Source: Sulfurimonas sp. (GTDB lineage Bacteria > Campylobacterota > Campylobacteria > Campylobacterales > Sulfurimonadaceae). Taken from it: a DNA stretch of 56,082 nucleotides. The position numbers and the translations under genes are program-made. The stretch is from contig JALUXP010000071.1 in the NCBI GenBank assembly GCA_027013295.1, forward strand, positions 1 through 56,082. The letters are read 5' to 3'. Shown in pieces: positions 1 to 56,082 of the stretch (its first letter is position 1; each line of letters opens with the position of its first letter). The notes under the pieces were generated by a model, which searched no databases, was not told where the DNA came from, and saw nothing but the letters and a program-made list of their open reading frames with translations.

Positions 1-232
1 AACTAGCAACAACTGCCTTTTTAAACTCATCATTATCAATTTGTGAAGCCATCATTGGATTTGTTTCAGTTCCACCACTTGTGGACTGAATAGAGATAGC
101 ATTTTGATAATTTGAATCTAATGTTTACTTATCTAAATGTTTAACAGTCATATTTTGCATTAATGCTTTTTGAGCACATCCACTGAAGCCTAGTAATAAT
201 CCAATAACAAATATTATTTTAATATATTTCAT
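1..232 (-). pseudogene. Lipoprotein gene with internal stop, cut by window edge
   Basis: The reading frame starts at an ATG at 230-232 behind a GGAGAAAG ribosome site. It encodes a lipoprotein signal peptide: a short basic start, a hydrophobic run (IIFVIGLLLG), then the lipobox FSGC at about residues 16-19. After about 35 codons (ending VKHLDK) a TAA stop lies at 125-127. The same frame then stays open to the window edge with ordinary protein-like sequence rich in Ser, Thr and Asn. A single CAA-to-TAA change would explain this. It lies 12 bases after the outer-membrane protein fragment and was probably co-transcribed with it. I do not recognise the family. Alternatives are a real short lipopeptide, or a sequencing error. 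Confidence 0.55.
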
Positions 233-243
233 ATCTTTCTCCA

Positions 244-675
244 TTAAAATTTATAACTAAGACCAATTGTTGTATCGGATAAAGACTGAGTTATATATTG
301 ATCATAGCTAGTCGCTTCATGATTTCTTGTAAGTCCACTTATTTTTAAAAAATAACCAATATTATCATTAAAATCTCCGCTTATACCAATGAAAGCACCA
401 AGTTGTGCAGTTCTTACACTCTCATCGTAATTAATAGACGAAATTGTAAAAGTTTCTGAACCAATACCACCATTAAATCCAACAAAAGCAGAAAAGTATT
501 GATTGAAATTATATGCAAATTCAAATTCACCTAAAAAAAGTACTGTTGAAGTATCAACATTATCATCTAATTGACCACTTGTAAACTGAAGTGTTAAAAC
601 AGGTCTCCATTCAAACCCTGTTCCTCTATTGCTTCCATGTACAAATGATATTTCTAAACCACTTTCTTTAGCTTT
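244..675 (-). pseudogene. C-terminal part of an outer-membrane beta-barrel protein
   Basis: An open frame of 144 codons has no start codon that makes sense and is closed upstream by TAA at 676-678. The translation shows alternating hydrophobic and polar residues and Gly-rich turns (FVGFNGGIGSET, LGAFIGISGD). It ends in the classic barrel signature Ser-Tyr-Lys-Phe, which BAM recognises. The signal peptide and first strands are missing. The break falls two to four bases from an 85-bp palindromic repeat (680-764), so insertion or recombination at that repeat probably removed the 5' part. Family membership (OmpW-like or another small barrel) cannot be fixed from the fragment. Confidence 0.6.
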
Positions 676-679
676 TTAA

Positions 680-764
680 CTCGTTTGTATCGTCCCCGAT
701 GGGAATGCAGACTCTTAAGATAACTAATGAAGTATGCATTCCAAAGCTAGAGCTTAGGAACGAG
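680..764 (-). repeat. Palindromic dispersed repeat, copy A
   Basis: This 85-bp element, read on the minus strand, runs from CTCGTTCC to AACGAG. It contains a hairpin around AAGCTCTAGCTT and the block GCATTCCCATCGGGGACGAT. The same layout and the same 20-base block recur in copy B at 40998-41077. It looks like a non-coding REP- or MITE-like element. One edge coincides with the broken 5' end of the outer-membrane protein gene. The terminal repeats are less perfect than in copy B (ACAAACGAG replaces GGGAACGAG), suggesting an older copy. Confidence 0.7.
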
Positions 765-865
765 GTAAAAAGTGGAAGGCTGGGAGTGAAACGGGTGGAA
801 GAATAAAGTGAAATTTGCACATAACAGTCATAATGATACTTAAGTGAGGGGGGAGTCAAAATAGC

Positions 866-2122
866 CTAAACTTTTGTTTTCAGCCACTCTCTTTTTTGAT
901 ATACATGCCAGTAAATAAAACCTTTTATGAGGGTCTCTATATTCATGATGACAAAGATAGCTATCACACCATAACCCATCTTGTAAGCTATATAGGATGG
1001 GATTACACGAAATATCCATAAAGAAAGGACATTTATCTTGAGTGTAGTTTTTGTAGCCCCAGCACCACGAAGTGAGCCAGAAAACACAAACATGATAGCC
1101 AGAGGAACCTGTGCTAATCCAACTAGGATAAGATAGACTGAAGCTACATAGATAGTCTGTAGATCATTTGTAAAAAGACTGACTATCTCCGTAGCATACA
1201 TAACCATCAGCAAACCAACAAGCCCCATAAATACATAAGCAACTCTTGCACTTATCATACCCATAGCATAGGCTTTATCTAACTCTTTTGCCCCTATACT
1301 TTGACCCACTAATGCCATAGAAGCTACAGCAAAACCAAATCCAGACATAAAGGCAATTCCTTCGATACGAAGTCCCACTTGGTATCCAGCGAGTGGGGCT
1401 GCACCATAAGCTGCAATAATAGAAACAAAGATAAGAAAACTCATACTTGAGATGCCACGATCAAGTGCTGCTGTAGAACCAACTCTCCATGCTCTTTTTA
1501 GGTCAACCACTCTTATGATAGGAAGAATATTAAGTTTAGAGCTTACTCTTTTATACATATATATATATACAACCACATTAAAACTATACGCTATTACAGT
1601 AGCGAGTGCTGCACCAGCAATCCCCATTTGAGGGAAACCAAAATGTCCAAATATCAAAAGATAATTTAAACCAGCATTGAGTACTGCGGAGAAAAGCTTA
1701 ATATAGAGTGAACTTTTTGTATCTCCCGCTGCTGAGAGTGCATTAAAAAGTAAGCTATCTAAAAATATAACGATAAAACCAACCGAAAGTATCTCAAAAT
1801 ATGCAGATCCCAAGGCTGTGACTTCATCCCCAGTTCCCATAAGCATATAAAAATATTCACTTCCATAATAACCGACAAAGCTGACAACAATAGCTAGTAA
1901 AGAGGCAAATATACCTAAACCATAGACCAATGCTGATGCTCTTCTTTTTCTCCCTTGACCAATAAATCTTGAGATAAGAGCATTACCACCTACTATATAT
2001 ACTGTCATCAGAACATTAATAATCATCATAAACTGCATACTGATTCCTACAGCAGCAAGGGCAAAAAAGCTTATAGTGCCTACCATCAACATATCTATAA
2101 GTGATTGGAGAATATCTACCAA
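866..2122 (-). CDS. MATE-family efflux transporter, start codon uncertain
   Basis: This is a multidrug/toxin extrusion (MATE) transporter of the inner membrane, normally exporting cations or drugs in exchange for Na+ or H+. The translation has about twelve hydrophobic segments and MATE-like motifs (DMLMVG near the start, GAAGATK-like GAGATKTT near residue 350). The coordinates use a TTG at 2120-2122, the first recognised start codon. However, typical MATE sequence continues in frame upstream (SQDLKKVLNLAVPAALKG) to about 2176 without any ATG, GTG or TTG. The codon where translation would naturally begin is ATA at 2177-2179, overlapping the stop TAA of the previous gene, where an ATGA junction would be expected. 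The gene may therefore be crippled or use a rare start. Confidence 0.85.
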   Translation of the reverse strand: MVDILQSLIDMLMVGTISFFALAAVGISMQFMMIINVLMTVYIVGGNALISRFIGQGRKRRASALVYGLGIFASLLAIVVSFVGYYGSEYFYMLMGTGDEVTALGSAYFEILSVGFIVIFLDSLLFNALSAAGDTKSSLYIKLFSAVLNAGLNYLLIFGHFGFPQMGIAGAALATVIAYSFNVVVYIYMYKRVSSKLNILPIIRVVDLKRAWRVGSTAALDRGISSMSFLIFVSIIAAYGAAPLAGYQVGLRIEGIAFMSGFGFAVASMALVGQSIGAKELDKAYAMGMISARVAYVFMGLVGLLMVMYATEIVSLFTNDLQTIYVASVYLILVGLAQVPLAIMFVFSGSLRGAGATKTTLKINVLSLWIFRVIPSYIAYKMGYGVIAIFVIMNIETLIKGFIYWHVYQKREWLKTKV

Positions 2123-2175
2123 GCCTTTCAGTGCAGCAGGTACAGCAAGGTTTAAAACCTTTTTTAAATCCTGAC

Positions 2176-2445
2176 TTATGAGAATAATTTTGAAACCTTT
2201 TGCAGCTCTGCTATGAGTTCATCTCTTGTTTGAAAAGTTAAAGTTTTTTTAATCTTTGTATCCTCCCCTTGAGGGGTAAAATCAAAGATGAGGACATAAC
2301 GCAGTACATTTACTTTATCTTCGTTCATCTCTGTCCACTCAAGACTCATCTCTGCAGTCTCTCCATTAAATTCCACAATACTTGCTGGATACAATCTTGT
2401 AAGTTTTGAGAGATCTAAAATACCCTCTTTTGTTTTATAATTCAT
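2176..2445 (-). CDS. Small conserved-looking protein of unknown function
   Basis: This 89-residue soluble protein has no signal peptide or membrane segment. The sequence mixes beta-like stretches (RYVLIFDFTP, KKTLTFQT) with a C-terminal helix (RDELIAELQKVSKLF). It lies in a three-gene minus-strand run: small membrane protein, this gene, MATE transporter. Its TAA stop overlaps the presumed ancestral MATE start, so the two were translationally coupled. I do not recognise a family. Confidence 0.7.
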   Translation of the reverse strand: MNYKTKEGILDLSKLTRLYPASIVEFNGETAEMSLEWTEMNEDKVNVLRYVLIFDFTPQGEDTKIKKTLTFQTRDELIAELQKVSKLFS

Positions 2446-2463
2446 TCTTTTTCCATTTAAAGG

Positions 2464-2742
2464 TTAGTTATCTAAATTTTTATTCATTTTTCCAGTTTTC
2501 ATCTTGACAAAAGCTAAGAAGCCAAATACCACTCCGATGATAATGGAGACAACACCAAATATATCGTCTCTCTCCCATGCCATCACTATCCAACAAACAT
2601 CTGCGACTAAATACACAGCCACAGCTTCATAAATCTTACCACGAAAAGTAAGGTAGGCACCAATGTTAAGAAATAAACCACCTATAACCGCAAAACTAAT
2701 CAACTTTGATCCTTTATTTTTTGTGAAATGCAAGGTTAGCAT
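2464..2742 (-). CDS. Small inner-membrane protein of unknown function
   Basis: This 92-residue protein has three predicted membrane segments (about residues 13-32, 37-54 and 62-80), a Lys-rich N-terminus and a polar Lys/Asn tail. The ATG at 2740-2742 is the only plausible start. The spacing to the next gene is 18 bases, suggesting one transcript with the following small gene and the MATE transporter. No family is recognised. The divergent upstream region, 2743-2838, carries the flaG promoter on the other strand. Confidence 0.7.
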   Translation of the reverse strand: MLTLHFTKNKGSKLISFAVIGGLFLNIGAYLTFRGKIYEAVAVYLVADVCWIVMAWERDDIFGVVSIIIGVVFGFLAFVKMKTGKMNKNLDN

Positions 2743-2771
2743 AAAGAATTTAAAAATTTACATTATTTTAC

Positions 2772-2798
2772 TAAAGTTTATTTTTCTTTTGTCGATAT
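2772..2798 (+). promoter_or_regulatory. Sigma-28 (FliA) promoter for flaG
   Basis: TAAAGTTT at 2772-2779 is followed by exactly 11 bases and then GTCGATAT at 2791-2798. This matches the flagellar sigma-28 layout TAAAGTTT-N11-GCCGATAA, with the CGATAT form seen in Campylobacterota. It sits 40 bases before the flaG ATG. No comparable sigma-70 extended -10 box is seen between it and the gene. Confidence 0.85.
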
Positions 2799-2838
2799 AT
2801 TGAGTAATAGCAATATTCTTTAAAAAAAGGAGCAAGTC

Positions 2839-3207
2839 ATGGAAGACATAGCTAAGGTAACACAACAACCACTAAGACAGAGAGTCGCATCAACTTCTAC
2901 AGGAAACGAGGTGCAACAGGTAAAACAACAAAACCTCATCAAAGAGATACAAAAAGAGGTTACAACTCAATCTAACAAAATCAAATCACCTGAAGATGTT
3001 CAAAACTTAGTTCAGCAACTCAATAAAGCGATAGAGCCAATCAGCACAACACTCTCTTTTGGTGTTGACAACAATGATATATTTTATGTTTCAGTAACAG
3101 ATTTATCATCCGATCAAATAATAAGAAGATTTCCAGCTGAAAGAGCTGCTAATTTCTTACCAAAAATGCAAGAAGTAACTGGAATATTGTTTGACTCAAA
3201 AGGGTAA
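2839..3207 (+). CDS. flaG: FlaG-family flagellar protein
   Basis: This 122-residue protein has a Gln/Lys-rich, probably disordered N-terminal half. Its C-terminal FlaG domain (about residues 55-120) contains LSFGVDNNDIFYVSVTD and a Q-I-I-R-R-F-P segment, matching the family pattern of an amphipathic strand, an acidic turn and I-R-x-[IF]-P. FlaG proteins influence filament length and flagellin secretion; in Campylobacter and Helicobacter they are late (class 3) flagellar genes. The upstream sigma-28 promoter agrees with that. AAAGGAGC precedes the ATG. It stands alone, with argG following under its own promoter. Confidence 0.85.
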   Translation: MEDIAKVTQQPLRQRVASTSTGNEVQQVKQQNLIKEIQKEVTTQSNKIKSPEDVQNLVQQLNKAIEPISTTLSFGVDNNDIFYVSVTDLSSDQIIRRFPAERAANFLPKMQEVTGILFDSKG

Positions 3208-3225
3208 ACCTTTATCTTTTTGAGT
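3194..3225 (+). terminator. Possible hairpin terminator after flaG
   Basis: ACTCAAAA (3194-3201) pairs with TTTTGAGT (3218-3225), with an inner AAGG/CCTT pairing. It overlaps the end of flaG. The stem is AT-rich and is not followed by a good T-run, so the call is weak. Confidence 0.3.
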
Positions 3226-3278
3226 GCTATCTTTCTTAATCCCACTTTCTACTAACCATATATTAATATACTTTGTTA

Positions 3279-3284
3279 TATAAT
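3279..3284 (+). promoter_or_regulatory. -10 box for argG operon
   Basis: TATAAT within GTTATATAATCGCG lies 36 bases before the argG start. Campylobacterota sigma-70 promoters rely mainly on an extended -10 box with a poorly conserved -35, which fits here. Confidence 0.55.
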
Positions 3285-3320
3285 CGCGAAATTAATTTTG
3301 CATAATAAGGTTTTAAATAG

Positions 3321-4535
3321 ATGAAAAAAGAAGTTAAAAAAGTAGTCCTTGCCTATTCAGGTGGACTTGATACTAGTATTATTTTAAAATGGCTCCAAGA
3401 TGAGTATAAATGTGAAGTGGTAACTTTCACAGCAGACTTAGGACAAGGTGAAGAGTTAGAACCAGCTCGCATTAAAGCCTTGGAGTTTGGAATCAAACCT
3501 GAAAATATTTTCATAGATGATTTAAGAGAAGAGTTTGTAAAAGACTATGTATATCCTATGTTTAGAGCGAATGCAATCTATGAGGGAGAGTACCTCTTAG
3601 GCACTTCAATAGCTCGTCCACTCATAGCAAAAAGACAGGCTGAGATCGCAAAAATTACTGGCGCTGATGGAGTAAGTCATGGTGCTACGGGAAAAGGAAA
3701 CGATCAAATACGATTTGAGATGGGCTATCTTAGTCAAGATGCTACCCTGACCATCATTGCCCCTTGGCGTGAATGGGATCTAAACTCAAGAGAAAAACTA
3801 CTCGCCTATGCTGATAAACATGGTATTCCCATTGAAAAAAAAGGGAAAAAGTCTCCTTATTCTATGGATGCGAACTTACTTCATATCTCTTATGAAGGTG
3901 GCATCCTTGAAGATCCAAATGCAGAGCCAGAAGAATCTATGTGGCTCTGGTCTAACTCTCCAGAGAATGCACCTGACAAGGCTGAGTACATTGAAATCGG
4001 TTATGCTCATGGTGATCCAGTAACACTAAACGGCGAAGAGCTCTCCCCTGCTATAATGTTAAAAACTTTAAACGAGCTTGGTGGAAAACATGGTATTGGT
4101 CGTGTTGACATCGTTGAAAATAGATTTGTTGGGATGAAAGCTCGTGGATGCTATGAGACTCCAGGTGGGACTATTATGCTCAAAGCACACCGTGCTATAG
4201 AGTCTATTACGCTTGACCGTGAAGCGGCACACCTCAAAGATGAGATGATGCCAAAGTACGCAAAACTCATCTATAATGGTTTTTGGTTTGCACCTGAGAG
4301 AGAGATGCTTCAAGCCGCGATAGATAGAAGTCAAGAGTTTGTAAACGGAGTAGTACGCCTCAAACTCTACAAAGGAAGTATCATGGTAGTGGGTCGCACC
4401 TCTGCTGATTCACTTTTCAATGAAGAGTATTCGACCTTTGAAGAGGATGAAGTATATAACCAAAAAGATGCAGAGGGTTTTATCAAGCTCAATGCACTTA
4501 GATTTATCATCGCTGGTAAAGCTAGAAGAAAATAA
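3321..4535 (+). CDS. argG: Argininosuccinate synthase
   Basis: This cytoplasmic enzyme joins citrulline and aspartate using ATP, the penultimate step of arginine synthesis. The 404-residue length is normal. The N-terminal ATP-binding P-loop reads AYSGGLDTS (about residues 11-19). The substrate motifs GTSIARP (about 94-100) and [15 protein letters not shown] (about 119-133) are intact. The ATG follows AATAAGG. It is the first gene of a long plus-strand run continuing with the FTR/rhodanese gene 18 bases later. Confidence 0.97.
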
Positions 4536-4553
4536 ATAGATATAAAAGGAAAA

Positions 4554-5291
4554 ATGATGAGCATAATTAAAATAGATATAGATTCACCAGAATTTCAAGC
4601 AAGGCTAGAAAAAACTATCAAATTTACTGATAAAGTATGTGAAACACGAGGATGGGTGTACAACCCCCAAGAGGAAGTAAATGAGGGTGTACAGATGGGT
4701 CTTGCTAGAAACAAGATGATGTACAATAAACTTTTTTGCCCATGTTTTATGGTTGAAGAGGTTGACGGAAAACCACAAAGTGTTGATGACAGGATATGCC
4801 CATGTAAACCTGCTATTGAAAAAGAGATACCTGAAGATGGAACTTGTCACTGTGGCATCTATTGTACACCAGAATTTGCAGAAGCTAAAAAATTGGAGAT
4901 GGGCTTGGAAGAAGCTGTACATACTCACTCTCGTGGTTTAACACAAGAGGAGTGTGAATCACTCCTAAATCAAGGTGAACTTGACGGAGATGAACTCGTA
5001 GCCCTACTTGAAGCTCGTGAACTTGGTATGGTAAAATTTACACTTGTTGATGTTCGTGAGCATATGGAGTGGCAGATGGGTCACATCAAAGGGGCAGATA
5101 AACTAACCCCAACCTCTTCATTTTACCAGTCACTTGAAGAGGCGAATCTCTCTAAAAAAGAGGTTAACATTGTTTACTGTCATGTTGGAAGTAGAAGTGC
5201 ACATGTTGCAGGAATCATGAGAGATATGGGTTACAGGATAAGCAATTTAACACATGGTATTGTTTCGTACGGTGGGGAGATTAGTCGTTAA
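4554..5291 (+). CDS. Ferredoxin-thioredoxin reductase catalytic domain fused to rhodanese
   Basis: This 245-residue protein has two domains. The N-terminal part carries three cysteine motifs of the ferredoxin-thioredoxin reductase beta subunit: CPC at residues 62-64, CPC at 82-84 and CHC at 98-100, plus Cys104. These normally hold a 4Fe-4S cluster next to a redox-active disulfide. Spacings (17 and 13 residues) are longer than the plant type (16 and 8). The C-terminal half (about 155-245) is a rhodanese domain with the active loop C209-H-V-G-S-R214. A role in thiol redox or sulfur transfer is inferred; the electron donor and target are unknown. The start is the first of two tandem ATGs behind AAAAGGAAAA. 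It sits between argG and rplI, probably in one transcript. Confidence 0.85.
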   Translation: MMSIIKIDIDSPEFQARLEKTIKFTDKVCETRGWVYNPQEEVNEGVQMGLARNKMMYNKLFCPCFMVEEVDGKPQSVDDRICPCKPAIEKEIPEDGTCHCGIYCTPEFAEAKKLEMGLEEAVHTHSRGLTQEECESLLNQGELDGDELVALLEARELGMVKFTLVDVREHMEWQMGHIKGADKLTPTSSFYQSLEEANLSKKEVNIVYCHVGSRSAHVAGIMRDMGYRISNLTHGIVSYGGEISR

Positions 5292-5354
5292 AATCAAACT
5301 AATTTGATGGGCTTTGTGCCAAATAAACTAAATGAAGTAACATTAAGGAAAATT

Positions 5355-5801
5355 ATGAAAGTATTACTTATAAAAGATGTAAAAAGTCTTGGAAAAAAAG
5401 GTGAGGTTAAAGATGTTAAAGATGGTTATGGAAAAAACTTTCTTATAGGAAAAGGATTTGCAAGAGCTGCAACACCCGAGATACTAGAACAGCATGCTAA
5501 AGATGAACTCATAGTGGCACAGAACCTTGAGAAAGAGGTAGATGCATTAAAAGTTATCGCTAAAAAACTTGACAAAGCAGAGATACTCATCACAAAAAAA
5601 CTAGGAACTAAAGGTCACCTTTTTGGCTCAGTCACTAAAGATGAAATAGCACATGCACTTCAAGAGCAACATGGAATTGAGATTGATAAGAAACATATCA
5701 ATGAAAAGTCTGCTATTAAAACTATTGGTGAGCATGACTTAGATTTTAAACTTGGGCATGGGCTTCATGCAACAATCCATGTCGATGTTCAAGGCGAATA
5801 A
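5355..5801 (+). CDS. rplI: 50S ribosomal protein L9
   Basis: This 148-residue protein begins MKVLLIKDVKSLGKKGE, the standard L9 start. The N-terminal rRNA-binding domain (VKDGYGKNFLIGKGFA) is followed by the long central helix and a C-terminal domain. The frame stays open further upstream (to 5304), but ATG 5355 has AAGGAAAATT in front and matches the family length. It lies between the FTR/rhodanese gene and hslV, the order usual in Campylobacterota. Confidence 0.96.
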   Translation: MKVLLIKDVKSLGKKGEVKDVKDGYGKNFLIGKGFARAATPEILEQHAKDELIVAQNLEKEVDALKVIAKKLDKAEILITKKLGTKGHLFGSVTKDEIAHALQEQHGIEIDKKHINEKSAIKTIGEHDLDFKLGHGLHATIHVDVQGE

Positions 5802-5810
5802 AGGAATTTA

Positions 5811-6350
5811 ATGTTTGATGCTACAACGATACTTGCTTACAAAGGCAAGAGTAAAGCTGTCATAGGTGGAGATGGACAAGTTACCTTTGGCGACTCTGTC
5901 TTAAAAAGTAATGCCACAAAGATTCGTACACTTCACAAAGGGAAAATTCTTGCAGGTTTTGCTGGAAGCACGGCGGATGCTTTTAACCTTTTTGATATGT
6001 TTGAAGACTTTTTAGAAAATAAAAAAGGTGATATGTTGAAATCTGTCATTGAATTTTCTAAAGCATGGCGAAAAGACAAAGTACTTCGCAGATTGGAGGC
6101 TATGATGATAGTGCTTAACCAAGAACATATCTTCATTCTCACTGGAAATGGAGATGTTGTTGAGCCTGAAGATGGTGAAATAGCATCTATTGGAAGTGGT
6201 GGAAACTACGCCATCTCTGCTGCTCGTGCACTCAAAAAGCATGCAAGTTTAGATGAAGAAGAACTAGTTAAAGAGTCCCTTCATATTGCAGCAGACCTGT
6301 GCATCTATACAAACCACAATATCAAAACATTAACTTTAGAGGACTCATAA
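5811..6350 (+). CDS. hslV: ATP-dependent protease peptidase subunit HslV
   Basis: HslV is the proteolytic core of the HslUV (ClpYQ) complex, an N-terminal-threonine hydrolase related to proteasome beta subunits. The 179-residue chain starts [13 protein letters not shown]. Removal of a short propeptide would expose a Thr (residue 5 or 6). [10 protein letters not shown] and the [14 protein letters not shown] segment match the family. It lies nine bases after rplI and four bases before hslU, so both subunits are co-expressed. Confidence 0.96.
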
Positions 6351-6354
6351 AAAA

Positions 6355-7686
6355 ATGAACTTAACCCCAAAAGAGATAGTTGAATACTTAGACAAATATG
6401 TCATAAGTCAAAATGATGCCAAAAAGACAATAGCACTTGCACTGAGAACTAGATACAGAAGAATGCAACTAGATTCTGAGATGCAACGAGAAATTACTCC
6501 TAAAAATATTCTTATGATAGGCTCTACTGGTGTTGGTAAAACTGAAATTTCCAGACGACTGGCAAAGATGATGAGTGTACCTTTCATAAAAGTAGAAGCT
6601 TCAAAATATACAGAAGTTGGTTTTGTTGGTCGAGATGTTGAGTCTATGGTACGAGACTTAGTTGTCAATTCTATCAGTATCGTCAGAGCTGAAAAAGAGG
6701 AAGAAAATCAAGAAAAAATACAAAACTATGTCCTAAACAGGATAGTTGAAAAACTGCTCCCACCTCTTCTTGAGAGTGCAAGTGAATCAAAAAAAGAGGA
6801 TTACAAAAAGCTTCTTCAAGCGATGGAGACAAAAGTTGAATCTGGTGAGATGGACGATAAAATCATCGAGATAGAGATAGACACAAACATCCAAGTTGAA
6901 TTTGCCGATAGTAACTTACCACCAGAAATGCTAAAAGTGCAAGAATCATTTTCAAAAGTTTTTGCCCAAATGAGCAAAGATGAAAAGAAAAAAGAGCTCA
7001 GTGTAAAAGATGCCAAGATAATGCTTCAAGCTGAAGGGGCATCTAAACTCATAGATGCAAACTCTATCCATACCCAAGCTCTTAAGCGTGCTGAAAATGG
7101 TGGCATCATTTTTTTAGATGAGATCGACAAAATAGCACTCAGTGAAAAATCTGCAGGAAGAAATGACCCATCAAAAGAGGGAGTGCAACGAGATCTTCTT
7201 CCAATAGTTGAAGGGAGTAGTATTACTACAAAATATGGTGTTATCAATACAGACCATATACTCTTTATCGCTGCTGGTGCATTTCATGTAAGTAAGCCAA
7301 GTGACTTAATCCCAGAACTTCAGGGTCGTTTTCCACTTCGAGTAGAGCTAGAAAGCCTTACAGAGGAGACTCTTTATCAAATACTCACTCAAACAAAAAA
7401 CTCTCTTTTAGTACAATACCAAGCACTCATGAGTGTCGAGGGCATGGAGTTGATTTTTGAAGATGATGCAGTGAGGGCTATTGCAAAATTGGCACACAGA
7501 GCCAATGAAATCACAGAAGATATTGGAGCTCGTCGGCTACATACTGTACTAGAGCGTATACTGGAGGATATAAGTTTCATAGCAGATGAGTATAAAGATA
7601 AAAAATTTATTATCACCGCTGACTTAGTCCATGAAAAACTTGATACTGTTGTAGATGATGATGATCTATCTAGATATATTTTATAA
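6355..7686 (+). CDS. hslU: HslU ATPase subunit
   Basis: This AAA+ unfoldase feeds substrates to HslV. It is 443 residues, the normal length. The Walker A motif is GSTGVGKTE (about residues 57-65), with Walker B IIFLDEIDKI (about 249-258). The intermediate I-domain lies between them (about 110-230), and sensor and arginine-finger regions follow (GRFPLRVEL, GARRLHTVLE). The C-terminus DDDLSRYIL is the tail that docks into HslV. It is co-transcribed with hslV and followed nine bases later by era. Confidence 0.97.
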   Translation: MNLTPKEIVEYLDKYVISQNDAKKTIALALRTRYRRMQLDSEMQREITPKNILMIGSTGVGKTEISRRLAKMMSVPFIKVEASKYTEVGFVGRDVESMVRDLVVNSISIVRAEKEEENQEKIQNYVLNRIVEKLLPPLLESASESKKEDYKKLLQAMETKVESGEMDDKIIEIEIDTNIQVEFADSNLPPEMLKVQESFSKVFAQMSKDEKKKELSVKDAKIMLQAEGASKLIDANSIHTQALKRAENGGIIFLDEIDKIALSEKSAGRNDPSKEGVQRDLLPIVEGSSITTKYGVINTDHILFIAAGAFHVSKPSDLIPELQGRFPLRVELESLTEETLYQILTQTKNSLLVQYQALMSVEGMELIFEDDAVRAIAKLAHRANEITEDIGARRLHTVLERILEDISFIADEYKDKKFIITADLVHEKLDTVVDDDDLSRYIL

Positions 7687-7695
7687 AGGAAACAG

Positions 7696-8598
7696 ATGAC
7701 AAAGGTAGATTCTTCAAAAAGAACCCATGCGGGCTTTGTATCTTTAATTGGTCGTCCTAATGCAGGAAAAAGCACTCTAATGAACTCACTTCTTGGTGAA
7801 AATATTGCTATGGTATCGCAAAAAGCGAATGCTACAAGAAAGCGTTCTAACGCAATAGTAATGTATGAAGATACACAGATAATCTTTGTAGATACTCCAG
7901 GGCTTCATGAACGGGAAAAAGTTTTAAATCAATATATGTTAGATGAAGCACTTAAAGCGATGGGTGATTGTGATCTCATCGTTTATTTAGCCCCTATTAC
8001 CGATGGTGTTGAACACTATGAAAAATTTTTAAAACTTAACAATGATAGGGTAAAGCATATCATAGTTCTTAGCAAAATAGATCAAGTCAAGCAAGATAAA
8101 CTCTTCAAACGCATAGCTTCATACAACCAATTTGCAGATAGATTTGAAGCCCTTATTCCTGTTGCAATTCCCAGAAAAGTTGGTCACGAAGACCTCTTAA
8201 AACAGATATCAAAATATCTTCCAGAGTCACCTTTTCTTTATGATCCAGAGGATTTAACAAGTGAGCTAGTCCGTGATATATATGCAGGTTTTATCCGTGA
8301 AGGTATTTTTGAAAATGTAAGTGATGAGATACCTTATGAGAGTGATGTTATCATTGATTCGATAGATGAAGATGATGGACTCGATGTCATCCATGCTACT
8401 ATTATCATAGAAAAAGAATCTCAAAAAGGGATTATTATAGGTAAAGGTGGAGAATCCATCAAACGCATCGGTCAATCTGCACGAGAAAAGATAGAAAGAC
8501 TAAGCACAAAAAAAGCCTATTTAGATTTACAAGTTACAGTCAAAAAAGGTTGGACAAAAGATAAGGTATTTTTAGAAGAGATAGGTTACAAGGCATGA
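7696..8598 (+). CDS. era: GTPase Era
   Basis: Era is an essential GTPase that binds the 3' end of 16S rRNA and aids 30S assembly. The 300-residue protein has G1 GRPNAGKST, G3 DTPGLH, a G4 of the form SKID (the usual is NKxD), and a C-terminal KH domain with GIIIGKGGESIKRIG. Its TGA stop overlaps the ATG of the next gene, so translation is coupled to the peptidoglycan enzyme downstream. Confidence 0.96.
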   Translation: MTKVDSSKRTHAGFVSLIGRPNAGKSTLMNSLLGENIAMVSQKANATRKRSNAIVMYEDTQIIFVDTPGLHEREKVLNQYMLDEALKAMGDCDLIVYLAPITDGVEHYEKFLKLNNDRVKHIIVLSKIDQVKQDKLFKRIASYNQFADRFEALIPVAIPRKVGHEDLLKQISKYLPESPFLYDPEDLTSELVRDIYAGFIREGIFENVSDEIPYESDVIIDSIDEDDGLDVIHATIIIEKESQKGIIIGKGGESIKRIGQSAREKIERLSTKKAYLDLQVTVKKGWTKDKVFLEEIGYKA

Positions 8599-9563
8599 AG
8601 TTAATATTGTTTGTTGTCCTAAGTTTTTCACTTTATGCTAGCGATATCTTGAGTGAGTATCGTAAAAATGGGATTCAAGGCATAGAAAAACAACTTGATT
8701 TGGAACTCGCAAAAACGCACTATTGGGATACTCAACTTCAAGACATAGACACTAGATTTGGATATATCAAATCCTATACCTCCATCCTAACTTGTGATAA
8801 AAACACTTCGACCTTAGCCCTATACCAAAAAGATTCCAACAATACTTTTTTGGAAGTTCAACAATATAATGCTTTTACAGGAAAATCAAATGGTGATAAA
8901 AAAGTTGAAGGAGATTTAAAAACTCCTCTTGGTATCTACAACATTAAACAAAGACTTGATAAGGACAATAAACTTGATCCCTTTTACGGTCCCCTTGCTT
9001 TTGTCACTTCTTACCCTAACCTTTATGACAAAATGCGTAAAAAAAAGGGCAGTGGCATCTGGGTACATGGACTCCCTATAAATCAAAAGAGAGAAAAATT
9101 TACAAAAGGCTGTATTGCGATAGATAATGAGGCATTAATCTGCCTTGATAATAATATAAGTATTGATAAGACAGTTCTTATTATCAATTCTAATGGCATA
9201 AAACAAGAGGTACCAAAAAAGAAACTTAGCAAAATCTTAGCACAATTATATATGTGGAGATTTACTTGGAAATATAATGAGATCGTTTCCTATCTAGCAT
9301 TTTATGATAAAGAGTTCCAAAAAACAGATAGAACAAAACTTGAAGCATTTAAGATACAAAAAGAGTTTGTGTTTGCCAAAAATGAAAAAAAAACTATCAT
9401 ATTTAAAAATATAAATATTTTCAGATATCCAAATACTCAAAATATTTATCAAGTAACTTTTGATGAATACTATAAAACTAAATATTTTAAATATGAAGGT
9501 AAAAAACTACTTATGATAAAATTAGACAATGAAAATAATATGAAAATATTTTTAGAGAATTAA
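8595..9563 (+). CDS. L,D-transpeptidase-fold peptidoglycan carboxypeptidase (Csd6/Pgp2-like)
   Basis: This 322-residue periplasmic protein has a signal peptide (LILFVVLSFSLYA). Its YkuD-type domain has the catalytic His in WVHGLP (H158) and Cys in TKGCIAI (C173). A C-terminal extension follows (about 210-322), as in Helicobacter Csd6 and Campylobacter Pgp2. Those proteins act as L,D-carboxypeptidases that trim tetrapeptides to tripeptides and set helical or curved cell shape. The ATG overlaps the era stop. It is followed four bases later by a Csd4/Pgp1-like gene, so the two consecutive trimming steps are encoded together. Activity as a carboxypeptidase rather than a cross-linker is inferred from the architecture. 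Confidence 0.82.
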   Translation: MKLILFVVLSFSLYASDILSEYRKNGIQGIEKQLDLELAKTHYWDTQLQDIDTRFGYIKSYTSILTCDKNTSTLALYQKDSNNTFLEVQQYNAFTGKSNGDKKVEGDLKTPLGIYNIKQRLDKDNKLDPFYGPLAFVTSYPNLYDKMRKKKGSGIWVHGLPINQKREKFTKGCIAIDNEALICLDNNISIDKTVLIINSNGIKQEVPKKKLSKILAQLYMWRFTWKYNEIVSYLAFYDKEFQKTDRTKLEAFKIQKEFVFAKNEKKTIIFKNINIFRYPNTQNIYQVTFDEYYKTKYFKYEGKKLLMIKLDNENNMKIFLEN

Positions 9564-9567
9564 CGGT

Positions 9568-10851
9568 ATGAAAATTCTTATCTTTATTATCCTTATCTAC
9601 GCCTCAGTTTTTGCTAATATCAATCTTATAAAACATGAAAATAAAGACTCAAATACTACTCTTTTAGTTATTGGAGGTATCCATGGGGATGAACCGGGTG
9701 GTTACTTCTCAGCATCTATCCTTGCTTCACACTATACTATTACTTCTAAAAACCTCTGGGTAGTTCCTAATCTCAATAAGGATAGCGTTCAAAGAAACAG
9801 TCGTGGGCTTCATGGTGATATGAATCGAAAATTTGCGCCAAAAACAAAAGTAGATAAAGATACCCAAACAGTCAATGAGATCAAAAAGATCATACTCAAT
9901 AAAAAAGTATCTTTAGTTTTAAATCTTCACGATGGACATGGTTTTTATCGAACAAAAAACCAAGGACGCATCTTTAACCCAAATGCTTGGGGTCAGACTT
10001 GTGTCATAGACCAATGTGAACTCAACAAAAAACAAAAATTTGGAGATTTGAACAATATAGCTTTAAAAGTTAAAGAAAAGATGAATAAAAAATTAATAAA
10101 ACATCACCACTCTTTTAATGTTAGAAATACCAATACAAAATTTGATGATGAAGCGATGCAACTTTCTCTTACTTATTTTGCTGTTACAAATAACAAACCC
10201 GCTTTTGCTATTGAAACAAGTAAAAATCTTACATCGCTCTCTCAAAAAGTATTTTATCAACTCATGGCTATTGAGGAATTTATGAATATTATGGGGATAC
10301 ACTATAAAAGAAATTTTGAACTTAACATCAAAAACATCTCAAAAGTGATCCTAGATTATGGTAAATTAGAGATAAACAACACAATTATTATAAAATTAAC
10401 TAATATTAGAAAAACTTTAAGCTATTTTCCGTTAAAATCTAATCATAATGTGTTTAAGTTTTCTCATCCCTTAGGAAGTGTCCGAAGGATGCAAGACAAA
10501 TATATTATATATATTGGCAATAAAGTAGTTACATCTCTTTATCCTCAGTATTTTGAATATGGAAAAAATTGTCCGAAAAAACATCACTTTGAAGTTGATG
10601 GTATTAAAAAAACTTTTAATACCACTTCAGATATATTTGTAAATGTCGATTTTAAAATTGCAGATGAAAAGTCAACAAGAGTAAATGTTATTGGCTTCAG
10701 TGCTAAGGGCAAGAAAAATGAGAGTGGTATCAATATTGCTTATAGTTCGATGGTTAAAAGATTTTCTATCAATAAAGATAAAAAAAGTTTTAGAATCGAG
10801 TTTTATAAAAACAACAAATTTTGTTCCATGCAAATGGTACACTTTAAATAG
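9568..10851 (+). CDS. Peptidoglycan D,L-carboxypeptidase (Csd4/Pgp1-like, M14 family)
   Basis: This 427-residue secreted zinc carboxypeptidase has a signal peptide at residues 1-16 (MKILIFIILIYASVFA). Zinc ligands are visible as H39-G-D-E42 in GGIHGDEPGG and H121 in NLHDGHG. NSRGLHGDMNRKF is also conserved. Csd4 of Helicobacter, as I recall, has Gln in place of the first His; this protein has the regular His, as in Campylobacter Pgp1. The family cleaves muropeptide tripeptides to dipeptides and is needed for helical shape. Two beta-sandwich-like regions follow the catalytic domain (about 240-427). It lies 11 bases before the secretion-machine cluster. Confidence 0.85.
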   Translation: MKILIFIILIYASVFANINLIKHENKDSNTTLLVIGGIHGDEPGGYFSASILASHYTITSKNLWVVPNLNKDSVQRNSRGLHGDMNRKFAPKTKVDKDTQTVNEIKKIILNKKVSLVLNLHDGHGFYRTKNQGRIFNPNAWGQTCVIDQCELNKKQKFGDLNNIALKVKEKMNKKLIKHHHSFNVRNTNTKFDDEAMQLSLTYFAVTNNKPAFAIETSKNLTSLSQKVFYQLMAIEEFMNIMGIHYKRNFELNIKNISKVILDYGKLEINNTIIIKLTNIRKTLSYFPLKSNHNVFKFSHPLGSVRRMQDKYIIYIGNKVVTSLYPQYFEYGKNCPKKHHFEVDGIKKTFNTTSDIFVNVDFKIADEKSTRVNVIGFSAKGKKNESGINIAYSSMVKRFSINKDKKSFRIEFYKNNKFCSMQMVHFK

Positions 10852-10862
10852 GGATTAAATAT

Positions 10863-12398
10863 ATGGGTGAGAACACAGAAATAGCTTTTTCTAGCGTAGT
10901 ATCTATCAACCCTTACAGCAACTCATATGTCAAGGGGATTTCTAGCTTTTTAGCATACGATGATTCAGTTGAATATTCTAAAGAACAGTATTCTATATCT
11001 TACATTAATACCAAAGAGTTTATCAACGCCCATATACATGTAAGCAAAAACATCCCTGATGAAGACTTACACGATGCTATTACCAATAAAGCTTATGATG
11101 AGCTCGCCCTTGACCAAGCTGTTTCATATAAGATAGAGTATATAGAACTCTATAATGCTCTTGATGAAGAAGAAAGAAATTTTAATGTTTTTGTAGTTGA
11201 TCCAGAGGTTCTTACTTCAAGATACAAAAATGCTATTGATAAGATAAACTATATTGATACAATCATACCTGCACCTCTTTTATTCAAATCACTTTATTGT
11301 AGGGAAATTATCACAGCAAGTGGTGCCCATGCATTTATTTATTTTCAAAAAACAGGTGCTTTTATCACTGTCTATAATGAAAAAGAATTTGTCTTTTCAA
11401 AAACTTTAGAATATTCTTTTGTGCAAATGCATGAAGAATTTTGTGAGCTTTATGGAGAACGCATAGAATATGATGAGTTTATAGACTTTCTTACTACTGA
11501 GGATTTAAAAAACTCTGACAGTCCGTATAAAGAGTTTTTTATCAAACTTTACAAAGAACTTTTTGCTAATGTTAATGATATCCTCACCTATGTTAAACGA
11601 GTGTATGAGATAAACAAAATTGATCAACTTTATATTGGTACGCAGATTCATACCCAAAGTAAACTAGATGAGATTGCTGAATTTGAACTCAACATCAAAT
11701 GTGGTTTATTTGAATTTGATTATGGTTTTAAATCGACAGATGAATATATAGACCAGCTTCATTCGCTTATGCATCTTCATTCTATCTTGCCACATGAGCA
11801 AAAATATATATGTAACTTTACAGACTACAAAAGACCACCAAAGTTCATAAACAGGCAAAGTGGAAAACTTATTCTTACAACTATGGTTGCTTTAATATTG
11901 GCTTTTATATATCCTGTAACATATTGGTCTCTTTCTTATGCCCAATCATTACAAAAAGAGCTCTTAACAAAACAATACAATCAACTCCACATCAAAAAAG
12001 TAACGACAGAAGCTACCATAAAAAATAGAACTGCTGTTAAGGAAAAAACCCTTAAGCTCTTAGCTCAAGAAGAGAAAAACTATGTTGACAAAAAAAATAC
12101 TTTGATTAAAATACACGATGTAAAAGTCAATTATCTTATGAAAGCAAAACTACTTCAGACCTTAACAAAAGACTTAAATAGATATAGGGTAGGACTTGAA
12201 TCTTTAGAGGTTGATCAAAAAGAAAAATCAAATCTGTTCATACTTAATTTAGTTGCGACTCAAGAGATTCGCATAACAAAACTCATAGCATATATGACAA
12301 AAATTCACGAGGGTAAATATAATATTTCACTTGAAAAAATCTACTTTGATAAAAATGAAAAAAAATATTTAAGTCAACTTAAGGTGCAAATATTATGA
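10863..12398 (+). CDS. GspL/PilM-PilN-like assembly protein
   Basis: This 511-residue protein has a large cytoplasmic domain (1-330), one membrane helix (about 338-360, ILTTMVALILAFIYPV) and a periplasmic coiled-coil plus small domain (360-511). The cytoplasmic part has PilM/GspL-like features (HAFIYFQKTGAFITVYNEKE), suggesting an actin-like fold. The layout equals GspL or a PilM-PilN fusion: an inner-membrane scaffold linking the motor to the periplasmic parts. Assignment rests on architecture and on its position as first gene of a cluster with PilO-, PilP-, secretin-, GspE- and GspF-like genes. Its stop overlaps the next start. Confidence 0.65.
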   Translation: MGENTEIAFSSVVSINPYSNSYVKGISSFLAYDDSVEYSKEQYSISYINTKEFINAHIHVSKNIPDEDLHDAITNKAYDELALDQAVSYKIEYIELYNALDEEERNFNVFVVDPEVLTSRYKNAIDKINYIDTIIPAPLLFKSLYCREIITASGAHAFIYFQKTGAFITVYNEKEFVFSKTLEYSFVQMHEEFCELYGERIEYDEFIDFLTTEDLKNSDSPYKEFFIKLYKELFANVNDILTYVKRVYEINKIDQLYIGTQIHTQSKLDEIAEFELNIKCGLFEFDYGFKSTDEYIDQLHSLMHLHSILPHEQKYICNFTDYKRPPKFINRQSGKLILTTMVALILAFIYPVTYWSLSYAQSLQKELLTKQYNQLHIKKVTTEATIKNRTAVKEKTLKLLAQEEKNYVDKKNTLIKIHDVKVNYLMKAKLLQTLTKDLNRYRVGLESLEVDQKEKSNLFILNLVATQEIRITKLIAYMTKIHEGKYNISLEKIYFDKNEKKYLSQLKVQIL

Positions 12399-13027
12399 AA
12401 ATAACAATAGAAAGCTATTTGCATAAAATAGACAACTCTTTTAAGCATAAATCAAAAAAAGATATTCAACTTACATATATAATGCTTGTAAGTGTTATCT
12501 TTGCCCTTTCCTATTTTCTTTTTTGGGATTCTTCAGAAAATAATTTTTTAGAGCAAAAATCTCAAATTAGTAAGATAAAGACGAAATTAATTGTTGACAA
12601 AGCATATCTAGGAGCAAACCCTCCTCTAAAAATTATTATGCTCGACAATGAGATTAAATCTTCTCAAGAAAAAATGATAGGTTATAAAATAAAAAATGAT
12701 TATATAAAAAACAAGATAGAAGAGATTTCAGCTCTTATCTATGATGAACGCACTTGGGGGACTTATATTAACTCCATTGCTCAAGAAGCAAAAAAATATC
12801 ATATCAATATATCTGAATTTAGGAACACTCTTAACTCTAGCAATGGCTCTTTTGGTCATATCCTAGATTTAAATCTAAAACTCTCAGGAAAATATAAAAA
12901 TACACTTAAATTTATCAATGCGCTGGAACAGAGTGATCTAGTTGTAGATATCCATTATCTTACTATAAAAGCAGAAGATAGACTTAATACAGAACTTAAA
13001 ATTTCGGTATGGGGGATTACTTACTAA
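12395..13027 (+). CDS. PilO/GspM-like inner-membrane protein
   Basis: This 210-residue protein has one membrane helix (about 27-45), a coiled-coil (50-110) and a C-terminal ferredoxin-like domain. That domain has the PilO pattern: an Ala-Gln-Glu-Ala-containing helix, strand, L-x-L-x-G-K-Y, an F-I-N-A-L-E helix, then paired strands ending KISVWGITY. Such proteins form a periplasmic ring with PilN or GspL. The first four bases overlap the upstream gene and the stop overlaps the next start (TAATG), so translation is coupled. Confidence 0.7.
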   Translation: MKITIESYLHKIDNSFKHKSKKDIQLTYIMLVSVIFALSYFLFWDSSENNFLEQKSQISKIKTKLIVDKAYLGANPPLKIIMLDNEIKSSQEKMIGYKIKNDYIKNKIEEISALIYDERTWGTYINSIAQEAKKYHINISEFRNTLNSSNGSFGHILDLNLKLSGKYKNTLKFINALEQSDLVVDIHYLTIKAEDRLNTELKISVWGITY

Positions 13028-13506
13028 TGAAAACAGTTTTATTATTATTGAGTGTCACTTTTAGCCTTCTTATCGCAAATGAGCTTAGATGGGTTGATGA
13101 ACAAGTCAATGCAATCAAGCCAAATAGAGATGGTGTTTCTAATATGCAAATTGCAAAGTTACGAAACCCTTTTGTTTATTTGAAAAAGAATAGACCTAAA
13201 AAGCAGGACTCTAACTCCAATCCAATAACTCCAAATCTACCTAGTAGTAGAAATACGGCGAGTCACTCTGTTCAAAAAAATAGACCCATCGCTGTCGCTT
13301 CACTCCGAGTAAAAAATCGCAAATTACGACTTAATGCTATTATCAACTCTGCTGCGCTGATCAATGATAAATGGTATAAAAATGGTGATAAAATAGCAGG
13401 TTACAAAGTTATGTATATATCTAAAACAAAAGTTAGACTAAGTAAGAACAATAAAATAACTATTTTGACAACTCAGTCAACTTTAGATAAATTGAAATTC
13501 AAATAA
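13027..13506 (+). CDS. PilP/GspC-like periplasmic protein (CtsR position)
   Basis: This 159-residue protein starts at ATG 13027, which overlaps the previous TAA and gives a clean signal peptide (MKTVLLLLSVTFSLLIA). The longer frame from 13009 would bury it. The middle is Pro/Asn/Lys-rich and disordered. The C-terminal part (about 105-155) has the homology-region pattern of PilP/GspC: LNAIINSAALINDKWYKNGD, then GYKVMYISKTKVRL. It would link the inner-membrane ring to the secretin. In Campylobacter the gene before the ctsD secretin is ctsR; the position agrees, but sequence identity cannot be tested here. Confidence 0.65.
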   Translation: MKTVLLLLSVTFSLLIANELRWVDEQVNAIKPNRDGVSNMQIAKLRNPFVYLKKNRPKKQDSNSNPITPNLPSSRNTASHSVQKNRPIAVASLRVKNRKLRLNAIINSAALINDKWYKNGDKIAGYKVMYISKTKVRLSKNNKITILTTQSTLDKLKFK

Positions 13507-13521
13507 TAGGTGGTTTATACA

Positions 13522-15180
13522 ATGAAATATTTTAAGAGATATTTATTTACAGTAGGAATGAGTTTACTCCTCTCTTCAAGTTTAATTGCTGAGTGTTCTT
13601 ACGAACTCTTTAGTATTAGTTCAGCTAAAAATACTAAGATTGTTAACTTCATAGATCAACTCAGTGATCAATGTGAATTTAGCGTTATTGTCACTGACCC
13701 AATAGCCCAATCCCATCTCAATACAAAACTCAATAAAACACATCTTAAAAACCTTACTATTAATGAAGTACTAGATATTATACTTGTAGAAAATAATCTT
13801 TCATATACATTAGAAAACAATTTACTGAAAATCTCTTATCTCTCAACAAAAATATTTCCCATAGACTATATTCTCTCTCAAAGAAAGGCCAAAGGGAGTA
13901 CACAAATAACACTAAGTTCTTCTACATCTTCTAATCGAGGAAATACTCGAAGGCAAGGTTCGTCTTCATCGGGAAGCAATGGCGTTCAGGGAAACTCAAG
14001 CAACAATCAGGGAAATTCAAGCAATGGTCAAGGAAATTCAAGAAATAATCGAAACAATCGAAACAACTCAGGGGTACAAGCTAGATCTGGAATCTTAATA
14101 AAATCCAGTGATGAAGTAATTTTCTGGAAGGAGCTAGACCTAGAGCTACAAAGAATTATCAATAGACCAGAAGATGCCTATAAAGCACAAGCTCCTATCA
14201 TCAATAAAAATGCAGGTCTTATCACTGTTACAGCTACTGTAAAACAACTCACAAGACTAGAAAACTACCTTCAACAATTACAAGATAAAGTACAACTTCA
14301 AGTTCTTATAGATGTCCAACTTCTCTCTGTAACAATGAACAAAGGGAAAACAACTGGTGTAGACTGGCAACAACTTTATGCTCTTCAAAATATGACCCTA
14401 GAGTTTGGTGGAGGATCTGGAAAGAAAACAAGTACTTCTGGATCTATATTGAACCCAAGTAACTATGTAACCATTAAAGGTGGTGGTTCCCTCAAAGAGG
14501 TTGTCAAATTTTTGCAAACACAAGGTGATGTAAACTCTATCTCAAATCCTAAAGTTCTTACTCTTAACAACCAACCTGCAATGATCACAGTAGGAACTCA
14601 ATACTTTTATAAAATTAAATCGCAAACAAATCAACAATCATCAGTCGGATCAGTATCAGCTGTAACACAAAACAATATAGTCAGATCTGTGTTTGCTGGA
14701 GTTCTCTTAGATATAACTCCTGAGATATCTGATGATGAGATGATTACTCTCAAAATTAATCCTTCTTTATCTGAAACTAGAAAGGACATCTCTCAAACAT
14801 CTTCAAATGATAGAACAATGCCACCAGATTTAAATCGTCGTCAACTCTCTTCAGTTGTCACCATCAAAGACGGAAATAGAATTATTTTAGGTGGTCTTAT
14901 TAACACTAAAAATATTCGTAATTCAAGCAAACTCCCTATTTTAGGAGATATTCCAGGTCTTAGTTATTTTTTTAGATATGAAAGCACAGTCAAGCAGGTA
15001 CAAGAACTTGTTATAGTGATAGAGCCTCACATCATTAGAAAAGGAAACAATAATATCTCTTTAGCTAAATTAGGTTATGAGGGTATTACAAACGAACTTG
15101 TTACACTTAAGAAAAAAGATGCCTTAGCAAAACCTAAGAATACAGAAGTTGCTCCTAAGCAAATCAGTGATGATGACTAA
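13522..15180 (+). CDS. Secretin (MshL/PilQ family, CtsD-like)
   Basis: This outer-membrane channel of type IV pilus, type II secretion or DNA-uptake machines is 552 residues from ATG 13522 (AGGTGG eight bases upstream). It has a signal peptide, an N0/STN domain (about 30-110), and the segment FPIDYILSQRKAKGST typical of MshL. A low-complexity Asn/Gly/Ser linker follows (about 137-190). Then come an N1-type domain and the secretin core, with SISNPKVLTLNNQPAMITVG and an R-x-x-I-L-G-G-L motif ending in ELVIVIEPHII. No lipobox is present. It is the fourth gene of the machine cluster. Confidence 0.92.
   Translation: MKYFKRYLFTVGMSLLLSSSLIAECSYELFSISSAKNTKIVNFIDQLSDQCEFSVIVTDPIAQSHLNTKLNKTHLKNLTINEVLDIILVENNLSYTLENNLLKISYLSTKIFPIDYILSQRKAKGSTQITLSSSTSSNRGNTRRQGSSSSGSNGVQGNSSNNQGNSSNGQGNSRNNRNNRNNSGVQARSGILIKSSDEVIFWKELDLELQRIINRPEDAYKAQAPIINKNAGLITVTATVKQLTRLENYLQQLQDKVQLQVLIDVQLLSVTMNKGKTTGVDWQQLYALQNMTLEFGGGSGKKTSTSGSILNPSNYVTIKGGGSLKEVVKFLQTQGDVNSISNPKVLTLNNQPAMITVGTQYFYKIKSQTNQQSSVGSVSAVTQNNIVRSVFAGVLLDITPEISDDEMITLKINPSLSETRKDISQTSSNDRTMPPDLNRRQLSSVVTIKDGNRIILGGLINTKNIRNSSKLPILGDIPGLSYFFRYESTVKQVQELVIVIEPHIIRKGNNNISLAKLGYEGITNELVTLKKKDALAKPKNTEVAPKQISDDD
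13987..14049 (+). repeat. Three 21-bp tandem repeats inside the secretin gene
   Basis: Units start at 13987, 14008 and 14029. Each is a close variant of CAGGGAAATTCAAGCAA plus four bases, encoding QGNSSNN, QGNSSNG and QGNSRNN. The repeat is in frame, so unit gain or loss changes linker length without breaking the protein. Confidence 0.8.
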
Positions 15181-15188
15181 AATATATA

Positions 15189-15998
15189 ATGAATTCTAGT
15201 CTATATACAAATTCTAAAGATGTATTTTTAGATACTGTAGATGCGAAAGACTATGTACAGCTTGACCGTGTATCAACCATCTACCAATCACTAAAAGATT
15301 CTGTGAAAAAACCTTTAAAGATGATTCTCCTCTATGGGAAGCCAGGGACAGGTAAAAGTATGTTCCTTGCAAAGCTTTGTCAAGATCTTTCCCAAAATCA
15401 AGAGATGCATTACTATAAAACACCCATTTTGGATGAAAGTGAGTTTTTTAAATCTATTGCACATGATTTGTATGATATTGATGATGACAGAGAACTTAAT
15501 TTTACACAAATAATAAAATTGATGCAACTCAATGAAAAAAAAGAGATACCTCTTATTTTGCTAGATGAGGCACAACTCTATGGTGATAAACAGATGGAAA
15601 AAATAAGACTTTTATCTGATACAAGAAAGATTAAGTTTGTTATAGCTTTACATAAAACACAAAGTGAAGATCTTATAGCAAAAGAGCATTTTCAAACAAG
15701 AATTTGGGAATCAATAGAACTAAAAAATGCTTTATCAGCTGAACTCAAGATATATATACAAAAAAAGCTTATGAAAGCAAACTGCTTTGATAGTGCAAAT
15801 ATGTTTTCTAATACATCAATTAAACTTATATATAAACTCACAAATGGAAACTACAGAGATACAAATAAACTTTTACGAACAGTTTTTGAAATATATGAAT
15901 GGTATTATGAGCATAACCTCTCTAAAATCAACACCAATGTAATGAGCAATAAGATCATAGAGATGGCAGCCATTAAAGTAGGACTCATAGATGCGTAA
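15189..15998 (+). CDS. ExeA/MshM-type AAA ATPase (CtsP-like)
   Basis: This 269-residue cytoplasmic ATPase has Walker A GKPGTGKS (about residues 54-61), Walker B LILLDEAQ (about 119-126) and a C-terminal helical lid. ExeA/GspA and MshM proteins help place or assemble the secretin. In Campylobacter, CtsP follows ctsD and is required for natural transformation. Unlike ExeA, it has no membrane segment or peptidoglycan-binding domain, which fits MshM/CtsP. It lies eight bases after the secretin and overlaps the next gene by eight bases. Confidence 0.82.
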   Translation: MNSSLYTNSKDVFLDTVDAKDYVQLDRVSTIYQSLKDSVKKPLKMILLYGKPGTGKSMFLAKLCQDLSQNQEMHYYKTPILDESEFFKSIAHDLYDIDDDRELNFTQIIKLMQLNEKKEIPLILLDEAQLYGDKQMEKIRLLSDTRKIKFVIALHKTQSEDLIAKEHFQTRIWESIELKNALSAELKIYIQKKLMKANCFDSANMFSNTSIKLIYKLTNGNYRDTNKLLRTVFEIYEWYYEHNLSKINTNVMSNKIIEMAAIKVGLIDA

Positions 15999-16755
15999 TA
16001 TCTCTGACTTAGAAAAACGATGGTTTAGATATAAACTTAAATCTTTCATTCCATATGTTTTAATTTCACTTATGGTGATTATCTCCACAGCCTTGATACT
16101 CAGTGTATTTAAGAAGCAACTAACAAACAAAAGTTCTGAAGTAATCCTGCTCAATGACAAAGAGCAAAAGGTCGTGGCAACAAAGATTATAGAGGAGGTT
16201 AAAGTTGTACCGATAGAACCTCAGATAACTTTTAAAGAGATAAAAAAAGAAGCTACAAAAATGGTTCTAACACCCTCTCTTGACTTTATCAAGAACCTAA
16301 GAACTACTTCTACCGAATCCTATAGCTCAGATAACTTTGCACAAGTACAAAAGAAAGAAATCCCTAAGAAGAAAATTAAAAAACAAATACTCAAGCAAAA
16401 ACAAGTAGTTCAACAGACTCGACCAAAAAATATATTAATACAAAGGCAAGAGACACAATCTGATATAGAACATGTTATCAAAAGATTTCACAAAAATAAT
16501 AATCCAGCATTAAGTCTTTTTGTCGCTAAAAAATATTATAAACTTGGAGACTATAAACAATCTTATAACTATGCACTCCTCACAAATCAGATTAATGCTA
16601 ATATTGAACAAAGTTGGATAATCTTTGTCAAGTCTTTAGTGAAACTCCATAAAAAAGAGCAAGCTATCAATATTTTAAAAAGCTATATTAAACATTCTAA
16701 ATCTACTAATGCAAAAATCTTATTAGATAATATCCAATCAGGAAAGTTTAAATGA
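15991..16755 (+). CDS. Single-pass membrane protein with TPR-like tail (MshN-like)
   Basis: This 254-residue protein has a basic cytoplasmic start, one membrane helix (about 19-39, VLISLMVIISTALILSV), a Lys/Gln-rich linker (60-155) and a helical repeat region (160-250: LFVAKKYYKLGDYKQSYNYA). The arrangement resembles MshN, whose gene sits between mshM and mshE. It would be a periplasmic scaffold of the machine. It overlaps both neighbours by a few bases. Confidence 0.6.
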   Translation: MRNISDLEKRWFRYKLKSFIPYVLISLMVIISTALILSVFKKQLTNKSSEVILLNDKEQKVVATKIIEEVKVVPIEPQITFKEIKKEATKMVLTPSLDFIKNLRTTSTESYSSDNFAQVQKKEIPKKKIKKQILKQKQVVQQTRPKNILIQRQETQSDIEHVIKRFHKNNNPALSLFVAKKYYKLGDYKQSYNYALLTNQINANIEQSWIIFVKSLVKLHKKEQAINILKSYIKHSKSTNAKILLDNIQSGKFK

Positions 16756-17294
16756 AAATACTTCTCTTACTCTTTATATTTTTATCACTGCAAGCAGATA
16801 CAAAAACAGAGATGTTTAACCTCTATCAAAATGAGAAATACGAAAAAGTTTGCAATATGGGACATAGAGTCTTAGACCTTAATGCAAGAGATGAAGAGTT
16901 TGTCTCCCTATATGCTTTTTCTTGTTTAAAATCTGACTATATAGATAGACTTGCTATACCTATAGCCCTCTTAAAATTTTCTAAAGAGGCTCGTTCAAAT
17001 GCTGCTTATTTTTCTGTTATACTTATGCAAAAAAAACTTTTATATCACTCTTTAGTAGATGATTATGACCTCTCAAAACTTGAACTTCCTTCTACTGAGT
17101 ATGTATTATCTAAGGTTTTTGATCTGTATGCTAAGCTCGGTAAACATGAAAGAAGGAGAGTTTACATCTTTAGCGATGCCCAAAATCCAAAAATCTCGTA
17201 TAAACTTTATCTTGAACAAAATGGAAAATTACAAAAAATGGTAATTGAGGAATTTTACGATACAATAGCTGTACGCAGACATATATATTGGTAG
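16752..17294 (+). CDS. Secreted helical protein of the machine cluster
   Basis: This 180-residue protein has a signal peptide (MKILLLLFIFLSLQA) and a helical, TPR-like body. It has two cysteines (residues 34 and 57) that could form a disulfide. I do not recognise a named family. Its place between the MshN-like gene and the GspE motor suggests it belongs to the machine. In Campylobacter an uncharacterised gene sits between ctsP and ctsE; this gene or its upstream neighbour may correspond. Confidence 0.6.
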   Translation: MKILLLLFIFLSLQADTKTEMFNLYQNEKYEKVCNMGHRVLDLNARDEEFVSLYAFSCLKSDYIDRLAIPIALLKFSKEARSNAAYFSVILMQKKLLYHSLVDDYDLSKLELPSTEYVLSKVFDLYAKLGKHERRRVYIFSDAQNPKISYKLYLEQNGKLQKMVIEEFYDTIAVRRHIYW

Positions 17295-17303
17295 GGAATT
17301 GAG

Positions 17304-19037
17304 ATGGATATACTAACAAAAAACCTTCTTCATGATGGTCTCATTATGCAAAGTCAAGTTGATAGACTTGTAAATAAGGGTGTCAATAAAACACTCATAC
17401 TTAAACATATAACACAATCAGGTTTTATGACTAACGATAGACTTGTGCGATATATTGTAGATAAGATAAGAAATGGGAAATATGAGTTAACATTACTTCA
17501 AAAGTATGACTACATCAAAGAGAACGATGTCCTCTCTAAACTATCTGAAAAATTAAATTTAGAATTTATTGACCTCGATCTCTTTGACATAGACCCTGAA
17601 CTCACAAACAATATCCCCTTAATTCAACTACAAAAGTTTCATGCCATACCTCTTTACGAAGATGATCTTCATGTCTTTATTGCACTAAGTGATCCATTAA
17701 ATATAGAAGCAAAAGAATCACTGCAAAGACTTTTTCCAAAAAAGCCCATCAAACTAAAAGTTGCACTGAAAAAACAGATTACTGCACATCTTTTTAAAGT
17801 TGAGCTCAAAGATAAAGAGATAGTTCTAGTAAAAAAGATTCGTGAAGAACTTAACTCAATCAACACTGTCGAAGAGCAACAAGAAGCTTCTTCTATTCTT
17901 CTACTTATAGATGTTATCCTTAATACATGCATCAAACAAAGAGCTAGTGATGTACACATCGAACCAGCAGAACGCAACTGTAGTGTGAGAGGAAGGATAG
18001 ATGGAAAACTCTCCGAAATATTTATCTTTCCAAAAGATATCTATGCGCCACTAGCATCAAGACTTAAACTCCTTGCAAATCTCGATATTGCTGAAAAAAG
18101 GAAACCTCAAGATGGTCGTTTTTCTACAGATGTAGGTAAGGTCGAATATGATTTTCGTATCTCTACTTTACCAACACTCTATGGAGAGTCTATAGTTATG
18201 CGTGTACTAGATAAACAAAAAGCACTTGTAAAACTTGAAGAAGCTGGCATGGACAGTGTGAGCTATCAAAAACTTTTAAAAGGTCTTAATGCACCTTACG
18301 GTATTATCTTAGTTACTGGACCAACAGGAAGTGGTAAAACGACTACCCTTTATGGTGCGCTTAATGAGCTTAAAGACTCAGCCGATAAAGTGATCACAGT
18401 AGAAGACCCTGTAGAATACCGCATGAATATGATTCAACAAGTGCAAGTGAACCCTAAAGTAGGTCTCAACTTTTCAGATGCCCTGCGTTCCATACTACGA
18501 CAAGATCCAGATAAGATTATGATTGGTGAGATTCGTGACCAAGAGACTCTTGAGATAGCTATAAAAGCTGCACTTACTGGTCACTTAGTCATCTCAACTT
18601 TACATACAAATGATGCTATATCAGCTATTCCTCGTATGGCAGATATGGGGATTGAACACTATCTTATCTCTGGTGCACTTGTAGCGATTCAAGCACAAAG
18701 ACTTGTGAGGAAAATATGCCCTAATTGTAAAGTGATTGAAGAGATCTCCCCTTCAGCCTTAGAAGAGTTATGTAAACTAATCCCTCAGGATGCAAAATTT
18801 TATACGGGCAAGGGTTGCAAAGAGTGTAACGATACTGGATATACTGGGCGTGAAATGATATGTGAGGTCTTAAATATAGATGATGAGCTTTCATCTTTAA
18901 TTGCAAAAGGTGCGTCAAAAGATGCTTTACTCGCCCATGCAAAAGAGACTGGATTTATCCCTATATTTGTAAATGGCATCCAAAAAGCACTAGAAGGGAT
19001 TACTAGTCTTGAAGAGATACTAAGGGTGGCAAAATGA
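17304..19037 (+). CDS. GspE/PilB-type assembly ATPase (CtsE-like)
   Basis: This 577-residue motor ATPase has an N-terminal GspE II domain (1-150), then ASDVHIEPAE and the catalytic core. Walker A is GPTGSGKTTT (about residues 338-347), followed by an Asp box (VEDPVEYR), Walker B (IMIGEIRDQETL), a His box (GHLVISTLHTND) and a four-cysteine zinc site (CPNC near 472, CKEC near 508). It would power pseudopilus or pilus extension at the inner membrane. Its stop overlaps the start of the platform-protein gene, which is usual for GspE-GspF pairs. Confidence 0.95.
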   Translation: MDILTKNLLHDGLIMQSQVDRLVNKGVNKTLILKHITQSGFMTNDRLVRYIVDKIRNGKYELTLLQKYDYIKENDVLSKLSEKLNLEFIDLDLFDIDPELTNNIPLIQLQKFHAIPLYEDDLHVFIALSDPLNIEAKESLQRLFPKKPIKLKVALKKQITAHLFKVELKDKEIVLVKKIREELNSINTVEEQQEASSILLLIDVILNTCIKQRASDVHIEPAERNCSVRGRIDGKLSEIFIFPKDIYAPLASRLKLLANLDIAEKRKPQDGRFSTDVGKVEYDFRISTLPTLYGESIVMRVLDKQKALVKLEEAGMDSVSYQKLLKGLNAPYGIILVTGPTGSGKTTTLYGALNELKDSADKVITVEDPVEYRMNMIQQVQVNPKVGLNFSDALRSILRQDPDKIMIGEIRDQETLEIAIKAALTGHLVISTLHTNDAISAIPRMADMGIEHYLISGALVAIQAQRLVRKICPNCKVIEEISPSALEELCKLIPQDAKFYTGKGCKECNDTGYTGREMICEVLNIDDELSSLIAKGASKDALLAHAKETGFIPIFVNGIQKALEGITSLEEILRVAK

Positions 19038-20281
19038 TGCAATATTACGAAGCAACGGTGCTTACAAAAGGGAAAAAAATTATCTACGGTTTTTATGCCA
19101 ATAGTATAAAAGAAGCAAACGATATAGCTAAAATTAAATATTCAGGTGTCCTGATAAAGGTATTGCTTGTTACAGAGCCGCTGGAACTTCAATTTGCTAG
19201 ATTTAAAACAAAATTTCTTCAAAACATAAAAAAAAGAAAGATAAAGCCTGATGCTCTTATTGCTGCTATACGACAGTTAGCTGTTATGACAAATGCTGGC
19301 ATCTCCATCCATGATTCTATACAAGAAGTTGCAAATTCATCTGATGATGAAGCACTTGTATATGTTTTTTCAAAACTTGCAGATGATATTGACTCTGGTA
19401 ATTCCCTTTCGCTATCGATGGAAAACTTTCGATATGAACTAGGAAATCTTACTATTGCTATGGTTAAACTAGGTGAAAAAACAGGTAATCTCGATATATC
19501 GTTAAACTCTTTAGCAGAGATGCTCGACCAGATACGAGAAAACTTTGTTAAGTTTAAAAAAGCGATGGCATACCCTAGAAATGTGATGATAGCGATGGCT
19601 ATTGCCTTTACGGTGCTAATCTCTTTTGTGGTTCCTCAATTTAAGAGTATCTTTGCTCAACTCGGAGCTGAACTACCAGTACCAACACTCATACTCCTTA
19701 AACTTGAGAGTATTTTTAACAACTACGGTTTAATTGTCCTTGCTCTAGGGGCTTTATCATTTTTTAGTTTTAAATATGCTATAGACAACTATCTACATGT
19801 ACGCTATTCTTGGCATCAATTTTTACTTAAAACATACCTCATAAAAAATATCATCAAATACTCTACGCTCAATAGATTTACTCTAGTCTTCTCAGAGCTT
19901 ACTAAAGCAGGGATCCCCATAGCAGAAGCTCTCGATACTTCTACCGATATGATAGACAATTTACCTCTACAAAAAAAGCTTAAAAGCGTAAGACTAGCTG
20001 TTGAAAAAGGCTCCCCTCTCTATCTAGGGCTTAAAGACACTGATATGTTTCAAAACATGATTTTGCAAATGATTAAAGCAGGCGAAGATGGTGGTTCACT
20101 TGATAATATGATGCAAAAAGTTGCAGAGTTTTATAAAAATAAGTTTGATGCTATCATAGATGGTTTGTCCTCAGCTATCGAACCTATCATGTTAGTTATC
20201 ATTGCATCTATGGTCACTTTGCTTGCACTTGGTATCTTCATGCCTATGTGGAATATGGGAGCTGCTGCAGGTGCTATGTAA
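19034..20281 (+). CDS. GspF/PilC-type inner-membrane platform protein (CtsF-like)
   Basis: This 415-residue membrane protein has two GspF domains. RQLAVMTNAGISIHDSI marks the first (about residues 75-200). FSELTKAGIPIAEAL marks the second (about 285-405). The typical GEKTGNLD and GEDGGSLDNMM loops are present, with membrane helices near 185, 230 and 385. It anchors the motor and (pseudo)pilus assembly. It is the last gene of the cluster and converges with yebC. No pilin-like or prepilin-peptidase gene is present nearby. Confidence 0.94.
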   Translation: MMQYYEATVLTKGKKIIYGFYANSIKEANDIAKIKYSGVLIKVLLVTEPLELQFARFKTKFLQNIKKRKIKPDALIAAIRQLAVMTNAGISIHDSIQEVANSSDDEALVYVFSKLADDIDSGNSLSLSMENFRYELGNLTIAMVKLGEKTGNLDISLNSLAEMLDQIRENFVKFKKAMAYPRNVMIAMAIAFTVLISFVVPQFKSIFAQLGAELPVPTLILLKLESIFNNYGLIVLALGALSFFSFKYAIDNYLHVRYSWHQFLLKTYLIKNIIKYSTLNRFTLVFSELTKAGIPIAEALDTSTDMIDNLPLQKKLKSVRLAVEKGSPLYLGLKDTDMFQNMILQMIKAGEDGGSLDNMMQKVAEFYKNKFDAIIDGLSSAIEPIMLVIIASMVTLLALGIFMPMWNMGAAAGAM

Positions 20282-20295
20282 TAAGTAAAACCAAA

Positions 20296-21006
20296 CTAGA
20301 CTAAATTTGAGAATACCTTTTGCACATCTTCATCATCTTCAAGGCGTTCAAGAATTTTATCTATATCAGATTGTTGTTCTTCTGTGATAGATATTGGGGA
20401 ATTAGCCATCCGTTCTAAATTGGCTTTTTTTATCTCTATGCCCATCTCTTCTAAAGCAGAATTCAATGTACCAAAACTTGTATAATCCGCTGTAACGAGC
20501 ACCTCAGCATCTTCAGATTCAATCTCTTCAAGTCCTGCATCTATTAGCTCTAGTTCTAATCCCTCAATATCCATATCATCTTTTAAATCAAACTCAAACA
20601 ATGCTTTTCTATCAAACATAAATTCCAAAGAGCCATTCGTAAGAAGTTCTCCACCATGTTTGGTGAGTATATTTTTTACATTCGCTACAGTTCTTGTATT
20701 GTTATCGGTCATACACTCTATAAAAAGCAAGACACCATGAGGTGCTTTGCCCTCAAAATTCACTTCAAGCATATTTGCTGTATCTTTAGCTGATGCTCTC
20801 TTGATAGCTGCTTCAATATTGTCTTTTGGCATATTTTCAGCCTTAGCATTGATAATAGCTGTGCGAAGTTTAGCATTCATATCCGGATCACTGCTACCCT
20901 CTTTTGCCGCCATAGTGATAATCTTGCCTAGTTTAGGAAACAATTTTGACATTGCACCCCATCTTTTTAACTTTGATGCTTTTCTATATTCAAATGCTCT
21001 ACCCAT
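20296..21006 (-). CDS. YebC/PmpR-family regulator
   Basis: This 236-residue protein has the YebC start ([21 protein letters not shown], with a [11 protein letters not shown] helix) and [14 protein letters not shown]. The family includes DNA-binding regulators (PmpR) and proteins that help ribosomes through proline stretches (YebC/TACO1 work). The exact role cannot be told from sequence. It is a single gene with its own promoter; TAGGAGTAAGC precedes the ATG. It converges with the secretion cluster, the two stops being about 14 bases apart with no clear terminator between. Confidence 0.93.
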
Positions 21007-21035
21007 TTTGCTTACTCCTAAGAAATTATTATCAT

Positions 21036-21041
21036 ATTATA
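21036..21041 (-). promoter_or_regulatory. -10 box for yebC
   Basis: TATAAT on the minus strand, in GTATATAATATG, lies 30 bases before the yebC ATG. The region is AT-rich, so the assignment is moderate. Confidence 0.4.
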
Positions 21042-21088
21042 TACTATATTTAAAATCAAAAATGTATAATACCACAGAAGGAATACAA

Positions 21089-21568
21089 ATGCGACTTTTT
21101 TTTAGACTAAAACATCACTTTTTTGGTGCTTTTCGTGAACTCTTTGTGCATCACCATGGTTCATTGGAATTTCGTGCAAAAGTTTTTGCACTTATTATTG
21201 CGGCAAATGAGGATTCAACCATAGAAAATTATATACTCGTAAAAGATATTGCTAGTAGAATTTATAAAGATGATAAAGAAAGAGCCAATCTTTTAATGCT
21301 CACAACAAAAGAAAAAGTGAAAAAAGTTAAAGACAATAATGGTCTTGATATTGATACCTTAGTTGCAAGTATTCAAAAAAATCTAAAAGTTATCCCTCGT
21401 TATGCTAAAAAAATAGAGATCAATGAACTGCAAAAATTTCTTTCATTAACATATGATGAAGATACTCTATTGTATCAAAAAAATATTTTAGAATTTTTGC
21501 AAACTTTAAAAGAGGATACACTTAAAACAACAAAAGATGAGATATCTTTAGAAGAAAAAAAAGCTTAA
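21089..21568 (+). CDS. Small helical protein, possibly TerB-like
   Basis: This 159-residue soluble, mostly helical, Lys- and Glu-rich protein was placed by ATG 21089, which has AGAAGGA seven bases upstream. The frame also has an ATG at 21062 and stays open back into yebC, but those lack a ribosome site. The segment RAKVFALIIAANED followed by repeated helices resembles TerB/DjlA-type domains, a weak impression only. It is the lone plus-strand gene here, divergent from yebC and converging on the ttcA-like gene. Function unknown. Confidence 0.65.
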   Translation: MRLFFRLKHHFFGAFRELFVHHHGSLEFRAKVFALIIAANEDSTIENYILVKDIASRIYKDDKERANLLMLTTKEKVKKVKDNNGLDIDTLVASIQKNLKVIPRYAKKIEINELQKFLSLTYDEDTLLYQKNILEFLQTLKEDTLKTTKDEISLEEKKA

Positions 21569-21571
21569 AAC

Positions 21572-22339
21572 TTACTCAAACGAAAATTTTTCTTTATCGA
21601 AAAAACTCTCTACAGAAATATTTTTAAACGCAGCGTTGAGACTTGTAAAAAAGGAAGGGAATTGCTCCTCCATTTTAGCGAGCATCTCTTTTGTTGTAGC
21701 CCTTGCATGAGGCATCTTTACATCAAAACGCATAGCTGGACATGCTTCATCCCCTATTGCTTCGATCCCATTATCTTCTACAAAAGCAAGTAGCTGTCTC
21801 TCTCGCATCTGAATCAAAGGACGGATTACCATAAGCCCATTCTCAGCTCTATAGATAGGAGCAAGTGAACGCATCTGACCATTGTAAATAAAGTTCATAA
21901 AAAAGCTCTCTGCGGCATCATCCATGTGATGTCCCAAAGCTACCTTATTGCATCCATTGTCTTGTGCAGCACCATAAAGGTATCCTCTACGCATACGAGA
22001 GAAAAAACTACAAAAAGATGAATTTTTACGAATCTTCACTTTTGCCAATTCATATACTTTTGTATCTATAACTTTATAAGGGATACCATAAAATTCACAA
22101 TGTTTTGTAAGTGCATCAAAGTTTTCGCCCATCCCATAAGAGATAGTAACCGCTAAAAATTCAAACTTAAATGGAGCACGGCGTTGTTGCTCTTTCATTG
22201 CGTGAATCATCGTAAGGGAATCTTTCCCACCAGAGAGACCAACAAGTATTTTATCACCCTCCTCTATCAGTCCAAATTCAGCATTGGTTTTACCCAGTTT
22301 AGACATTATTTTTTTAGAGGGAAGTATTGAGTTAGCCAT
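21572..22339 (-). CDS. ttcA: TtcA-like tRNA thiolation enzyme (PP-loop ATPase)
   Basis: This 255-residue PP-loop protein has SGGKDS at residues 36-41 and GHHMDDAAE near 136-144, as in TtcA, which makes 2-thiocytidine at tRNA position 32 with a 4Fe-4S cluster. TtcA normally has a CxxC pair before R-x-R-R-G. Here the segment is FCSFFSRMRRG, so Cys110 is kept but the second cysteine is Phe113. A further Cys200 (DEACP) may be the third ligand. The cluster, if any, must be held differently, or the substrate may differ. It directly abuts mtnN, as in Campylobacter (Cj0117-Cj0118 from memory). Confidence 0.8.
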   Translation of the reverse strand: MANSILPSKKIMSKLGKTNAEFGLIEEGDKILVGLSGGKDSLTMIHAMKEQQRRAPFKFEFLAVTISYGMGENFDALTKHCEFYGIPYKVIDTKVYELAKVKIRKNSSFCSFFSRMRRGYLYGAAQDNGCNKVALGHHMDDAAESFFMNFIYNGQMRSLAPIYRAENGLMVIRPLIQMRERQLLAFVEDNGIEAIGDEACPAMRFDVKMPHARATTKEMLAKMEEQFPSFFTSLNAAFKNISVESFFDKEKFSFE

Positions 22340-23038
22340 CTATTTTGCTATCACCTTATCAAGCATTTTCATAACGAACTCTGCAGAGATGATTGCCGAT
22401 GTTTCTAAAAACTCATCAAAAGAGAAACTTGCATCCATATCTGCTGCATCACTAATAGCACGAAGAATGAAAAAAGGTACATCAAGAGCATTACATACGA
22501 CGGCAACACTTGCCCCCTCCATCTCTAAGGCATCAGCATTAAAAGTTTCCCCTATCCAGTTTTTACGCTCTTCATTAGCAACAAATTGATCCCCTGTCGC
22601 TATGATGCCCTCTTGCACAGTTTTACCCATATCAGAAGCAACTTCCTTGCTCATAGCTATCATCTCTTTATCTGCATCAACATAGACTGCACCCTCTGGT
22701 ACAAAACCAAAAGGATGTCCAAAAGCTGTAATATCTAAATCGTGCTGAGATAATTTTGTAGCAACAATGAGATCCCCCACCTTTAAACTAGGGTTGATTC
22801 CACCAGCTACACCACTAAAAAGAAGTTTATCGCATCCAAAGTGTTGTATCATAGTTGATGCTGTAAGAGTAGAAAACACTTTACCTATTTTTGAGTAAGC
22901 TACTACAACTTCCACACCCTTATAAGTTGCTTCATAATATTCATTATCTGCATATTTTGTTGTTTTATATTCACCAAGCTTTTCTAAAATTGGTGCTACC
23001 TCTTCTGGCATTGCACCCATAATCGCTATCTTTTTCAT
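22340..23038 (-). CDS. mtnN: MTA/SAH nucleosidase, probably also aminodeoxyfutalosine nucleosidase
   Basis: This 232-residue enzyme starts at ATG 23038 (MKKIAIMGAMPEEV) behind GAAGGAGACACA; the open frame continues upstream without a ribosome site. It has the nucleoside phosphorylase-1 motifs VAGGINPSLKVGDLIVAT and ALEMEGASVA, and the catalytic Asp in RAISDAAD. It cleaves methylthioadenosine and S-adenosylhomocysteine. In Campylobacterota the same enzyme usually hydrolyses 6-amino-6-deoxyfutalosine for menaquinone synthesis (MqnB role). The dual role here is inferred. The leader contains hairpins (see 23053-23071 and 23140-23218). Confidence 0.95.
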   Translation of the reverse strand: MKKIAIMGAMPEEVAPILEKLGEYKTTKYADNEYYEATYKGVEVVVAYSKIGKVFSTLTASTMIQHFGCDKLLFSGVAGGINPSLKVGDLIVATKLSQHDLDITAFGHPFGFVPEGAVYVDADKEMIAMSKEVASDMGKTVQEGIIATGDQFVANEERKNWIGETFNADALEMEGASVAVVCNALDVPFFILRAISDAADMDASFSFDEFLETSAIISAEFVMKMLDKVIAK

Positions 23039-23139
23039 TGTGTCTCCTTCGACAAAGAAGTGAATTCTTTGCCGAATTCCCCTCACTAAAGCTACGCCTA
23101 TCGGCGATAATATCTATATACTAATTATTAGTAAAAATA

Positions 23140-23218
23140 GACATTTAATATAATTTTTTCGTGAGGCTCATGATCGAAGCGAAGATTTGTCCTCTAAGAA
23201 ATAATTATATTAAATGTC
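23140..23218. repeat. Long inverted repeat between nitrilase and mtnN
   Basis: The arms at 23140-23160 (GACATTTAATATAATTTTTTC) and 23198-23218 match as an inverted repeat at 20 of 21 positions, around a 37-base loop. The outer end lies two bases from the nitrilase stop. The RNA could form a long hairpin that acts as a terminator or stabilises the transcript. The loop contains CGTGAGGCTCA, which also occurs in the rplU-rpmA spacer at 41460-41470. Confidence 0.75.
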
Positions 23219-23220
23219 GA

Positions 23221-23937
23221 CTACAACGAAATTGTTTCTGCTATTACTTCATACTGCTTTAACTGATGCACTATCTCACCATCACTTCCAACAACACAAC
23301 TTCCACCCCAAAAACCAAGTCCATCTTCAAATCCGACACGGTTGACAAAAATAAGTTTCGCACTACACTCTTGTGCTACTTTTTTGATGATATCATACCA
23401 TTGATGCGCTATCTCTAAACCATCATCACTAAAACCACGCGCAGGAGATGCCACAAGGGCTATGATATATTCAGGATTTTCAGCTATGAGATCATGATGC
23501 ATATCTTTGTGCCATAAATCTTCACAAATGACCATTGAGGTTTTACCAAACTGAGAATAAAAGCTCTCAAACATATTGCCCGCTTCAAAATAGCGAGCTT
23601 CCTCAAACATACCATAATTTGGAAGATGTACTTTGTCATGCTTTGAGAGTAATTTGCCCCCACTAAAATACAACGCACAATTTTTAAACACTTCACCCTC
23701 TCTCAGTGCCACACCAACAACAATGTCAATATCTTCACTTAAAACTCTCAGTGCATCTAACTCTACTAATTCCCAAGCATCTTCATAAAGTTTATCTTGA
23801 AGCAGATAACCACTTAAAGACAACTCAGGAAATACTATCAAATCACTACTAACCTTATGCTCTTGTATAATTTTTATGATAGCATCAAGATTAGAACGGT
23901 TAAGCTTTGGTGCTGTTTGGGCTAGTGTAACTTTCAT
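23221..23937 (-). CDS. Carbon-nitrogen hydrolase (nitrilase superfamily)
   Basis: This 238-residue amidase or nitrilase-fold enzyme has its catalytic triad visible. Glu is in VFPELSLSGY (about residue 38), Lys is in KHDKVHLPNYG (about 102), and Cys is in MVICEDLWH (about 138). Substrate unknown; relatives act on amides, ureas or the glutaminase domain of NAD synthetase. Its ATG directly follows the fabD stop, so it is co-transcribed with fabD. This position between fabD and mtnN is an addition to the Campylobacter order. Confidence 0.85.
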   Translation of the reverse strand: MKVTLAQTAPKLNRSNLDAIIKIIQEHKVSSDLIVFPELSLSGYLLQDKLYEDAWELVELDALRVLSEDIDIVVGVALREGEVFKNCALYFSGGKLLSKHDKVHLPNYGMFEEARYFEAGNMFESFYSQFGKTSMVICEDLWHKDMHHDLIAENPEYIIALVASPARGFSDDGLEIAHQWYDIIKKVAQECSAKLIFVNRVGFEDGLGFWGGSCVVGSDGEIVHQLKQYEVIAETISL

Positions 23938-24876
23938 TTATGAACAGATTTCTTCTTTAACACTAGCAAGTGTAGCCATATCAGATACATTTACTGTTTT
24001 AAGCTCTTTTGCGATTCTACGATTGAGTCCTTTAAGTACGATTCCATTTCCGAACTCTATTGCCATATCTAACTCACCCACTACTGCTAAAATAGATTGT
24101 TTATACTTTACGGGTTTTACAAGCTGGTCTTTTAAGAGTGCTACTGCTTCATCTTTTGTTGCATACTTGTTTGTTGTTACATTAGAAACTATAGGTGCTT
24201 CAAAACTCTCTTTAACCATCTCTGACATCAAATCTGCCAAAGGTTGCTGTGCTGGAGCTAAAAGCTCACAATGTGAAGCTACTGACATATCTAATAACAA
24301 GGCACGCTTTGCACCAGCTTCTTTAAAAGTCTGCTCCAATGCAACTAAATCAGATTTCATACCAGCAACAACTAACTGTCCATCTTGATTATAATTTGCA
24401 GGCCAAACTTTTTTACCTTCTGCTTGTGCACTTGCACATATAGCCTCAACACTTGCATCATCTAAACCTACAAGAACCATCATCCCAGCTTCTATGGACT
24501 CACACGCATTTTGCATCAATGCACCACGCTTATGTACTAATTCTACTGCATCTACATAGTCAATAGCACCTGATGCACATAAAGCAGAAAACTCACCAAG
24601 AGAGTGTCCTAAAAATAGCTCAGCTTTTATATCTGGACATGCATCCTTAAAGAGTTTATACGCTACCATCTGCACAAGTAAGATAGCAGGTTGCGTATAT
24701 GCTGTTTGTCCTAATCTATCATTTTCTTCAAAGATTAACTCTTTAAAATCAACACCTATCCTCTCTCCAGCTTTTGCAAACATCTCTCTTGCAACTTCAG
24801 AGTTCTCATAAAAATTTTTCCCCATACCTACGGCTTGACTACCTTGACCTGAAAAGATCATTGCTATTTTCTTCAT
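23938..24876 (-). CDS. fabD: Malonyl-CoA:ACP transacylase
   Basis: This 312-residue enzyme loads malonate onto acyl carrier protein for fatty-acid synthesis. The start MKKIAMIFSGQGSQ is standard. The active-site Ser92 is in GHSLGE, and GVVL-like GNGIVLKGLNRR sits near the end. AAAGGAGATTAACAG precedes the ATG. A palindrome overlaps the -10 box upstream. The nitrilase gene follows without a gap. Confidence 0.96.
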   Translation of the reverse strand: MKKIAMIFSGQGSQAVGMGKNFYENSEVAREMFAKAGERIGVDFKELIFEENDRLGQTAYTQPAILLVQMVAYKLFKDACPDIKAELFLGHSLGEFSALCASGAIDYVDAVELVHKRGALMQNACESIEAGMMVLVGLDDASVEAICASAQAEGKKVWPANYNQDGQLVVAGMKSDLVALEQTFKEAGAKRALLLDMSVASHCELLAPAQQPLADLMSEMVKESFEAPIVSNVTTNKYATKDEAVALLKDQLVKPVKYKQSILAVVGELDMAIEFGNGIVLKGLNRRIAKELKTVNVSDMATLASVKEEICS

Positions 24877-24917
24877 CTGTTAATCTCCTTTATGTAGTGT
24901 TAATCTCTTTAACGAGC

Positions 24918-24939
24918 ATAATTTGCATAGCAAATTATA
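24918..24939 (-). promoter_or_regulatory. fabD promoter with palindrome over the -10 box
   Basis: On the minus strand the -10 box TATAAT (24934-24939) runs into a perfect inverted repeat, ATAATTTGC-TAT-GCAAATTAT (24918-24938). A wider imperfect repeat, GTTAATCTCTTT/AAAAAGATTAAC, brackets it (about 24899-24910 and 24950-24961). This could be an operator for a fatty-acid regulator or simply an RNA hairpin. No regulator is identified. Confidence 0.5.
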
Positions 24940-24989
24940 GCTGGATAAGAAAAAGATTAACTCTATTATTCCTTAACCCAGTAGGGCAA

Positions 24990-25742
24990 CTAAAGATACT
25001 GATCATTATCAGCTATTTTTTTTCTTAATGTATTTCTGTTTAAACCTAACCTATCGGATAGCTGAAGCTGAGATTTAAACTTACTTAGACCTGCACGAAT
25101 CAAAGGAACTTCATAGAGGTATAAAAAATTTCTATAATCACTATTAGAGCCAAGTTTATCTTCAAAATAATTTTCAATTATATCCATCAATTCAACATCA
25201 TTAATATCTTGGAGTAGTGAACTAATCATCAACTGTCTTTTTAAAGAGTTAGAATTTTGAGTCAAATCTGGTTTAAAATTTTTAATATTTAACTGTGCAC
25301 TTGTATTGAAAAGCTCCGCCGCTTCTTTCATATAAAGTTCTGTCAACTCCTTTACATCTTCAGGTCTCTCTTTTAAAGATGGAATATCAAACTTAACACT
25401 AAAGGCATCATCAATATACTCATTATAAAAAGAGCTTGTAGCGGTAGCGACTAAACGCACCGATTTTTCTTTGACAAGGTCTAGAACTTTTTTTATATTA
25501 GGTATATTTTCAAAATTTACAATGATGATTTCATTAACACTTTGGAGGGCTATAAGTATCTTTTTGTATTCAGATGCATCATAAACCTGTGCATCATTTA
25601 AGATATATTTTGCAAGAGTTTTTTTACCGACACCTCTCTCACCACTTATCAGGGCATTGACACTAAGTACTTTAAGTAAGGTTGCAGTTTTATAAGCTTG
25701 TGCAGAAGATGCACAAGCAGTTATAAAATTAGTCGCATCCAC
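24990..25742 (-). CDS. Degenerate sigma-54-activator-like AAA protein with Fis-type HTH
   Basis: This 250-residue protein from GTG 25742 overlaps the slyD end by 14 bases. The first longer frame start is buried in slyD and has no ribosome site. It looks like the AAA+ core of NtrC-type activators: a Walker A-like GERGVGKKT (about residues 35-43) and IPSLKERPEDVKEL, followed by a C-terminal Fis-type helix-turn-helix (LSDRLGLNRNTLRKKI). However, the GAFTGA loop that contacts sigma-54 is absent, Walker B is degenerate (IIIVNFENI), and no receiver domain is present. It probably binds DNA but may not drive sigma-54 promoters. Confidence 0.75.
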   Translation of the reverse strand: MDATNFITACASSAQAYKTATLLKVLSVNALISGERGVGKKTLAKYILNDAQVYDASEYKKILIALQSVNEIIIVNFENIPNIKKVLDLVKEKSVRLVATATSSFYNEYIDDAFSVKFDIPSLKERPEDVKELTELYMKEAAELFNTSAQLNIKNFKPDLTQNSNSLKRQLMISSLLQDINDVELMDIIENYFEDKLGSNSDYRNFLYLYEVPLIRAGLSKFKSQLQLSDRLGLNRNTLRKKIADNDQYL

Positions 25743-26247
25743 AACTAGAGCCAGTGCTACAACAACCACCATCATCTGGTTGTGCATTCTCAGCAGGTAT
25801 TCCAGTCATAGCCTCCTCAGCAGAAGCCTCTCTAATATTGTTAATGGTAACACTAAACATTAAATCCTTTCCAGCTAAAGGGTGATTAAAATCAATAATG
25901 ATATTTTCTTCACCAATCTCTTTAACAACAACTTGTACAGTTCCACCATCTTCACCTTGACCATATAAAGTCATTCCAATTTCTAAGTCAATTCCTTCAA
26001 ATTGATCTTTAGGTACTTCTTGTCTTGCTTCTTCGTTAAAATCACCATAAGCATCTGCAGCTTTTACAAGGATATTACCTTTCTCACCAATAGCCATATC
26101 TACTATACCACTCTCTAAACCAGGAATGATTTGACCCTTACCAAACATAAATACCAATGGTGCTCCACCAACATTACTATCTACTATCTCATCTCCATCT
26201 TTTACTTCATACTCTAATGATACAATTTGATTTGCTTCAATTGCCAT
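25729..26247 (-). CDS. slyD: SlyD-type FKBP peptidyl-prolyl isomerase
   Basis: This 172-residue protein has the FKBP domain split by the insert-in-flap chaperone domain (about 70-120) typical of SlyD. It starts with VSLEYEVKDGDEIVDSN and carries FGKGQIIPGLE. The C-terminal tail ends in Asp-Asp-Gly-Gly followed by a Cys-rich CCSTGSSCGCD, resembling the metal-binding tail of SlyD that supplies nickel to hydrogenases, though without the histidines. It is in the conserved pal-cpoB-slyD-fabD order. Confidence 0.92.
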   Translation of the reverse strand: MAIEANQIVSLEYEVKDGDEIVDSNVGGAPLVFMFGKGQIIPGLESGIVDMAIGEKGNILVKAADAYGDFNEEARQEVPKDQFEGIDLEIGMTLYGQGEDGGTVQVVVKEIGEENIIIDFNHPLAGKDLMFSVTINNIREASAEEAMTGIPAENAQPDDGGCCSTGSSCGCD

Positions 26248-26320
26248 AATTAACCTTTATTTTTTTATTTTGGGATTTTACCATTTTTTTCTATATCTGG
26301 GCTGAATTGAAAGTAACACT

Positions 26321-27274
26321 TTAACCTATTAAGGATAATTGTTTCTTAGCAATTTTAGCTGCCTTGGTGCCTGGATACTTTTTAATAACACCCTTTAAAA
26401 ATGCTTTTGCATTCTTTATATCGCCACTATTTTGCATCGATATACCAGTATATAACATCAATACGGACATATAAGATGCTTTAGAATATAATTTTGCACT
26501 TTTTTTAAAATATGCTATAGCTTCTGAATAGTTTTTTCTAAAATAATAGATCTCACCAATCATATAATGTGCCCGCGCTGGTTTGTATTTATTTTCAATG
26601 AGAAAAGAGTAATATTTAATAGCCTCTGTATATCTCTGCTTATCAAAAAGCTTTTTAGCCTCTTTTGCTATCTGAGCTTTTGATTTACCACTAAACACTG
26701 TTTTCTTTGTTGTTGAAGAGAGCTCTTTAGTAACAACATCTTTAAACTTATTGACATCCATAACCAAACTATTAAACTCAGCTTTTGTAACATAATTTTT
26801 AGATATCTCTTGTACCACTTGTGTCAAGGAAGATAAGCTAAATTTTAATTTTTCAATCTCTAAAGCATTTTTTTGTATTGCATCGCTTAATCTTTTTTCA
26901 AATTCATTAGCATTTTGCAATCTTTTAGCATTCATCTCATCAAGCATTTTTAAAGATTTTTTGTTGAAATGCTCTTTTTGACTTAGATTTTCTAAAATAC
27001 CCTGAAGTCCATCAAGTCTATCCCTCAAAGAATCCAATTCATTTGATTGGTTGTTACTTTTTACTGTAACTTTTTTTAGATGCGTACTTACATCTGTAAG
27101 ATTATTGGTAACTTTATTGAGATGTTTTTTATTTTCAAGAAGTTGTTTTTCCTCTTGAGTGAGACCGTAAGGTTCTGGATTGTTAATATCTCCAGCACCA
27201 AAGGCAGAAGGTTCTGCACTAAGGGTTGAGAAAAACAGAATTGTAGCTAAAGAAGCTACTTTAAAACTATTCAT
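26321..27274 (-). CDS. cpoB: Cell division coordinator CpoB/YbgF (TPR)
   Basis: This 317-residue periplasmic protein has a signal peptide (ending about residue 20, FFSTLSA), a long coiled-coil (50-165) and three to four C-terminal TPR units (about 195-315, AKKLFDKQRYTEAIKYYSFL). The family partners with TolA/Pal to coordinate outer-membrane constriction and septal peptidoglycan synthesis. It follows pal by six bases. Confidence 0.88.
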   Translation of the reverse strand: MNSFKVASLATILFFSTLSAEPSAFGAGDINNPEPYGLTQEEKQLLENKKHLNKVTNNLTDVSTHLKKVTVKSNNQSNELDSLRDRLDGLQGILENLSQKEHFNKKSLKMLDEMNAKRLQNANEFEKRLSDAIQKNALEIEKLKFSLSSLTQVVQEISKNYVTKAEFNSLVMDVNKFKDVVTKELSSTTKKTVFSGKSKAQIAKEAKKLFDKQRYTEAIKYYSFLIENKYKPARAHYMIGEIYYFRKNYSEAIAYFKKSAKLYSKASYMSVLMLYTGISMQNSGDIKNAKAFLKGVIKKYPGTKAAKIAKKQLSLIG

Positions 27275-27280
27275 TTGCTA

Positions 27281-27871
27281 TTATGGCAGAAGCTTAAAGT
27301 CAACACGACGGTTTTTTGCCCAACAAGCCTGTGTCTTTTGAGTACAAAGAGGGTTAGATTTCCCATAACTTACCATAGTTAAACGATTTGCATCAACACC
27401 CTCAGCTACCAATGCTTTTTTAACTGCATCTGCACGCTTAAGACCAAGTGCAAAATTGTATTCATCGCTACCCCACTCATCACAATTACCTTCGAGCTTA
27501 ATCATAAAAGTCTTTGCAGCACCATTGACAATCTTAGCATGGTCTGAGATTTTATTTTGCATCTTAGGAGTTAGATTGTATTTATCAAATCCAAATAAAA
27601 CTGATGACATTTTGTTTTCCAACGAAGCCATTGTCATCTCATTTGAATCAGCATTCTTTGTTGCATTTTCATTAACAGATGTAGCATTTTCATTAATAAC
27701 TGTAGCATTTTCTGCTGGTACTGTTTCAGTTTCGACTGCAACTACTTCTTGATTTTGATTTTGTGTTGCCTCTTGAGTAGCAGCTTGTTCTGCTGGAGTT
27801 GGTTCAACATTCCCACAACCGCTAAATAAAAGTAAAGCGGTTACCGAGCTTGCAAGTATTATTTTTTTCAT
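27281..27871 (-). CDS. pal: Peptidoglycan-associated lipoprotein Pal
   Basis: This 196-residue lipoprotein has lipobox LFSGC (Cys19). A Glu/Asn/Thr-rich linker with repeated ENAT units follows (about 52-70). The C-terminal OmpA domain includes FDKYNLTP, LEGNCDEWGSDEYN and NRRVDFKLLP. It anchors the outer membrane to peptidoglycan and partners TolB. It has its own -10 box upstream (27904-27909), so it can be expressed apart from tolB. Confidence 0.95.
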   Translation of the reverse strand: MKKIILASSVTALLLFSGCGNVEPTPAEQAATQEATQNQNQEVVAVETETVPAENATVINENATSVNENATKNADSNEMTMASLENKMSSVLFGFDKYNLTPKMQNKISDHAKIVNGAAKTFMIKLEGNCDEWGSDEYNFALGLKRADAVKKALVAEGVDANRLTMVSYGKSNPLCTQKTQACWAKNRRVDFKLLP

Positions 27872-27903
27872 ATTAAATGCCTTTTTTATTAATTTACTTG
27901 CAA

Positions 27904-27909
27904 ATTATA
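27904..27909 (-). promoter_or_regulatory. -10 box for pal
   Basis: TATAAT within AGCTATAATTTGC lies 33 bases before the pal ATG on the minus strand. The same 13 bases occur at the fabD promoter. Confidence 0.5.
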
Positions 27910-27938
27910 GCTAAAAATTATTAATGCAAAATAACAAT

Positions 27939-29186
27939 TTACCAATCCATAGCCTGTACTCTTCCATATTTCAATGGAAATAGATAATTCTTATTATGTT
28001 TCAATCTAATAATACCTATAGAACTTTGATTTTTATAGTTTTTGATAAACAATATAGCATCGCCATCAGCTGAAAATCTTGGGAACTCATTCACACCCGT
28101 TGCTGTTAAACGACGGATAAAATCAGTCTTTGTAGATATAATATGAAGATTGAATGTATTTCTTGAAAAGGCACGAGAGCTCTCTCTTGCTTTATATACT
28201 ATATATTCATTATAAGCACTACAAGCAACATTGTTTTTTCCATAATAAACCATCTGTTCTATCTCGTCACTACCAATCTCTTTAGAAAATATATTTGGAT
28301 ATCCAAGTCTATTTGAAACAAAAACAATTCGATTTTTACCCATAAACTGCCCACTTACATCTATGCCACGATACTTTGTGAGTTTTGTTGTTTTTTTACT
28401 TGCTACATCATAAAGATAAATATCTGCTTGTGCATCAGGTGCCATAGTTAAAAGAAGTTTTTTTCCATCTTTACGCACATCTGAGCATATCATCATCCCT
28501 TCAGAAGTGATAATAGTTTTGCTAATTGCAGTTTTAGTATCTACATATTTTAAAGTTGGCTTTATCTCATTTAAAGAGGTATAGTAAAATCCATTTTGCT
28601 CTTTTGAAGCCCATTTTGGAAATAAATTAAATCCACCTTTAATAATAATATGCTGATATGCAAGTGTATAATCGGCAATAACAATTTCACTTCTTTTAGG
28701 ACCTACCACACGAGAGAAAATAACTTTTTTCTTTATCCATTCTATAGAGGGTTGTCCCATAAATTTATTGATTTCATATGCCATAGTGTGTGCTACAAAC
28801 ATGTATTTATCAGAATTATTTACTTTATAGTTTTTTTCTAATACTTTTTCTGCACCTTTGATCACTTTCATTTTCAACATAAAGCCATCAGTATCATTAT
28901 TTTGTAGATTATATTTTAAAACATAATCCATATCTTTATTTTCAACGAGAACTCTGTCAGATTCAAATTCACTTTCTCTGTGAAATCTATCAACATTAAA
29001 GATTGATATGACATTAAGATCAGCAATAAGAGCTTTAAAAAATTTCAATTTGAAAGTTGTATTACTGTGACCTGAAGCATCCTCAACTGCTAGTGATGGG
29101 AGTGAATCAACTTTTTTAATAACTTGTATTGTTGCATCACTCGCATATAAACTTAGTGTAAATAAAATAGTTAAAAGTATTTTCAT
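27939..29186 (-). CDS. tolB: Tol-Pal system protein TolB
   Basis: This 415-residue periplasmic protein has a signal peptide (MKILLTILFTLSLYA), an N-terminal alpha/beta domain and a C-terminal beta-propeller with repeated D-A-D-I-Y-L-Y-D-type blades (DAQADIYLYD, NRLGYPNIF, FPRFSADGDAILF). It links Pal to TolA. It is one base from tolA. The family normally has about 430 residues. Confidence 0.92.
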   Translation of the reverse strand: MKILLTILFTLSLYASDATIQVIKKVDSLPSLAVEDASGHSNTTFKLKFFKALIADLNVISIFNVDRFHRESEFESDRVLVENKDMDYVLKYNLQNNDTDGFMLKMKVIKGAEKVLEKNYKVNNSDKYMFVAHTMAYEINKFMGQPSIEWIKKKVIFSRVVGPKRSEIVIADYTLAYQHIIIKGGFNLFPKWASKEQNGFYYTSLNEIKPTLKYVDTKTAISKTIITSEGMMICSDVRKDGKKLLLTMAPDAQADIYLYDVASKKTTKLTKYRGIDVSGQFMGKNRIVFVSNRLGYPNIFSKEIGSDEIEQMVYYGKNNVACSAYNEYIVYKARESSRAFSRNTFNLHIISTKTDFIRRLTATGVNEFPRFSADGDAILFIKNYKNQSSIGIIRLKHNKNYLFPLKYGRVQAMDW

Positions 29187-29187
29187 A

Positions 29188-29892
29188 TTATTCCTTGGCT
29201 GTTAATTCTATTATATAACTTCCTGATCTGTTATCAGGATTGATTGGAAAATTAATCCCCATAAGTCTCTCTTTTATCTTATCACATTCTGCATTCAAAT
29301 CAGTATTATCAGAATATGTTAATATTCTAAAATCCATGACCTTTCCTAAAGCATTTAATTCAATCACAGCTTTGACTGTATGCCCCTGAGAGTTTGCTGG
29401 TGGATAAAAGGAATCATAAACTTGAAGTTGAATTTTAGCCAAATATTCATTAACCTCAGTTGCACTTGATTGACTCAGTTGCTCTTCAATTTGTTCTATT
29501 TGCTTCACTTCATTTTCTTTGGTTGTGCTTATTTTTTTATTTATCTCTTGTAGTCTTTTTGCATTAATTTTTTTAACCTTATGCTTTTGAATCTTAAGTG
29601 CTTTAGTCTTTACACTGCTAAAGAGATCATCTATATCAAGCTCATCTGACTCTACTGGTTTTATAACTTGATGAACAATCTCTTTTTTAACCTGTTTAAT
29701 GATTTTTTTCTTTCTCACAGTTTTATGCTTAGAGGGGGTAATGGTTATAGAGATAAAATCATCCTTTTTAAGTGCATATTGGGGTATCTTATTGTCATGG
29801 AGCATCATTGTTATAAAAAACATAATAACAATGAAAAAAAGACTAAATGAGATAAACCCACTGAGATAAAAATACTTTGTACTATTAACCAT
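29188..29892 (-). CDS. tolA: TolA/TonB-like energy transducer
   Basis: This 234-residue inner-membrane protein has one N-terminal helix (about 10-32) and a Lys/Val-rich periplasmic stalk (50-140). Its C-terminal TolA-type domain (150-234) has EYLAKIQLQVYDSFYPP and AVIELNALGKVMDFRIL. It transmits energy from TolQ/TolR (here ExbB/ExbD-like) to TolB and Pal. The stalk is much shorter than the roughly 420-residue E. coli TolA, as usual in Campylobacterota. Confidence 0.85.
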   Translation of the reverse strand: MVNSTKYFYLSGFISFSLFFIVIMFFITMMLHDNKIPQYALKKDDFISITITPSKHKTVRKKKIIKQVKKEIVHQVIKPVESDELDIDDLFSSVKTKALKIQKHKVKKINAKRLQEINKKISTTKENEVKQIEQIEEQLSQSSATEVNEYLAKIQLQVYDSFYPPANSQGHTVKAVIELNALGKVMDFRILTYSDNTDLNAECDKIKERLMGINFPINPDNRSGSYIIELTAKE

Positions 29893-30277
29893 TGGTAGCT
29901 AAAGAGACCTCTAAAAAGCCTGATTGCTTCACAGCACCTAGTATTTTCATCACTACACCATAATCTAAGGACTTATCAGCACTTATCATTACAGTAGCTT
30001 TGAGATCAAGTTTTCTTGAATATTTGTAAAAGTTATCTGAAAAAGAGTTAAGCTGGAAATTCTCTTTATTGACGGTTAGAGAGAGATCTTTTTTAATAAC
30101 AATATGAACTGGGGGAATTTTTACTATCTGTTTTGATGCGGAACCTTGAGGGAGTTTTATATCCTCTTCATAAATTATATTTGGTGCGATAACCATTAAA
30201 ATAGCTAAAAGTACCAACATTATATCTACCATAGGGGTAATATTTAAGTCTGGTTTCTCATCCCAATCATAATACAT
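29885..30277 (-). CDS. tolR: TolR/ExbD-family protein
   Basis: This 130-residue protein has a single membrane helix bearing the key proton-path Asp in ITPMVDIMLVLLAIL (about residues 13-27), followed by a periplasmic domain. With the TolQ/ExbB partner it uses the proton motive force to drive TolA. It overlaps tolA by eight bases and its partner by one base. It could equally be named exbD; Tol context decides the symbol. Confidence 0.88.
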   Translation of the reverse strand: MYYDWDEKPDLNITPMVDIMLVLLAILMVIAPNIIYEEDIKLPQGSASKQIVKIPPVHIVIKKDLSLTVNKENFQLNSFSDNFYKYSRKLDLKATVMISADKSLDYGVVMKILGAVKQSGFLEVSLATNG

Positions 30278-30846
30278 TACTGCTCTTTTTTAGCTAAAAC
30301 TGCATCACTTTGCATCTGTAAAAAATTGATAATTTCAAAAGATTTTCTTTTTAGAGCCTGATGGTAAGTATATGCGAATATGGCTACAAATATACCAGCG
30401 GCAGTAGCTACAAGTGCATCTGAGACTCCAGAAGCTATGATAGACATACCACCAGTTGTTTGACCTATATGTGTAAAAGTATCCAAAATAGCGACAACCG
30501 TACCAAATAACCCGATAAACGGCGTAGTAGATGAAAAAACAGATATCAAAGATAAACCTTTGGTTGCTTCTTTGGTGGCAGAGAGCATAGCCAAGTCTAA
30601 TATCTCTTTTTTCACTACAGTTGTTGATCTTAAAAATTTATATAAAAAAGAGCGTTCACTTACAGTTGGAGCTCCCATTAACAAACTCTCAAATGAGTTG
30701 GACTCCTCTTGGAGCCAACTGTTTAGAGAAAAGTAGCGATAGAAAAAAACCCAATTTAATATGATAAAGTATAACGCTAAAAGAACTAGCACACCTATAG
30801 TAACAGGGTGACTTTTAAGATAAAAATCTAATATTTGATTTATCAT
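30277..30846 (-). CDS. tolQ: TolQ/ExbB-family proton channel protein
   Basis: This 189-residue protein has three membrane helices (about 15-37, 100-120 and 140-165). The conserved GLFGTVVAILDTF and ALVATAAGIFVAI segments of the MotA/TolQ/ExbB family are present. It forms the motor with the next gene. It starts eight bases after the atpC stop, so Tol expression follows the ATP synthase operon. Confidence 0.9.
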   Translation of the reverse strand: MINQILDFYLKSHPVTIGVLVLLALYFIILNWVFFYRYFSLNSWLQEESNSFESLLMGAPTVSERSFLYKFLRSTTVVKKEILDLAMLSATKEATKGLSLISVFSSTTPFIGLFGTVVAILDTFTHIGQTTGGMSIIASGVSDALVATAAGIFVAIFAYTYHQALKRKSFEIINFLQMQSDAVLAKKEQ

Positions 30847-30854
30847 ACAATCAG

Positions 30855-31247
30855 TTAGATAAGGTTTTGAGCAGCTGTTTCAAGTTTAGCTGATACAGAA
30901 GCGATTGCTTGACCTGAATCTTCAATACTTTTTACAAGAGCTTTGGCTTCTTCAAGAGCATCAGCAATAGCACTTTCATTCTCACCACGAATAGCTACAG
31001 CACCCTCAACAAGAACAACAACTTGTTGTTCATCCACATGAACAACGCCCCAGTTGATTAAAACTGATTCGACTGTTTTATCTTCTTTTTCAATATCTAC
31101 AACACCCGCTTCAAGCAAAGTTGAAACAGATGAATGGTGTGCAAGAACACCAAACTCACCCTCTTCACCAGGAAGAGTTACACTCACAGCATTATCATGA
31201 AAGATTTCGCCATTTGGAGTTATGATTTCTAATTTAAATGTCTCCAT
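30855..31247 (-). CDS. atpC: ATP synthase epsilon subunit
   Basis: This 130-residue subunit has an N-terminal beta-sandwich (LEIITPNGEIFHDNA, LPGEEGEFGVLAHHSS) and a C-terminal helical pair. It is part of the F1 rotor and regulates ATPase activity. It is last of the atp genes, 22 bases after atpD. Confidence 0.96.
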   Translation of the reverse strand: METFKLEIITPNGEIFHDNAVSVTLPGEEGEFGVLAHHSSVSTLLEAGVVDIEKEDKTVESVLINWGVVHVDEQQVVVLVEGAVAIRGENESAIADALEEAKALVKSIEDSGQAIASVSAKLETAAQNLI

Positions 31248-31269
31248 TAGAGTCCTTTGTATTTATTGA

Positions 31270-33563
<2,294 letters not shown>

Positions 33564-33573
33564 AGTTTAATCC

Positions 33574-35091
33574 TTAAGCTACTACAAAAGAAGCTTTAAA
33601 CTCTTCAAGTGCTTTAAGTATTAATGCTTTTGTATCATCATCAACTTTTGATGCACTTCTAATGTTTTCAAAAATTTGAGGATAACTTGCTTCTATAAAT
33701 GGATACATTTCAGCTTCAAATCTAACGACATTAGAAGCATCCATATCATCCAAGAAACCTTCATTACCAGCGAAGATAATGAGAACTTGTTTCTCAGCTG
33801 AAAGTGGAGAAAAAGGACCTTGTTTTAGAACTTCTACCATTCTCTGACCACGCTCAAGTTGTTTACGAGAAGTTTCATCAAGATCAGATGCAAACTGAGC
33901 AAATGCTTGAAGTTCACGATACTGAGCAAGATCAAGTCTTAAAGTACCAGCAACTTGCTTTGTAGCTTTAATCTGAGCAGCACCACCAACACGGCTTACC
34001 GAAAGACCGACATTGATTGCTGGACGAACACCTGAGTTAAATAGTTCAGTCTCAAGGAAAATCTGACCATCAGTAATGGAGATAACATTTGTTGGAATAT
34101 ATGCCGCAACATCACCCGCTTGAGTCTCAATAATAGGAAGAGCAGTTAATGAACCAGCTCCATCTTCATCGCAAAGTTTCGCAGCACGCTCAAGTAATCT
34201 TGAGTGAACATAGAAAACATCACCAGGATATGCTTCACGACCCGGAGGACGACGAAGGATAAGTGACATTTCACGGTATGCAACTGCATGCTTAGATAAA
34301 TCATCATATACGATAAGACCATGTCTAGCATTATCACGAAAGTACTCACCCATAGCAACACCTGTATAAGGTGCTATAAATTGGAGTGCGGCAGCTTCAG
34401 CAGCTGTTGAAGATACAATGATTGTATATTCCATAGCACCATGCTCTTCCAAACGACGAACGATTTGTGCTACAGTTGATTCTTTTTGACCAATCGCAAC
34501 ATAGATACATACAACACCATTACCTTTTTGGTTAATAATAGCATCGATTGCAACTGTTGTTTTACCAGTTTGTCTATCACCAATGATAAGCTCTCTTTGA
34601 CCACGACCAATAGGAACAAGAGCATCAATAGCTTTAATACCAGTTGCTAGTGGCTCATGAACTGATTTACGGTTCATGATTCCAGGTGCTTTTTCCTCAA
34701 CGAAACGAGTTTCAGTTGATTCTATTGGACCTTTACCGTCGATAGGCTCACCTAACGCATTTACAACGCGACCAATGAGTGCATCACCGACAGGAACACG
34801 AAGAAGTTGTCCTAATCTTTTAACGCTCATACCCTCTTTAAGGTTTTCACCTGAACCAAGAATTACAACACCTACAGCACTTTCTTCAAGGTTCATTACT
34901 AAACCTTTGATGCCGTCTTCAAATTCAACCATCTCCCCTGCCATTACATTGCTAAGTCCGTAAACTTGCGCAACACCATCTGCATAAGAAACAATCTTAC
35001 CTGTTTCATTTATATCAACATTTAATTCAAAATTGTCAATACGTTCTTTAATTATTGAGCTGATCTCATCAGCTTGAATTTTTGTTACCAC
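33574..35091 (-). CDS. atpA: ATP synthase alpha subunit
   Basis: This 505-residue regulatory subunit starts at GTG 35091, with AGGAG seven bases upstream. Its N-terminal [13 protein letters not shown] aligns with family starts. Walker A is GDRQTGKT, and the signature [14 protein letters not shown] is intact. It is flanked by atpH and atpG. Confidence 0.98.
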
Positions 35092-35111
35092 TACACATCT
35101 CCTCTCATGAA

Positions 35112-35645
35112 TTATATTGCTTTAACAATATGATCTATTATTTGGTTGTTAATTCGAGTTTTAGAAAAATTAATCTCTATGCCCAAATCTTCAACATCAA
35201 CTTTGATACCGTTAAAGTCATTTTGCACAAATTCTAATGTGATTTTTGAGTTATATTTTTCACCCAATCCTACACCTAGTTCTTTGATAACTTTAGCTGT
35301 CATCTTTTCATCACTATATACTATACCTGTATAACTTTTGTTTGTAGCGGCAAGGTCTTTTTTCATTTCCACTGCAATAGCTGGGATGATATGAAGACGC
35401 TTATGCTCACCTAAGAGTTTTATAAGGTTATTTAACACATCAGACTTAGCTGATTTTACAGCATCTAGCAATATGCTAGTTTTATCTTCTACCTTTACAT
35501 TTGGATTATTAATGATATTGTTAAAACTATCATTATCAAATGCAAGAGCGAGTTCTGTAAATATATTAGAGATAATCTGTAAAGACTTTAACTTAGTGTC
35601 TTTTTTTAATGCTTTGATATATCTTTTTGCAATCTGTTCAGCCAT
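35112..35645 (-). CDS. atpH: ATP synthase delta subunit
   Basis: This 177-residue stator protein starts at ATG 35645 ([16 protein letters not shown]); the TTG three codons earlier overlaps the atpF stop. The C-terminal [18 protein letters not shown] matches the family. It joins F1 to the b stalk. Confidence 0.94.
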
Positions 35646-35646
35646 A

Positions 35647-36165
35647 TTATGCAACCTTCTTTAAAATAACTTGTGCCATAGATTTTTTGTCTAAAGTAGC
35701 ACTTGTATCTGAAAGAATTTCGTTCACAGTTGTTTCAACAACTTTACGAATCATCTTACGCTGTTCAAATTCCATCTGAACTTCTAATTGCCTAGAGAGA
35801 ACATTTAAGTCACTATCACACTGTGCCATGATGTTGTCATTTAAGATTTTGTTTTCTTTTTTAGAAACAACTAAAAGTTCTTCCGCAAACTTATCTGCTT
35901 TTAAAACTTTAGAAGTTGCTTCTTTTTTAAGATTAGCAGTCTCTTTTAACTTATCTTGAACTTTCTGCAACTCATTTGCTATCCCTTGACTTCTTCCTGT
36001 AAAATAATTTTTTACAGGTTCAGCCACAAGATACCAAACAAGACCAGCAAATAAGGCAAAGTTTACAGTTCTTTGAACTATATCAGTGCCACCCTCATGT
36101 TCACCATGACCAGATGCTAATGCATATGTTGATACAGTTAGTAATAACAGTAAAATTTTATTCAT
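35647..36165 (-). CDS. atpF: ATP synthase b subunit
   Basis: This 172-residue protein has an N-terminal signal-like hydrophobic run (KILLLLLTVSTYALA), then a second membrane helix (about 28-46, VNFALFAGLVWYLVAEPV) and a long charged coiled-coil. The two hydrophobic stretches are typical of the longer b subunit of Campylobacterota. It is paired with the b' gene upstream. Confidence 0.92.
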   Translation of the reverse strand: MNKILLLLLTVSTYALASGHGEHEGGTDIVQRTVNFALFAGLVWYLVAEPVKNYFTGRSQGIANELQKVQDKLKETANLKKEATSKVLKADKFAEELLVVSKKENKILNDNIMAQCDSDLNVLSRQLEVQMEFEQRKMIRKVVETTVNEILSDTSATLDKKSMAQVILKKVA

Positions 36166-36174
36166 TTAACATCC

Positions 36175-36597
36175 TTATATTTGACTAAATTTAGCATTTA
36201 GTGCCTCTTTAAAAACTGGAACTTGAGATTTTAAATCTTCTTCAAGTTTCATTTTCTGTTCATTTAGAGATTTTTCAAACTCTAAATACTCACTAGCCAA
36301 CTCAGCCCGTCTAGCTTCAATCTTACTATCTGCTAATTCTTTAGCATCTGCGATTACTTTTTCTCTTAGTGTTGCAACTTCCAGTTTAGCATCCATAACT
36401 ATTTTTTCAGCTTTTGCGTTTATAGAGTTGATTTCATCATCATTTGAACCTACTTTTTGTAAGTCTTTTTTAATGTCATCATCTCTTTTGTTCATAAAAG
36501 CGAATAATGGGTTATAGAGCCAACTGTTAAGAGTAACAATAAGTGTAAGAAACACAGCTAATGTAGCTATTAGCAATATTGGATTAATATCTAACAT
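36175..36597 (-). CDS. atpF': ATP synthase b' subunit
   Basis: This 140-residue protein starts at ATG 36597, preceded by a near-perfect AGGAGGT four bases away. An earlier in-frame ATG at 36621 is part of the -10 box and is rejected. One N-terminal membrane helix (about 5-25) is followed by a long coiled-coil. It forms the heterodimeric peripheral stalk with atpF. It is first of the atp run; atpB and atpE must lie elsewhere, as usual in this phylum. Confidence 0.92.
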   Translation of the reverse strand: MLDINPILLIATLAVFLTLIVTLNSWLYNPLFAFMNKRDDDIKKDLQKVGSNDDEINSINAKAEKIVMDAKLEVATLREKVIADAKELADSKIEARRAELASEYLEFEKSLNEQKMKLEEDLKSQVPVFKEALNAKFSQI

Positions 36598-36619
36598 AGC
36601 ACCTCCTAAAAGTTGCGCC

Positions 36620-36625
36620 ATTATA
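36620..36625 (-). promoter_or_regulatory. -10 box of the atp operon
   Basis: TATAAT on the minus strand, in TTGTATAATGG, lies 22 bases before the atpF' start. The gap from parB (about 55 bases) is the largest break in this part of the superoperon, supporting a promoter here. Confidence 0.55.
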
Positions 36626-36676
36626 CAATGATAAAATTGAAACTTTAGTTAAAGTAACTAAAAAAATTTATAATTT

Positions 36677-37528
36677 TTATATTTTGTTTAAATAAGAGAG
36701 AAGTTTTTCTATTTGAGACTCATCTTTAAACTCGATTGTGAGCTTATTTTGTGAACTTTTTGCTTTAAATCCCAAATGAGTAAATTTATTTTCAATATGT
36801 TCAAAGTTAAAACGATTTGAAGTTTTTTTATGAAATTTTTCTGTCACAAAAGGGTCATTTTTCAAACCCTTAATCATAGACTCAACTTCACGCACACTCA
36901 ATTTTTGTCCTACAATAGAATTTACAAGTACTTGTTGTTGTTTCTCATCTAAACCGACTAAAACCTTTGCATGTCCAGCAGTTATTTTTTTATCTATAAT
37001 AGCTTTTTGTGTTTTATTTGAAAGTTGAAGCAAGCGTAAAGTATTGGTAATATGGGTACGACTTTTATGTACCTTACCCGCTAACTCCTCTTGAGTTAGT
37101 TCATGAAGTTTTAGAAGTTCTCCATAAGCTAAGGCAAGTTCTATCGAGTTAAGCTCATCTCTTTGAATATTTTCTACAAGAGCAAACTGACGCATTCTTT
37201 GTTCATCAGAGTTTTGGATAATTGCACGAATCGTTTTGAGCTTCATCAACTTAGATGCTCGAAGTCGTCTCTCTCCAGCAATCAGAACATAACCATCAAT
37301 ATCTTCTGTTAAAACTACTGGTTGTAGTAGTCCATCCGATTTAATAGACTCTCCAAGTTCTTGTAAAGAGGACTCATCAAAGTTTTTACGAGGCTGAAAT
37401 GGATTTGGACGAATATCTTTAAGATTTATCTCCATTATAGTGTCTTTAGAAGAACCTTCGTTATCGTAAGCTTCATCCATCTCACCGAGAAGAGCATCAA
37501 GACCACGACCTAACTTTTGTGATTTCAT
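36677..37528 (-). CDS. parB: Chromosome partitioning protein ParB
   Basis: This 283-residue CTP-switch protein binds parS and loads SMC. It shows the N-terminal KLGRGLDALLGE tag that contacts ParA, the ParB/Srx box (IRPNPFQPRK, AGERRLRASKL) and a helix-turn-helix (LAGKVHKSRTHITNTLRLL). The C-terminal dimer domain ends at about 283. It overlaps parA by one base. Confidence 0.96.
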   Translation of the reverse strand: MKSQKLGRGLDALLGEMDEAYDNEGSSKDTIMEINLKDIRPNPFQPRKNFDESSLQELGESIKSDGLLQPVVLTEDIDGYVLIAGERRLRASKLMKLKTIRAIIQNSDEQRMRQFALVENIQRDELNSIELALAYGELLKLHELTQEELAGKVHKSRTHITNTLRLLQLSNKTQKAIIDKKITAGHAKVLVGLDEKQQQVLVNSIVGQKLSVREVESMIKGLKNDPFVTEKFHKKTSNRFNFEHIENKFTHLGFKAKSSQNKLTIEFKDESQIEKLLSYLNKI

Positions 37529-38310
37529 TATGCGATGACTGCCCGTGCTAAGTTTTGATACGCGACAGAACCTGCTGACTGCACATCATAAAGGATTGCT
37601 GGTTTTCCAAAAGATGGAGCTTCCGCAAGTTTTACATTTCTTGGTACTACTATGATATTGTCTTTAATATCTCTAAAGAGCTTTGAACTAAAGTGTTGTC
37701 TTAGGTCTGCAAACACCTGCTTTGAAAGGTTGTTTTGTGCACTAAACATTGTTGGTACAAAACCCTTAATGCTTAATTTTGGATTGATTGATTTGCGTAC
37801 AAGTTTAACTGTGTTTAGAAGTTGTGCTAAACCCTCTAGTGCAAAAAATTCACATTGAATAGGGATGATGACTGAGTTTGATGCACTTAAAGCATTGATA
37901 GTCATCGGTCCTAGTGCTGGAGGGGAGTCAATGATGATATAATCATAATCTTTTTTAACATTGGCAATAGCATTTTTAAGCACTAACTCTCTACCCGTTG
38001 CCTTATCTGCATCGTAGTATTCTTTTTCAATCCCCACAAGACCTATATTTGAAGGTGCAAGATGAAGCGTAGGTAAATCTGACTTCAAGATAATATCTTT
38101 GAGTTTTTTTGTACCAATAAGTACATGATAGATGTTAAACTCATAATCATTTCTATGAAAACCAAGTGAAGTGGTAGCATTTGCCTGAGGATCAGAATCT
38201 ATAAGTAGAACTTTTTTTTCAGCTACAGCGAGGGATGCAGCCAAGTTGACAGCAGTAGTTGTTTTACCAACACCACCCTTTTGATTTGCTATTACTATTA
38301 CTTCGCTCAT
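37528..38310 (-). CDS. parA: Chromosome partitioning ATPase ParA
   Basis: This 260-residue Walker-type ATPase has the deviant Walker A KGGVGKTTTAVNLA (about residues 11-24), DSDPQANAT and YIIIDSPPALG. It positions the chromosome origin together with ParB. Its ATG overlaps the birA TGA (ATGA). Confidence 0.97.
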   Translation of the reverse strand: MSEVIVIANQKGGVGKTTTAVNLAASLAVAEKKVLLIDSDPQANATTSLGFHRNDYEFNIYHVLIGTKKLKDIILKSDLPTLHLAPSNIGLVGIEKEYYDADKATGRELVLKNAIANVKKDYDYIIIDSPPALGPMTINALSASNSVIIPIQCEFFALEGLAQLLNTVKLVRKSINPKLSIKGFVPTMFSAQNNLSKQVFADLRQHFSSKLFRDIKDNIIVVPRNVKLAEAPSFGKPAILYDVQSAGSVAYQNLARAVIA

Positions 38311-38960
38311 CTTAGACTGTATATCCTCTCGCCATTATTTATTATAGAACCATCACTCTCTAAAGTGCATTCACTTAACAAAATCTTATGATTATTATTG
38401 TATGTGTAAAAAGATTTATTATAATAAAATTCTAACTCATATTTGCTAAATATTTGCTTCCATGAGAACTTTTTTTCTAAATTTTTAAAAAAGCTACCGA
38501 GTATCTTTTTTTTAGAGAGATTAATATCTAATACACCAAAGGTCTCAGGGGAAGAAACTAAGTTAAGTCCAAACCCACAGATAAATGAATCAACAACTAT
38601 GTTTGTGATCATCCCACCTATCTTTTTATCATCTATATAAAAATCATTAGGCCATTTCAACATCACCTGTGATCCTAAATTACACAAACTCTCTTTAAGA
38701 ATATATGCAAAATAGATAGATGCCGATTCAAGAGGAAGATCTTTTGGCAAGGTGTCTCGCCCAAGAGCAAAAGAGCAAAATAGATTCCCCTCATGACCAA
38801 TCCAAGAGTTCTCTCTTGAACCAACTCCTGCTATTTGTACATTTGCTACAACTGCACAAGGAGGGGAGAGTTGTTTTTTTTTGAGTTTATTTTTTAAATA
38901 AATTTGAGTCGAATCTACACTCTCAAGATAATTTATCTGCAAGAGCCAATCTTTTCCCAT
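38307..38960 (-). CDS. birA: Biotin-protein ligase (BirA, catalytic type)
   Basis: This 217-residue enzyme attaches biotin to acetyl-CoA carboxylase. It has the ESVDSTQIYLK start, SRENSWIGHEGNLFCSF (in place of GRGRxW), and KWPNDFYIDDKKIGGM. There is no N-terminal DNA-binding domain, so it is not a repressor. ATG 38960 overlaps the fmt end by 38 bases. A TTG at 38942 with GGGAAAAG upstream is an alternative start that also fits the family. Confidence 0.9.
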   Translation of the reverse strand: MGKDWLLQINYLESVDSTQIYLKNKLKKKQLSPPCAVVANVQIAGVGSRENSWIGHEGNLFCSFALGRDTLPKDLPLESASIYFAYILKESLCNLGSQVMLKWPNDFYIDDKKIGGMITNIVVDSFICGFGLNLVSSPETFGVLDINLSKKKILGSFFKNLEKKFSWKQIFSKYELEFYYNKSFYTYNNNHKILLSECTLESDGSIINNGERIYSLR

Positions 38961-39831
38961 TGATGTAAGAGTCTATATCCATCTCTTTTTTTGATTGTGG
39001 TTGCACTCTATTTATCTTTAAAGTGCCTTTTGTACAACCTACTACAATGTATCCTTTTTCCATAACTAGAATCTCTCCAGCACTATTTTGAGTACATTTT
39101 TCAATAAGTTCAATACTTTTCAACTTTAAACCAGATGCTAAATAGACACCTGGCCAAGGGGTATAAGCTCTATATTTTGCATATAACTCTTGTGCATCAT
39201 CAAAAGATACAAGCCCATCTTCTTTAGTTATTTTTTTACAATAACTTGCCCGTGGCTCATCTTGTTTTTGAGGGGTGTAAGTCATAAAATTTTCCAAAAC
39301 ATCTATACTCAAGTCACAAGCCACTTTTGTAAGAGCATCAAAAAGTTCTCCCACTATCATAGTCTTAGGCACATCTATCTCTTGTATCTTAATAATATCG
39401 CCAGTATCAAGCCCCTCTTCCATCATCATAGCAGTAACACCTGTCTTTTTATCATCATTGAGAAGTGTTTGTTGAATGGGACTTGCACCTCTATATGCTG
39501 GTAAAATTGAGGCATGAAGATTGATACATGGAGCATGTTGCAGAATTTCTTTTGGCAATATCTGTCCATAAGCAGCGACCACAATATAGTCACATTTTAT
39601 TTTTAAAAGTTCAGTAATTGTCTCTTTATCTCTAAGTCGGTTTGGTTGATATACATCTATCTTATGGGTTAAGGCTAAGGTTTTAACTAAAGGGGGAGTC
39701 ATCAGCTTTTTTCGACCGACAGGTTTATCTGGCTGGGTATATACCGCAACAACATTCATGTCAGCTTGTTGCAATAATCTTTCTAAGATTGCCTCAGCAT
39801 AATCAGGAGTACCCATAAAGAGAATATTCAT
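38923..39831 (-). CDS. fmt: Methionyl-tRNA formyltransferase
   Basis: This 302-residue enzyme formylates initiator tRNA. Motifs include FMGTPDYAEAIL, the catalytic LHASILPAYRGASPIQ, and GLDTGDI. The C-terminal OB-like domain is present. It starts three bases after obgE. In Campylobacter proB separates obgE and fmt; it is missing here. Confidence 0.96.
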   Translation of the reverse strand: MNILFMGTPDYAEAILERLLQQADMNVVAVYTQPDKPVGRKKLMTPPLVKTLALTHKIDVYQPNRLRDKETITELLKIKCDYIVVAAYGQILPKEILQHAPCINLHASILPAYRGASPIQQTLLNDDKKTGVTAMMMEEGLDTGDIIKIQEIDVPKTMIVGELFDALTKVACDLSIDVLENFMTYTPQKQDEPRASYCKKITKEDGLVSFDDAQELYAKYRAYTPWPGVYLASGLKLKSIELIEKCTQNSAGEILVMEKGYIVVGCTKGTLKINRVQPQSKKEMDIDSYINGKRLALADKLS

Positions 39832-39834
39832 AAT

Positions 39835-40935
39835 CTATTTTCTATTTGTTTGCACTAAATTAAATAAGGCATTTTTTAAAGGGTCTATGTTTTTATTGAT
39901 TGCTGATGAAATCGGCACTACACAATAAGGAAGAGCATTGTCAAAGCCTAATGTTTCATCCGCACTCTCTTGGATAAAGTATGGAATTTTTTCATCAAAA
40001 CCAAAATTTTCATTTGAGCTAGATTTCAATCCCACGATATCTAAAAAACTTTTCACTAAATCTTCAACATCATCTGGTGCTATCAAGTCAACACGGGTCA
40101 GAGCAATAGCATATTTTGAACTACCTAATTTTTCAGAAAAAGATGCAATTTCATCTTTTAAAACTTCAATCTGCTCTTTAAGATCTCTATAGGATGCCAA
40201 GTCAACCATATATAAAAGTGTTTTAGTTCTTTCAATATGCCGCAAGAACTGAATACCTAGACCTTTCCCCTCATGTGCTCCGCCAATAATACCTGGTATA
40301 TCTGCCATGATAAAAGATTCAAAATCTCCAATATTTACTTGACCAAGTTTTGGTGTAAGTGTTGTAAACTCATAGTTCGCTATCTCTGGACGAGCATTGG
40401 ATACGGTTGAGATCAAAGTTGACTTACCAACATTTGGAAAACCAACAAGTCCTACATCTGCGATAAGCTTTAAGTCAAGTTTTATAGTTCTTGTTTCCCC
40501 TTGCTCACCTGGCTGTGCATAAGTTGGTCTTTGTTTTGTTGAACTTTTAAAGTGAGTATTTCCAAGTCCACCTTTTCCACCTTTGAGATATTCTTCGACT
40601 TGTCCATGCTTTAACATATCAAAAAGAACTGCACCACTCTCCATATCTACAATCTGTGTTCCAGGTGGAACAATGATAACTTTTTTAGCTCCAGATTTCC
40701 CACTACAATTTGATGGTTCTCCAGGTTGTCCCTTGTCTGCTTTTATGTGCATCTTTCTTTGGAAGTGAGAAAGAGTATGTGTATTGTTATCACATTTAAA
40801 GACTATATCACCACCACGACCACCATCGCCACCGTTTGGTCCACCATTGAGTACAAATTTTTCACGACGAAAAGATACACAACCCTCTCCACCTTTACCT
40901 GATGATACTGTTAATTCGACGCTATCTGTAAACAT
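39835..40935 (-). CDS. obgE: GTPase ObgE
   Basis: This 366-residue essential GTPase is involved in 50S assembly and stress. The glycine-rich Obg fold (VSSGKGGEGCVSFRRE, GGPNGGDGGRGGD) occupies residues 1-155. The G domain has G1 GFPNVGKST and G3 DIPGIIGGAHEGKGLG. There is no C-terminal TGS-like extension beyond about 366. It is downstream of rplU-rpmA, separated from rpmA by the palindromic repeat at 40998-41077. Confidence 0.96.
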   Translation of the reverse strand: MFTDSVELTVSSGKGGEGCVSFRREKFVLNGGPNGGDGGRGGDIVFKCDNNTHTLSHFQRKMHIKADKGQPGEPSNCSGKSGAKKVIIVPPGTQIVDMESGAVLFDMLKHGQVEEYLKGGKGGLGNTHFKSSTKQRPTYAQPGEQGETRTIKLDLKLIADVGLVGFPNVGKSTLISTVSNARPEIANYEFTTLTPKLGQVNIGDFESFIMADIPGIIGGAHEGKGLGIQFLRHIERTKTLLYMVDLASYRDLKEQIEVLKDEIASFSEKLGSSKYAIALTRVDLIAPDDVEDLVKSFLDIVGLKSSSNENFGFDEKIPYFIQESADETLGFDNALPYCVVPISSAINKNIDPLKNALFNLVQTNRK

Positions 40936-40997
40936 TGTTTTTCCTTGAAATAATTAAAAATTAATTGTTATATGTAAAAATAAATTGTTAAGTATTT

Positions 40998-41077
40998 CTC
41001 GTTCCCAAGCTTAAACTTAGAAATGTATAAGTTAAGTTATTTATATATGCATTCCCATCGGGGACGATGGGAACGAG
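40998..41077 (+). repeat. Palindromic dispersed repeat, copy B
   Basis: This 80-bp element has perfect 10-base terminal inverted repeats (CTCGTTCCCA and TGGGAACGAG). Inside its right half is a second perfect hairpin, TTCCCATCG-GGGA-CGATGGGAA. It shares the block GCATTCCCATCGGGGACGAT with copy A (680-764). It is placed between rpmA and obgE in a working operon, so it is tolerated in a transcribed spacer. No coding capacity. Confidence 0.8.
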
Positions 41078-41095
41078 AATAGATGTTTTGTAGAA

Positions 41096-41353
41096 TTATG
41101 AAGCAGGTAAAACTGAAACTTTTTGACGCTTTTTGTCTTTTCTCTCAAAAGTAACAACACCATCAGTTAATGCAAATATAGTGTGATCTTTACCCATACC
41201 AACATTAGTACCTGGGTGGATTCTAGTTCCTCTTTGACGGATGATAATGTTACCAGCGATAACAGCCTCTCCTCCAAACTTTTTCACACCGAGTCTTCTA
41301 CCAGCTGAATCACGATTATTTTGTGTACTACCCTGACCTTTTTTGTGTGCCAT
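41096..41353 (-). CDS. rpmA: 50S ribosomal protein L27
   Basis: This 85-residue protein starts at ATG 41353, giving [16 protein letters not shown], the standard L27 N-terminus without the cleavable Firmicutes extension. TTAAGGAGAAAATT precedes it. The frame is open upstream to 41455, but that region is palindromic spacer. It lies downstream of rplU. Confidence 0.97.
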
Positions 41354-41373
41354 AATTTTCTCCTTAAATTTTG

Positions 41374-41484
41374 TTCCCAAATTTAAGGGAACCTTCTGTT
41401 TTATTTTACAACTTCGGAAGTAATTCCAAAGTCTAGCGTTAGCACTAAGCTTCACTCAGCGTGAGGCTCACGGTGCTAGCACCG
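41374..41484. other. Structured spacer between rplU and rpmA
   Basis: The spacer holds several palindromes: GTTCCC...GGGAAC around 41374-41396, GTGAGGCTCAC at 41461-41471, and the perfect 14-base CGGTGCTAGCACCG at 41471-41484. The stems could act as an RNA processing site, an attenuator for rpmA, or inserted REP-like units. The TTTTGTTTGTTT after the last stem is on the plus strand, so it is not a terminator for these minus-strand genes. Confidence 0.6.
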
Positions 41485-41502
41485 TTTTGTTTGTTTAGCT
41501 AC

Positions 41503-41811
41503 TTATGCAGCGATTTTCGTGATACGAACACGAGTAAAGTCTCTTCTGAAACCTCTTTTAACTTTAGAATCTTTACGACGACGCTTTTTGAAAATTACAA
41601 CTTTCCTAGCACGACCCTCATTAATAACTTCTAGAGTAACTTTAGCACCTTCTACAAAAGGAGCTCCAACTTTAAGTTCACCAGCATTAACAGCTAACAC
41701 TTCAGTGATCTCTACAGTAGCTTTTGGCTCAAGAGACATCTTATCTAAAAGTAAGATATCGCCTTCTTGAACTTTATACTGTTTACCACCATTTTTGATA
41801 ATTGCGTACAT
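41503..41811 (-). CDS. rplU: 50S ribosomal protein L21
   Basis: This 102-residue protein starts at ATG 41811 ([14 protein letters not shown]), with TAAGGAATTGTAT in front. A TTG two codons earlier in frame is rejected. It has GAKVTLEV and [11 protein letters not shown]-like [11 protein letters not shown] motifs. It is first of rplU-rpmA-obgE. Confidence 0.97.
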
Positions 41812-41855
41812 ATACAATTCCTTATTTGTTCATAATTCTATTTTAAAAGTTGCGA

Positions 41856-41861
41856 ATTATA
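41856..41861 (-). promoter_or_regulatory. -10 box for rplU
   Basis: TATAAT in GGGTATAATTCGC lies 44 bases before rplU on the minus strand. Confidence 0.55.
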
Positions 41862-41907
41862 CCCAATTTATCTTTAAATTTTATTGAGTCCAGATTAAAA
41901 TTTCAAA

Positions 41908-42354
41908 TCAGTGATGCTTATGTAGTTTCTGCTGTTGCCTAATCATCTCTTTTACTTCTATCATTGTTCTTAACTCTTTTTTTTGAGATGGTGAGAGCAA
42001 CGAATATACCGTTTCTATCATCTGCGCTTTAAGTTCAAGCTTCATTATTTTTCTTTCTTTTGTTAATTGAATATACTTTTGTTTATCGAAAGAACTTTCA
42101 GTAAATGCATCTTCTGGTTTTGGGAGAGTATCCATACTATTTTGTATAAGAGTATAAATCTTATCTCTTTGTGCATCATTAAGTTTTAAATTCAACACCA
42201 TATTTGTAAAATTCATATTTAATTGTTTTTTACTTGAAGGGTATTTTTCATGTTGTTGTTCTTGTTCTTTTGTTTGCATTTGAGATGTATTAGCCACCAA
42301 TGATGCACTATAAAACATCAATGAGCCTAAAGTGAGAATTATTTTTTTGTTCAT
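41908..42354 (-). CDS. Spy/CpxP-like periplasmic protein
   Basis: This 148-residue protein has a signal peptide (MNKKIILTLGSLMFYSASLVA) and an all-helical, Lys/Gln-rich body. Two LTxxQ-like segments are visible (LNDAQRDKIYTL at about residue 58 and LSPSQKKELRTM at about 118), and a His-rich tail (KLHKHH) ends the protein. Such proteins act as envelope chaperones or metal-binding stress proteins (Spy, CpxP, CnrX types). The His tail hints at metal. It is alone between lpxD and rplU with no regulator next to it. Confidence 0.7.
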   Translation of the reverse strand: MNKKIILTLGSLMFYSASLVANTSQMQTKEQEQQHEKYPSSKKQLNMNFTNMVLNLKLNDAQRDKIYTLIQNSMDTLPKPEDAFTESSFDKQKYIQLTKERKIMKLELKAQMIETVYSLLSPSQKKELRTMIEVKEMIRQQQKLHKHH

Positions 42355-42399
42355 TATATTTACCTTCTAAATTTGATATGATAATTATCCACCAAACTC

Positions 42400-43350
42400 T
42401 TATTTTAAAAGTTTAGCGATTTTTATTTGAAGTTTTAACCAAAGTCTGTGATCCATCAGTGGGAAACCAGCAAAGGTTTTTCCACTCTCTGTGATATTTT
42501 TAGTTACTCCACTTCTTGCTGCAAATTTTGAAAATGGTGCGATTTCTAAATGCCCTGCAAAAGCTGACTGTCCACCAGCAACAACATTGCGACCAAGTTT
42601 TGTAGAACCTGCACACCCAGACTGTGCAACAAGAACTGAGTATTCGCCTACTTCACAATTATGTCCAATTTGGACAAGGTTATCTATGCGTACACCTTTT
42701 TTAATCAGCGTAGAGTCAAATACAGCTCTATCTATACAGCTATTGCTCCCTATCTCAACATCATCTTCTATGACAACATTTCCATTTTGATAAATTTTCT
42801 TGTGTTCACCTAGTTTGTTCGTAGCGAAACCAAAACCATCCGCACCAATAGTTGTATTTGCATGGATCATACAGTCATTCCCTATCTTGCAATCACGATA
42901 GACTACAACACTAGGGTAAAGAACAGTATTGTCTCCTATAACAGCATTTGCACCAATATATACATGTGCTAAAATAGTACAGTTTTTACCTATAACAGCA
43001 CCTTTTGCTATCTCTGCCTTAGAAGAGACTTGTGAGCCCTCCCCGATGATAGGTTCTGCTAAAGAGTTATCTTCGATAACTGGTGCAAAATACTTTGAGA
43101 GAATAGCCATCTCCCAATAAGGATTATCCACGACAAGAGCAACGCATCCATCTGGAACATGCTCTTGAGTTTTTTCATCGACTATGATAGCAGTAGCCTT
43201 TGAGTTTTGAATATCTTTTATATATTTGGAATTTGACACAAAAGAAAGTTCATTTTGTAGAGCATCTTTTAAAGTGTTCATTCCTTTTATCTCTAGGTCA
43301 TCCCCATTAAATTCTGCCCCTATAATCTGAGCTATCTCTTTTAAAGTCAT
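42400..43350 (-). CDS. lpxD: UDP-3-O-acyl-glucosamine N-acyltransferase
   Basis: This 316-residue lipid A enzyme starts at ATG 43350 (MTLKEIAQIIGAEFNGDD), with GGAGAGATAAT in front. The open frame extends nine codons further into ilvH and is rejected. The N-terminal uridine-binding domain is followed by many hexapeptide repeats forming the left-handed helix (about 100-285). The catalytic His is in QIGHNCEVGE. It is one base from ilvH. Confidence 0.95.
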   Translation of the reverse strand: MTLKEIAQIIGAEFNGDDLEIKGMNTLKDALQNELSFVSNSKYIKDIQNSKATAIIVDEKTQEHVPDGCVALVVDNPYWEMAILSKYFAPVIEDNSLAEPIIGEGSQVSSKAEIAKGAVIGKNCTILAHVYIGANAVIGDNTVLYPSVVVYRDCKIGNDCMIHANTTIGADGFGFATNKLGEHKKIYQNGNVVIEDDVEIGSNSCIDRAVFDSTLIKKGVRIDNLVQIGHNCEVGEYSVLVAQSGCAGSTKLGRNVVAGGQSAFAGHLEIAPFSKFAARSGVTKNITESGKTFAGFPLMDHRLWLKLQIKIAKLLK

Positions 43351-43351
43351 A

Positions 43352-43828
43352 TTATCTCTCCAGTGCCACAGCACCACTTCTTACTATCTCTTTAGGATTA
43401 TACCGCTTGATAATTTTCAAGAAGTTATCAACTCTTTTTGGCTCATCTGCAACCATAACTATAATAACATTTTCGCCTACATTGACAATTTTTCCATTGT
43501 AAACTTCACAAAGGGTACTAATATCTGCAATATTTTCATTTGCAGGGAATTTCACCATTGCCATCTCTTTCTCAACCAAATCAGCATGCTCATAAACACG
43601 AAGCACAGGAATAAGCTTGTGCAGTTGTTTTGTGATTTGTTCTATCACACGAACACTTCCAGATGTTACGATGGTCAGTCTCGAATACTTAGACTCAGGG
43701 ATAGGTGCTACAGTCAATGATGTAATGTTATAGCCACGACCAGAAAACAAATCCGTAATGCGTGAGAGCACACTTGCTTCATTCACAACAATAACTGAAA
43801 CTACTCTTCTTGCGTTATTATCATTCAT
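43352..43828 (-). CDS. ilvH: Acetolactate synthase small subunit
   Basis: This 158-residue regulatory subunit starts at ATG 43828, overlapping the ilvB TGA. The ACT domain (VVSVIVVNEASVLSRITDLF, GRGYNITSLTV) binds valine for feedback control. The C-terminal domain contacts the catalytic subunit. It is paired with ilvB, as usual. Confidence 0.95.
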   Translation of the reverse strand: MNDNNARRVVSVIVVNEASVLSRITDLFSGRGYNITSLTVAPIPESKYSRLTIVTSGSVRVIEQITKQLHKLIPVLRVYEHADLVEKEMAMVKFPANENIADISTLCEVYNGKIVNVGENVIIVMVADEPKRVDNFLKIIKRYNPKEIVRSGAVALER

Positions 43829-45525
43829 CACTTATCTCCTTTTTTCTCTAAGAGCATCATATTAAATAAGCTTCCTCCAGCTGGTACCATTGGCATTACA
43901 TTTTCCATTCTATGGACTACAACTTCTATGAATGCTACTATATTTTTCTCTAGTGCATCTTTGAGTGCCGCATCAAACTCTTCTTTTGTTTTTACTCTAT
44001 AGCCAATTCCGCCAAAAGCTTCTGCAAGTTTTACAAAGTCAGGTTGTACAGAAAGATCTGTTTGACTATGGCGTTTATCGTAAAAGAGTGTCTGCCATTG
44101 TCGCACCATACCAAGATAATTATTATTTAAAATAATATTTATTACAGGTAGCTTATTTCCAACTGCTGTCATAAGCTCTTGAACATTCATAAGTATTGAG
44201 CCATCACCTGTAAAATTGATACTAATCTTTTCTGGAGTTGCAGCTTTGACACCCATTGCAGCTGGAAAACCAAATCCCATAGTTCCAAGCCCACCTGAAC
44301 TTATAAACTGGCGAGGTCTTGTGAAAGGGTAAAATTGTCCTGTCCACATCTGATGCTGTCCAACATCTGTAGAGATGTTTGCACTATCACCTAAAAGTTC
44401 ACCAACTCTTTGCACAACCCATTGAGGCTTAAGTCGCTCAGTATCTTCATGATATGCTAGCGGATGCAATTTTGCAAAGTTTTGCACTGTCTCTCTCCAC
44501 GCTTTGTATTTTTTAGATTCGACACCTGCTGTTAACTCTAACATCTCATTGACAACATTTTTTACATCGCCAACGATTGGATAGTCTGCGTTTACTAGCT
44601 TTGAGATTGAAGCAGGGTCAATATCTACATGGATAACCGATGCATTTTTTGCAAATTCTGTTAACTTACCAGTTACACGGTCATCAAACCTTACCCCAAG
44701 ACCAATAACTAAGTCGGTCTCACTCATAGCCATATTTGACGCATATGAACCGTGCATACCAAGCATACCTATGAGCAGTGCATCATCATAACTTAGAACC
44801 CCTCTAGCCATAAATGTTTCCACTGCAGGGATACCTGTTTTTTGCACCAAGTCTCTTACTTCATAAGCAGCATTTGCATTAATGATACCACCACCGAGAT
44901 AAAACAATGGACGCTTTGCATTGGCAATAGCCTCCATTACTTTTTTGATTTGACGAGGATTTCCCTTTATATGAGGCTTATATGTTTCTAACTCCAACAC
45001 AACAGAATAATCAAATTCAGCAATTTCGGCTGTTACATCTTTTGGAATATCAACATGAACAGGACCCGGTCTTCCAGTTGCAGCGATATGAAATGCTTCT
45101 TTTAGGACTCTTGGTAGATCTGCAGCACAAGTAACAAGATAGTTATGCTTTGTGCATGAACGACTAATCCCAACAGCATCTATCTCTTGAAAGGCATCTG
45201 TTCCAATAAGGCTCATTGGAACTTGACCAGAGATAACTACTAAAGGGATAGAATCCATATATGCATCAGCCAAACCAGTGACTGCATTTGTAAAACCTGG
45301 ACCAGAAGTGATCATAGCAACACCAACTTTACCACTAGCTTTTGAATACCCTTCAGCTGCATGCACCGCAGCTTGCTCGTGACGAGTTAAAATGTGTTTA
45401 AAATCTTTTTGTTTGTATATCTCATCATAGACATTCATGATAGCTCCACCAGGGTAGCCAAATACTGTATCTACTCCTTCTGCAATTAAAGCTTCAATAA
45501 CCATTTGTGCGCCATTTATTTGCAT
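43828..45525 (-). CDS. ilvB: Acetolactate synthase large subunit
   Basis: This 565-residue ThDP- and FAD-dependent enzyme carries out the first shared step of valine, leucine and isoleucine synthesis. Motifs include FGYPGGAIMNVYDE, the catalytic Glu in RHEQAAVHAAEG, SGPGFTNAVTG, and the ThDP motif GDGSILMNVQELMTA ending in NNNYLGMVRQWQ. GAGGAGACTT precedes the ATG. It is downstream of a promoter at 45555-45560. Confidence 0.97.
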   Translation of the reverse strand: MQINGAQMVIEALIAEGVDTVFGYPGGAIMNVYDEIYKQKDFKHILTRHEQAAVHAAEGYSKASGKVGVAMITSGPGFTNAVTGLADAYMDSIPLVVISGQVPMSLIGTDAFQEIDAVGISRSCTKHNYLVTCAADLPRVLKEAFHIAATGRPGPVHVDIPKDVTAEIAEFDYSVVLELETYKPHIKGNPRQIKKVMEAIANAKRPLFYLGGGIINANAAYEVRDLVQKTGIPAVETFMARGVLSYDDALLIGMLGMHGSYASNMAMSETDLVIGLGVRFDDRVTGKLTEFAKNASVIHVDIDPASISKLVNADYPIVGDVKNVVNEMLELTAGVESKKYKAWRETVQNFAKLHPLAYHEDTERLKPQWVVQRVGELLGDSANISTDVGQHQMWTGQFYPFTRPRQFISSGGLGTMGFGFPAAMGVKAATPEKISINFTGDGSILMNVQELMTAVGNKLPVINIILNNNYLGMVRQWQTLFYDKRHSQTDLSVQPDFVKLAEAFGGIGYRVKTKEEFDAALKDALEKNIVAFIEVVVHRMENVMPMVPAGGSLFNMMLLEKKGDK

Positions 45526-45554
45526 GAAAAGTCTCCTCTTTTAAATTTTTGAAA

Positions 45555-45560
45555 ATTATA
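45555..45560 (-). promoter_or_regulatory. -10 box for ilvB
   Basis: TATAAT in AAGTATAATTTTC lies about 30 bases before ilvB, in the 87-base gap after the propeller-protein gene. TTTTTAAG stands just upstream. Confidence 0.5.
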
Positions 45561-45612
45561 CTTAAAAAGTGATATATTTGCGATTAAAAATAAGGGTAAT
45601 TTTAAGTTCAAC

Positions 45613-47739
45613 CTATTCTAAGATATTTTTCACACGCATAGATGGACGCCACATTGCCCTTATGCCTTTTTTCAGTGCATCAAGATTTAATTTTGTCTTA
45701 CCGTATTTTTTCTCATAAATTTCAAAAGTTGAAATAATATGGTCATCAACACCAAAATTTAAAATATAGTTTTTAAAACCTTTTTCAATATAAGTTTTTT
45801 CTTTATTGTGAGCGATAGCATATTCTATTTGATTGATGTATGCCCAAGCATAAATTCTTGCTACAGACATCTGCTTTGAACCAATATTTTTATAATCTCC
45901 TAAAACTCCATCTATAGCTAAAATATCTGCTTTTATCACATAAACCTCTGCCAAAGCCAAATCATTTTGCCATTGTTTTATAAGCTTTTGTCCTGCTTGC
46001 GTATTTTCTAAGAGTTCCGACTTTGAGAGCAATCTATATGCACTCTGCAAGTCTCCATCATCAACAGCCTTAAAAAACTGACCTTGACTCTCTATATCTT
46101 GAATCATTTTTTTTGCAATAACTTCATAATCTGGAAAATCTCTTAAAACTCTAAGCGACTTAATAGATTCATATATATCTCGGCTGTCCATTGCTTTGCT
46201 TATACTTATATAGAGAGTGTCTCCATACATTAAAAGTTTATTGTATTCCTCAAACTCTTTTAGAAAAGGATTTACTTTAATAAGCTCAAATGCAACTTTA
46301 AAATCTTTTTTTGCCATGTTACTTTTAAGTCGCACAAAGACTTCACTTTTAGCAACCATCTCTTGAATCAATCTTGTTTTTTCTGGTATACCTCTATATT
46401 GTGAAAGAAGTTCATAAATTTCCTCTTTTCTTTTACCCTCTTGAGCCAATATTTGTGCTTTTGCAAATAACTTTTTCCATCTTTCTTCCATCAGTAAATA
46501 AAATTTTGATTCTTTATATGATGGATATTTTCTTGCTAAAGAGTAGGCTAATGCTGTATTTCCTTTTTTTATATCTAAAACAAACTTACCAAATTCTGCA
46601 TACTCTTGAAACATCTTTTTTATAATAGTTTTTTTAGCTGGTGAGTTAAAATTGCTCAATAATTTTTCAGCCTTATCTTTTTGTGCATTTTGCAATAATT
46701 TGCTCACTTGCTGTAGAGTCTTTTCCCATATTTTTGACAACGAAATATAAGGTTTTGTATACAGGAGAAAAGGTCTTGTTTTAACATATTCATTTATAGA
46801 ATCATACTCTTTACTTTCAAGAAGTTTTTCTAAATACTTATCTCCCTCATAGATATATAAAAGATTCAGTTCACCATTTTCACAGCCTACTATTAAATCA
46901 TCTCTTGATTCATCAAACTCTAAAGAGGATATAGGACTGTTGTATTTGATGAAACTTCTACTCAACTGAGCATAATTTTCTAGCTCATATACTATGATAT
47001 ACCCAAGTTCTGTACCTAGAAATAAAAACTTATCGTTTGCTGTCACCGCACGCACTGTATCATGGATGCCATTTAAGCGTACAATTATTTTATTTGTATC
47101 AAGATCCCAAATAATTGCACTCCCAGATTTATCTACGCTAAAAAGTCTATTTTCACTTAAAAAATGTATCTTCATTACAGGAGCTGCATGGGTTTTCAAC
47201 CTTGTAACTGGTGTCATCATCGCAAAATTAAATATAGAAATTTGTTTATCGTAACTTGCTGTTGCTACAAGCTGATTGTTTGCACTAAAACAGATATCAT
47301 TAATAGCATCAATATGAGCAGGTAGCGTAAAAGATAGTTTTGCACTTTTGATATCTACAACAAAAGTTTTACCATCCTCCCCACAAGAAAAAAAGTATTT
47401 TCCCTTAGGGTCAATAGCTACACAAGAGACACTCCCATGATGGCGTTGTACTTTCGCAATTATTTTTTTTGTATTGGTATTGTAAAGTCTTGAGAGTTTT
47501 GCTTCTTGACTAACAGTCGCAAAATAATTGCCATCCTCGCTAAAAGAAACTATTGCATTTTTATACCAAACATGATGGATACCCGTCTTAAAACCATTGA
47601 TTACTTTGAGTGTACTTTTGTCCAAAAAACGAATAGTTGTTTTTGCATCAACTACAACCATAGTACCATTGACTAAATTTTTTGTATATATAATAGGGTC
47701 AGTAAAAATTTTATTTCTATTGGTTTTCTTTTTCTTCAT
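45613..47739 (-). CDS. WD40 beta-propeller plus alpha-solenoid protein
   Basis: This 708-residue protein has no signal peptide (start MKKKKTNRNK), so is probably cytoplasmic. Residues about 15-305 hold at least five WD40-type blades, each with H-x5-6-I/V...S-x-D-x-x-[IF] and ending in a W/F-D/N-[LF]-like strand (HHGSVSCVAIDPKGKYFF, HIDAINDICFSANNQLVA, AAPVMKIHF...AIIWDL). Residues about 310-700 are continuous amphipathic helices resembling TPR or solenoid repeats. The gene sits six bases after ilvA and 87 bases before ilvB, in one direction, so it is probably co-expressed with isoleucine synthesis. Function unknown. The propeller-then-solenoid order is that of eukaryotic coat proteins, a similarity of layout only. 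Confidence 0.8.
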   Translation of the reverse strand: MKKKKTNRNKIFTDPIIYTKNLVNGTMVVVDAKTTIRFLDKSTLKVINGFKTGIHHVWYKNAIVSFSEDGNYFATVSQEAKLSRLYNTNTKKIIAKVQRHHGSVSCVAIDPKGKYFFSCGEDGKTFVVDIKSAKLSFTLPAHIDAINDICFSANNQLVATASYDKQISIFNFAMMTPVTRLKTHAAPVMKIHFLSENRLFSVDKSGSAIIWDLDTNKIIVRLNGIHDTVRAVTANDKFLFLGTELGYIIVYELENYAQLSRSFIKYNSPISSLEFDESRDDLIVGCENGELNLLYIYEGDKYLEKLLESKEYDSINEYVKTRPFLLYTKPYISLSKIWEKTLQQVSKLLQNAQKDKAEKLLSNFNSPAKKTIIKKMFQEYAEFGKFVLDIKKGNTALAYSLARKYPSYKESKFYLLMEERWKKLFAKAQILAQEGKRKEEIYELLSQYRGIPEKTRLIQEMVAKSEVFVRLKSNMAKKDFKVAFELIKVNPFLKEFEEYNKLLMYGDTLYISISKAMDSRDIYESIKSLRVLRDFPDYEVIAKKMIQDIESQGQFFKAVDDGDLQSAYRLLSKSELLENTQAGQKLIKQWQNDLALAEVYVIKADILAIDGVLGDYKNIGSKQMSVARIYAWAYINQIEYAIAHNKEKTYIEKGFKNYILNFGVDDHIISTFEIYEKKYGKTKLNLDALKKGIRAMWRPSMRVKNILE

Positions 47740-47745
47740 AAGTAT

Positions 47746-48948
47746 CTAACCTCTCAAATAGCCTTCAGCTTTAAGAGCATTTTGAATCTCTGCTTGATGC
47801 TCATGCCCTTTTGTTTCCATATGTACAGTTACATTGGCATCACCATAATCCAAAGAGATAGATGTCCTATCGTAAGCAATATGCACAATATTTGCATTTA
47901 AGCTCTCAAGAATCTCTGTAAAACGCTTTAGTGAGCCTGGTTTATCAACTAGCGTTACTGTTACATTCATCTTACGAGCTGATTTTAACAAACCCTTTTC
48001 AATAATCACATTAAGCAAAGTTACATCCATATTACCACCACTCAATACTATTGCAACTTTTTTACCTTTTAAAAATTCTAATTTATTATGTAAAACAGCA
48101 GCTACACCAACAGCACCTGCCCCTTCAACTACAAGTTTTTGTTTCTCTAGTAAAAATAAAATTGCACTTGCAATCTCTTCATCATCTACACCAATAAATC
48201 TATCTACATTTTTTTGAATATATTTTAAAGTGATTTCTGATGTATCTCTTACAGCAATCCCATCAGCAATAGTTCTTACACTTACACTATCAACAGCATA
48301 TCCTAGTTCATAAGAGTTTTTTAACGCTGGTGCACCAGATGCACTCACTCCTATCACTTCTATCTTAGGATTTATCTCTTTTATAGCAGTAGACATTCCT
48401 GCAATGAGTCCACCACCACCAACAGGGATAACAATGGCATCTAAATCTTCACATTCTTCAAGGATCTCTAGGGCTACGCTCCCTTGACCACACATCACTG
48501 CTTCATCTTCAAAAGGGTGAATAAATGTTAACTTATTTTCTTCACCAAATCTAAGAGCATAGGCATAAGCTTCATCATAGTTCACACCATGAAGGATAAC
48601 CTCTGCACCATAATGTTTCACGCCATTTACTTTTGTAAGAGGTGTTGATTCAGGCATGATAATCACTGCTCGTATGGAAAACATTGAAGCTGACAGAGCT
48701 ACACCTTGTGCATGGTTACCTGCACTTGCAGCTACTACACCACCTTGCATCTGTTTCTCTGAGAGTGTAGCTATCTTGTTGTATGCACCTCGTATCTTAA
48801 AAGCACCTGTTACTTGTAGATTTTCTTTTTTAAGATAAACATTGATTTGAGATTCTTTACTTAAATGAGGGGCAAAAGTAAATGGTGTTTTGTTTATAAC
48901 ATCTTTAATTCTCTCTTGAGCTTGTTGTATATTTTTTAAATTTAGCAC
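47746..48948 (-). CDS. ilvA: Threonine ammonia-lyase (biosynthetic type with ACT domain)
   Basis: This 400-residue PLP enzyme deaminates threonine to 2-oxobutanoate, the entry to isoleucine. The PLP lysine is in TGAFKIRGAYNK, the glycine loop is SAGNHAQGVA, and PVGGGGLIAG is intact. A C-terminal ACT-like domain (about 325-400) is present. It follows the CoA-binding gene by six bases and precedes the propeller gene by six. Confidence 0.95.
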   Translation of the reverse strand: MLNLKNIQQAQERIKDVINKTPFTFAPHLSKESQINVYLKKENLQVTGAFKIRGAYNKIATLSEKQMQGGVVAASAGNHAQGVALSASMFSIRAVIIMPESTPLTKVNGVKHYGAEVILHGVNYDEAYAYALRFGEENKLTFIHPFEDEAVMCGQGSVALEILEECEDLDAIVIPVGGGGLIAGMSTAIKEINPKIEVIGVSASGAPALKNSYELGYAVDSVSVRTIADGIAVRDTSEITLKYIQKNVDRFIGVDDEEIASAILFLLEKQKLVVEGAGAVGVAAVLHNKLEFLKGKKVAIVLSGGNMDVTLLNVIIEKGLLKSARKMNVTVTLVDKPGSLKRFTEILESLNANIVHIAYDRTSISLDYGDANVTVHMETKGHEHQAEIQNALKAEGYLRG

Positions 48949-48954
48949 TCTTGC

Positions 48955-49380
48955 CTACCTATTTTGCAACTCTATTTTTGGACAATGGTTTTGCACTACT
49001 CTCATCCCTGCATCTCTTGCTTTTTGTGCTGCTTCATTATTTACTAAACCTAACTGACCCCAAAAAACTTTTACATCTCCACGAGCTATGGCAACATCAG
49101 CAATAGCATTAAAAGCTTCTGGTTTACGAAATATATCAACCATATCTACCTCAAAAGGGATTTCAACTAAACTTCTATACACTTTCTCCCCAAGAATTTC
49201 ATCCTCTTTTGGATATACAGGTACTATTTTATACCCTCTTTCTTGTAGAAATTTTGCAACTTTATGACTTGCTTTTGTCTCATTTGGAGAAAGTCCAAGT
49301 ATAGCTATGACATTAACACTATCTAAAATTTCTAATATCTCTTTGTTGTTTGAATTGACAGTTGCAAATTCACATTCCAT
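48955..49380 (-). CDS. CoA-binding domain protein (YccU-like)
   Basis: This 141-residue Rossmann-type CoA-binding protein, similar to the N-terminal part of succinyl-CoA synthetase alpha, starts at ATG 49380 because AAGGA lies five bases before it and directly abuts the earlier ATG 49386. It has AILGLSPNETKASHKVA, VYPKEDEILGEKVY and FWGQLGLVNNEAA. Function unknown; homologues are often near amino-acid or transport genes. It is first of the ilvA transcript, with a -10 box at 49410-49415. Confidence 0.88.
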   Translation of the reverse strand: MECEFATVNSNNKEILEILDSVNVIAILGLSPNETKASHKVAKFLQERGYKIVPVYPKEDEILGEKVYRSLVEIPFEVDMVDIFRKPEAFNAIADVAIARGDVKVFWGQLGLVNNEAAQKARDAGMRVVQNHCPKIELQNR

Positions 49381-49409
49381 AAGCATCCTTTTTCATCTTT
49401 TACAAAAAG

Positions 49410-49415
49410 ATTATA
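49410..49415 (-). promoter_or_regulatory. -10 box for the ilvA transcript
   Basis: TATAAT in TCGATATAATCTT lies 30 bases before the CoA-binding gene, in the 77-base gap from rpoN. Confidence 0.5.
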
Positions 49416-49457
49416 TCGAAAAACAATAAAGCAAGCATAAAAAAATTTGGACGGAGA

Positions 49458-50726
49458 TCAATGCAGATGATAAAGTTTTTTTCTTTCACTAGATCCAGCA
49501 ATATTAAGTTGCTTTCTATATTTAGCTATGGTGCGTCTTACCATAGTCACTTTAAATCTGTTTTGAATCAATTTTAAAAGCTTCATATCACTTAAAGGTT
49601 TCACTCTTGATTCCTCTTTTATAAGGGATATTAAAAACTCTTTTATAGCTGCATTACTCACATCTTCATCGATAGCTGTTGTAAAAAACTCTTTCATCGC
49701 TAAAACACCTCTGTTGCATGCTATGTATTTGTTTGCTATTGCACGAGATATGGTAGATGGATTGTGTCCAAACTCATCGGCTAAAGTCTTAAGCGTAAGT
49801 GGCATAATCTGCCCACCAGTGAAAAACTCATACTGGTACTCAACAATCATCAATCCCACTTTATACAAGGTTGCTTTACGCATATCTAGTGCATCAACTA
49901 AGGATTTAGCCTCTTTTATCTTTTGAGATATAAAATCATGCTCTACACCATAGTTTGTATCTATATGTATCGTTGGATAATATGCATCATTTAATTTTAC
50001 CTCTATATCTTGTCCATCATTAAAGTAGATCATCAAATCAGGGATTATCTGAGAAGACTCCTCTTGGTATTCAATAGCAGGAGGATTTTTAAAAGTTCCT
50101 AGAACTCGCATCACTTCAGAAAAGTTTTTTTCATCAGCATAACTATATATATCTTCTAAATCTTTTATTACCTCTAAGGCTAAAGGGTATGCTTCCTCAC
50201 TTATATCGGAACTCTCAAGCTGAAACAAAAAACTTTCAGAGAGATCATGTGCACCAATACCCACTGGAACAACATGAATAAATCTTAAACGAATTTTTTC
50301 AAAAGCTTCTTCTTGTATCCCCTCCGCTTGGCAAAACTTCAGCGTATCACCCTCATAATACCCACCATCATCAAGGTTTGAGACAACAAACATAGCTATC
50401 TTTTGTGACAGTGGTGTTGGAAAAAGCGGAGCTTCTAACTGTTCATCTAAAACATCATGTAAAGAGCGGTATTGAATAGTAAGTGCCTCTATCTGTTCTG
50501 TTCTTGAGTTTGAGACTTGTCCACTAATGATTTTTTTTGGAATCTTTTTTTCAAATTCCTCTTCGTAGCCAGATTCTATTTCTACCACAGGATTAGCCTC
50601 AATAAAAGGTGCCATAGCATCACCTAAATCACTCAAACTTGAGTGGAGTATTGGTAACCAATTTCTTAGTGTGTTAGAGAGTTTATGCTTCGTCTCAACT
50701 GATCTACTTTGTCTAAGTCTTGCCAT
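49458..50726 (-). CDS. rpoN: RNA polymerase sigma-54 factor
   Basis: This 422-residue factor has the N-terminal activator-responding region (LRQSRSVETKHKLSNTLRNW...), a core-binding middle, a helix-turn-helix (LADEFGHNPSTISRAI) and the RpoN box (VRRTIAKYRKQLNI). In Campylobacterota sigma-54 drives mid-stage flagellar genes through FlgR. It is shorter than the roughly 480 residues of E. coli, as in this phylum. The acidic region II is reduced. Confidence 0.95.
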   Translation of the reverse strand: MARLRQSRSVETKHKLSNTLRNWLPILHSSLSDLGDAMAPFIEANPVVEIESGYEEEFEKKIPKKIISGQVSNSRTEQIEALTIQYRSLHDVLDEQLEAPLFPTPLSQKIAMFVVSNLDDGGYYEGDTLKFCQAEGIQEEAFEKIRLRFIHVVPVGIGAHDLSESFLFQLESSDISEEAYPLALEVIKDLEDIYSYADEKNFSEVMRVLGTFKNPPAIEYQEESSQIIPDLMIYFNDGQDIEVKLNDAYYPTIHIDTNYGVEHDFISQKIKEAKSLVDALDMRKATLYKVGLMIVEYQYEFFTGGQIMPLTLKTLADEFGHNPSTISRAIANKYIACNRGVLAMKEFFTTAIDEDVSNAAIKEFLISLIKEESRVKPLSDMKLLKLIQNRFKVTMVRRTIAKYRKQLNIAGSSERKKLYHLH

Positions 50727-50740
50727 GATATCTCAGCCAA

Positions 50741-51463
50741 TTAAAGCTTATAGTCCTCGCCTAGGTAATGTGTACGAACATCTGCATTATTGGCTATCTC
50801 TTGGCTTGTTCCACTTGCAAGAAGCTCACCTGACTTGATCACATAAGCCCTATCACAAACATCCAAAGTCTCTCGCACATTATGATCTGTTATTAAGACT
50901 CCTATCCCATACTCCACCAGTTGATGAATCACCTTTTGTATATCCATAACAGCGATAGGGTCAACCCCTGCAAATGGCTCATCAAGGAGTAAAAATTTTG
51001 GTTGATTAACAAGGGCTCGTGCTATCTCCACACGGCGACGCTCCCCACCACTTAAACTCACCCCTTTTCTAAAGCGGATAGGCTCAATGTTGAACATATC
51101 GAGAAGTTCAAGTATCCTTTTTTCTTGTTCTTTTTCATCTTTAATACTTACTTGAGCTGCTACCATAAGGTTGTCCTCTACACTTAAATCTTTAAAGATA
51201 GAAGCTTCTTGAGGCAAATAACCAATACCTTTCAAAGCTCTTTCGTGTAAAGGTTGTCCGACAAGATTTTCATCATCAAAAAAAACATCACCCGCACTCT
51301 CTTGAACAAGTCCACATATCATATAAAAAGTTGTTGTTTTTCCAGCTCCATTTGGTCCAAGAAGTCCTACAACTTCACCACTTTTCACTTCAAGACTCAT
51401 CCCTTTTACTATCTCTAAACTTTTTATCTTTTTCTTTAAACCTACTGCTTTTAAAATGTGCAT
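50741..51463 (-). CDS. lptB: LPS export ABC transporter ATPase
   Basis: This 240-residue ATPase powers LptFG in lipopolysaccharide export. It has Walker A GPNGAGKTT (about residues 36-44), the signature LSGGERRRVEIAR, Walker B FLLLDEPFAGVDP and the switch His in LITDHNVRETL. It overlaps tsaE by 13 bases and precedes rpoN, the common lptB-rpoN pair. Confidence 0.95.
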   Translation of the reverse strand: MHILKAVGLKKKIKSLEIVKGMSLEVKSGEVVGLLGPNGAGKTTTFYMICGLVQESAGDVFFDDENLVGQPLHERALKGIGYLPQEASIFKDLSVEDNLMVAAQVSIKDEKEQEKRILELLDMFNIEPIRFRKGVSLSGGERRRVEIARALVNQPKFLLLDEPFAGVDPIAVMDIQKVIHQLVEYGIGVLITDHNVRETLDVCDRAYVIKSGELLASGTSQEIANNADVRTHYLGEDYKL

Positions 51464-51864
51464 ATTGTATATTCTCTTTTATTGTTTTGCATCTTTTTTA
51501 TCTCTATCTCCATGAGATCAAATCCTGCATCTACTAAAATTTTTTTGAGTGCGTCATCACCCCATTCAACAAGATGAAGACCCTCCTTGTCTAACTCTTC
51601 AAGCATACCAAGTGAGATGAAGCTGTCTAAACCTTTATTGTAAATGTCATAATGATAGACTTTCTCACCATAAACTTGTTGCAGAGAAAAGGTTGGAGAG
51701 GTGACCTCATCTTTTAGCCCTAAAGAGTTTACTATATACTTTGTGAGCGTTGTCTTTCCCGAAGCCAAATCACCTCGAAGCAAAATAACTCCATTTGAAA
51801 AATCTGAGATAAGTGCATCACTCAACAAAGGAAGTTGTTCTAAGTCTAGTTCATATTTTTTCAT
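51451..51864 (-). CDS. tsaE: tRNA t6A synthesis ATPase TsaE
   Basis: This 137-residue P-loop ATPase of the TsaBDE complex makes t6A37 on ANN-reading tRNAs. Walker A is GDLASGKTTLTKYI (about residues 31-44), with VTSPTFSLQQVY and LVEWGDDALKKI. It overlaps trpD (ATGA) and lptB. Confidence 0.94.
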   Translation of the reverse strand: MKKYELDLEQLPLLSDALISDFSNGVILLRGDLASGKTTLTKYIVNSLGLKDEVTSPTFSLQQVYGEKVYHYDIYNKGLDSFISLGMLEELDKEGLHLVEWGDDALKKILVDAGFDLMEIEIKKMQNNKREYTICTF

Positions 51865-52853
51865 ATTTTATTTGATATTTCAATGATTTTTTCTAATTTT
51901 TCTTTGGCTTTTCCAGATCTAATAGCCTCATCTGCCATCTCTAAACCATCTTGAATATCTCTTACCAAGCCATCTACCATCAGAGCCGAAGCAGTATTTA
52001 TCATCACAATATCTCTTTGTGCATCGGTAGCAGTTGAGTTAAAGATGTTGTGAAGTATCTGTGCATTTTGTTGTGCATCACCTCCCACTATCGCTTTAAG
52101 AGGTACTTTTTTTATCCCATATTCTTGTGCATCTATCTCAAGCTCTCGTATAATCCCATCTTTTAGTAGTGATGCATAAGTAATATCTGAGATACTTATC
52201 TCATCCAGACCTTCACGAGAACTTACTACCAATGCTGATTGTGCTCCATTTATTTTTAATGCTTCTGCCATTTTAGGGACAAAGTCTTTATCAAAAACTC
52301 CTAGTAAAGATTTTTTTACACCTGCTGGATTTGTCAGTGGACCTAGTATATTGAATATAGTTTTCTCAGATATACTCTTTCTCACTGGCATGATAAAACT
52401 CATAGCAGGATGGTGGTTAGCTGCGAACATAAAACAAAACCCACTCTCTTCTAAGAGCTTTGCACTTTGAGCCATACTCAAATCTAACCTCACACCAAGA
52501 GCCTCAAACATATCTGCACTTCCACTTTTAGATGTTACAGAGCGACTTCCATGTTTTGCAACTGAACTTCCACAGGCACTCGTCAACAAAGCTACCGTTG
52601 AAGATATGTTAAAACTCCCTATCTTGTCTCCACCAGTTCCAACAATATCTAAAGATTTTTCACTCAGCTCTTTAGATATTGGCAAAGCCAGTGCATGTGA
52701 ACGCATCACTTCTGCAGCAGCAGCGATAGACTCTACAGAAGTATGTTTATCTAGGGTCATATCTATCAAAAATTCTCTCATCAATGTATCACTCATCTCA
52801 TGAGTAAATAATTTTTCAAATTGTATCTTACTCTCTTGGTAGGTCATCTTCAT
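51861..52853 (-). CDS. trpD: Anthranilate phosphoribosyltransferase
   Basis: This 330-residue enzyme of tryptophan synthesis is the stand-alone form, not fused to trpG. It has VGTGGDKIGSFNISS, KHGSRSVTSKSGSADMFEALG and FNILGPLTNPA. It overlaps the S4 gene start by four bases (ATGA) and tsaE, with no other trp genes in the window. Confidence 0.95.
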   Translation of the reverse strand: MKMTYQESKIQFEKLFTHEMSDTLMREFLIDMTLDKHTSVESIAAAAEVMRSHALALPISKELSEKSLDIVGTGGDKIGSFNISSTVALLTSACGSSVAKHGSRSVTSKSGSADMFEALGVRLDLSMAQSAKLLEESGFCFMFAANHHPAMSFIMPVRKSISEKTIFNILGPLTNPAGVKKSLLGVFDKDFVPKMAEALKINGAQSALVVSSREGLDEISISDITYASLLKDGIIRELEIDAQEYGIKKVPLKAIVGGDAQQNAQILHNIFNSTATDAQRDIVMINTASALMVDGLVRDIQDGLEMADEAIRSGKAKEKLEKIIEISNKI

Positions 52854-53095
52854 AATTCCTTTATGTATTGATGCTGTAAAGATTTTGGAGTTGATTTTGT
52901 TGTAGGTATCTGTAATACCTGATATTTTTTAGTCTCATTGAGGTAGTTGATAGTGACTACATCTCCAACCTCTACATTTTTACTTGCTTTTACAACTACA
53001 TCATTTATGAGCACTACTTTATTTGCAATCATATCCTGAGCAACAGAACGCCTCTTTGTGATATTTACACTATTTAAAAATTTATCTATTCGCAT
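52850..53095 (-). CDS. Small S4-domain RNA-binding protein
   Basis: This 81-residue protein is almost entirely an S4 domain: MRIDKFLNSVNITKRRSVAQ then VVLINDVVVKASKNVEVGDVVTI. It resembles HslR/RqcP-type proteins that bind stalled 50S or rRNA. The role is inferred by family. It is first of the S4-trpD-tsaE-lptB-rpoN run. Confidence 0.88.
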   Translation of the reverse strand: MRIDKFLNSVNITKRRSVAQDMIANKVVLINDVVVKASKNVEVGDVVTINYLNETKKYQVLQIPTTKSTPKSLQHQYIKEL

Positions 53096-53178
53096 TAATT
53101 CGCCATTAAAATGATTTGTGAGTGTATTGTAAGCTAATAAAACTGAAAGGTTTATAAGAGTTGGAACATTTTTTGCAT

Positions 53179-53213
53179 GTTAAAGCGATATTTTTTTATT
53201 TTATCACTTTAAC
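53179..53213 (-). terminator. Hairpin just after the YgiQ gene
   Basis: Arms 53179-53190 (GTTAAAGCGATA) and 53202-53213 pair at 11 of 12 positions with an AT-only loop. It begins eight bases from the stop of the radical SAM gene. On the minus strand the stem is not followed by a good T-run, so it is a weak terminator or an RNA-stabilising end. Confidence 0.45.
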
Positions 53214-53220
53214 GAATATT

Positions 53221-55005
53221 TTAAGAGGCAAATCCACTTGCGAAACAATCTTTTTTCACAACTATCTGTTTTTGTTTCTCTTTTCTTTTCGTGTCTTTTT
53301 CAACAAAGATTTTTTTGCGAGTTTTAGGATCAAGTTCTGTGTAGTACATTACAGCCGAGTATGTTCCTGGAGTAGGAGTAAAAACTTGAGCTTGTTCAGG
53401 ATTCATTTTGAGTTCATCCGTTGTAAAACGCTTCAGTTCATGCATATCTTTCTCTTGGCAACCTGGATGTGCAGCTATGAGATAGTAGGTTAAGAACTGT
53501 TGCTTGCCACTTTCTTTGTTGAGTTTATCATACATCTTTTTAAAATCAACTAAAGTCTCTTTAGCAGGTTTTCCCATCAACTCTAAAACATGCTGCTGAG
53601 TATGTTCAGGGGCTACTTTCATCTGCCCAGATATATGATGCTCTACCATCTCTTTGAGGTAGGAATAACCATGCTTTTTATCTGCAGTTATGAGGTCATA
53701 CCTTACACCAGATGCTACAAAAGCTTTTCGTACCCCCTCAACTTCCCTTACTTTTCTCAGTAGCTTTATATTGCGTCCATGGTCAACATGCATCGCTTTG
53801 CACAAACGATTGGCGTCAACACAACGGATCTCATCACAAGAACCTTTTTTAAGTTTTTTCCCACACTCATACCCATACATATTTGCCGTAGGTCCTCCAA
53901 CATCACTAATGATGCCCTTATAATCTTTATACTTGTTAAACTCTTTTGCTTCTTCTAAGATATTGCCCTCAGTTCTTGTACGGATAGTTCTCCCTTGATG
54001 CACACCTATGGCACAAAAGTTACATTCACCCCAACAGCCATGATGTGTCATGATGGAAAACTTGATAGTTTCTAAACATTTGACTTTACCCTCTTTTGCA
54101 TAATAAGGATGGAGTTCCCGAGTAAAGGGAAGATTAGAATTTGCATCCATCTCTGCCTCATCAAGATAATCACAAGGAGGATTTTGTATAAGGTATCTCG
54201 TATCGACACTCTGACACAGTCCATTTGCAGAGATGGGGTCATTGTTATCATAAAACGCATCAAAAAGATCTATATAACGCTCTTTTTCATCTAAACACTC
54301 TTGATGTGATGGAAGCTGAATATACTCATAGTTTGGTTCTTTGGAGATATAACAAACACCCCGTATATCTCTATAGTCATCTCCATTTGCGATGGCATGA
54401 GTAAGTTGTTCTAGTGCTATCTCACCCATACCATAGATAAGGATATCACCTTTAGCATCAAACAAAATTGGTTTTTTTAGTTTGTTAGCCCAATAATCAT
54501 AATGCGTTACTCTTCTTAGACTTGCTTCTATCCCACCAAGTACCAAGGGCACTGTACCCTTAAAATGTTGTCGAATTAAATTACAATATACACTTAAAGC
54601 ACGGTCTGGCCTTTTGTTGTTTTTCCCTCCAGGAGTGTAGTCATCTGAGTTTCTAAACTTTTTTGTTGCTGTGTAGTTGCTCACCATACTATCTACACTT
54701 CCACCACTCACACCCCAGTAAAGTTTTGGCTCACCAAGTCTTTTGATGTCATCACCACTTTTAACATCTGGTTGCCCTATCATCCCCACCTTGTAACCAA
54801 GTTTCTCCAACATTCGCCCAACCATAGCTACCCCTATAAAAGGTGAGTCGATATAGGCATCTCCACTCACAAGGATAACATCACACTGATCCCAACCAAG
54901 AGCATCCATCTCCTCTCTCGTAGTTGGTAAGAAATCTTTGTCACTAAAAGTAACTGTTTTACGGTTTTTATTTGGGTTTTTTCTATCTTTATTTCGTCTG
55001 CTCAA
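53221..55005 (-). CDS. YgiQ-family radical SAM protein
   Basis: This 594-residue protein starts at TTG 55005 (SRRNKDRKNPNKN follows), with AGGAATATT in front; the open frame continues 17 codons upstream without a ribosome site. It has a B12-binding-like N-terminal domain (about 45-190: SGDAYIDSPFIG, GGIEASLRRVTHYD) and the radical SAM cluster CWGECNFC (C-x3-C-x2-C). The C-terminal part includes PGTYSAVMYYT. The reaction is unknown. The gene stands alone near an insertion sequence. Confidence 0.9.
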   Translation of the reverse strand: MSRRNKDRKNPNKNRKTVTFSDKDFLPTTREEMDALGWDQCDVILVSGDAYIDSPFIGVAMVGRMLEKLGYKVGMIGQPDVKSGDDIKRLGEPKLYWGVSGGSVDSMVSNYTATKKFRNSDDYTPGGKNNKRPDRALSVYCNLIRQHFKGTVPLVLGGIEASLRRVTHYDYWANKLKKPILFDAKGDILIYGMGEIALEQLTHAIANGDDYRDIRGVCYISKEPNYEYIQLPSHQECLDEKERYIDLFDAFYDNNDPISANGLCQSVDTRYLIQNPPCDYLDEAEMDANSNLPFTRELHPYYAKEGKVKCLETIKFSIMTHHGCWGECNFCAIGVHQGRTIRTRTEGNILEEAKEFNKYKDYKGIISDVGGPTANMYGYECGKKLKKGSCDEIRCVDANRLCKAMHVDHGRNIKLLRKVREVEGVRKAFVASGVRYDLITADKKHGYSYLKEMVEHHISGQMKVAPEHTQQHVLELMGKPAKETLVDFKKMYDKLNKESGKQQFLTYYLIAAHPGCQEKDMHELKRFTTDELKMNPEQAQVFTPTPGTYSAVMYYTELDPKTRKKIFVEKDTKRKEKQKQIVVKKDCFASGFAS

Positions 55006-55237
55006 AATATTCCTATATCTCTTATTTTTATGTATAAGAGCCACTTGCAAATTCAAACCTACACAAGCGACTAATCTATTCTTATCCTGATTTTTAAGAT
55101 TAAAAAAATCTGGGTTAAGATATATTTGTTGTATTTTATCTCAATTCTACTAAATTTCTATAAAATCCTCATTTTCACTCCGTGCTTTATGGTTTGATAG
55201 CTAAAATTCTCTTCTTTTAGTGCTTTTTTACCTCTTA

Positions 55238-56082
55238 TCATGTCACAAGCTTTAAACTCTGGTCTATGCAAATAGATAAAATACCGAATGCAAGGACAGA
55301 AGCTACTTTTGTGGCTCCTTGATAGTAAATCTTATTACATCCAAAGTCATCTTTTAAAAGCTTATTTACTCTTTCAACCATACTTCTTTGATTGTAATGC
55401 TTTTCATCACAGTTTAGGTGTTGGTTTAGATATTTGAATGTTTTATTTTCGTGTTCCATAAGCTCAATCTTTGCTTTGAGTTCTTTAGAATTTTTAGGAT
55501 TAATGTCTATTATAGGGCGATGTCCCAATTTGGTTGAAAACTCTCTAATAATATCAGCATCATATCCTGCATCTTGCAGGTCATACAAGTAGTTCACTCT
55601 TTTACTTGTCTCTTGCATAAGAGGAAGTGATACGGAACTATCATGTACATTAGCACCTGAATAAAATGCTGTTATTGGTATATCTCCATCTACTACAGAG
55701 ATATGTAAACTACCACCTATCCATACTTCACGGTTACCTTTGGAGTTTTGTTTTATACCTACACCGCAGTTTGTAGAAACAAGTGAAAGCATCTCATCTA
55801 CTGTTTGCATATCCTTTTGTTGTTCTAAAATCTTTGGCTTTATTGGCTCTCGTGTTTCACCTTTTTTAGGTCGTCCAGGCTTGTGTTTTGCTTTTGGTTC
55901 TTCTTTGGCTTTTTTAACTACTTTTTCTCGTAGTGGTATTTTAGTAGCATCTGTCGCATTATAGAAAAATGTTTTTTCACTGAGATACTCCCCAACAAAT
56001 TTTTCATGAGTCTTTTGAGCTATTTGCATTGTGCTAATCTCATCAAAAGCTCTGCTGAAAGTAGCTTCACTTGGAATTTCCT
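55238..56082 (-). CDS. DDE transposase, partial at window edge
   Basis: The frame is open from 55238 to the window end, so the 5' part is missing. It encodes at least 281 residues with the start region EIPSEATFSRAFDEIS. A Lys/Pro/Glu-rich insert follows, then an RNase H-type catalytic core (VWIGGSLHISVVDGDIPI, DAGYDADII, GHRPIIDINP, RSMVERVNKLLKDDFG). By layout this is a DDE transposase like the IS1182/ISNCY-type elements. The second Asp (DAGYD) and the Glu (VERVNK) are present. The first Asp, expected in the segment CDVGTK of relatives as I remember them, reads CGVGIK here. The element's ends are not determined. Confidence 0.85.
   Translation of the reverse strand, partial: EIPSEATFSRAFDEISTMQIAQKTHEKFVGEYLSEKTFFYNATDATKIPLREKVVKKAKEEPKAKHKPGRPKKGETREPIKPKILEQQKDMQTVDEMLSLVSTNCGVGIKQNSKGNREVWIGGSLHISVVDGDIPITAFYSGANVHDSSVSLPLMQETSKRVNYLYDLQDAGYDADIIREFSTKLGHRPIIDINPKNSKELKAKIELMEHENKTFKYLNQHLNCDEKHYNQRSMVERVNKLLKDDFGCNKIYYQGATKVASVLAFGILSICIDQSLKLVT

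Follow-up and report, generated by a model that had tools for sequence, protein, structure and literature searches.

An NtrC-like Protein without Receiver Domain and GAFTGA Loop in Sulfurimonas: Association with an NtrB Remnant and with Palindromes at Nitrogen Genes

Introduction

What does a protein of the sigma-54 activator type do when it has lost the GAFTGA loop? The question is raised by an open reading frame of 250 amino acids in a 56,082-nt stretch of Sulfurimonas sp. DNA (assembly GCA_027013295.1, contig JALUXP010000071.1); the whole stretch is termed the window here. The initial annotation, made from the sequence alone, described the encoded protein as derived from a sigma-54 activator and proposed that it may be a repressor or a DNA organiser. 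The protein is termed NtrC' below.

A comparison of the regulons of 33 regulator groups, NtrC among them, omitted the epsilonproteobacteria; an excerpt of that paper (PMC5343134) gives as the reason that orthologues of the target regulators are absent there. NtrC' could be the nitrogen regulator that is missing there. It comes with a putative partner, a predicted DNA site and a testable regulon, and it is of relevance to nitrogen control in the chemoautotrophs of vents and sediments. A literature search limited to open-licence PMC papers found no description of a protein like it.

Position in the Window

The NtrC' open reading frame has a GTG start codon at position 25742 and a stop codon at 24990–24992. 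Table 1 lists its motifs together with neighboring genes. The rpoN gene is present in the same window, as the initial annotation had stated.

Table 1. Location of NtrC', its motifs and neighboring genes in the window.
Feature	Position	Strand	Remark
ntrC' (250 aa, GTG start)	24990..25742	-	NtrC-like regulator without receiver, without GAFTGA
Walker A GERGVGKKT, residues 34–42	25620..25643 (residues 34–41)	-	
Degenerate Walker B region, residues 71–77	25512..25532	-	alignment and model
IPSLKERPEDV (PPLRER-ED region of bEBPs), residues 120–130	25353..25385	-	
Fis-like dimerisation helices, residues 182–222	25077..25199	-	model and alignment to Fis-like chains
Helix-turn-helix, residues 225–245, recognition helix NRNTLRKKI	25008..25070	-	
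slyD	25729..26247	-	3' end overlaps the ntrC' start by 14 bases
fabD	23938..24876	-	downstream neighbor of ntrC'
rpoN	49458..50726	-	same window as ntrC'

The 113 bases between ntrC' and fabD (24877–24989) contain, in the genome of the window, a perfect 9-3-9 inverted repeat, ATAATTTGC TAT GCAAATTAT. At ten other loci inspected in the family, fabD starts within about 40 bases. Elsewhere in the window, a secretin gene is followed by an AAA_22 ATPase gene (13510–15998), both probably belonging to a type II secretion cluster or a pilus-like one, and a DDE-type transposase gene is located at the window end (55238–56029).

Homology to NtrC

The best NCBIfam match of NtrC' is the NtrC model TIGR01818 (E-value = 6e-9, residues 183–245), with a score of 35.2 bits that is far under the curated cut-off of 558.6. 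The same model is matched by all 51 relatives of NtrC' (51/51) at E-value ≤ 0.01. A profile of the 51 members was compared by hhalign with E. coli NtrC, PspF and AtoC; the match spans the AAA+ domain plus the DNA-binding domain (probability 98.7, E-value = 3e-16). A further hhalign comparison with NtrC (probability 98.2) starts at NtrC residue 138.

The AlphaFold model of NtrC' (pLDDT 89) has sigma-54 activators as its best structural matches, e.g. NtrC4 with Z = 17.4 over 179 residues at 2.2 Å; VpsR is also among the matches (Z = 16.1). The absence of a family from this list of fold matches was not counted as evidence. The profile comparison and the structural matches bear out the proposed derivation, and descent of NtrC' from a sigma-54 activator is well supported by sequence and by the predicted structure.

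A canonical NtrC elsewhere in the genomes of the class was considered and rejected: with up to five candidates scored per genome, none of 298 genomes has a protein over the curated cut-off. One of 14 control genomes does. The best matches to the NtrC model in the 298 genomes (positions 1–377) appear to be FlgR-like.

Motifs Kept and Lost

The Walker A-like motif reported in the initial annotation is indeed kept: all 51 aligned relatives share Gly34 and Gly39, and position 40 is lysine in 50 of them and arginine in one. The IPSLKERPEDV segment is likewise present, and residue 126 within it is arginine in 49 of the 51 sequences. The Fis-type helix-turn-helix is real, though it is under the Pfam cut-off (HTH_8, E-value = 0.0014, 18.8 bits with a cut-off of 22); it contains residues that are invariant among the 51 relatives, as are the Walker A glycines. 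The Sigma54_activat model of Pfam also gives a sub-threshold match (E-value = 0.0015, 18.7 bits, cut-off 20.2). In the predicted model the dimerisation part consists of helices at residues 182–196, 202–206 and 208–222.

The losses that had been listed were also found. In an alignment with E. coli NtrC, PspF and AtoC, the GAFTGA region is a gap in all seven NtrC' rows, and the Walker A lysine is 36 residues from the aligned Walker B position, as opposed to 65 in E. coli NtrC (K174–D239). The loop region has thus been deleted, and a diverged GAFTGA loop at the correct position is rejected. A stretch near the arginine fingers is deleted as well, with no conserved arginine at residues 104–113 among the 51 relatives. 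The chain length of 250 aa and the alignment start at NtrC residue 138 show that the receiver domain is absent; NtrC' thus would not be phosphorylatable in the way of NtrC.

A good Walker B is missing as far as the standard hhhhDE motif is concerned. In the sequence alignment the column of the catalytic glutamate is F, I or L in 51/51 relatives, and that of the aspartate is N in 26, D in 12 and another residue in 13. Since the aligned glutamate and the arginine fingers are gone, NtrC' probably does not hydrolyze ATP. Residue 78, one position past the aligned glutamate column, is acidic (E or D) in 42/51 relatives, so that a displaced Walker B, and with it ATP hydrolysis, is possible. The conserved Walker A suggests that nucleotide is still bound.

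Distribution and Gene Neighborhood

Conservation across Sulfurimonas was checked in 60 genomes from the window's genus, of which 53 encode NtrC'; among the 38 of good quality, 37 do. Across the class, 298 genomes were sampled, and 101 of these, from 39 of 58 genera, encode it, with one match per genome. The closest named homologue record is from a Sulfurimonas (84% identity), and the titles of more remote records name Sulfuricurvum, Sulfurospirillum, Sulfurovum, Arcobacter and Hydrogenimonas. The protein is absent from families f2 and f3, which are probably Helicobacteraceae and Campylobacteraceae, save for genomes G224 and G288.

The order slyD-ntrC'-fabD is found in 63 of 94 loci and in several other families; in the remaining 31 loci the gene is elsewhere. 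A function specific to the slyD-fabD place is rejected on the basis of these 31 loci. The initial annotation had the gene inserted between slyD and fabD, where Campylobacter has nothing. The position is correct; as several further families have this gene order, the place may instead be ancestral and have been lost in Campylobacter.

Two genomes of the window's genus display slyD-fabD without the gene: G308 (loci L098 and L235) and G036 (L236). In G308 an NtrC' gene of the NRM-helix type adjoins an NtrB remnant, amtB and P-II, and this locus has asymmetric TGTATA-N5-TACTCA elements. In G036, the only good-quality genome of the genus without NtrC', a search found none of NtrC', NtrB remnant and P-II.

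Loci outside slyD-fabD point to nitrogen metabolism. Neighbors were clustered for 29 of the 31 (L065 and L076 were left out): amtB is present in 19, P-II in 19, and glnD in five loci of family f7. Among all 129 NtrC' loci (123 distinct, six being repeats from genomes that are present in two collections), P-II is found in 26, amtB in 28, glnD in eight, and at least one of these in 30. The loci of f1, which are short slyD-fabD stretches, are without P-II, amtB and glnD, except for L098 of G308. The identity of P-II, AmtB and GlnD was confirmed by Pfam in locus L063. P-II is encoded in all 101 genomes with NtrC'; 36 genomes have P-II and no NtrC'.

An NtrB Remnant as Putative Partner

A protein of ~230 aa, a remnant of NtrB termed NtrB' here, is encoded next to NtrC' in 22 of the 29 loci outside slyD-fabD and, going by coordinates, in a 23rd (L078). 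In the same set of 298 genomes it was found in exactly the 101 that hold NtrC'. In the window's genus it is present in 55 of 60 genomes, the sole good-quality genome without it being G036. Four genomes have the remnant without NtrC' (G028, G035, G049 and G056) and two have NtrC' without the remnant (G037 and G059); all six are <90% complete.

The N-terminal part of NtrB' is PAS-like. TIGR00229 weakly matches 9 of 21 members at E-value ≤ 0.1 (8.9e-5 at best), and Pfam PAS gives a sub-threshold match in one of three members scanned; the copy in the window's own genome has no Pfam matches. The C-terminal part aligns with NtrB from the YDPSLPE segment onward, and an H-box is absent from all 22 aligned members. 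Against 15 NtrB sequences the NtrB' profile gives a probability of 90 (E-value = 1.7e-6), against E. coli NtrB alone a probability of 12; the NtrB model is matched weakly by 8 of 21 members.

A structure was modeled for a Sulfurovum-type relative rather than for the copy of the window's genome (pLDDT 87). The model displays the histidine-kinase catalytic-domain fold, with no long helical DHp hairpin. Its C-terminal domain matches E. coli NtrB 1r62 with Z = 15.3, tied with RetS, ThkA and other kinases, so that the predicted structure points to kinase catalytic domains in general.

In the window's genome the NtrB' gene is away from ntrC' and beside the gene for a 617-aa sigma-70 protein (Pfam regions 1.2, 2, 3 and 4); NtrB' is encoded next to rpoD in several families. 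A sigma-70 (rpoD-like) gene adjoins NtrB' in 19 of 20 fetched loci where it is not beside ntrC' (L185–L204), where its identity was established by Pfam for the L185 protein and by sequence clustering for the others.

A Palindrome Near Nitrogen Genes

A 17-bp palindrome, TGATTA-N5-TAATCA, is present upstream of amtB-glnK in the window's genus. Thirty P-II loci (92,153 bases) contain 38 exact copies, and 26 of the 30 have at least one; there is none in 600 first-order shuffled loci. Most copies either precede the first amtB or fall between glnK and a second amtB. Overall, the genes that the palindrome precedes are amtB-glnK, glnA, those for nitrate transporters and, in some families, ntrC' itself. 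It is not beside ntrC' in the window's genus. Outside the genus it may directly precede ntrC', e.g. in L072 (site at 3289, gene at 3321) and L074, and in other loci it is near amtB or P-II.

Class-wide, the 101 genomes with NtrC' contain 187 exact sites compared with 18 for a reversed-pattern control, and the 197 genomes without it 39, close to the control number of 22 (raw counts, from genomes that share ancestry). When sites were counted by type of recognition helix, for which the 70 of 101 genomes with the NtrC' sequence in hand were used, 10 of 52 NRN genomes were found to be without an exact site.

The consensus for CRP/FNR boxes is TTGAT-N9-ATCAA; a reading of the palindrome as such a box was rejected because the spacing does not fit. 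The palindrome does fit the 15-bp Fis consensus GNtYAaWWWtTRaNC, as given in part of PMC2816674. Two of 44 Rhodobacterales-type loci (L141–L184; L142 at 3335, L166 at 3305) also have it, ahead of a dusB-like gene that is followed by ntrB and ntrC, which suggests that the GAFTGA-less NtrC there reads the same site.

Predicted Targets and Promoter Geometry

Targets are defined here as genes near a predicted palindrome. The window's genome has three exact sites. One is before amtB-glnK, another is 73 bp before a porin-like gene, and the third is before a NarK-like transporter gene (TIGR00886, 222 bits, under the cut-off of 312).

Genome G179 has 21 sites, of which 14, at 13 places, were fetched in addition to the three in L063. 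Six of the 13 places face nitrogen-related genes by HMM, the HMM scan having covered these six. They include a NifA-like regulator (517 bits, cut-off 529), nirB, a formate/nitrite transporter, an NMT1-like binding protein, a molybdopterin oxidoreductase, eutB and urtA; the NMT1-like protein and the oxidoreductase are assigned to nitrate uptake and reduction by their context only. Four of seven sites were examined in G343: these are near gltB, glnA, an MFS transporter resembling NarK, and a gene that resembles the one beside the NarK site of the window's genome. Other sites are near glnA (G110), a NarK-like transporter (G063, 244 bits, under the cut-off), and a urea-type ABC transporter and a porin-like gene (G173). 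The predicted set resembles the NtrC regulon as summarised in an excerpt of PMC5343134.

The palindromes of the window's genus have a regular position relative to the promoter. A TATAAT-like box starts 39–41 bp from the site center in 31 of the 38 sites, 29 times as exact TATAAT, and a sigma-54-like element is downstream of one of the 38. If the start of the -10 box is taken as -12, the site center would be near -52, a position of sigma-70 activators; the fixed spacing upstream of a sigma-70 -10 box thus points to activator geometry. In several amtB promoters of L205–L234 an additional TGATTAAT half-site follows the palindrome ahead of the -10 box; it may be a -35 element or may serve as a second site of binding.

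These data bear on the proposal that NtrC' binds the nitrogen palindromes as a repressor, with the upstream dimer blocking the promoter when nitrogen is plentiful. The AAA+ domain keeps little of the activation machinery, and the GAFTGA-less NtrC of Caulobacter represses as well as activates, according to passages of PMC10274813. However, most sites are clear of the -10 box at the spacing given above, and the targets are genes of the NtrC regulon (PMC5343134, in part). Repression is therefore regarded as unlikely. The suggestion that NtrC' may be a repressor or DNA organiser is not favored by the three exact sites of the window's genome, the nitrogen targets and the fixed sigma-70 -10 spacing.

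Covariation of Half-site and Recognition Helix

An alternative site, TGTATA-N5-TATACA, is found in several loci of f7, in L088 and L090 (g16 of f8), and in L126 and L135. The residue at position 237 of NtrC', which is N in the protein of the window, tracks the half-site type across families. The 123 distinct loci divide as follows: 108 of NRN or NRV type have 20 exact TGATTA-type sites and no TGTATA-type site, and 13 of NRI or NRA type have 13 TGTATA-type sites and no TGATTA-type site; one NRT and one NRM locus have neither.

Whole genomes display the same trend, less cleanly. In f7, 12 genomes with NtrC' contain 75 TGTATA sites compared with 15 in the control, and eight genomes without it contain three compared with four. 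Within g13 of f7, G343 and G349, which have NtrC', show seven and three such sites, and the seven genomes without it show 0, 0, 0, 1, 0, 0 and 0. Outside f7 there is no clear enrichment of TGTATA sites in 89 genomes with NtrC' (38 compared with 25 in the control); the full set of 197 genomes without it has 55 compared with 31.

In f8, a single TGATTA-type site is found in each of the NRN genomes G110, G114 and G312, and G110 has one TGTATA site besides. The f8 NRA genomes have two TGTATA-type sites (G072, plus one TGATTA), one (G093, with one in the control) and none (G333). The NRI genome G153 of f4 has three TGTATA-type and no TGATTA-type sites; neither type is found in G264 of the same genus. 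The main basis of the lineage contrast in half-site is f7, together with the loci around ntrC'.

The covariation concerns another explanation, namely that the palindrome is read by an unrelated nitrogen regulator and NtrC' is a co-inherited passenger or has some other role. The presence of NtrC' and of the sites both follow the phylogenetic tree, as this explanation would have it. Against it, the half-site type follows the NtrC' recognition helix, and in g13 the sites (seven and three) go with NtrC' rather than with the seven genomes that do not have it (0–1). The motif also fits the Fis consensus given in PMC2816674, and two of the 44 Rhodobacterales-type loci have it ahead of dusB-like, ntrB and ntrC genes. 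An unrelated reader of the site is accordingly held to be quite improbable.

Still less probable is a role as a Fis-like nucleoid-associated protein or DNA organiser: while the C-terminal domain is Fis-like and the site fits the Fis consensus, there are few sites, the targets are nitrogen genes, the pairing with the NtrB remnant is strict, and P-II is present in every genome with NtrC'. That NtrC' is a functionless, decaying remnant of NtrC, as the loss of many catalytic motifs might imply, is scarcely credible in view of its presence in nearly all good-quality genomes of the genus (37 of 38) and in 39 of the 58 sampled genera, and of its invariant Walker A glycines and helix-turn-helix residues.

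Proposed Mode of Action

The NtrC homology, the loss of receiver and GAFTGA, the co-occurrence with an NtrB remnant in the sampled genomes and the association of the palindrome with nitrogen genes are established by sequence comparison. Their most satisfactory explanation, which we consider highly probable on sequence grounds, is that NtrC' is an NtrC without receiver and GAFTGA that activates a nitrogen regulon from sigma-70 promoters together with a kinase-dead NtrB.

NtrC' would be reduced to an AAA+ core and a Fis-type DNA-binding domain. A dimer would bind TGATTA-N5-TAATCA or TGTATA-N5-TATACA, as set by residue 237, and from a position ~52 bp upstream of the start site would activate sigma-70 RNA polymerase. 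The genes under its control would be amtB-glnK, glnA, gltB, those for nitrate and nitrite uptake and reduction, those for the use of urea and ethanolamine, and a nifA-like gene in one of the genomes. Because phosphotransfer parts are missing in both partners, direct contact with NtrB', in the manner of NifL and NifA, is the simplest inference and the most likely form of control. PII (GlnK) is probably the nitrogen signal, since P-II is encoded in all 101 genomes with NtrC'.

With less assurance, the evidence inclines us to a broader proposal: much of Campylobacterota may control nitrogen genes by a phosphorelay-free NtrB'/NtrC' contact switch, with PII and perhaps redox inputs, acting at sigma-70 promoters. 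The pair would offer a case from nature in which a phosphorelay has become a direct-contact switch. NtrC' may also be an example of an activator shifted from sigma-54 to sigma-70 control, of which a few cases are known besides the alphaproteobacteria. For the alphaproteobacteria the shift is described in part of PMC10274813. Through the covariation of half-site and helix, the DNA code that Fis-type helices read can be tested directly.

Comparison with Known Systems

VpsR and TyrR are GAFTGA-less bEBP relatives that share the bEBP fold with NtrC'. They respond to other effectors and belong to other pathways, and VpsR, with 376 residues in its structure, exceeds NtrC' in length. Fis has the same helix layout and an NRxTLRKK-type recognition helix, and its consensus fits the site; however, Fis is short and has no AAA+ domain, whereas NtrC' has an AAA+ domain and few predicted sites.

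NifA is sigma-54-dependent and has kept GAFTGA. The NifL-NifA system is similar in that a phosphotransfer-free protein with PAS and GHKL folds is paired with an AAA+ regulator, and NifL controls NifA through direct contact (PMC12998174, in part). It differs in that NtrC' is without GAFTGA and in that the NtrC'/NtrB' complex is deduced from co-occurrence and the lost phosphotransfer parts.

NtrC itself (NR(I), E. coli GlnG) has a homologous AAA+ core and Fis-type helix-turn-helix. NtrC sites are 6-N5-6 dyads, and the sites associated with NtrC' have the same form. The predicted targets of NtrC' (glnA, amtB, glnK, gltB, nitrate transport and urtA) are also similar, as judged from an excerpt of PMC5343134. 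Unlike NtrC, NtrC' is without receiver, GAFTGA, standard Walker B and conserved arginine fingers, and has 250 aa compared with 469.

The GAFTGA-less NtrC of Rhodobacterales and Caulobacter has lost the sigma-54 loop as NtrC' has; in Rhodobacter and Caulobacter such an NtrC works from sigma-70 promoters (parts of PMC10274813). The aligned Rhodobacterales proteins have the NRNTLRKKI helix in common with NtrC', and the same palindrome is upstream of dusB-like/ntrB/ntrC genes in two loci. These proteins are, however, full length (454–458 aa), keep the GNVR(Q/E)L region and have an adjoining NtrB with an H-box. The sigma-70-type NtrC of R. capsulatus has a receiver and a kinase NtrB, and its activation of sigma-70 RNA polymerase requires ATP binding; NtrC' is without receiver and kinase. 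Its predicted promoter geometry agrees with that of this system.

Follow-up and report, generated by a model that had tools for sequence, protein, structure and literature searches.

In a published survey (Santarella-Mellwig 2010, PMC2799638), proteins in which an N-terminal propeller is followed by a C-terminal solenoid were described from eukaryotes and the PVC superphylum only. The query protein of this study is encoded in a Sulfurimonas sp. contig (JALUXP010000071.1), of which 56,082 nucleotides were analyzed (referred to as the window). It shares the order of domains and their rough proportions with the membrane-coat, IFT and nucleoporin proteins of eukaryotes; unlike these, it is bacterial, comprises 708 aa with a single propeller and carries an 84-residue repeat of its own. 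Membrane-coat-like proteins of PVC members (PMC2799638) are likewise bacterial and consist of a propeller and subsequent helical repeats, whereas the query belongs to a different phylum and features its own repeat. Bacterial WD40 proteins were also surveyed previously (PMC5587647). Representatives such as PkwA have a true WD40 propeller in common with the query, but in PkwA this domain accompanies a kinase, whereas the other half of the query is a repeat solenoid. Since the family described here belongs to the Campylobacterota and possesses its own repeat, the propeller-solenoid architecture is more widespread than the eukaryotes and PVC members of the published survey (PMC2799638), and it may have evolved on more than one occasion.

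The ORF runs from position 47739 down to 45613; its strand, which was absent from a preliminary description of this DNA, was determined to be minus. The arrangement given in that description, with ilvA six bases away and ilvB as the next gene, was confirmed (Table 1). Comparison with the nearest relative yielded a dN/dS of 0.167 over the full gene; taken separately, the propeller gave 0.157 and the arm 0.175. These low values indicate that both domains are constrained and that the ORF represents a real gene under purifying selection. The N-terminus is charged (MKKKKTNRNK), no signal peptide was found, as had been stated before, and the 708-aa protein lacks a hydrophobic segment (highest 19-residue Kyte-Doolittle mean 1.5). 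It is a protein of the cytosol. Moreover, searches against Pfam and NCBIfam did not reveal an enzyme domain, and the query had no NCBIfam match to a periplasmic-sensor or PQQ/BamB propeller family, a known periplasmic sensor having been regarded initially as the contrary outcome. The NCBIfam match PRK13895 (E 0.09) was dismissed as chance.

Table 1. Positions of the propeller-solenoid gene, its parts and its neighbors within the window.
Feature	Position	Strand	Evidence or remark
Whole gene, propeller-solenoid protein, clade I	45613..47739	minus	ORF and domain matches; 708 aa
Seven-bladed WD40 propeller, residues 15-305	46825..47697	minus	Pfam and PDB matches; VIA-align Z 22-23
Solenoid unit 1, residues 309-392	46564..46815	minus	84-residue periodicity; leave-one-unit-out HMM; unit-profile match 46564-46812
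Solenoid unit 2, residues 393-477	46309..46563	minus	Periodicity; leave-one-unit-out HMM; unit profile
Solenoid unit 3, residues 478-561	46057..46308	minus	Periodicity; leave-one-unit-out HMM; unit profile
Solenoid unit 4, residues 562-645	45805..46056	minus	Periodicity; leave-one-unit-out HMM; unit profile
C-terminal cap, residues 646-708 (63 residues)	45616..45804	minus	Alignment; ends in ilv-group motif WRPSM(I/R)V..IL
TATAAT (-10-like) upstream of ilvB	45555..45560	minus	Spacer alignment including deletion genome G012
ilvA, upstream neighbor	47746..48948	minus	6 bp gap; order kept in f1, f4, f19 and f21 genomes
ilvB, downstream neighbor	43828..45525	minus	87 bp gap to propeller-solenoid gene

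Within the N-terminal half, residues 24–296 were matched by Pfam WD40-type profiles with E-values down to 2.7e-27 (Pfam WD40 score of 73 bits at a cut-off of 27), and a phmmer search of solved structures returned WD40 proteins with E-values down to 1.5e-47. In an AlphaFold model of the whole protein (pLDDT 61), strands occupy residues 16–252 and helices residues 299–708; this model and the one of the arm alone were each built from three sequences. The modelled N-terminal part corresponds to seven-bladed propellers such as WDR4 and LIS1 with Z-values of 22–23 over about 251–270 residues and an rmsd of 3.3–3.9 in the top matches. The WD40 repeats close a seven-bladed propeller, behind which only helices follow, in agreement with the WD40 blades (about residues 15–305) and the approximately 390 residues of helical repeats initially read from the sequence and with the fold for which structure prediction had been suggested as a check. 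A PADLOC match to HEAT-ARM_XIII covers the WD40 part only and does not speak for a defence role.

Modelled alone, the arm is entirely helical (mean pLDDT 70); its shape is uncertain. Comparison of the family profile with itself, column by column, revealed a peak at lag 84 (z 4.5), accompanied by its harmonics (168 and 252) and by a signal at half the period (42). Furthermore, each unit was recognized by the profile of the other three in all 19 proteins compared (median E-values of 1e-8 to 1e-13), and short forms of the protein (552–569 aa) end at about the close of unit 3. The arm is an undescribed repeat, consisting of four tandem 84-residue units and a cap, and is reported here for the first time. 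No Pfam or NCBIfam model exists for the unit, and the arm of the query had no Pfam match up to an E-value of 0.1. Screening of the query’s own genome with the unit profile yielded eight matches, and those listed in 46 genomes are located in family-like ORFs. No protein of the fetched loci carries the unit except family members, and in the genomes searched the repeat occurs only behind the WD40 propeller of the family. PDB matches of the arm are weak and comprise the kinesin light chain TPR as well as designed TPRs and helical proteins (best E 3.5e-4). TPR/HAT-type repeat proteins resemble the arm in their helical hairpins and in this weak profile similarity, but their period is 34 residues as compared to 42/84 in the query, whose arm lacks a Pfam TPR match. 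An assignment to the TPR family was rejected, considering the period and the finding that, across 30 members, none of the TPR models matched more than a single protein.

In a genome search, the family was detected in 73 of 249 Campylobacterota genomes and 21 of 55 genera. Carrying genomes feature one to four matches, mostly ORFs of about 700–730 aa (family length about 710 aa), and more than a hundred members were recorded. The earlier statement that such proteins are rare in bacteria must be corrected accordingly, since they are common within this phylum; that no named family is available for Campylobacterota holds. Titles and abstracts of the WD40 literature on Sulfurimonas, Campylobacterota, Epsilonproteobacteria and Wolinella contain nothing on the family. 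A contig scan with the query protein alone had recovered only two near relatives; the family emerged from the wider genome search. Viral contigs gave no match, plasmids gave none to the query’s arm, and only WD40 parts were matched on plasmids by the whole clade II protein L136. The family has so far been seen only in Campylobacterota.

Every full-length member fetched has the propeller in front of the arm. The family alignment of 135 sequences gave a tree with two deep clades. Clade I includes the query (ilv group), a second paralogue in the query genome (G000:C126, 22% identity), a polA-linked group and several short-form groups, whereas signalling-linked copies and groups beside minD/dprA and ispG constitute clade II. 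The second paralogue, which had escaped the preliminary description as had the 84-residue repeat, adjoins recJ and, in relatives, also sulfide-dehydrogenase-type (flavocytochrome-type) genes. In other genera, clade I copies are located beside murI and polA. Neighbors without a Pfam scan (ilv, recJ, ispG, polA, dprA, minD, murI and others) were named by reading their sequences. The isoelectric point of the arm differs between the clades, clade I arms being basic (median 9.0) and clade II arms near neutral (7.6).

An N-terminal propeller followed by an arm of stacked helices represents the architecture of membrane coats, and in this respect the initial comparison with eukaryotic coat, IFT and nuclear-pore proteins stands. 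The likeness is one of architecture only, and a function in membrane shaping would be hypothetical. A bacterial membrane-coat-like protein, copies of which would assemble into polymers through both domains and thus curve or anchor membranes, as has been suggested for the PVC proteins, would be consistent with the common domain order (PMC2799638), with IFT-A chains among the weak Foldseek neighbors of the arm and with the basic arms of clade I. However, no coat, IFT or Nup chain was found by profile comparison at E-values up to 1, and Foldseek returned no match below E 0.1 for the arm model (pLDDT 70, three sequences). The fold matches obtained with Foldseek and VIA-align, at E 0.15 or worse and Z of at most 8.5, are at chance level for helical repeats and, at this model quality, speak neither for nor against homology to coat, IFT or nucleoporin solenoids. 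Moreover, most genomes of the phylum lack the family, and its neighbors are mostly signalling or housekeeping genes, so that a coat function is considered improbable. HAT/TPR splicing factors and PPR proteins also appear among the weak structural neighbors and, together with the basic clade I arms (pI about 9), would fit an RNA- or nucleic-acid-binding protein, in which the propeller guides a basic TPR/HAT-like arm. These matches, too, do not exceed what helical repeats yield by chance, and in clade II the arm is close to neutral, which leaves nucleic-acid binding just as doubtful.

Mapping of the neighbors of homologues, as suggested at the outset, showed that the clade I copy stays after ilvA across four families (f1, f4, f19 and f21). 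The order ilvA–gene–ilvB is kept throughout the Sulfurimonas-like genus and, as ilvA–gene–(ppx)–ilvB, across families f1 and f4, with a Ppx/GppA gene 3′ of the propeller-solenoid gene in f4 and in other f1 genera; ilvA–gene is retained in f19 and f21. This conserved position could be explained by a regulator or assembly platform for the branched-chain enzymes IlvA and IlvBN. Several observations argue against it. In the one-contig genome G012, ilvA and ilvB are 115 bp apart without a family gene, representing a clean deletion. Decayed remnants with internal deletions and stops are located between intact ilv genes in G003 and G010, and frameshifts, which could be assembly errors, were observed in G013 and G025. 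Furthermore, a locus of a related family (L185) features CoA-binding–ilvA–ppx–ilvB–ilvN–lpxD without the family gene, and clade I copies reside beside murI and polA elsewhere. A TATAAT-like box before ilvB is conserved across the aligned spacers, including that of the deletion genome, and on this basis ilvB probably has its own promoter. From this box we infer independent expression of ilvB; the propeller-solenoid gene itself is likely co-transcribed with ilvA across the 6 bp gap. A platform for branched-chain enzymes thus appears unlikely. The proposal that expression is tied to branched-chain amino acid synthesis applies insofar as co-transcription with ilvA is likely; the link beyond this is weak, given the box of ilvB, the loss of the gene beside intact ilv genes and the operon in L185. 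The gene would not be required for isoleucine synthesis and is probably carried along by the ilv operon without being indispensable, as deduced from its deletion and decay beside intact ilv genes in several close relatives and from the conserved promoter-like box of ilvB.

Two further features of the ilv region were noted. A Ppx/GppA phosphatase gene, encoding an alarmone-type enzyme within the branched-chain operon, is located between the family gene (or ilvA) and ilvB in six loci of other genera and families (L034, L145, L148, L151, L182 and L185). Some Sulfurimonas-like genomes (L086, L087, L088 and L184) carry duplicate lpxD genes in tandem 3′ of ilvN.

Many clade II genes are located directly 3′ of a receiver and/or PAS gene, often with an overlap of 4–25 bp; these response-regulator partners are likewise new compared to the preliminary description. 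One such pair, in L155, consists of a regulator of 268 aa and a family protein of 693 aa. Common to the upstream receiver/PAS proteins is a C-terminal domain, named X, that spans about 125 aa and for which no real Pfam match was obtained (PAS_8 at best 0.0035 in four of eleven). In 60 relatives and 249 genomes of the phylum, all 21 strong X-domain matches (E below 1e-15) are located beside a family gene, either immediately next to it or, where two copies stand in tandem, as the first of these; this included a check of loci L186–L188. Nine of the 21 were not used to build the X model. Weaker matches, with E-values of 1e-11 and above, occur at scattered positions and probably represent ordinary PAS proteins; since the model was built from neighbors of family genes, it could overlook X domains that have diverged and lie elsewhere. 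When the clade II loci were grouped by context, manually and following the tree, 11 of 26 groups had a signalling gene next to the family gene, as compared to 5.7% of distant genes (P about 5e-5). A separate clade II group has a receiver gene on the downstream side; two of its three loci show an overlap of 11 bp. For clade II, and for this clade only, gene order strongly suggests a link to signalling. The clade II cousins with a signalling neighbor are about 20% identical to the query, which has no X-domain receiver/PAS neighbor and in whose own genome no X-domain gene was found.

The dissimilar neighborhoods of the clades (recJ and flavocytochrome-type sulfide dehydrogenase genes, ispG, polA, minD/dprA) and the repeated loss of the gene would also be expected of a plain passenger that plays no part in scaffolding, serves the cell in some other way and owes its position to genome history alone. 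Both domains are under purifying selection, however, and in clade II the adjacency to X-domain genes is strict; we therefore consider this interpretation rather unlikely. Given that distant members of the family are linked to signal-receiving proteins, a protein-docking scaffold is regarded as the most likely function, rather than a part of isoleucine synthesis. Specifically, a non-enzymatic cytosolic docking scaffold is proposed with somewhat better than even confidence, clade II acting in two-component output and the query being a clade I copy that serves another partner and is dispensable for making isoleucine. The propeller and the four-unit arm would each provide one binding surface, which could allow a single protein to bring at least two partners into contact. 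The dedicated partner of clade II would be the receiver/PAS protein with the C-terminal X domain encoded just upstream, and the scaffold would most likely act on the output side of two-component signalling. The query may have lost, or never had, an X-domain partner gene; its protein is probably translated from the transcript of ilvA and would act on a partner other than an X-domain protein. The genes of X-domain response regulator and scaffold form two-gene units suited to co-expression, and through them a function that can be tested directly is available for a family without a name. More speculatively, Campylobacterota might have evolved propeller-solenoid scaffolds independently of eukaryotes and PVC members, with assembly or cargo binding being switched by response-regulator phosphorylation via the C-terminal docking domain. 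Such coat- or IFT-like structures would be under two-component control, whereas clade I copies including the query would be unregulated; this extension is a tentative one, with a modest chance of being correct.

Further observations concern the genomic surroundings of individual groups. Short clade I forms (554–569 aa) in L045, L138 and L168 directly follow or overlap a gene encoding about 610–650 aa, which in L045 carries a FapA_N domain (PF20250). In one clade II group (L136, L132, L134, L139, L165, L166 and L169), the gene is flanked on one side by a divergent polysaccharide deacetylase gene (PF04748 in L136) and on the other by dprA, with minD close by. Moreover, L050 (6436–10735) harbors a tandem pair of full-length clade II copies separated by 31 bp.
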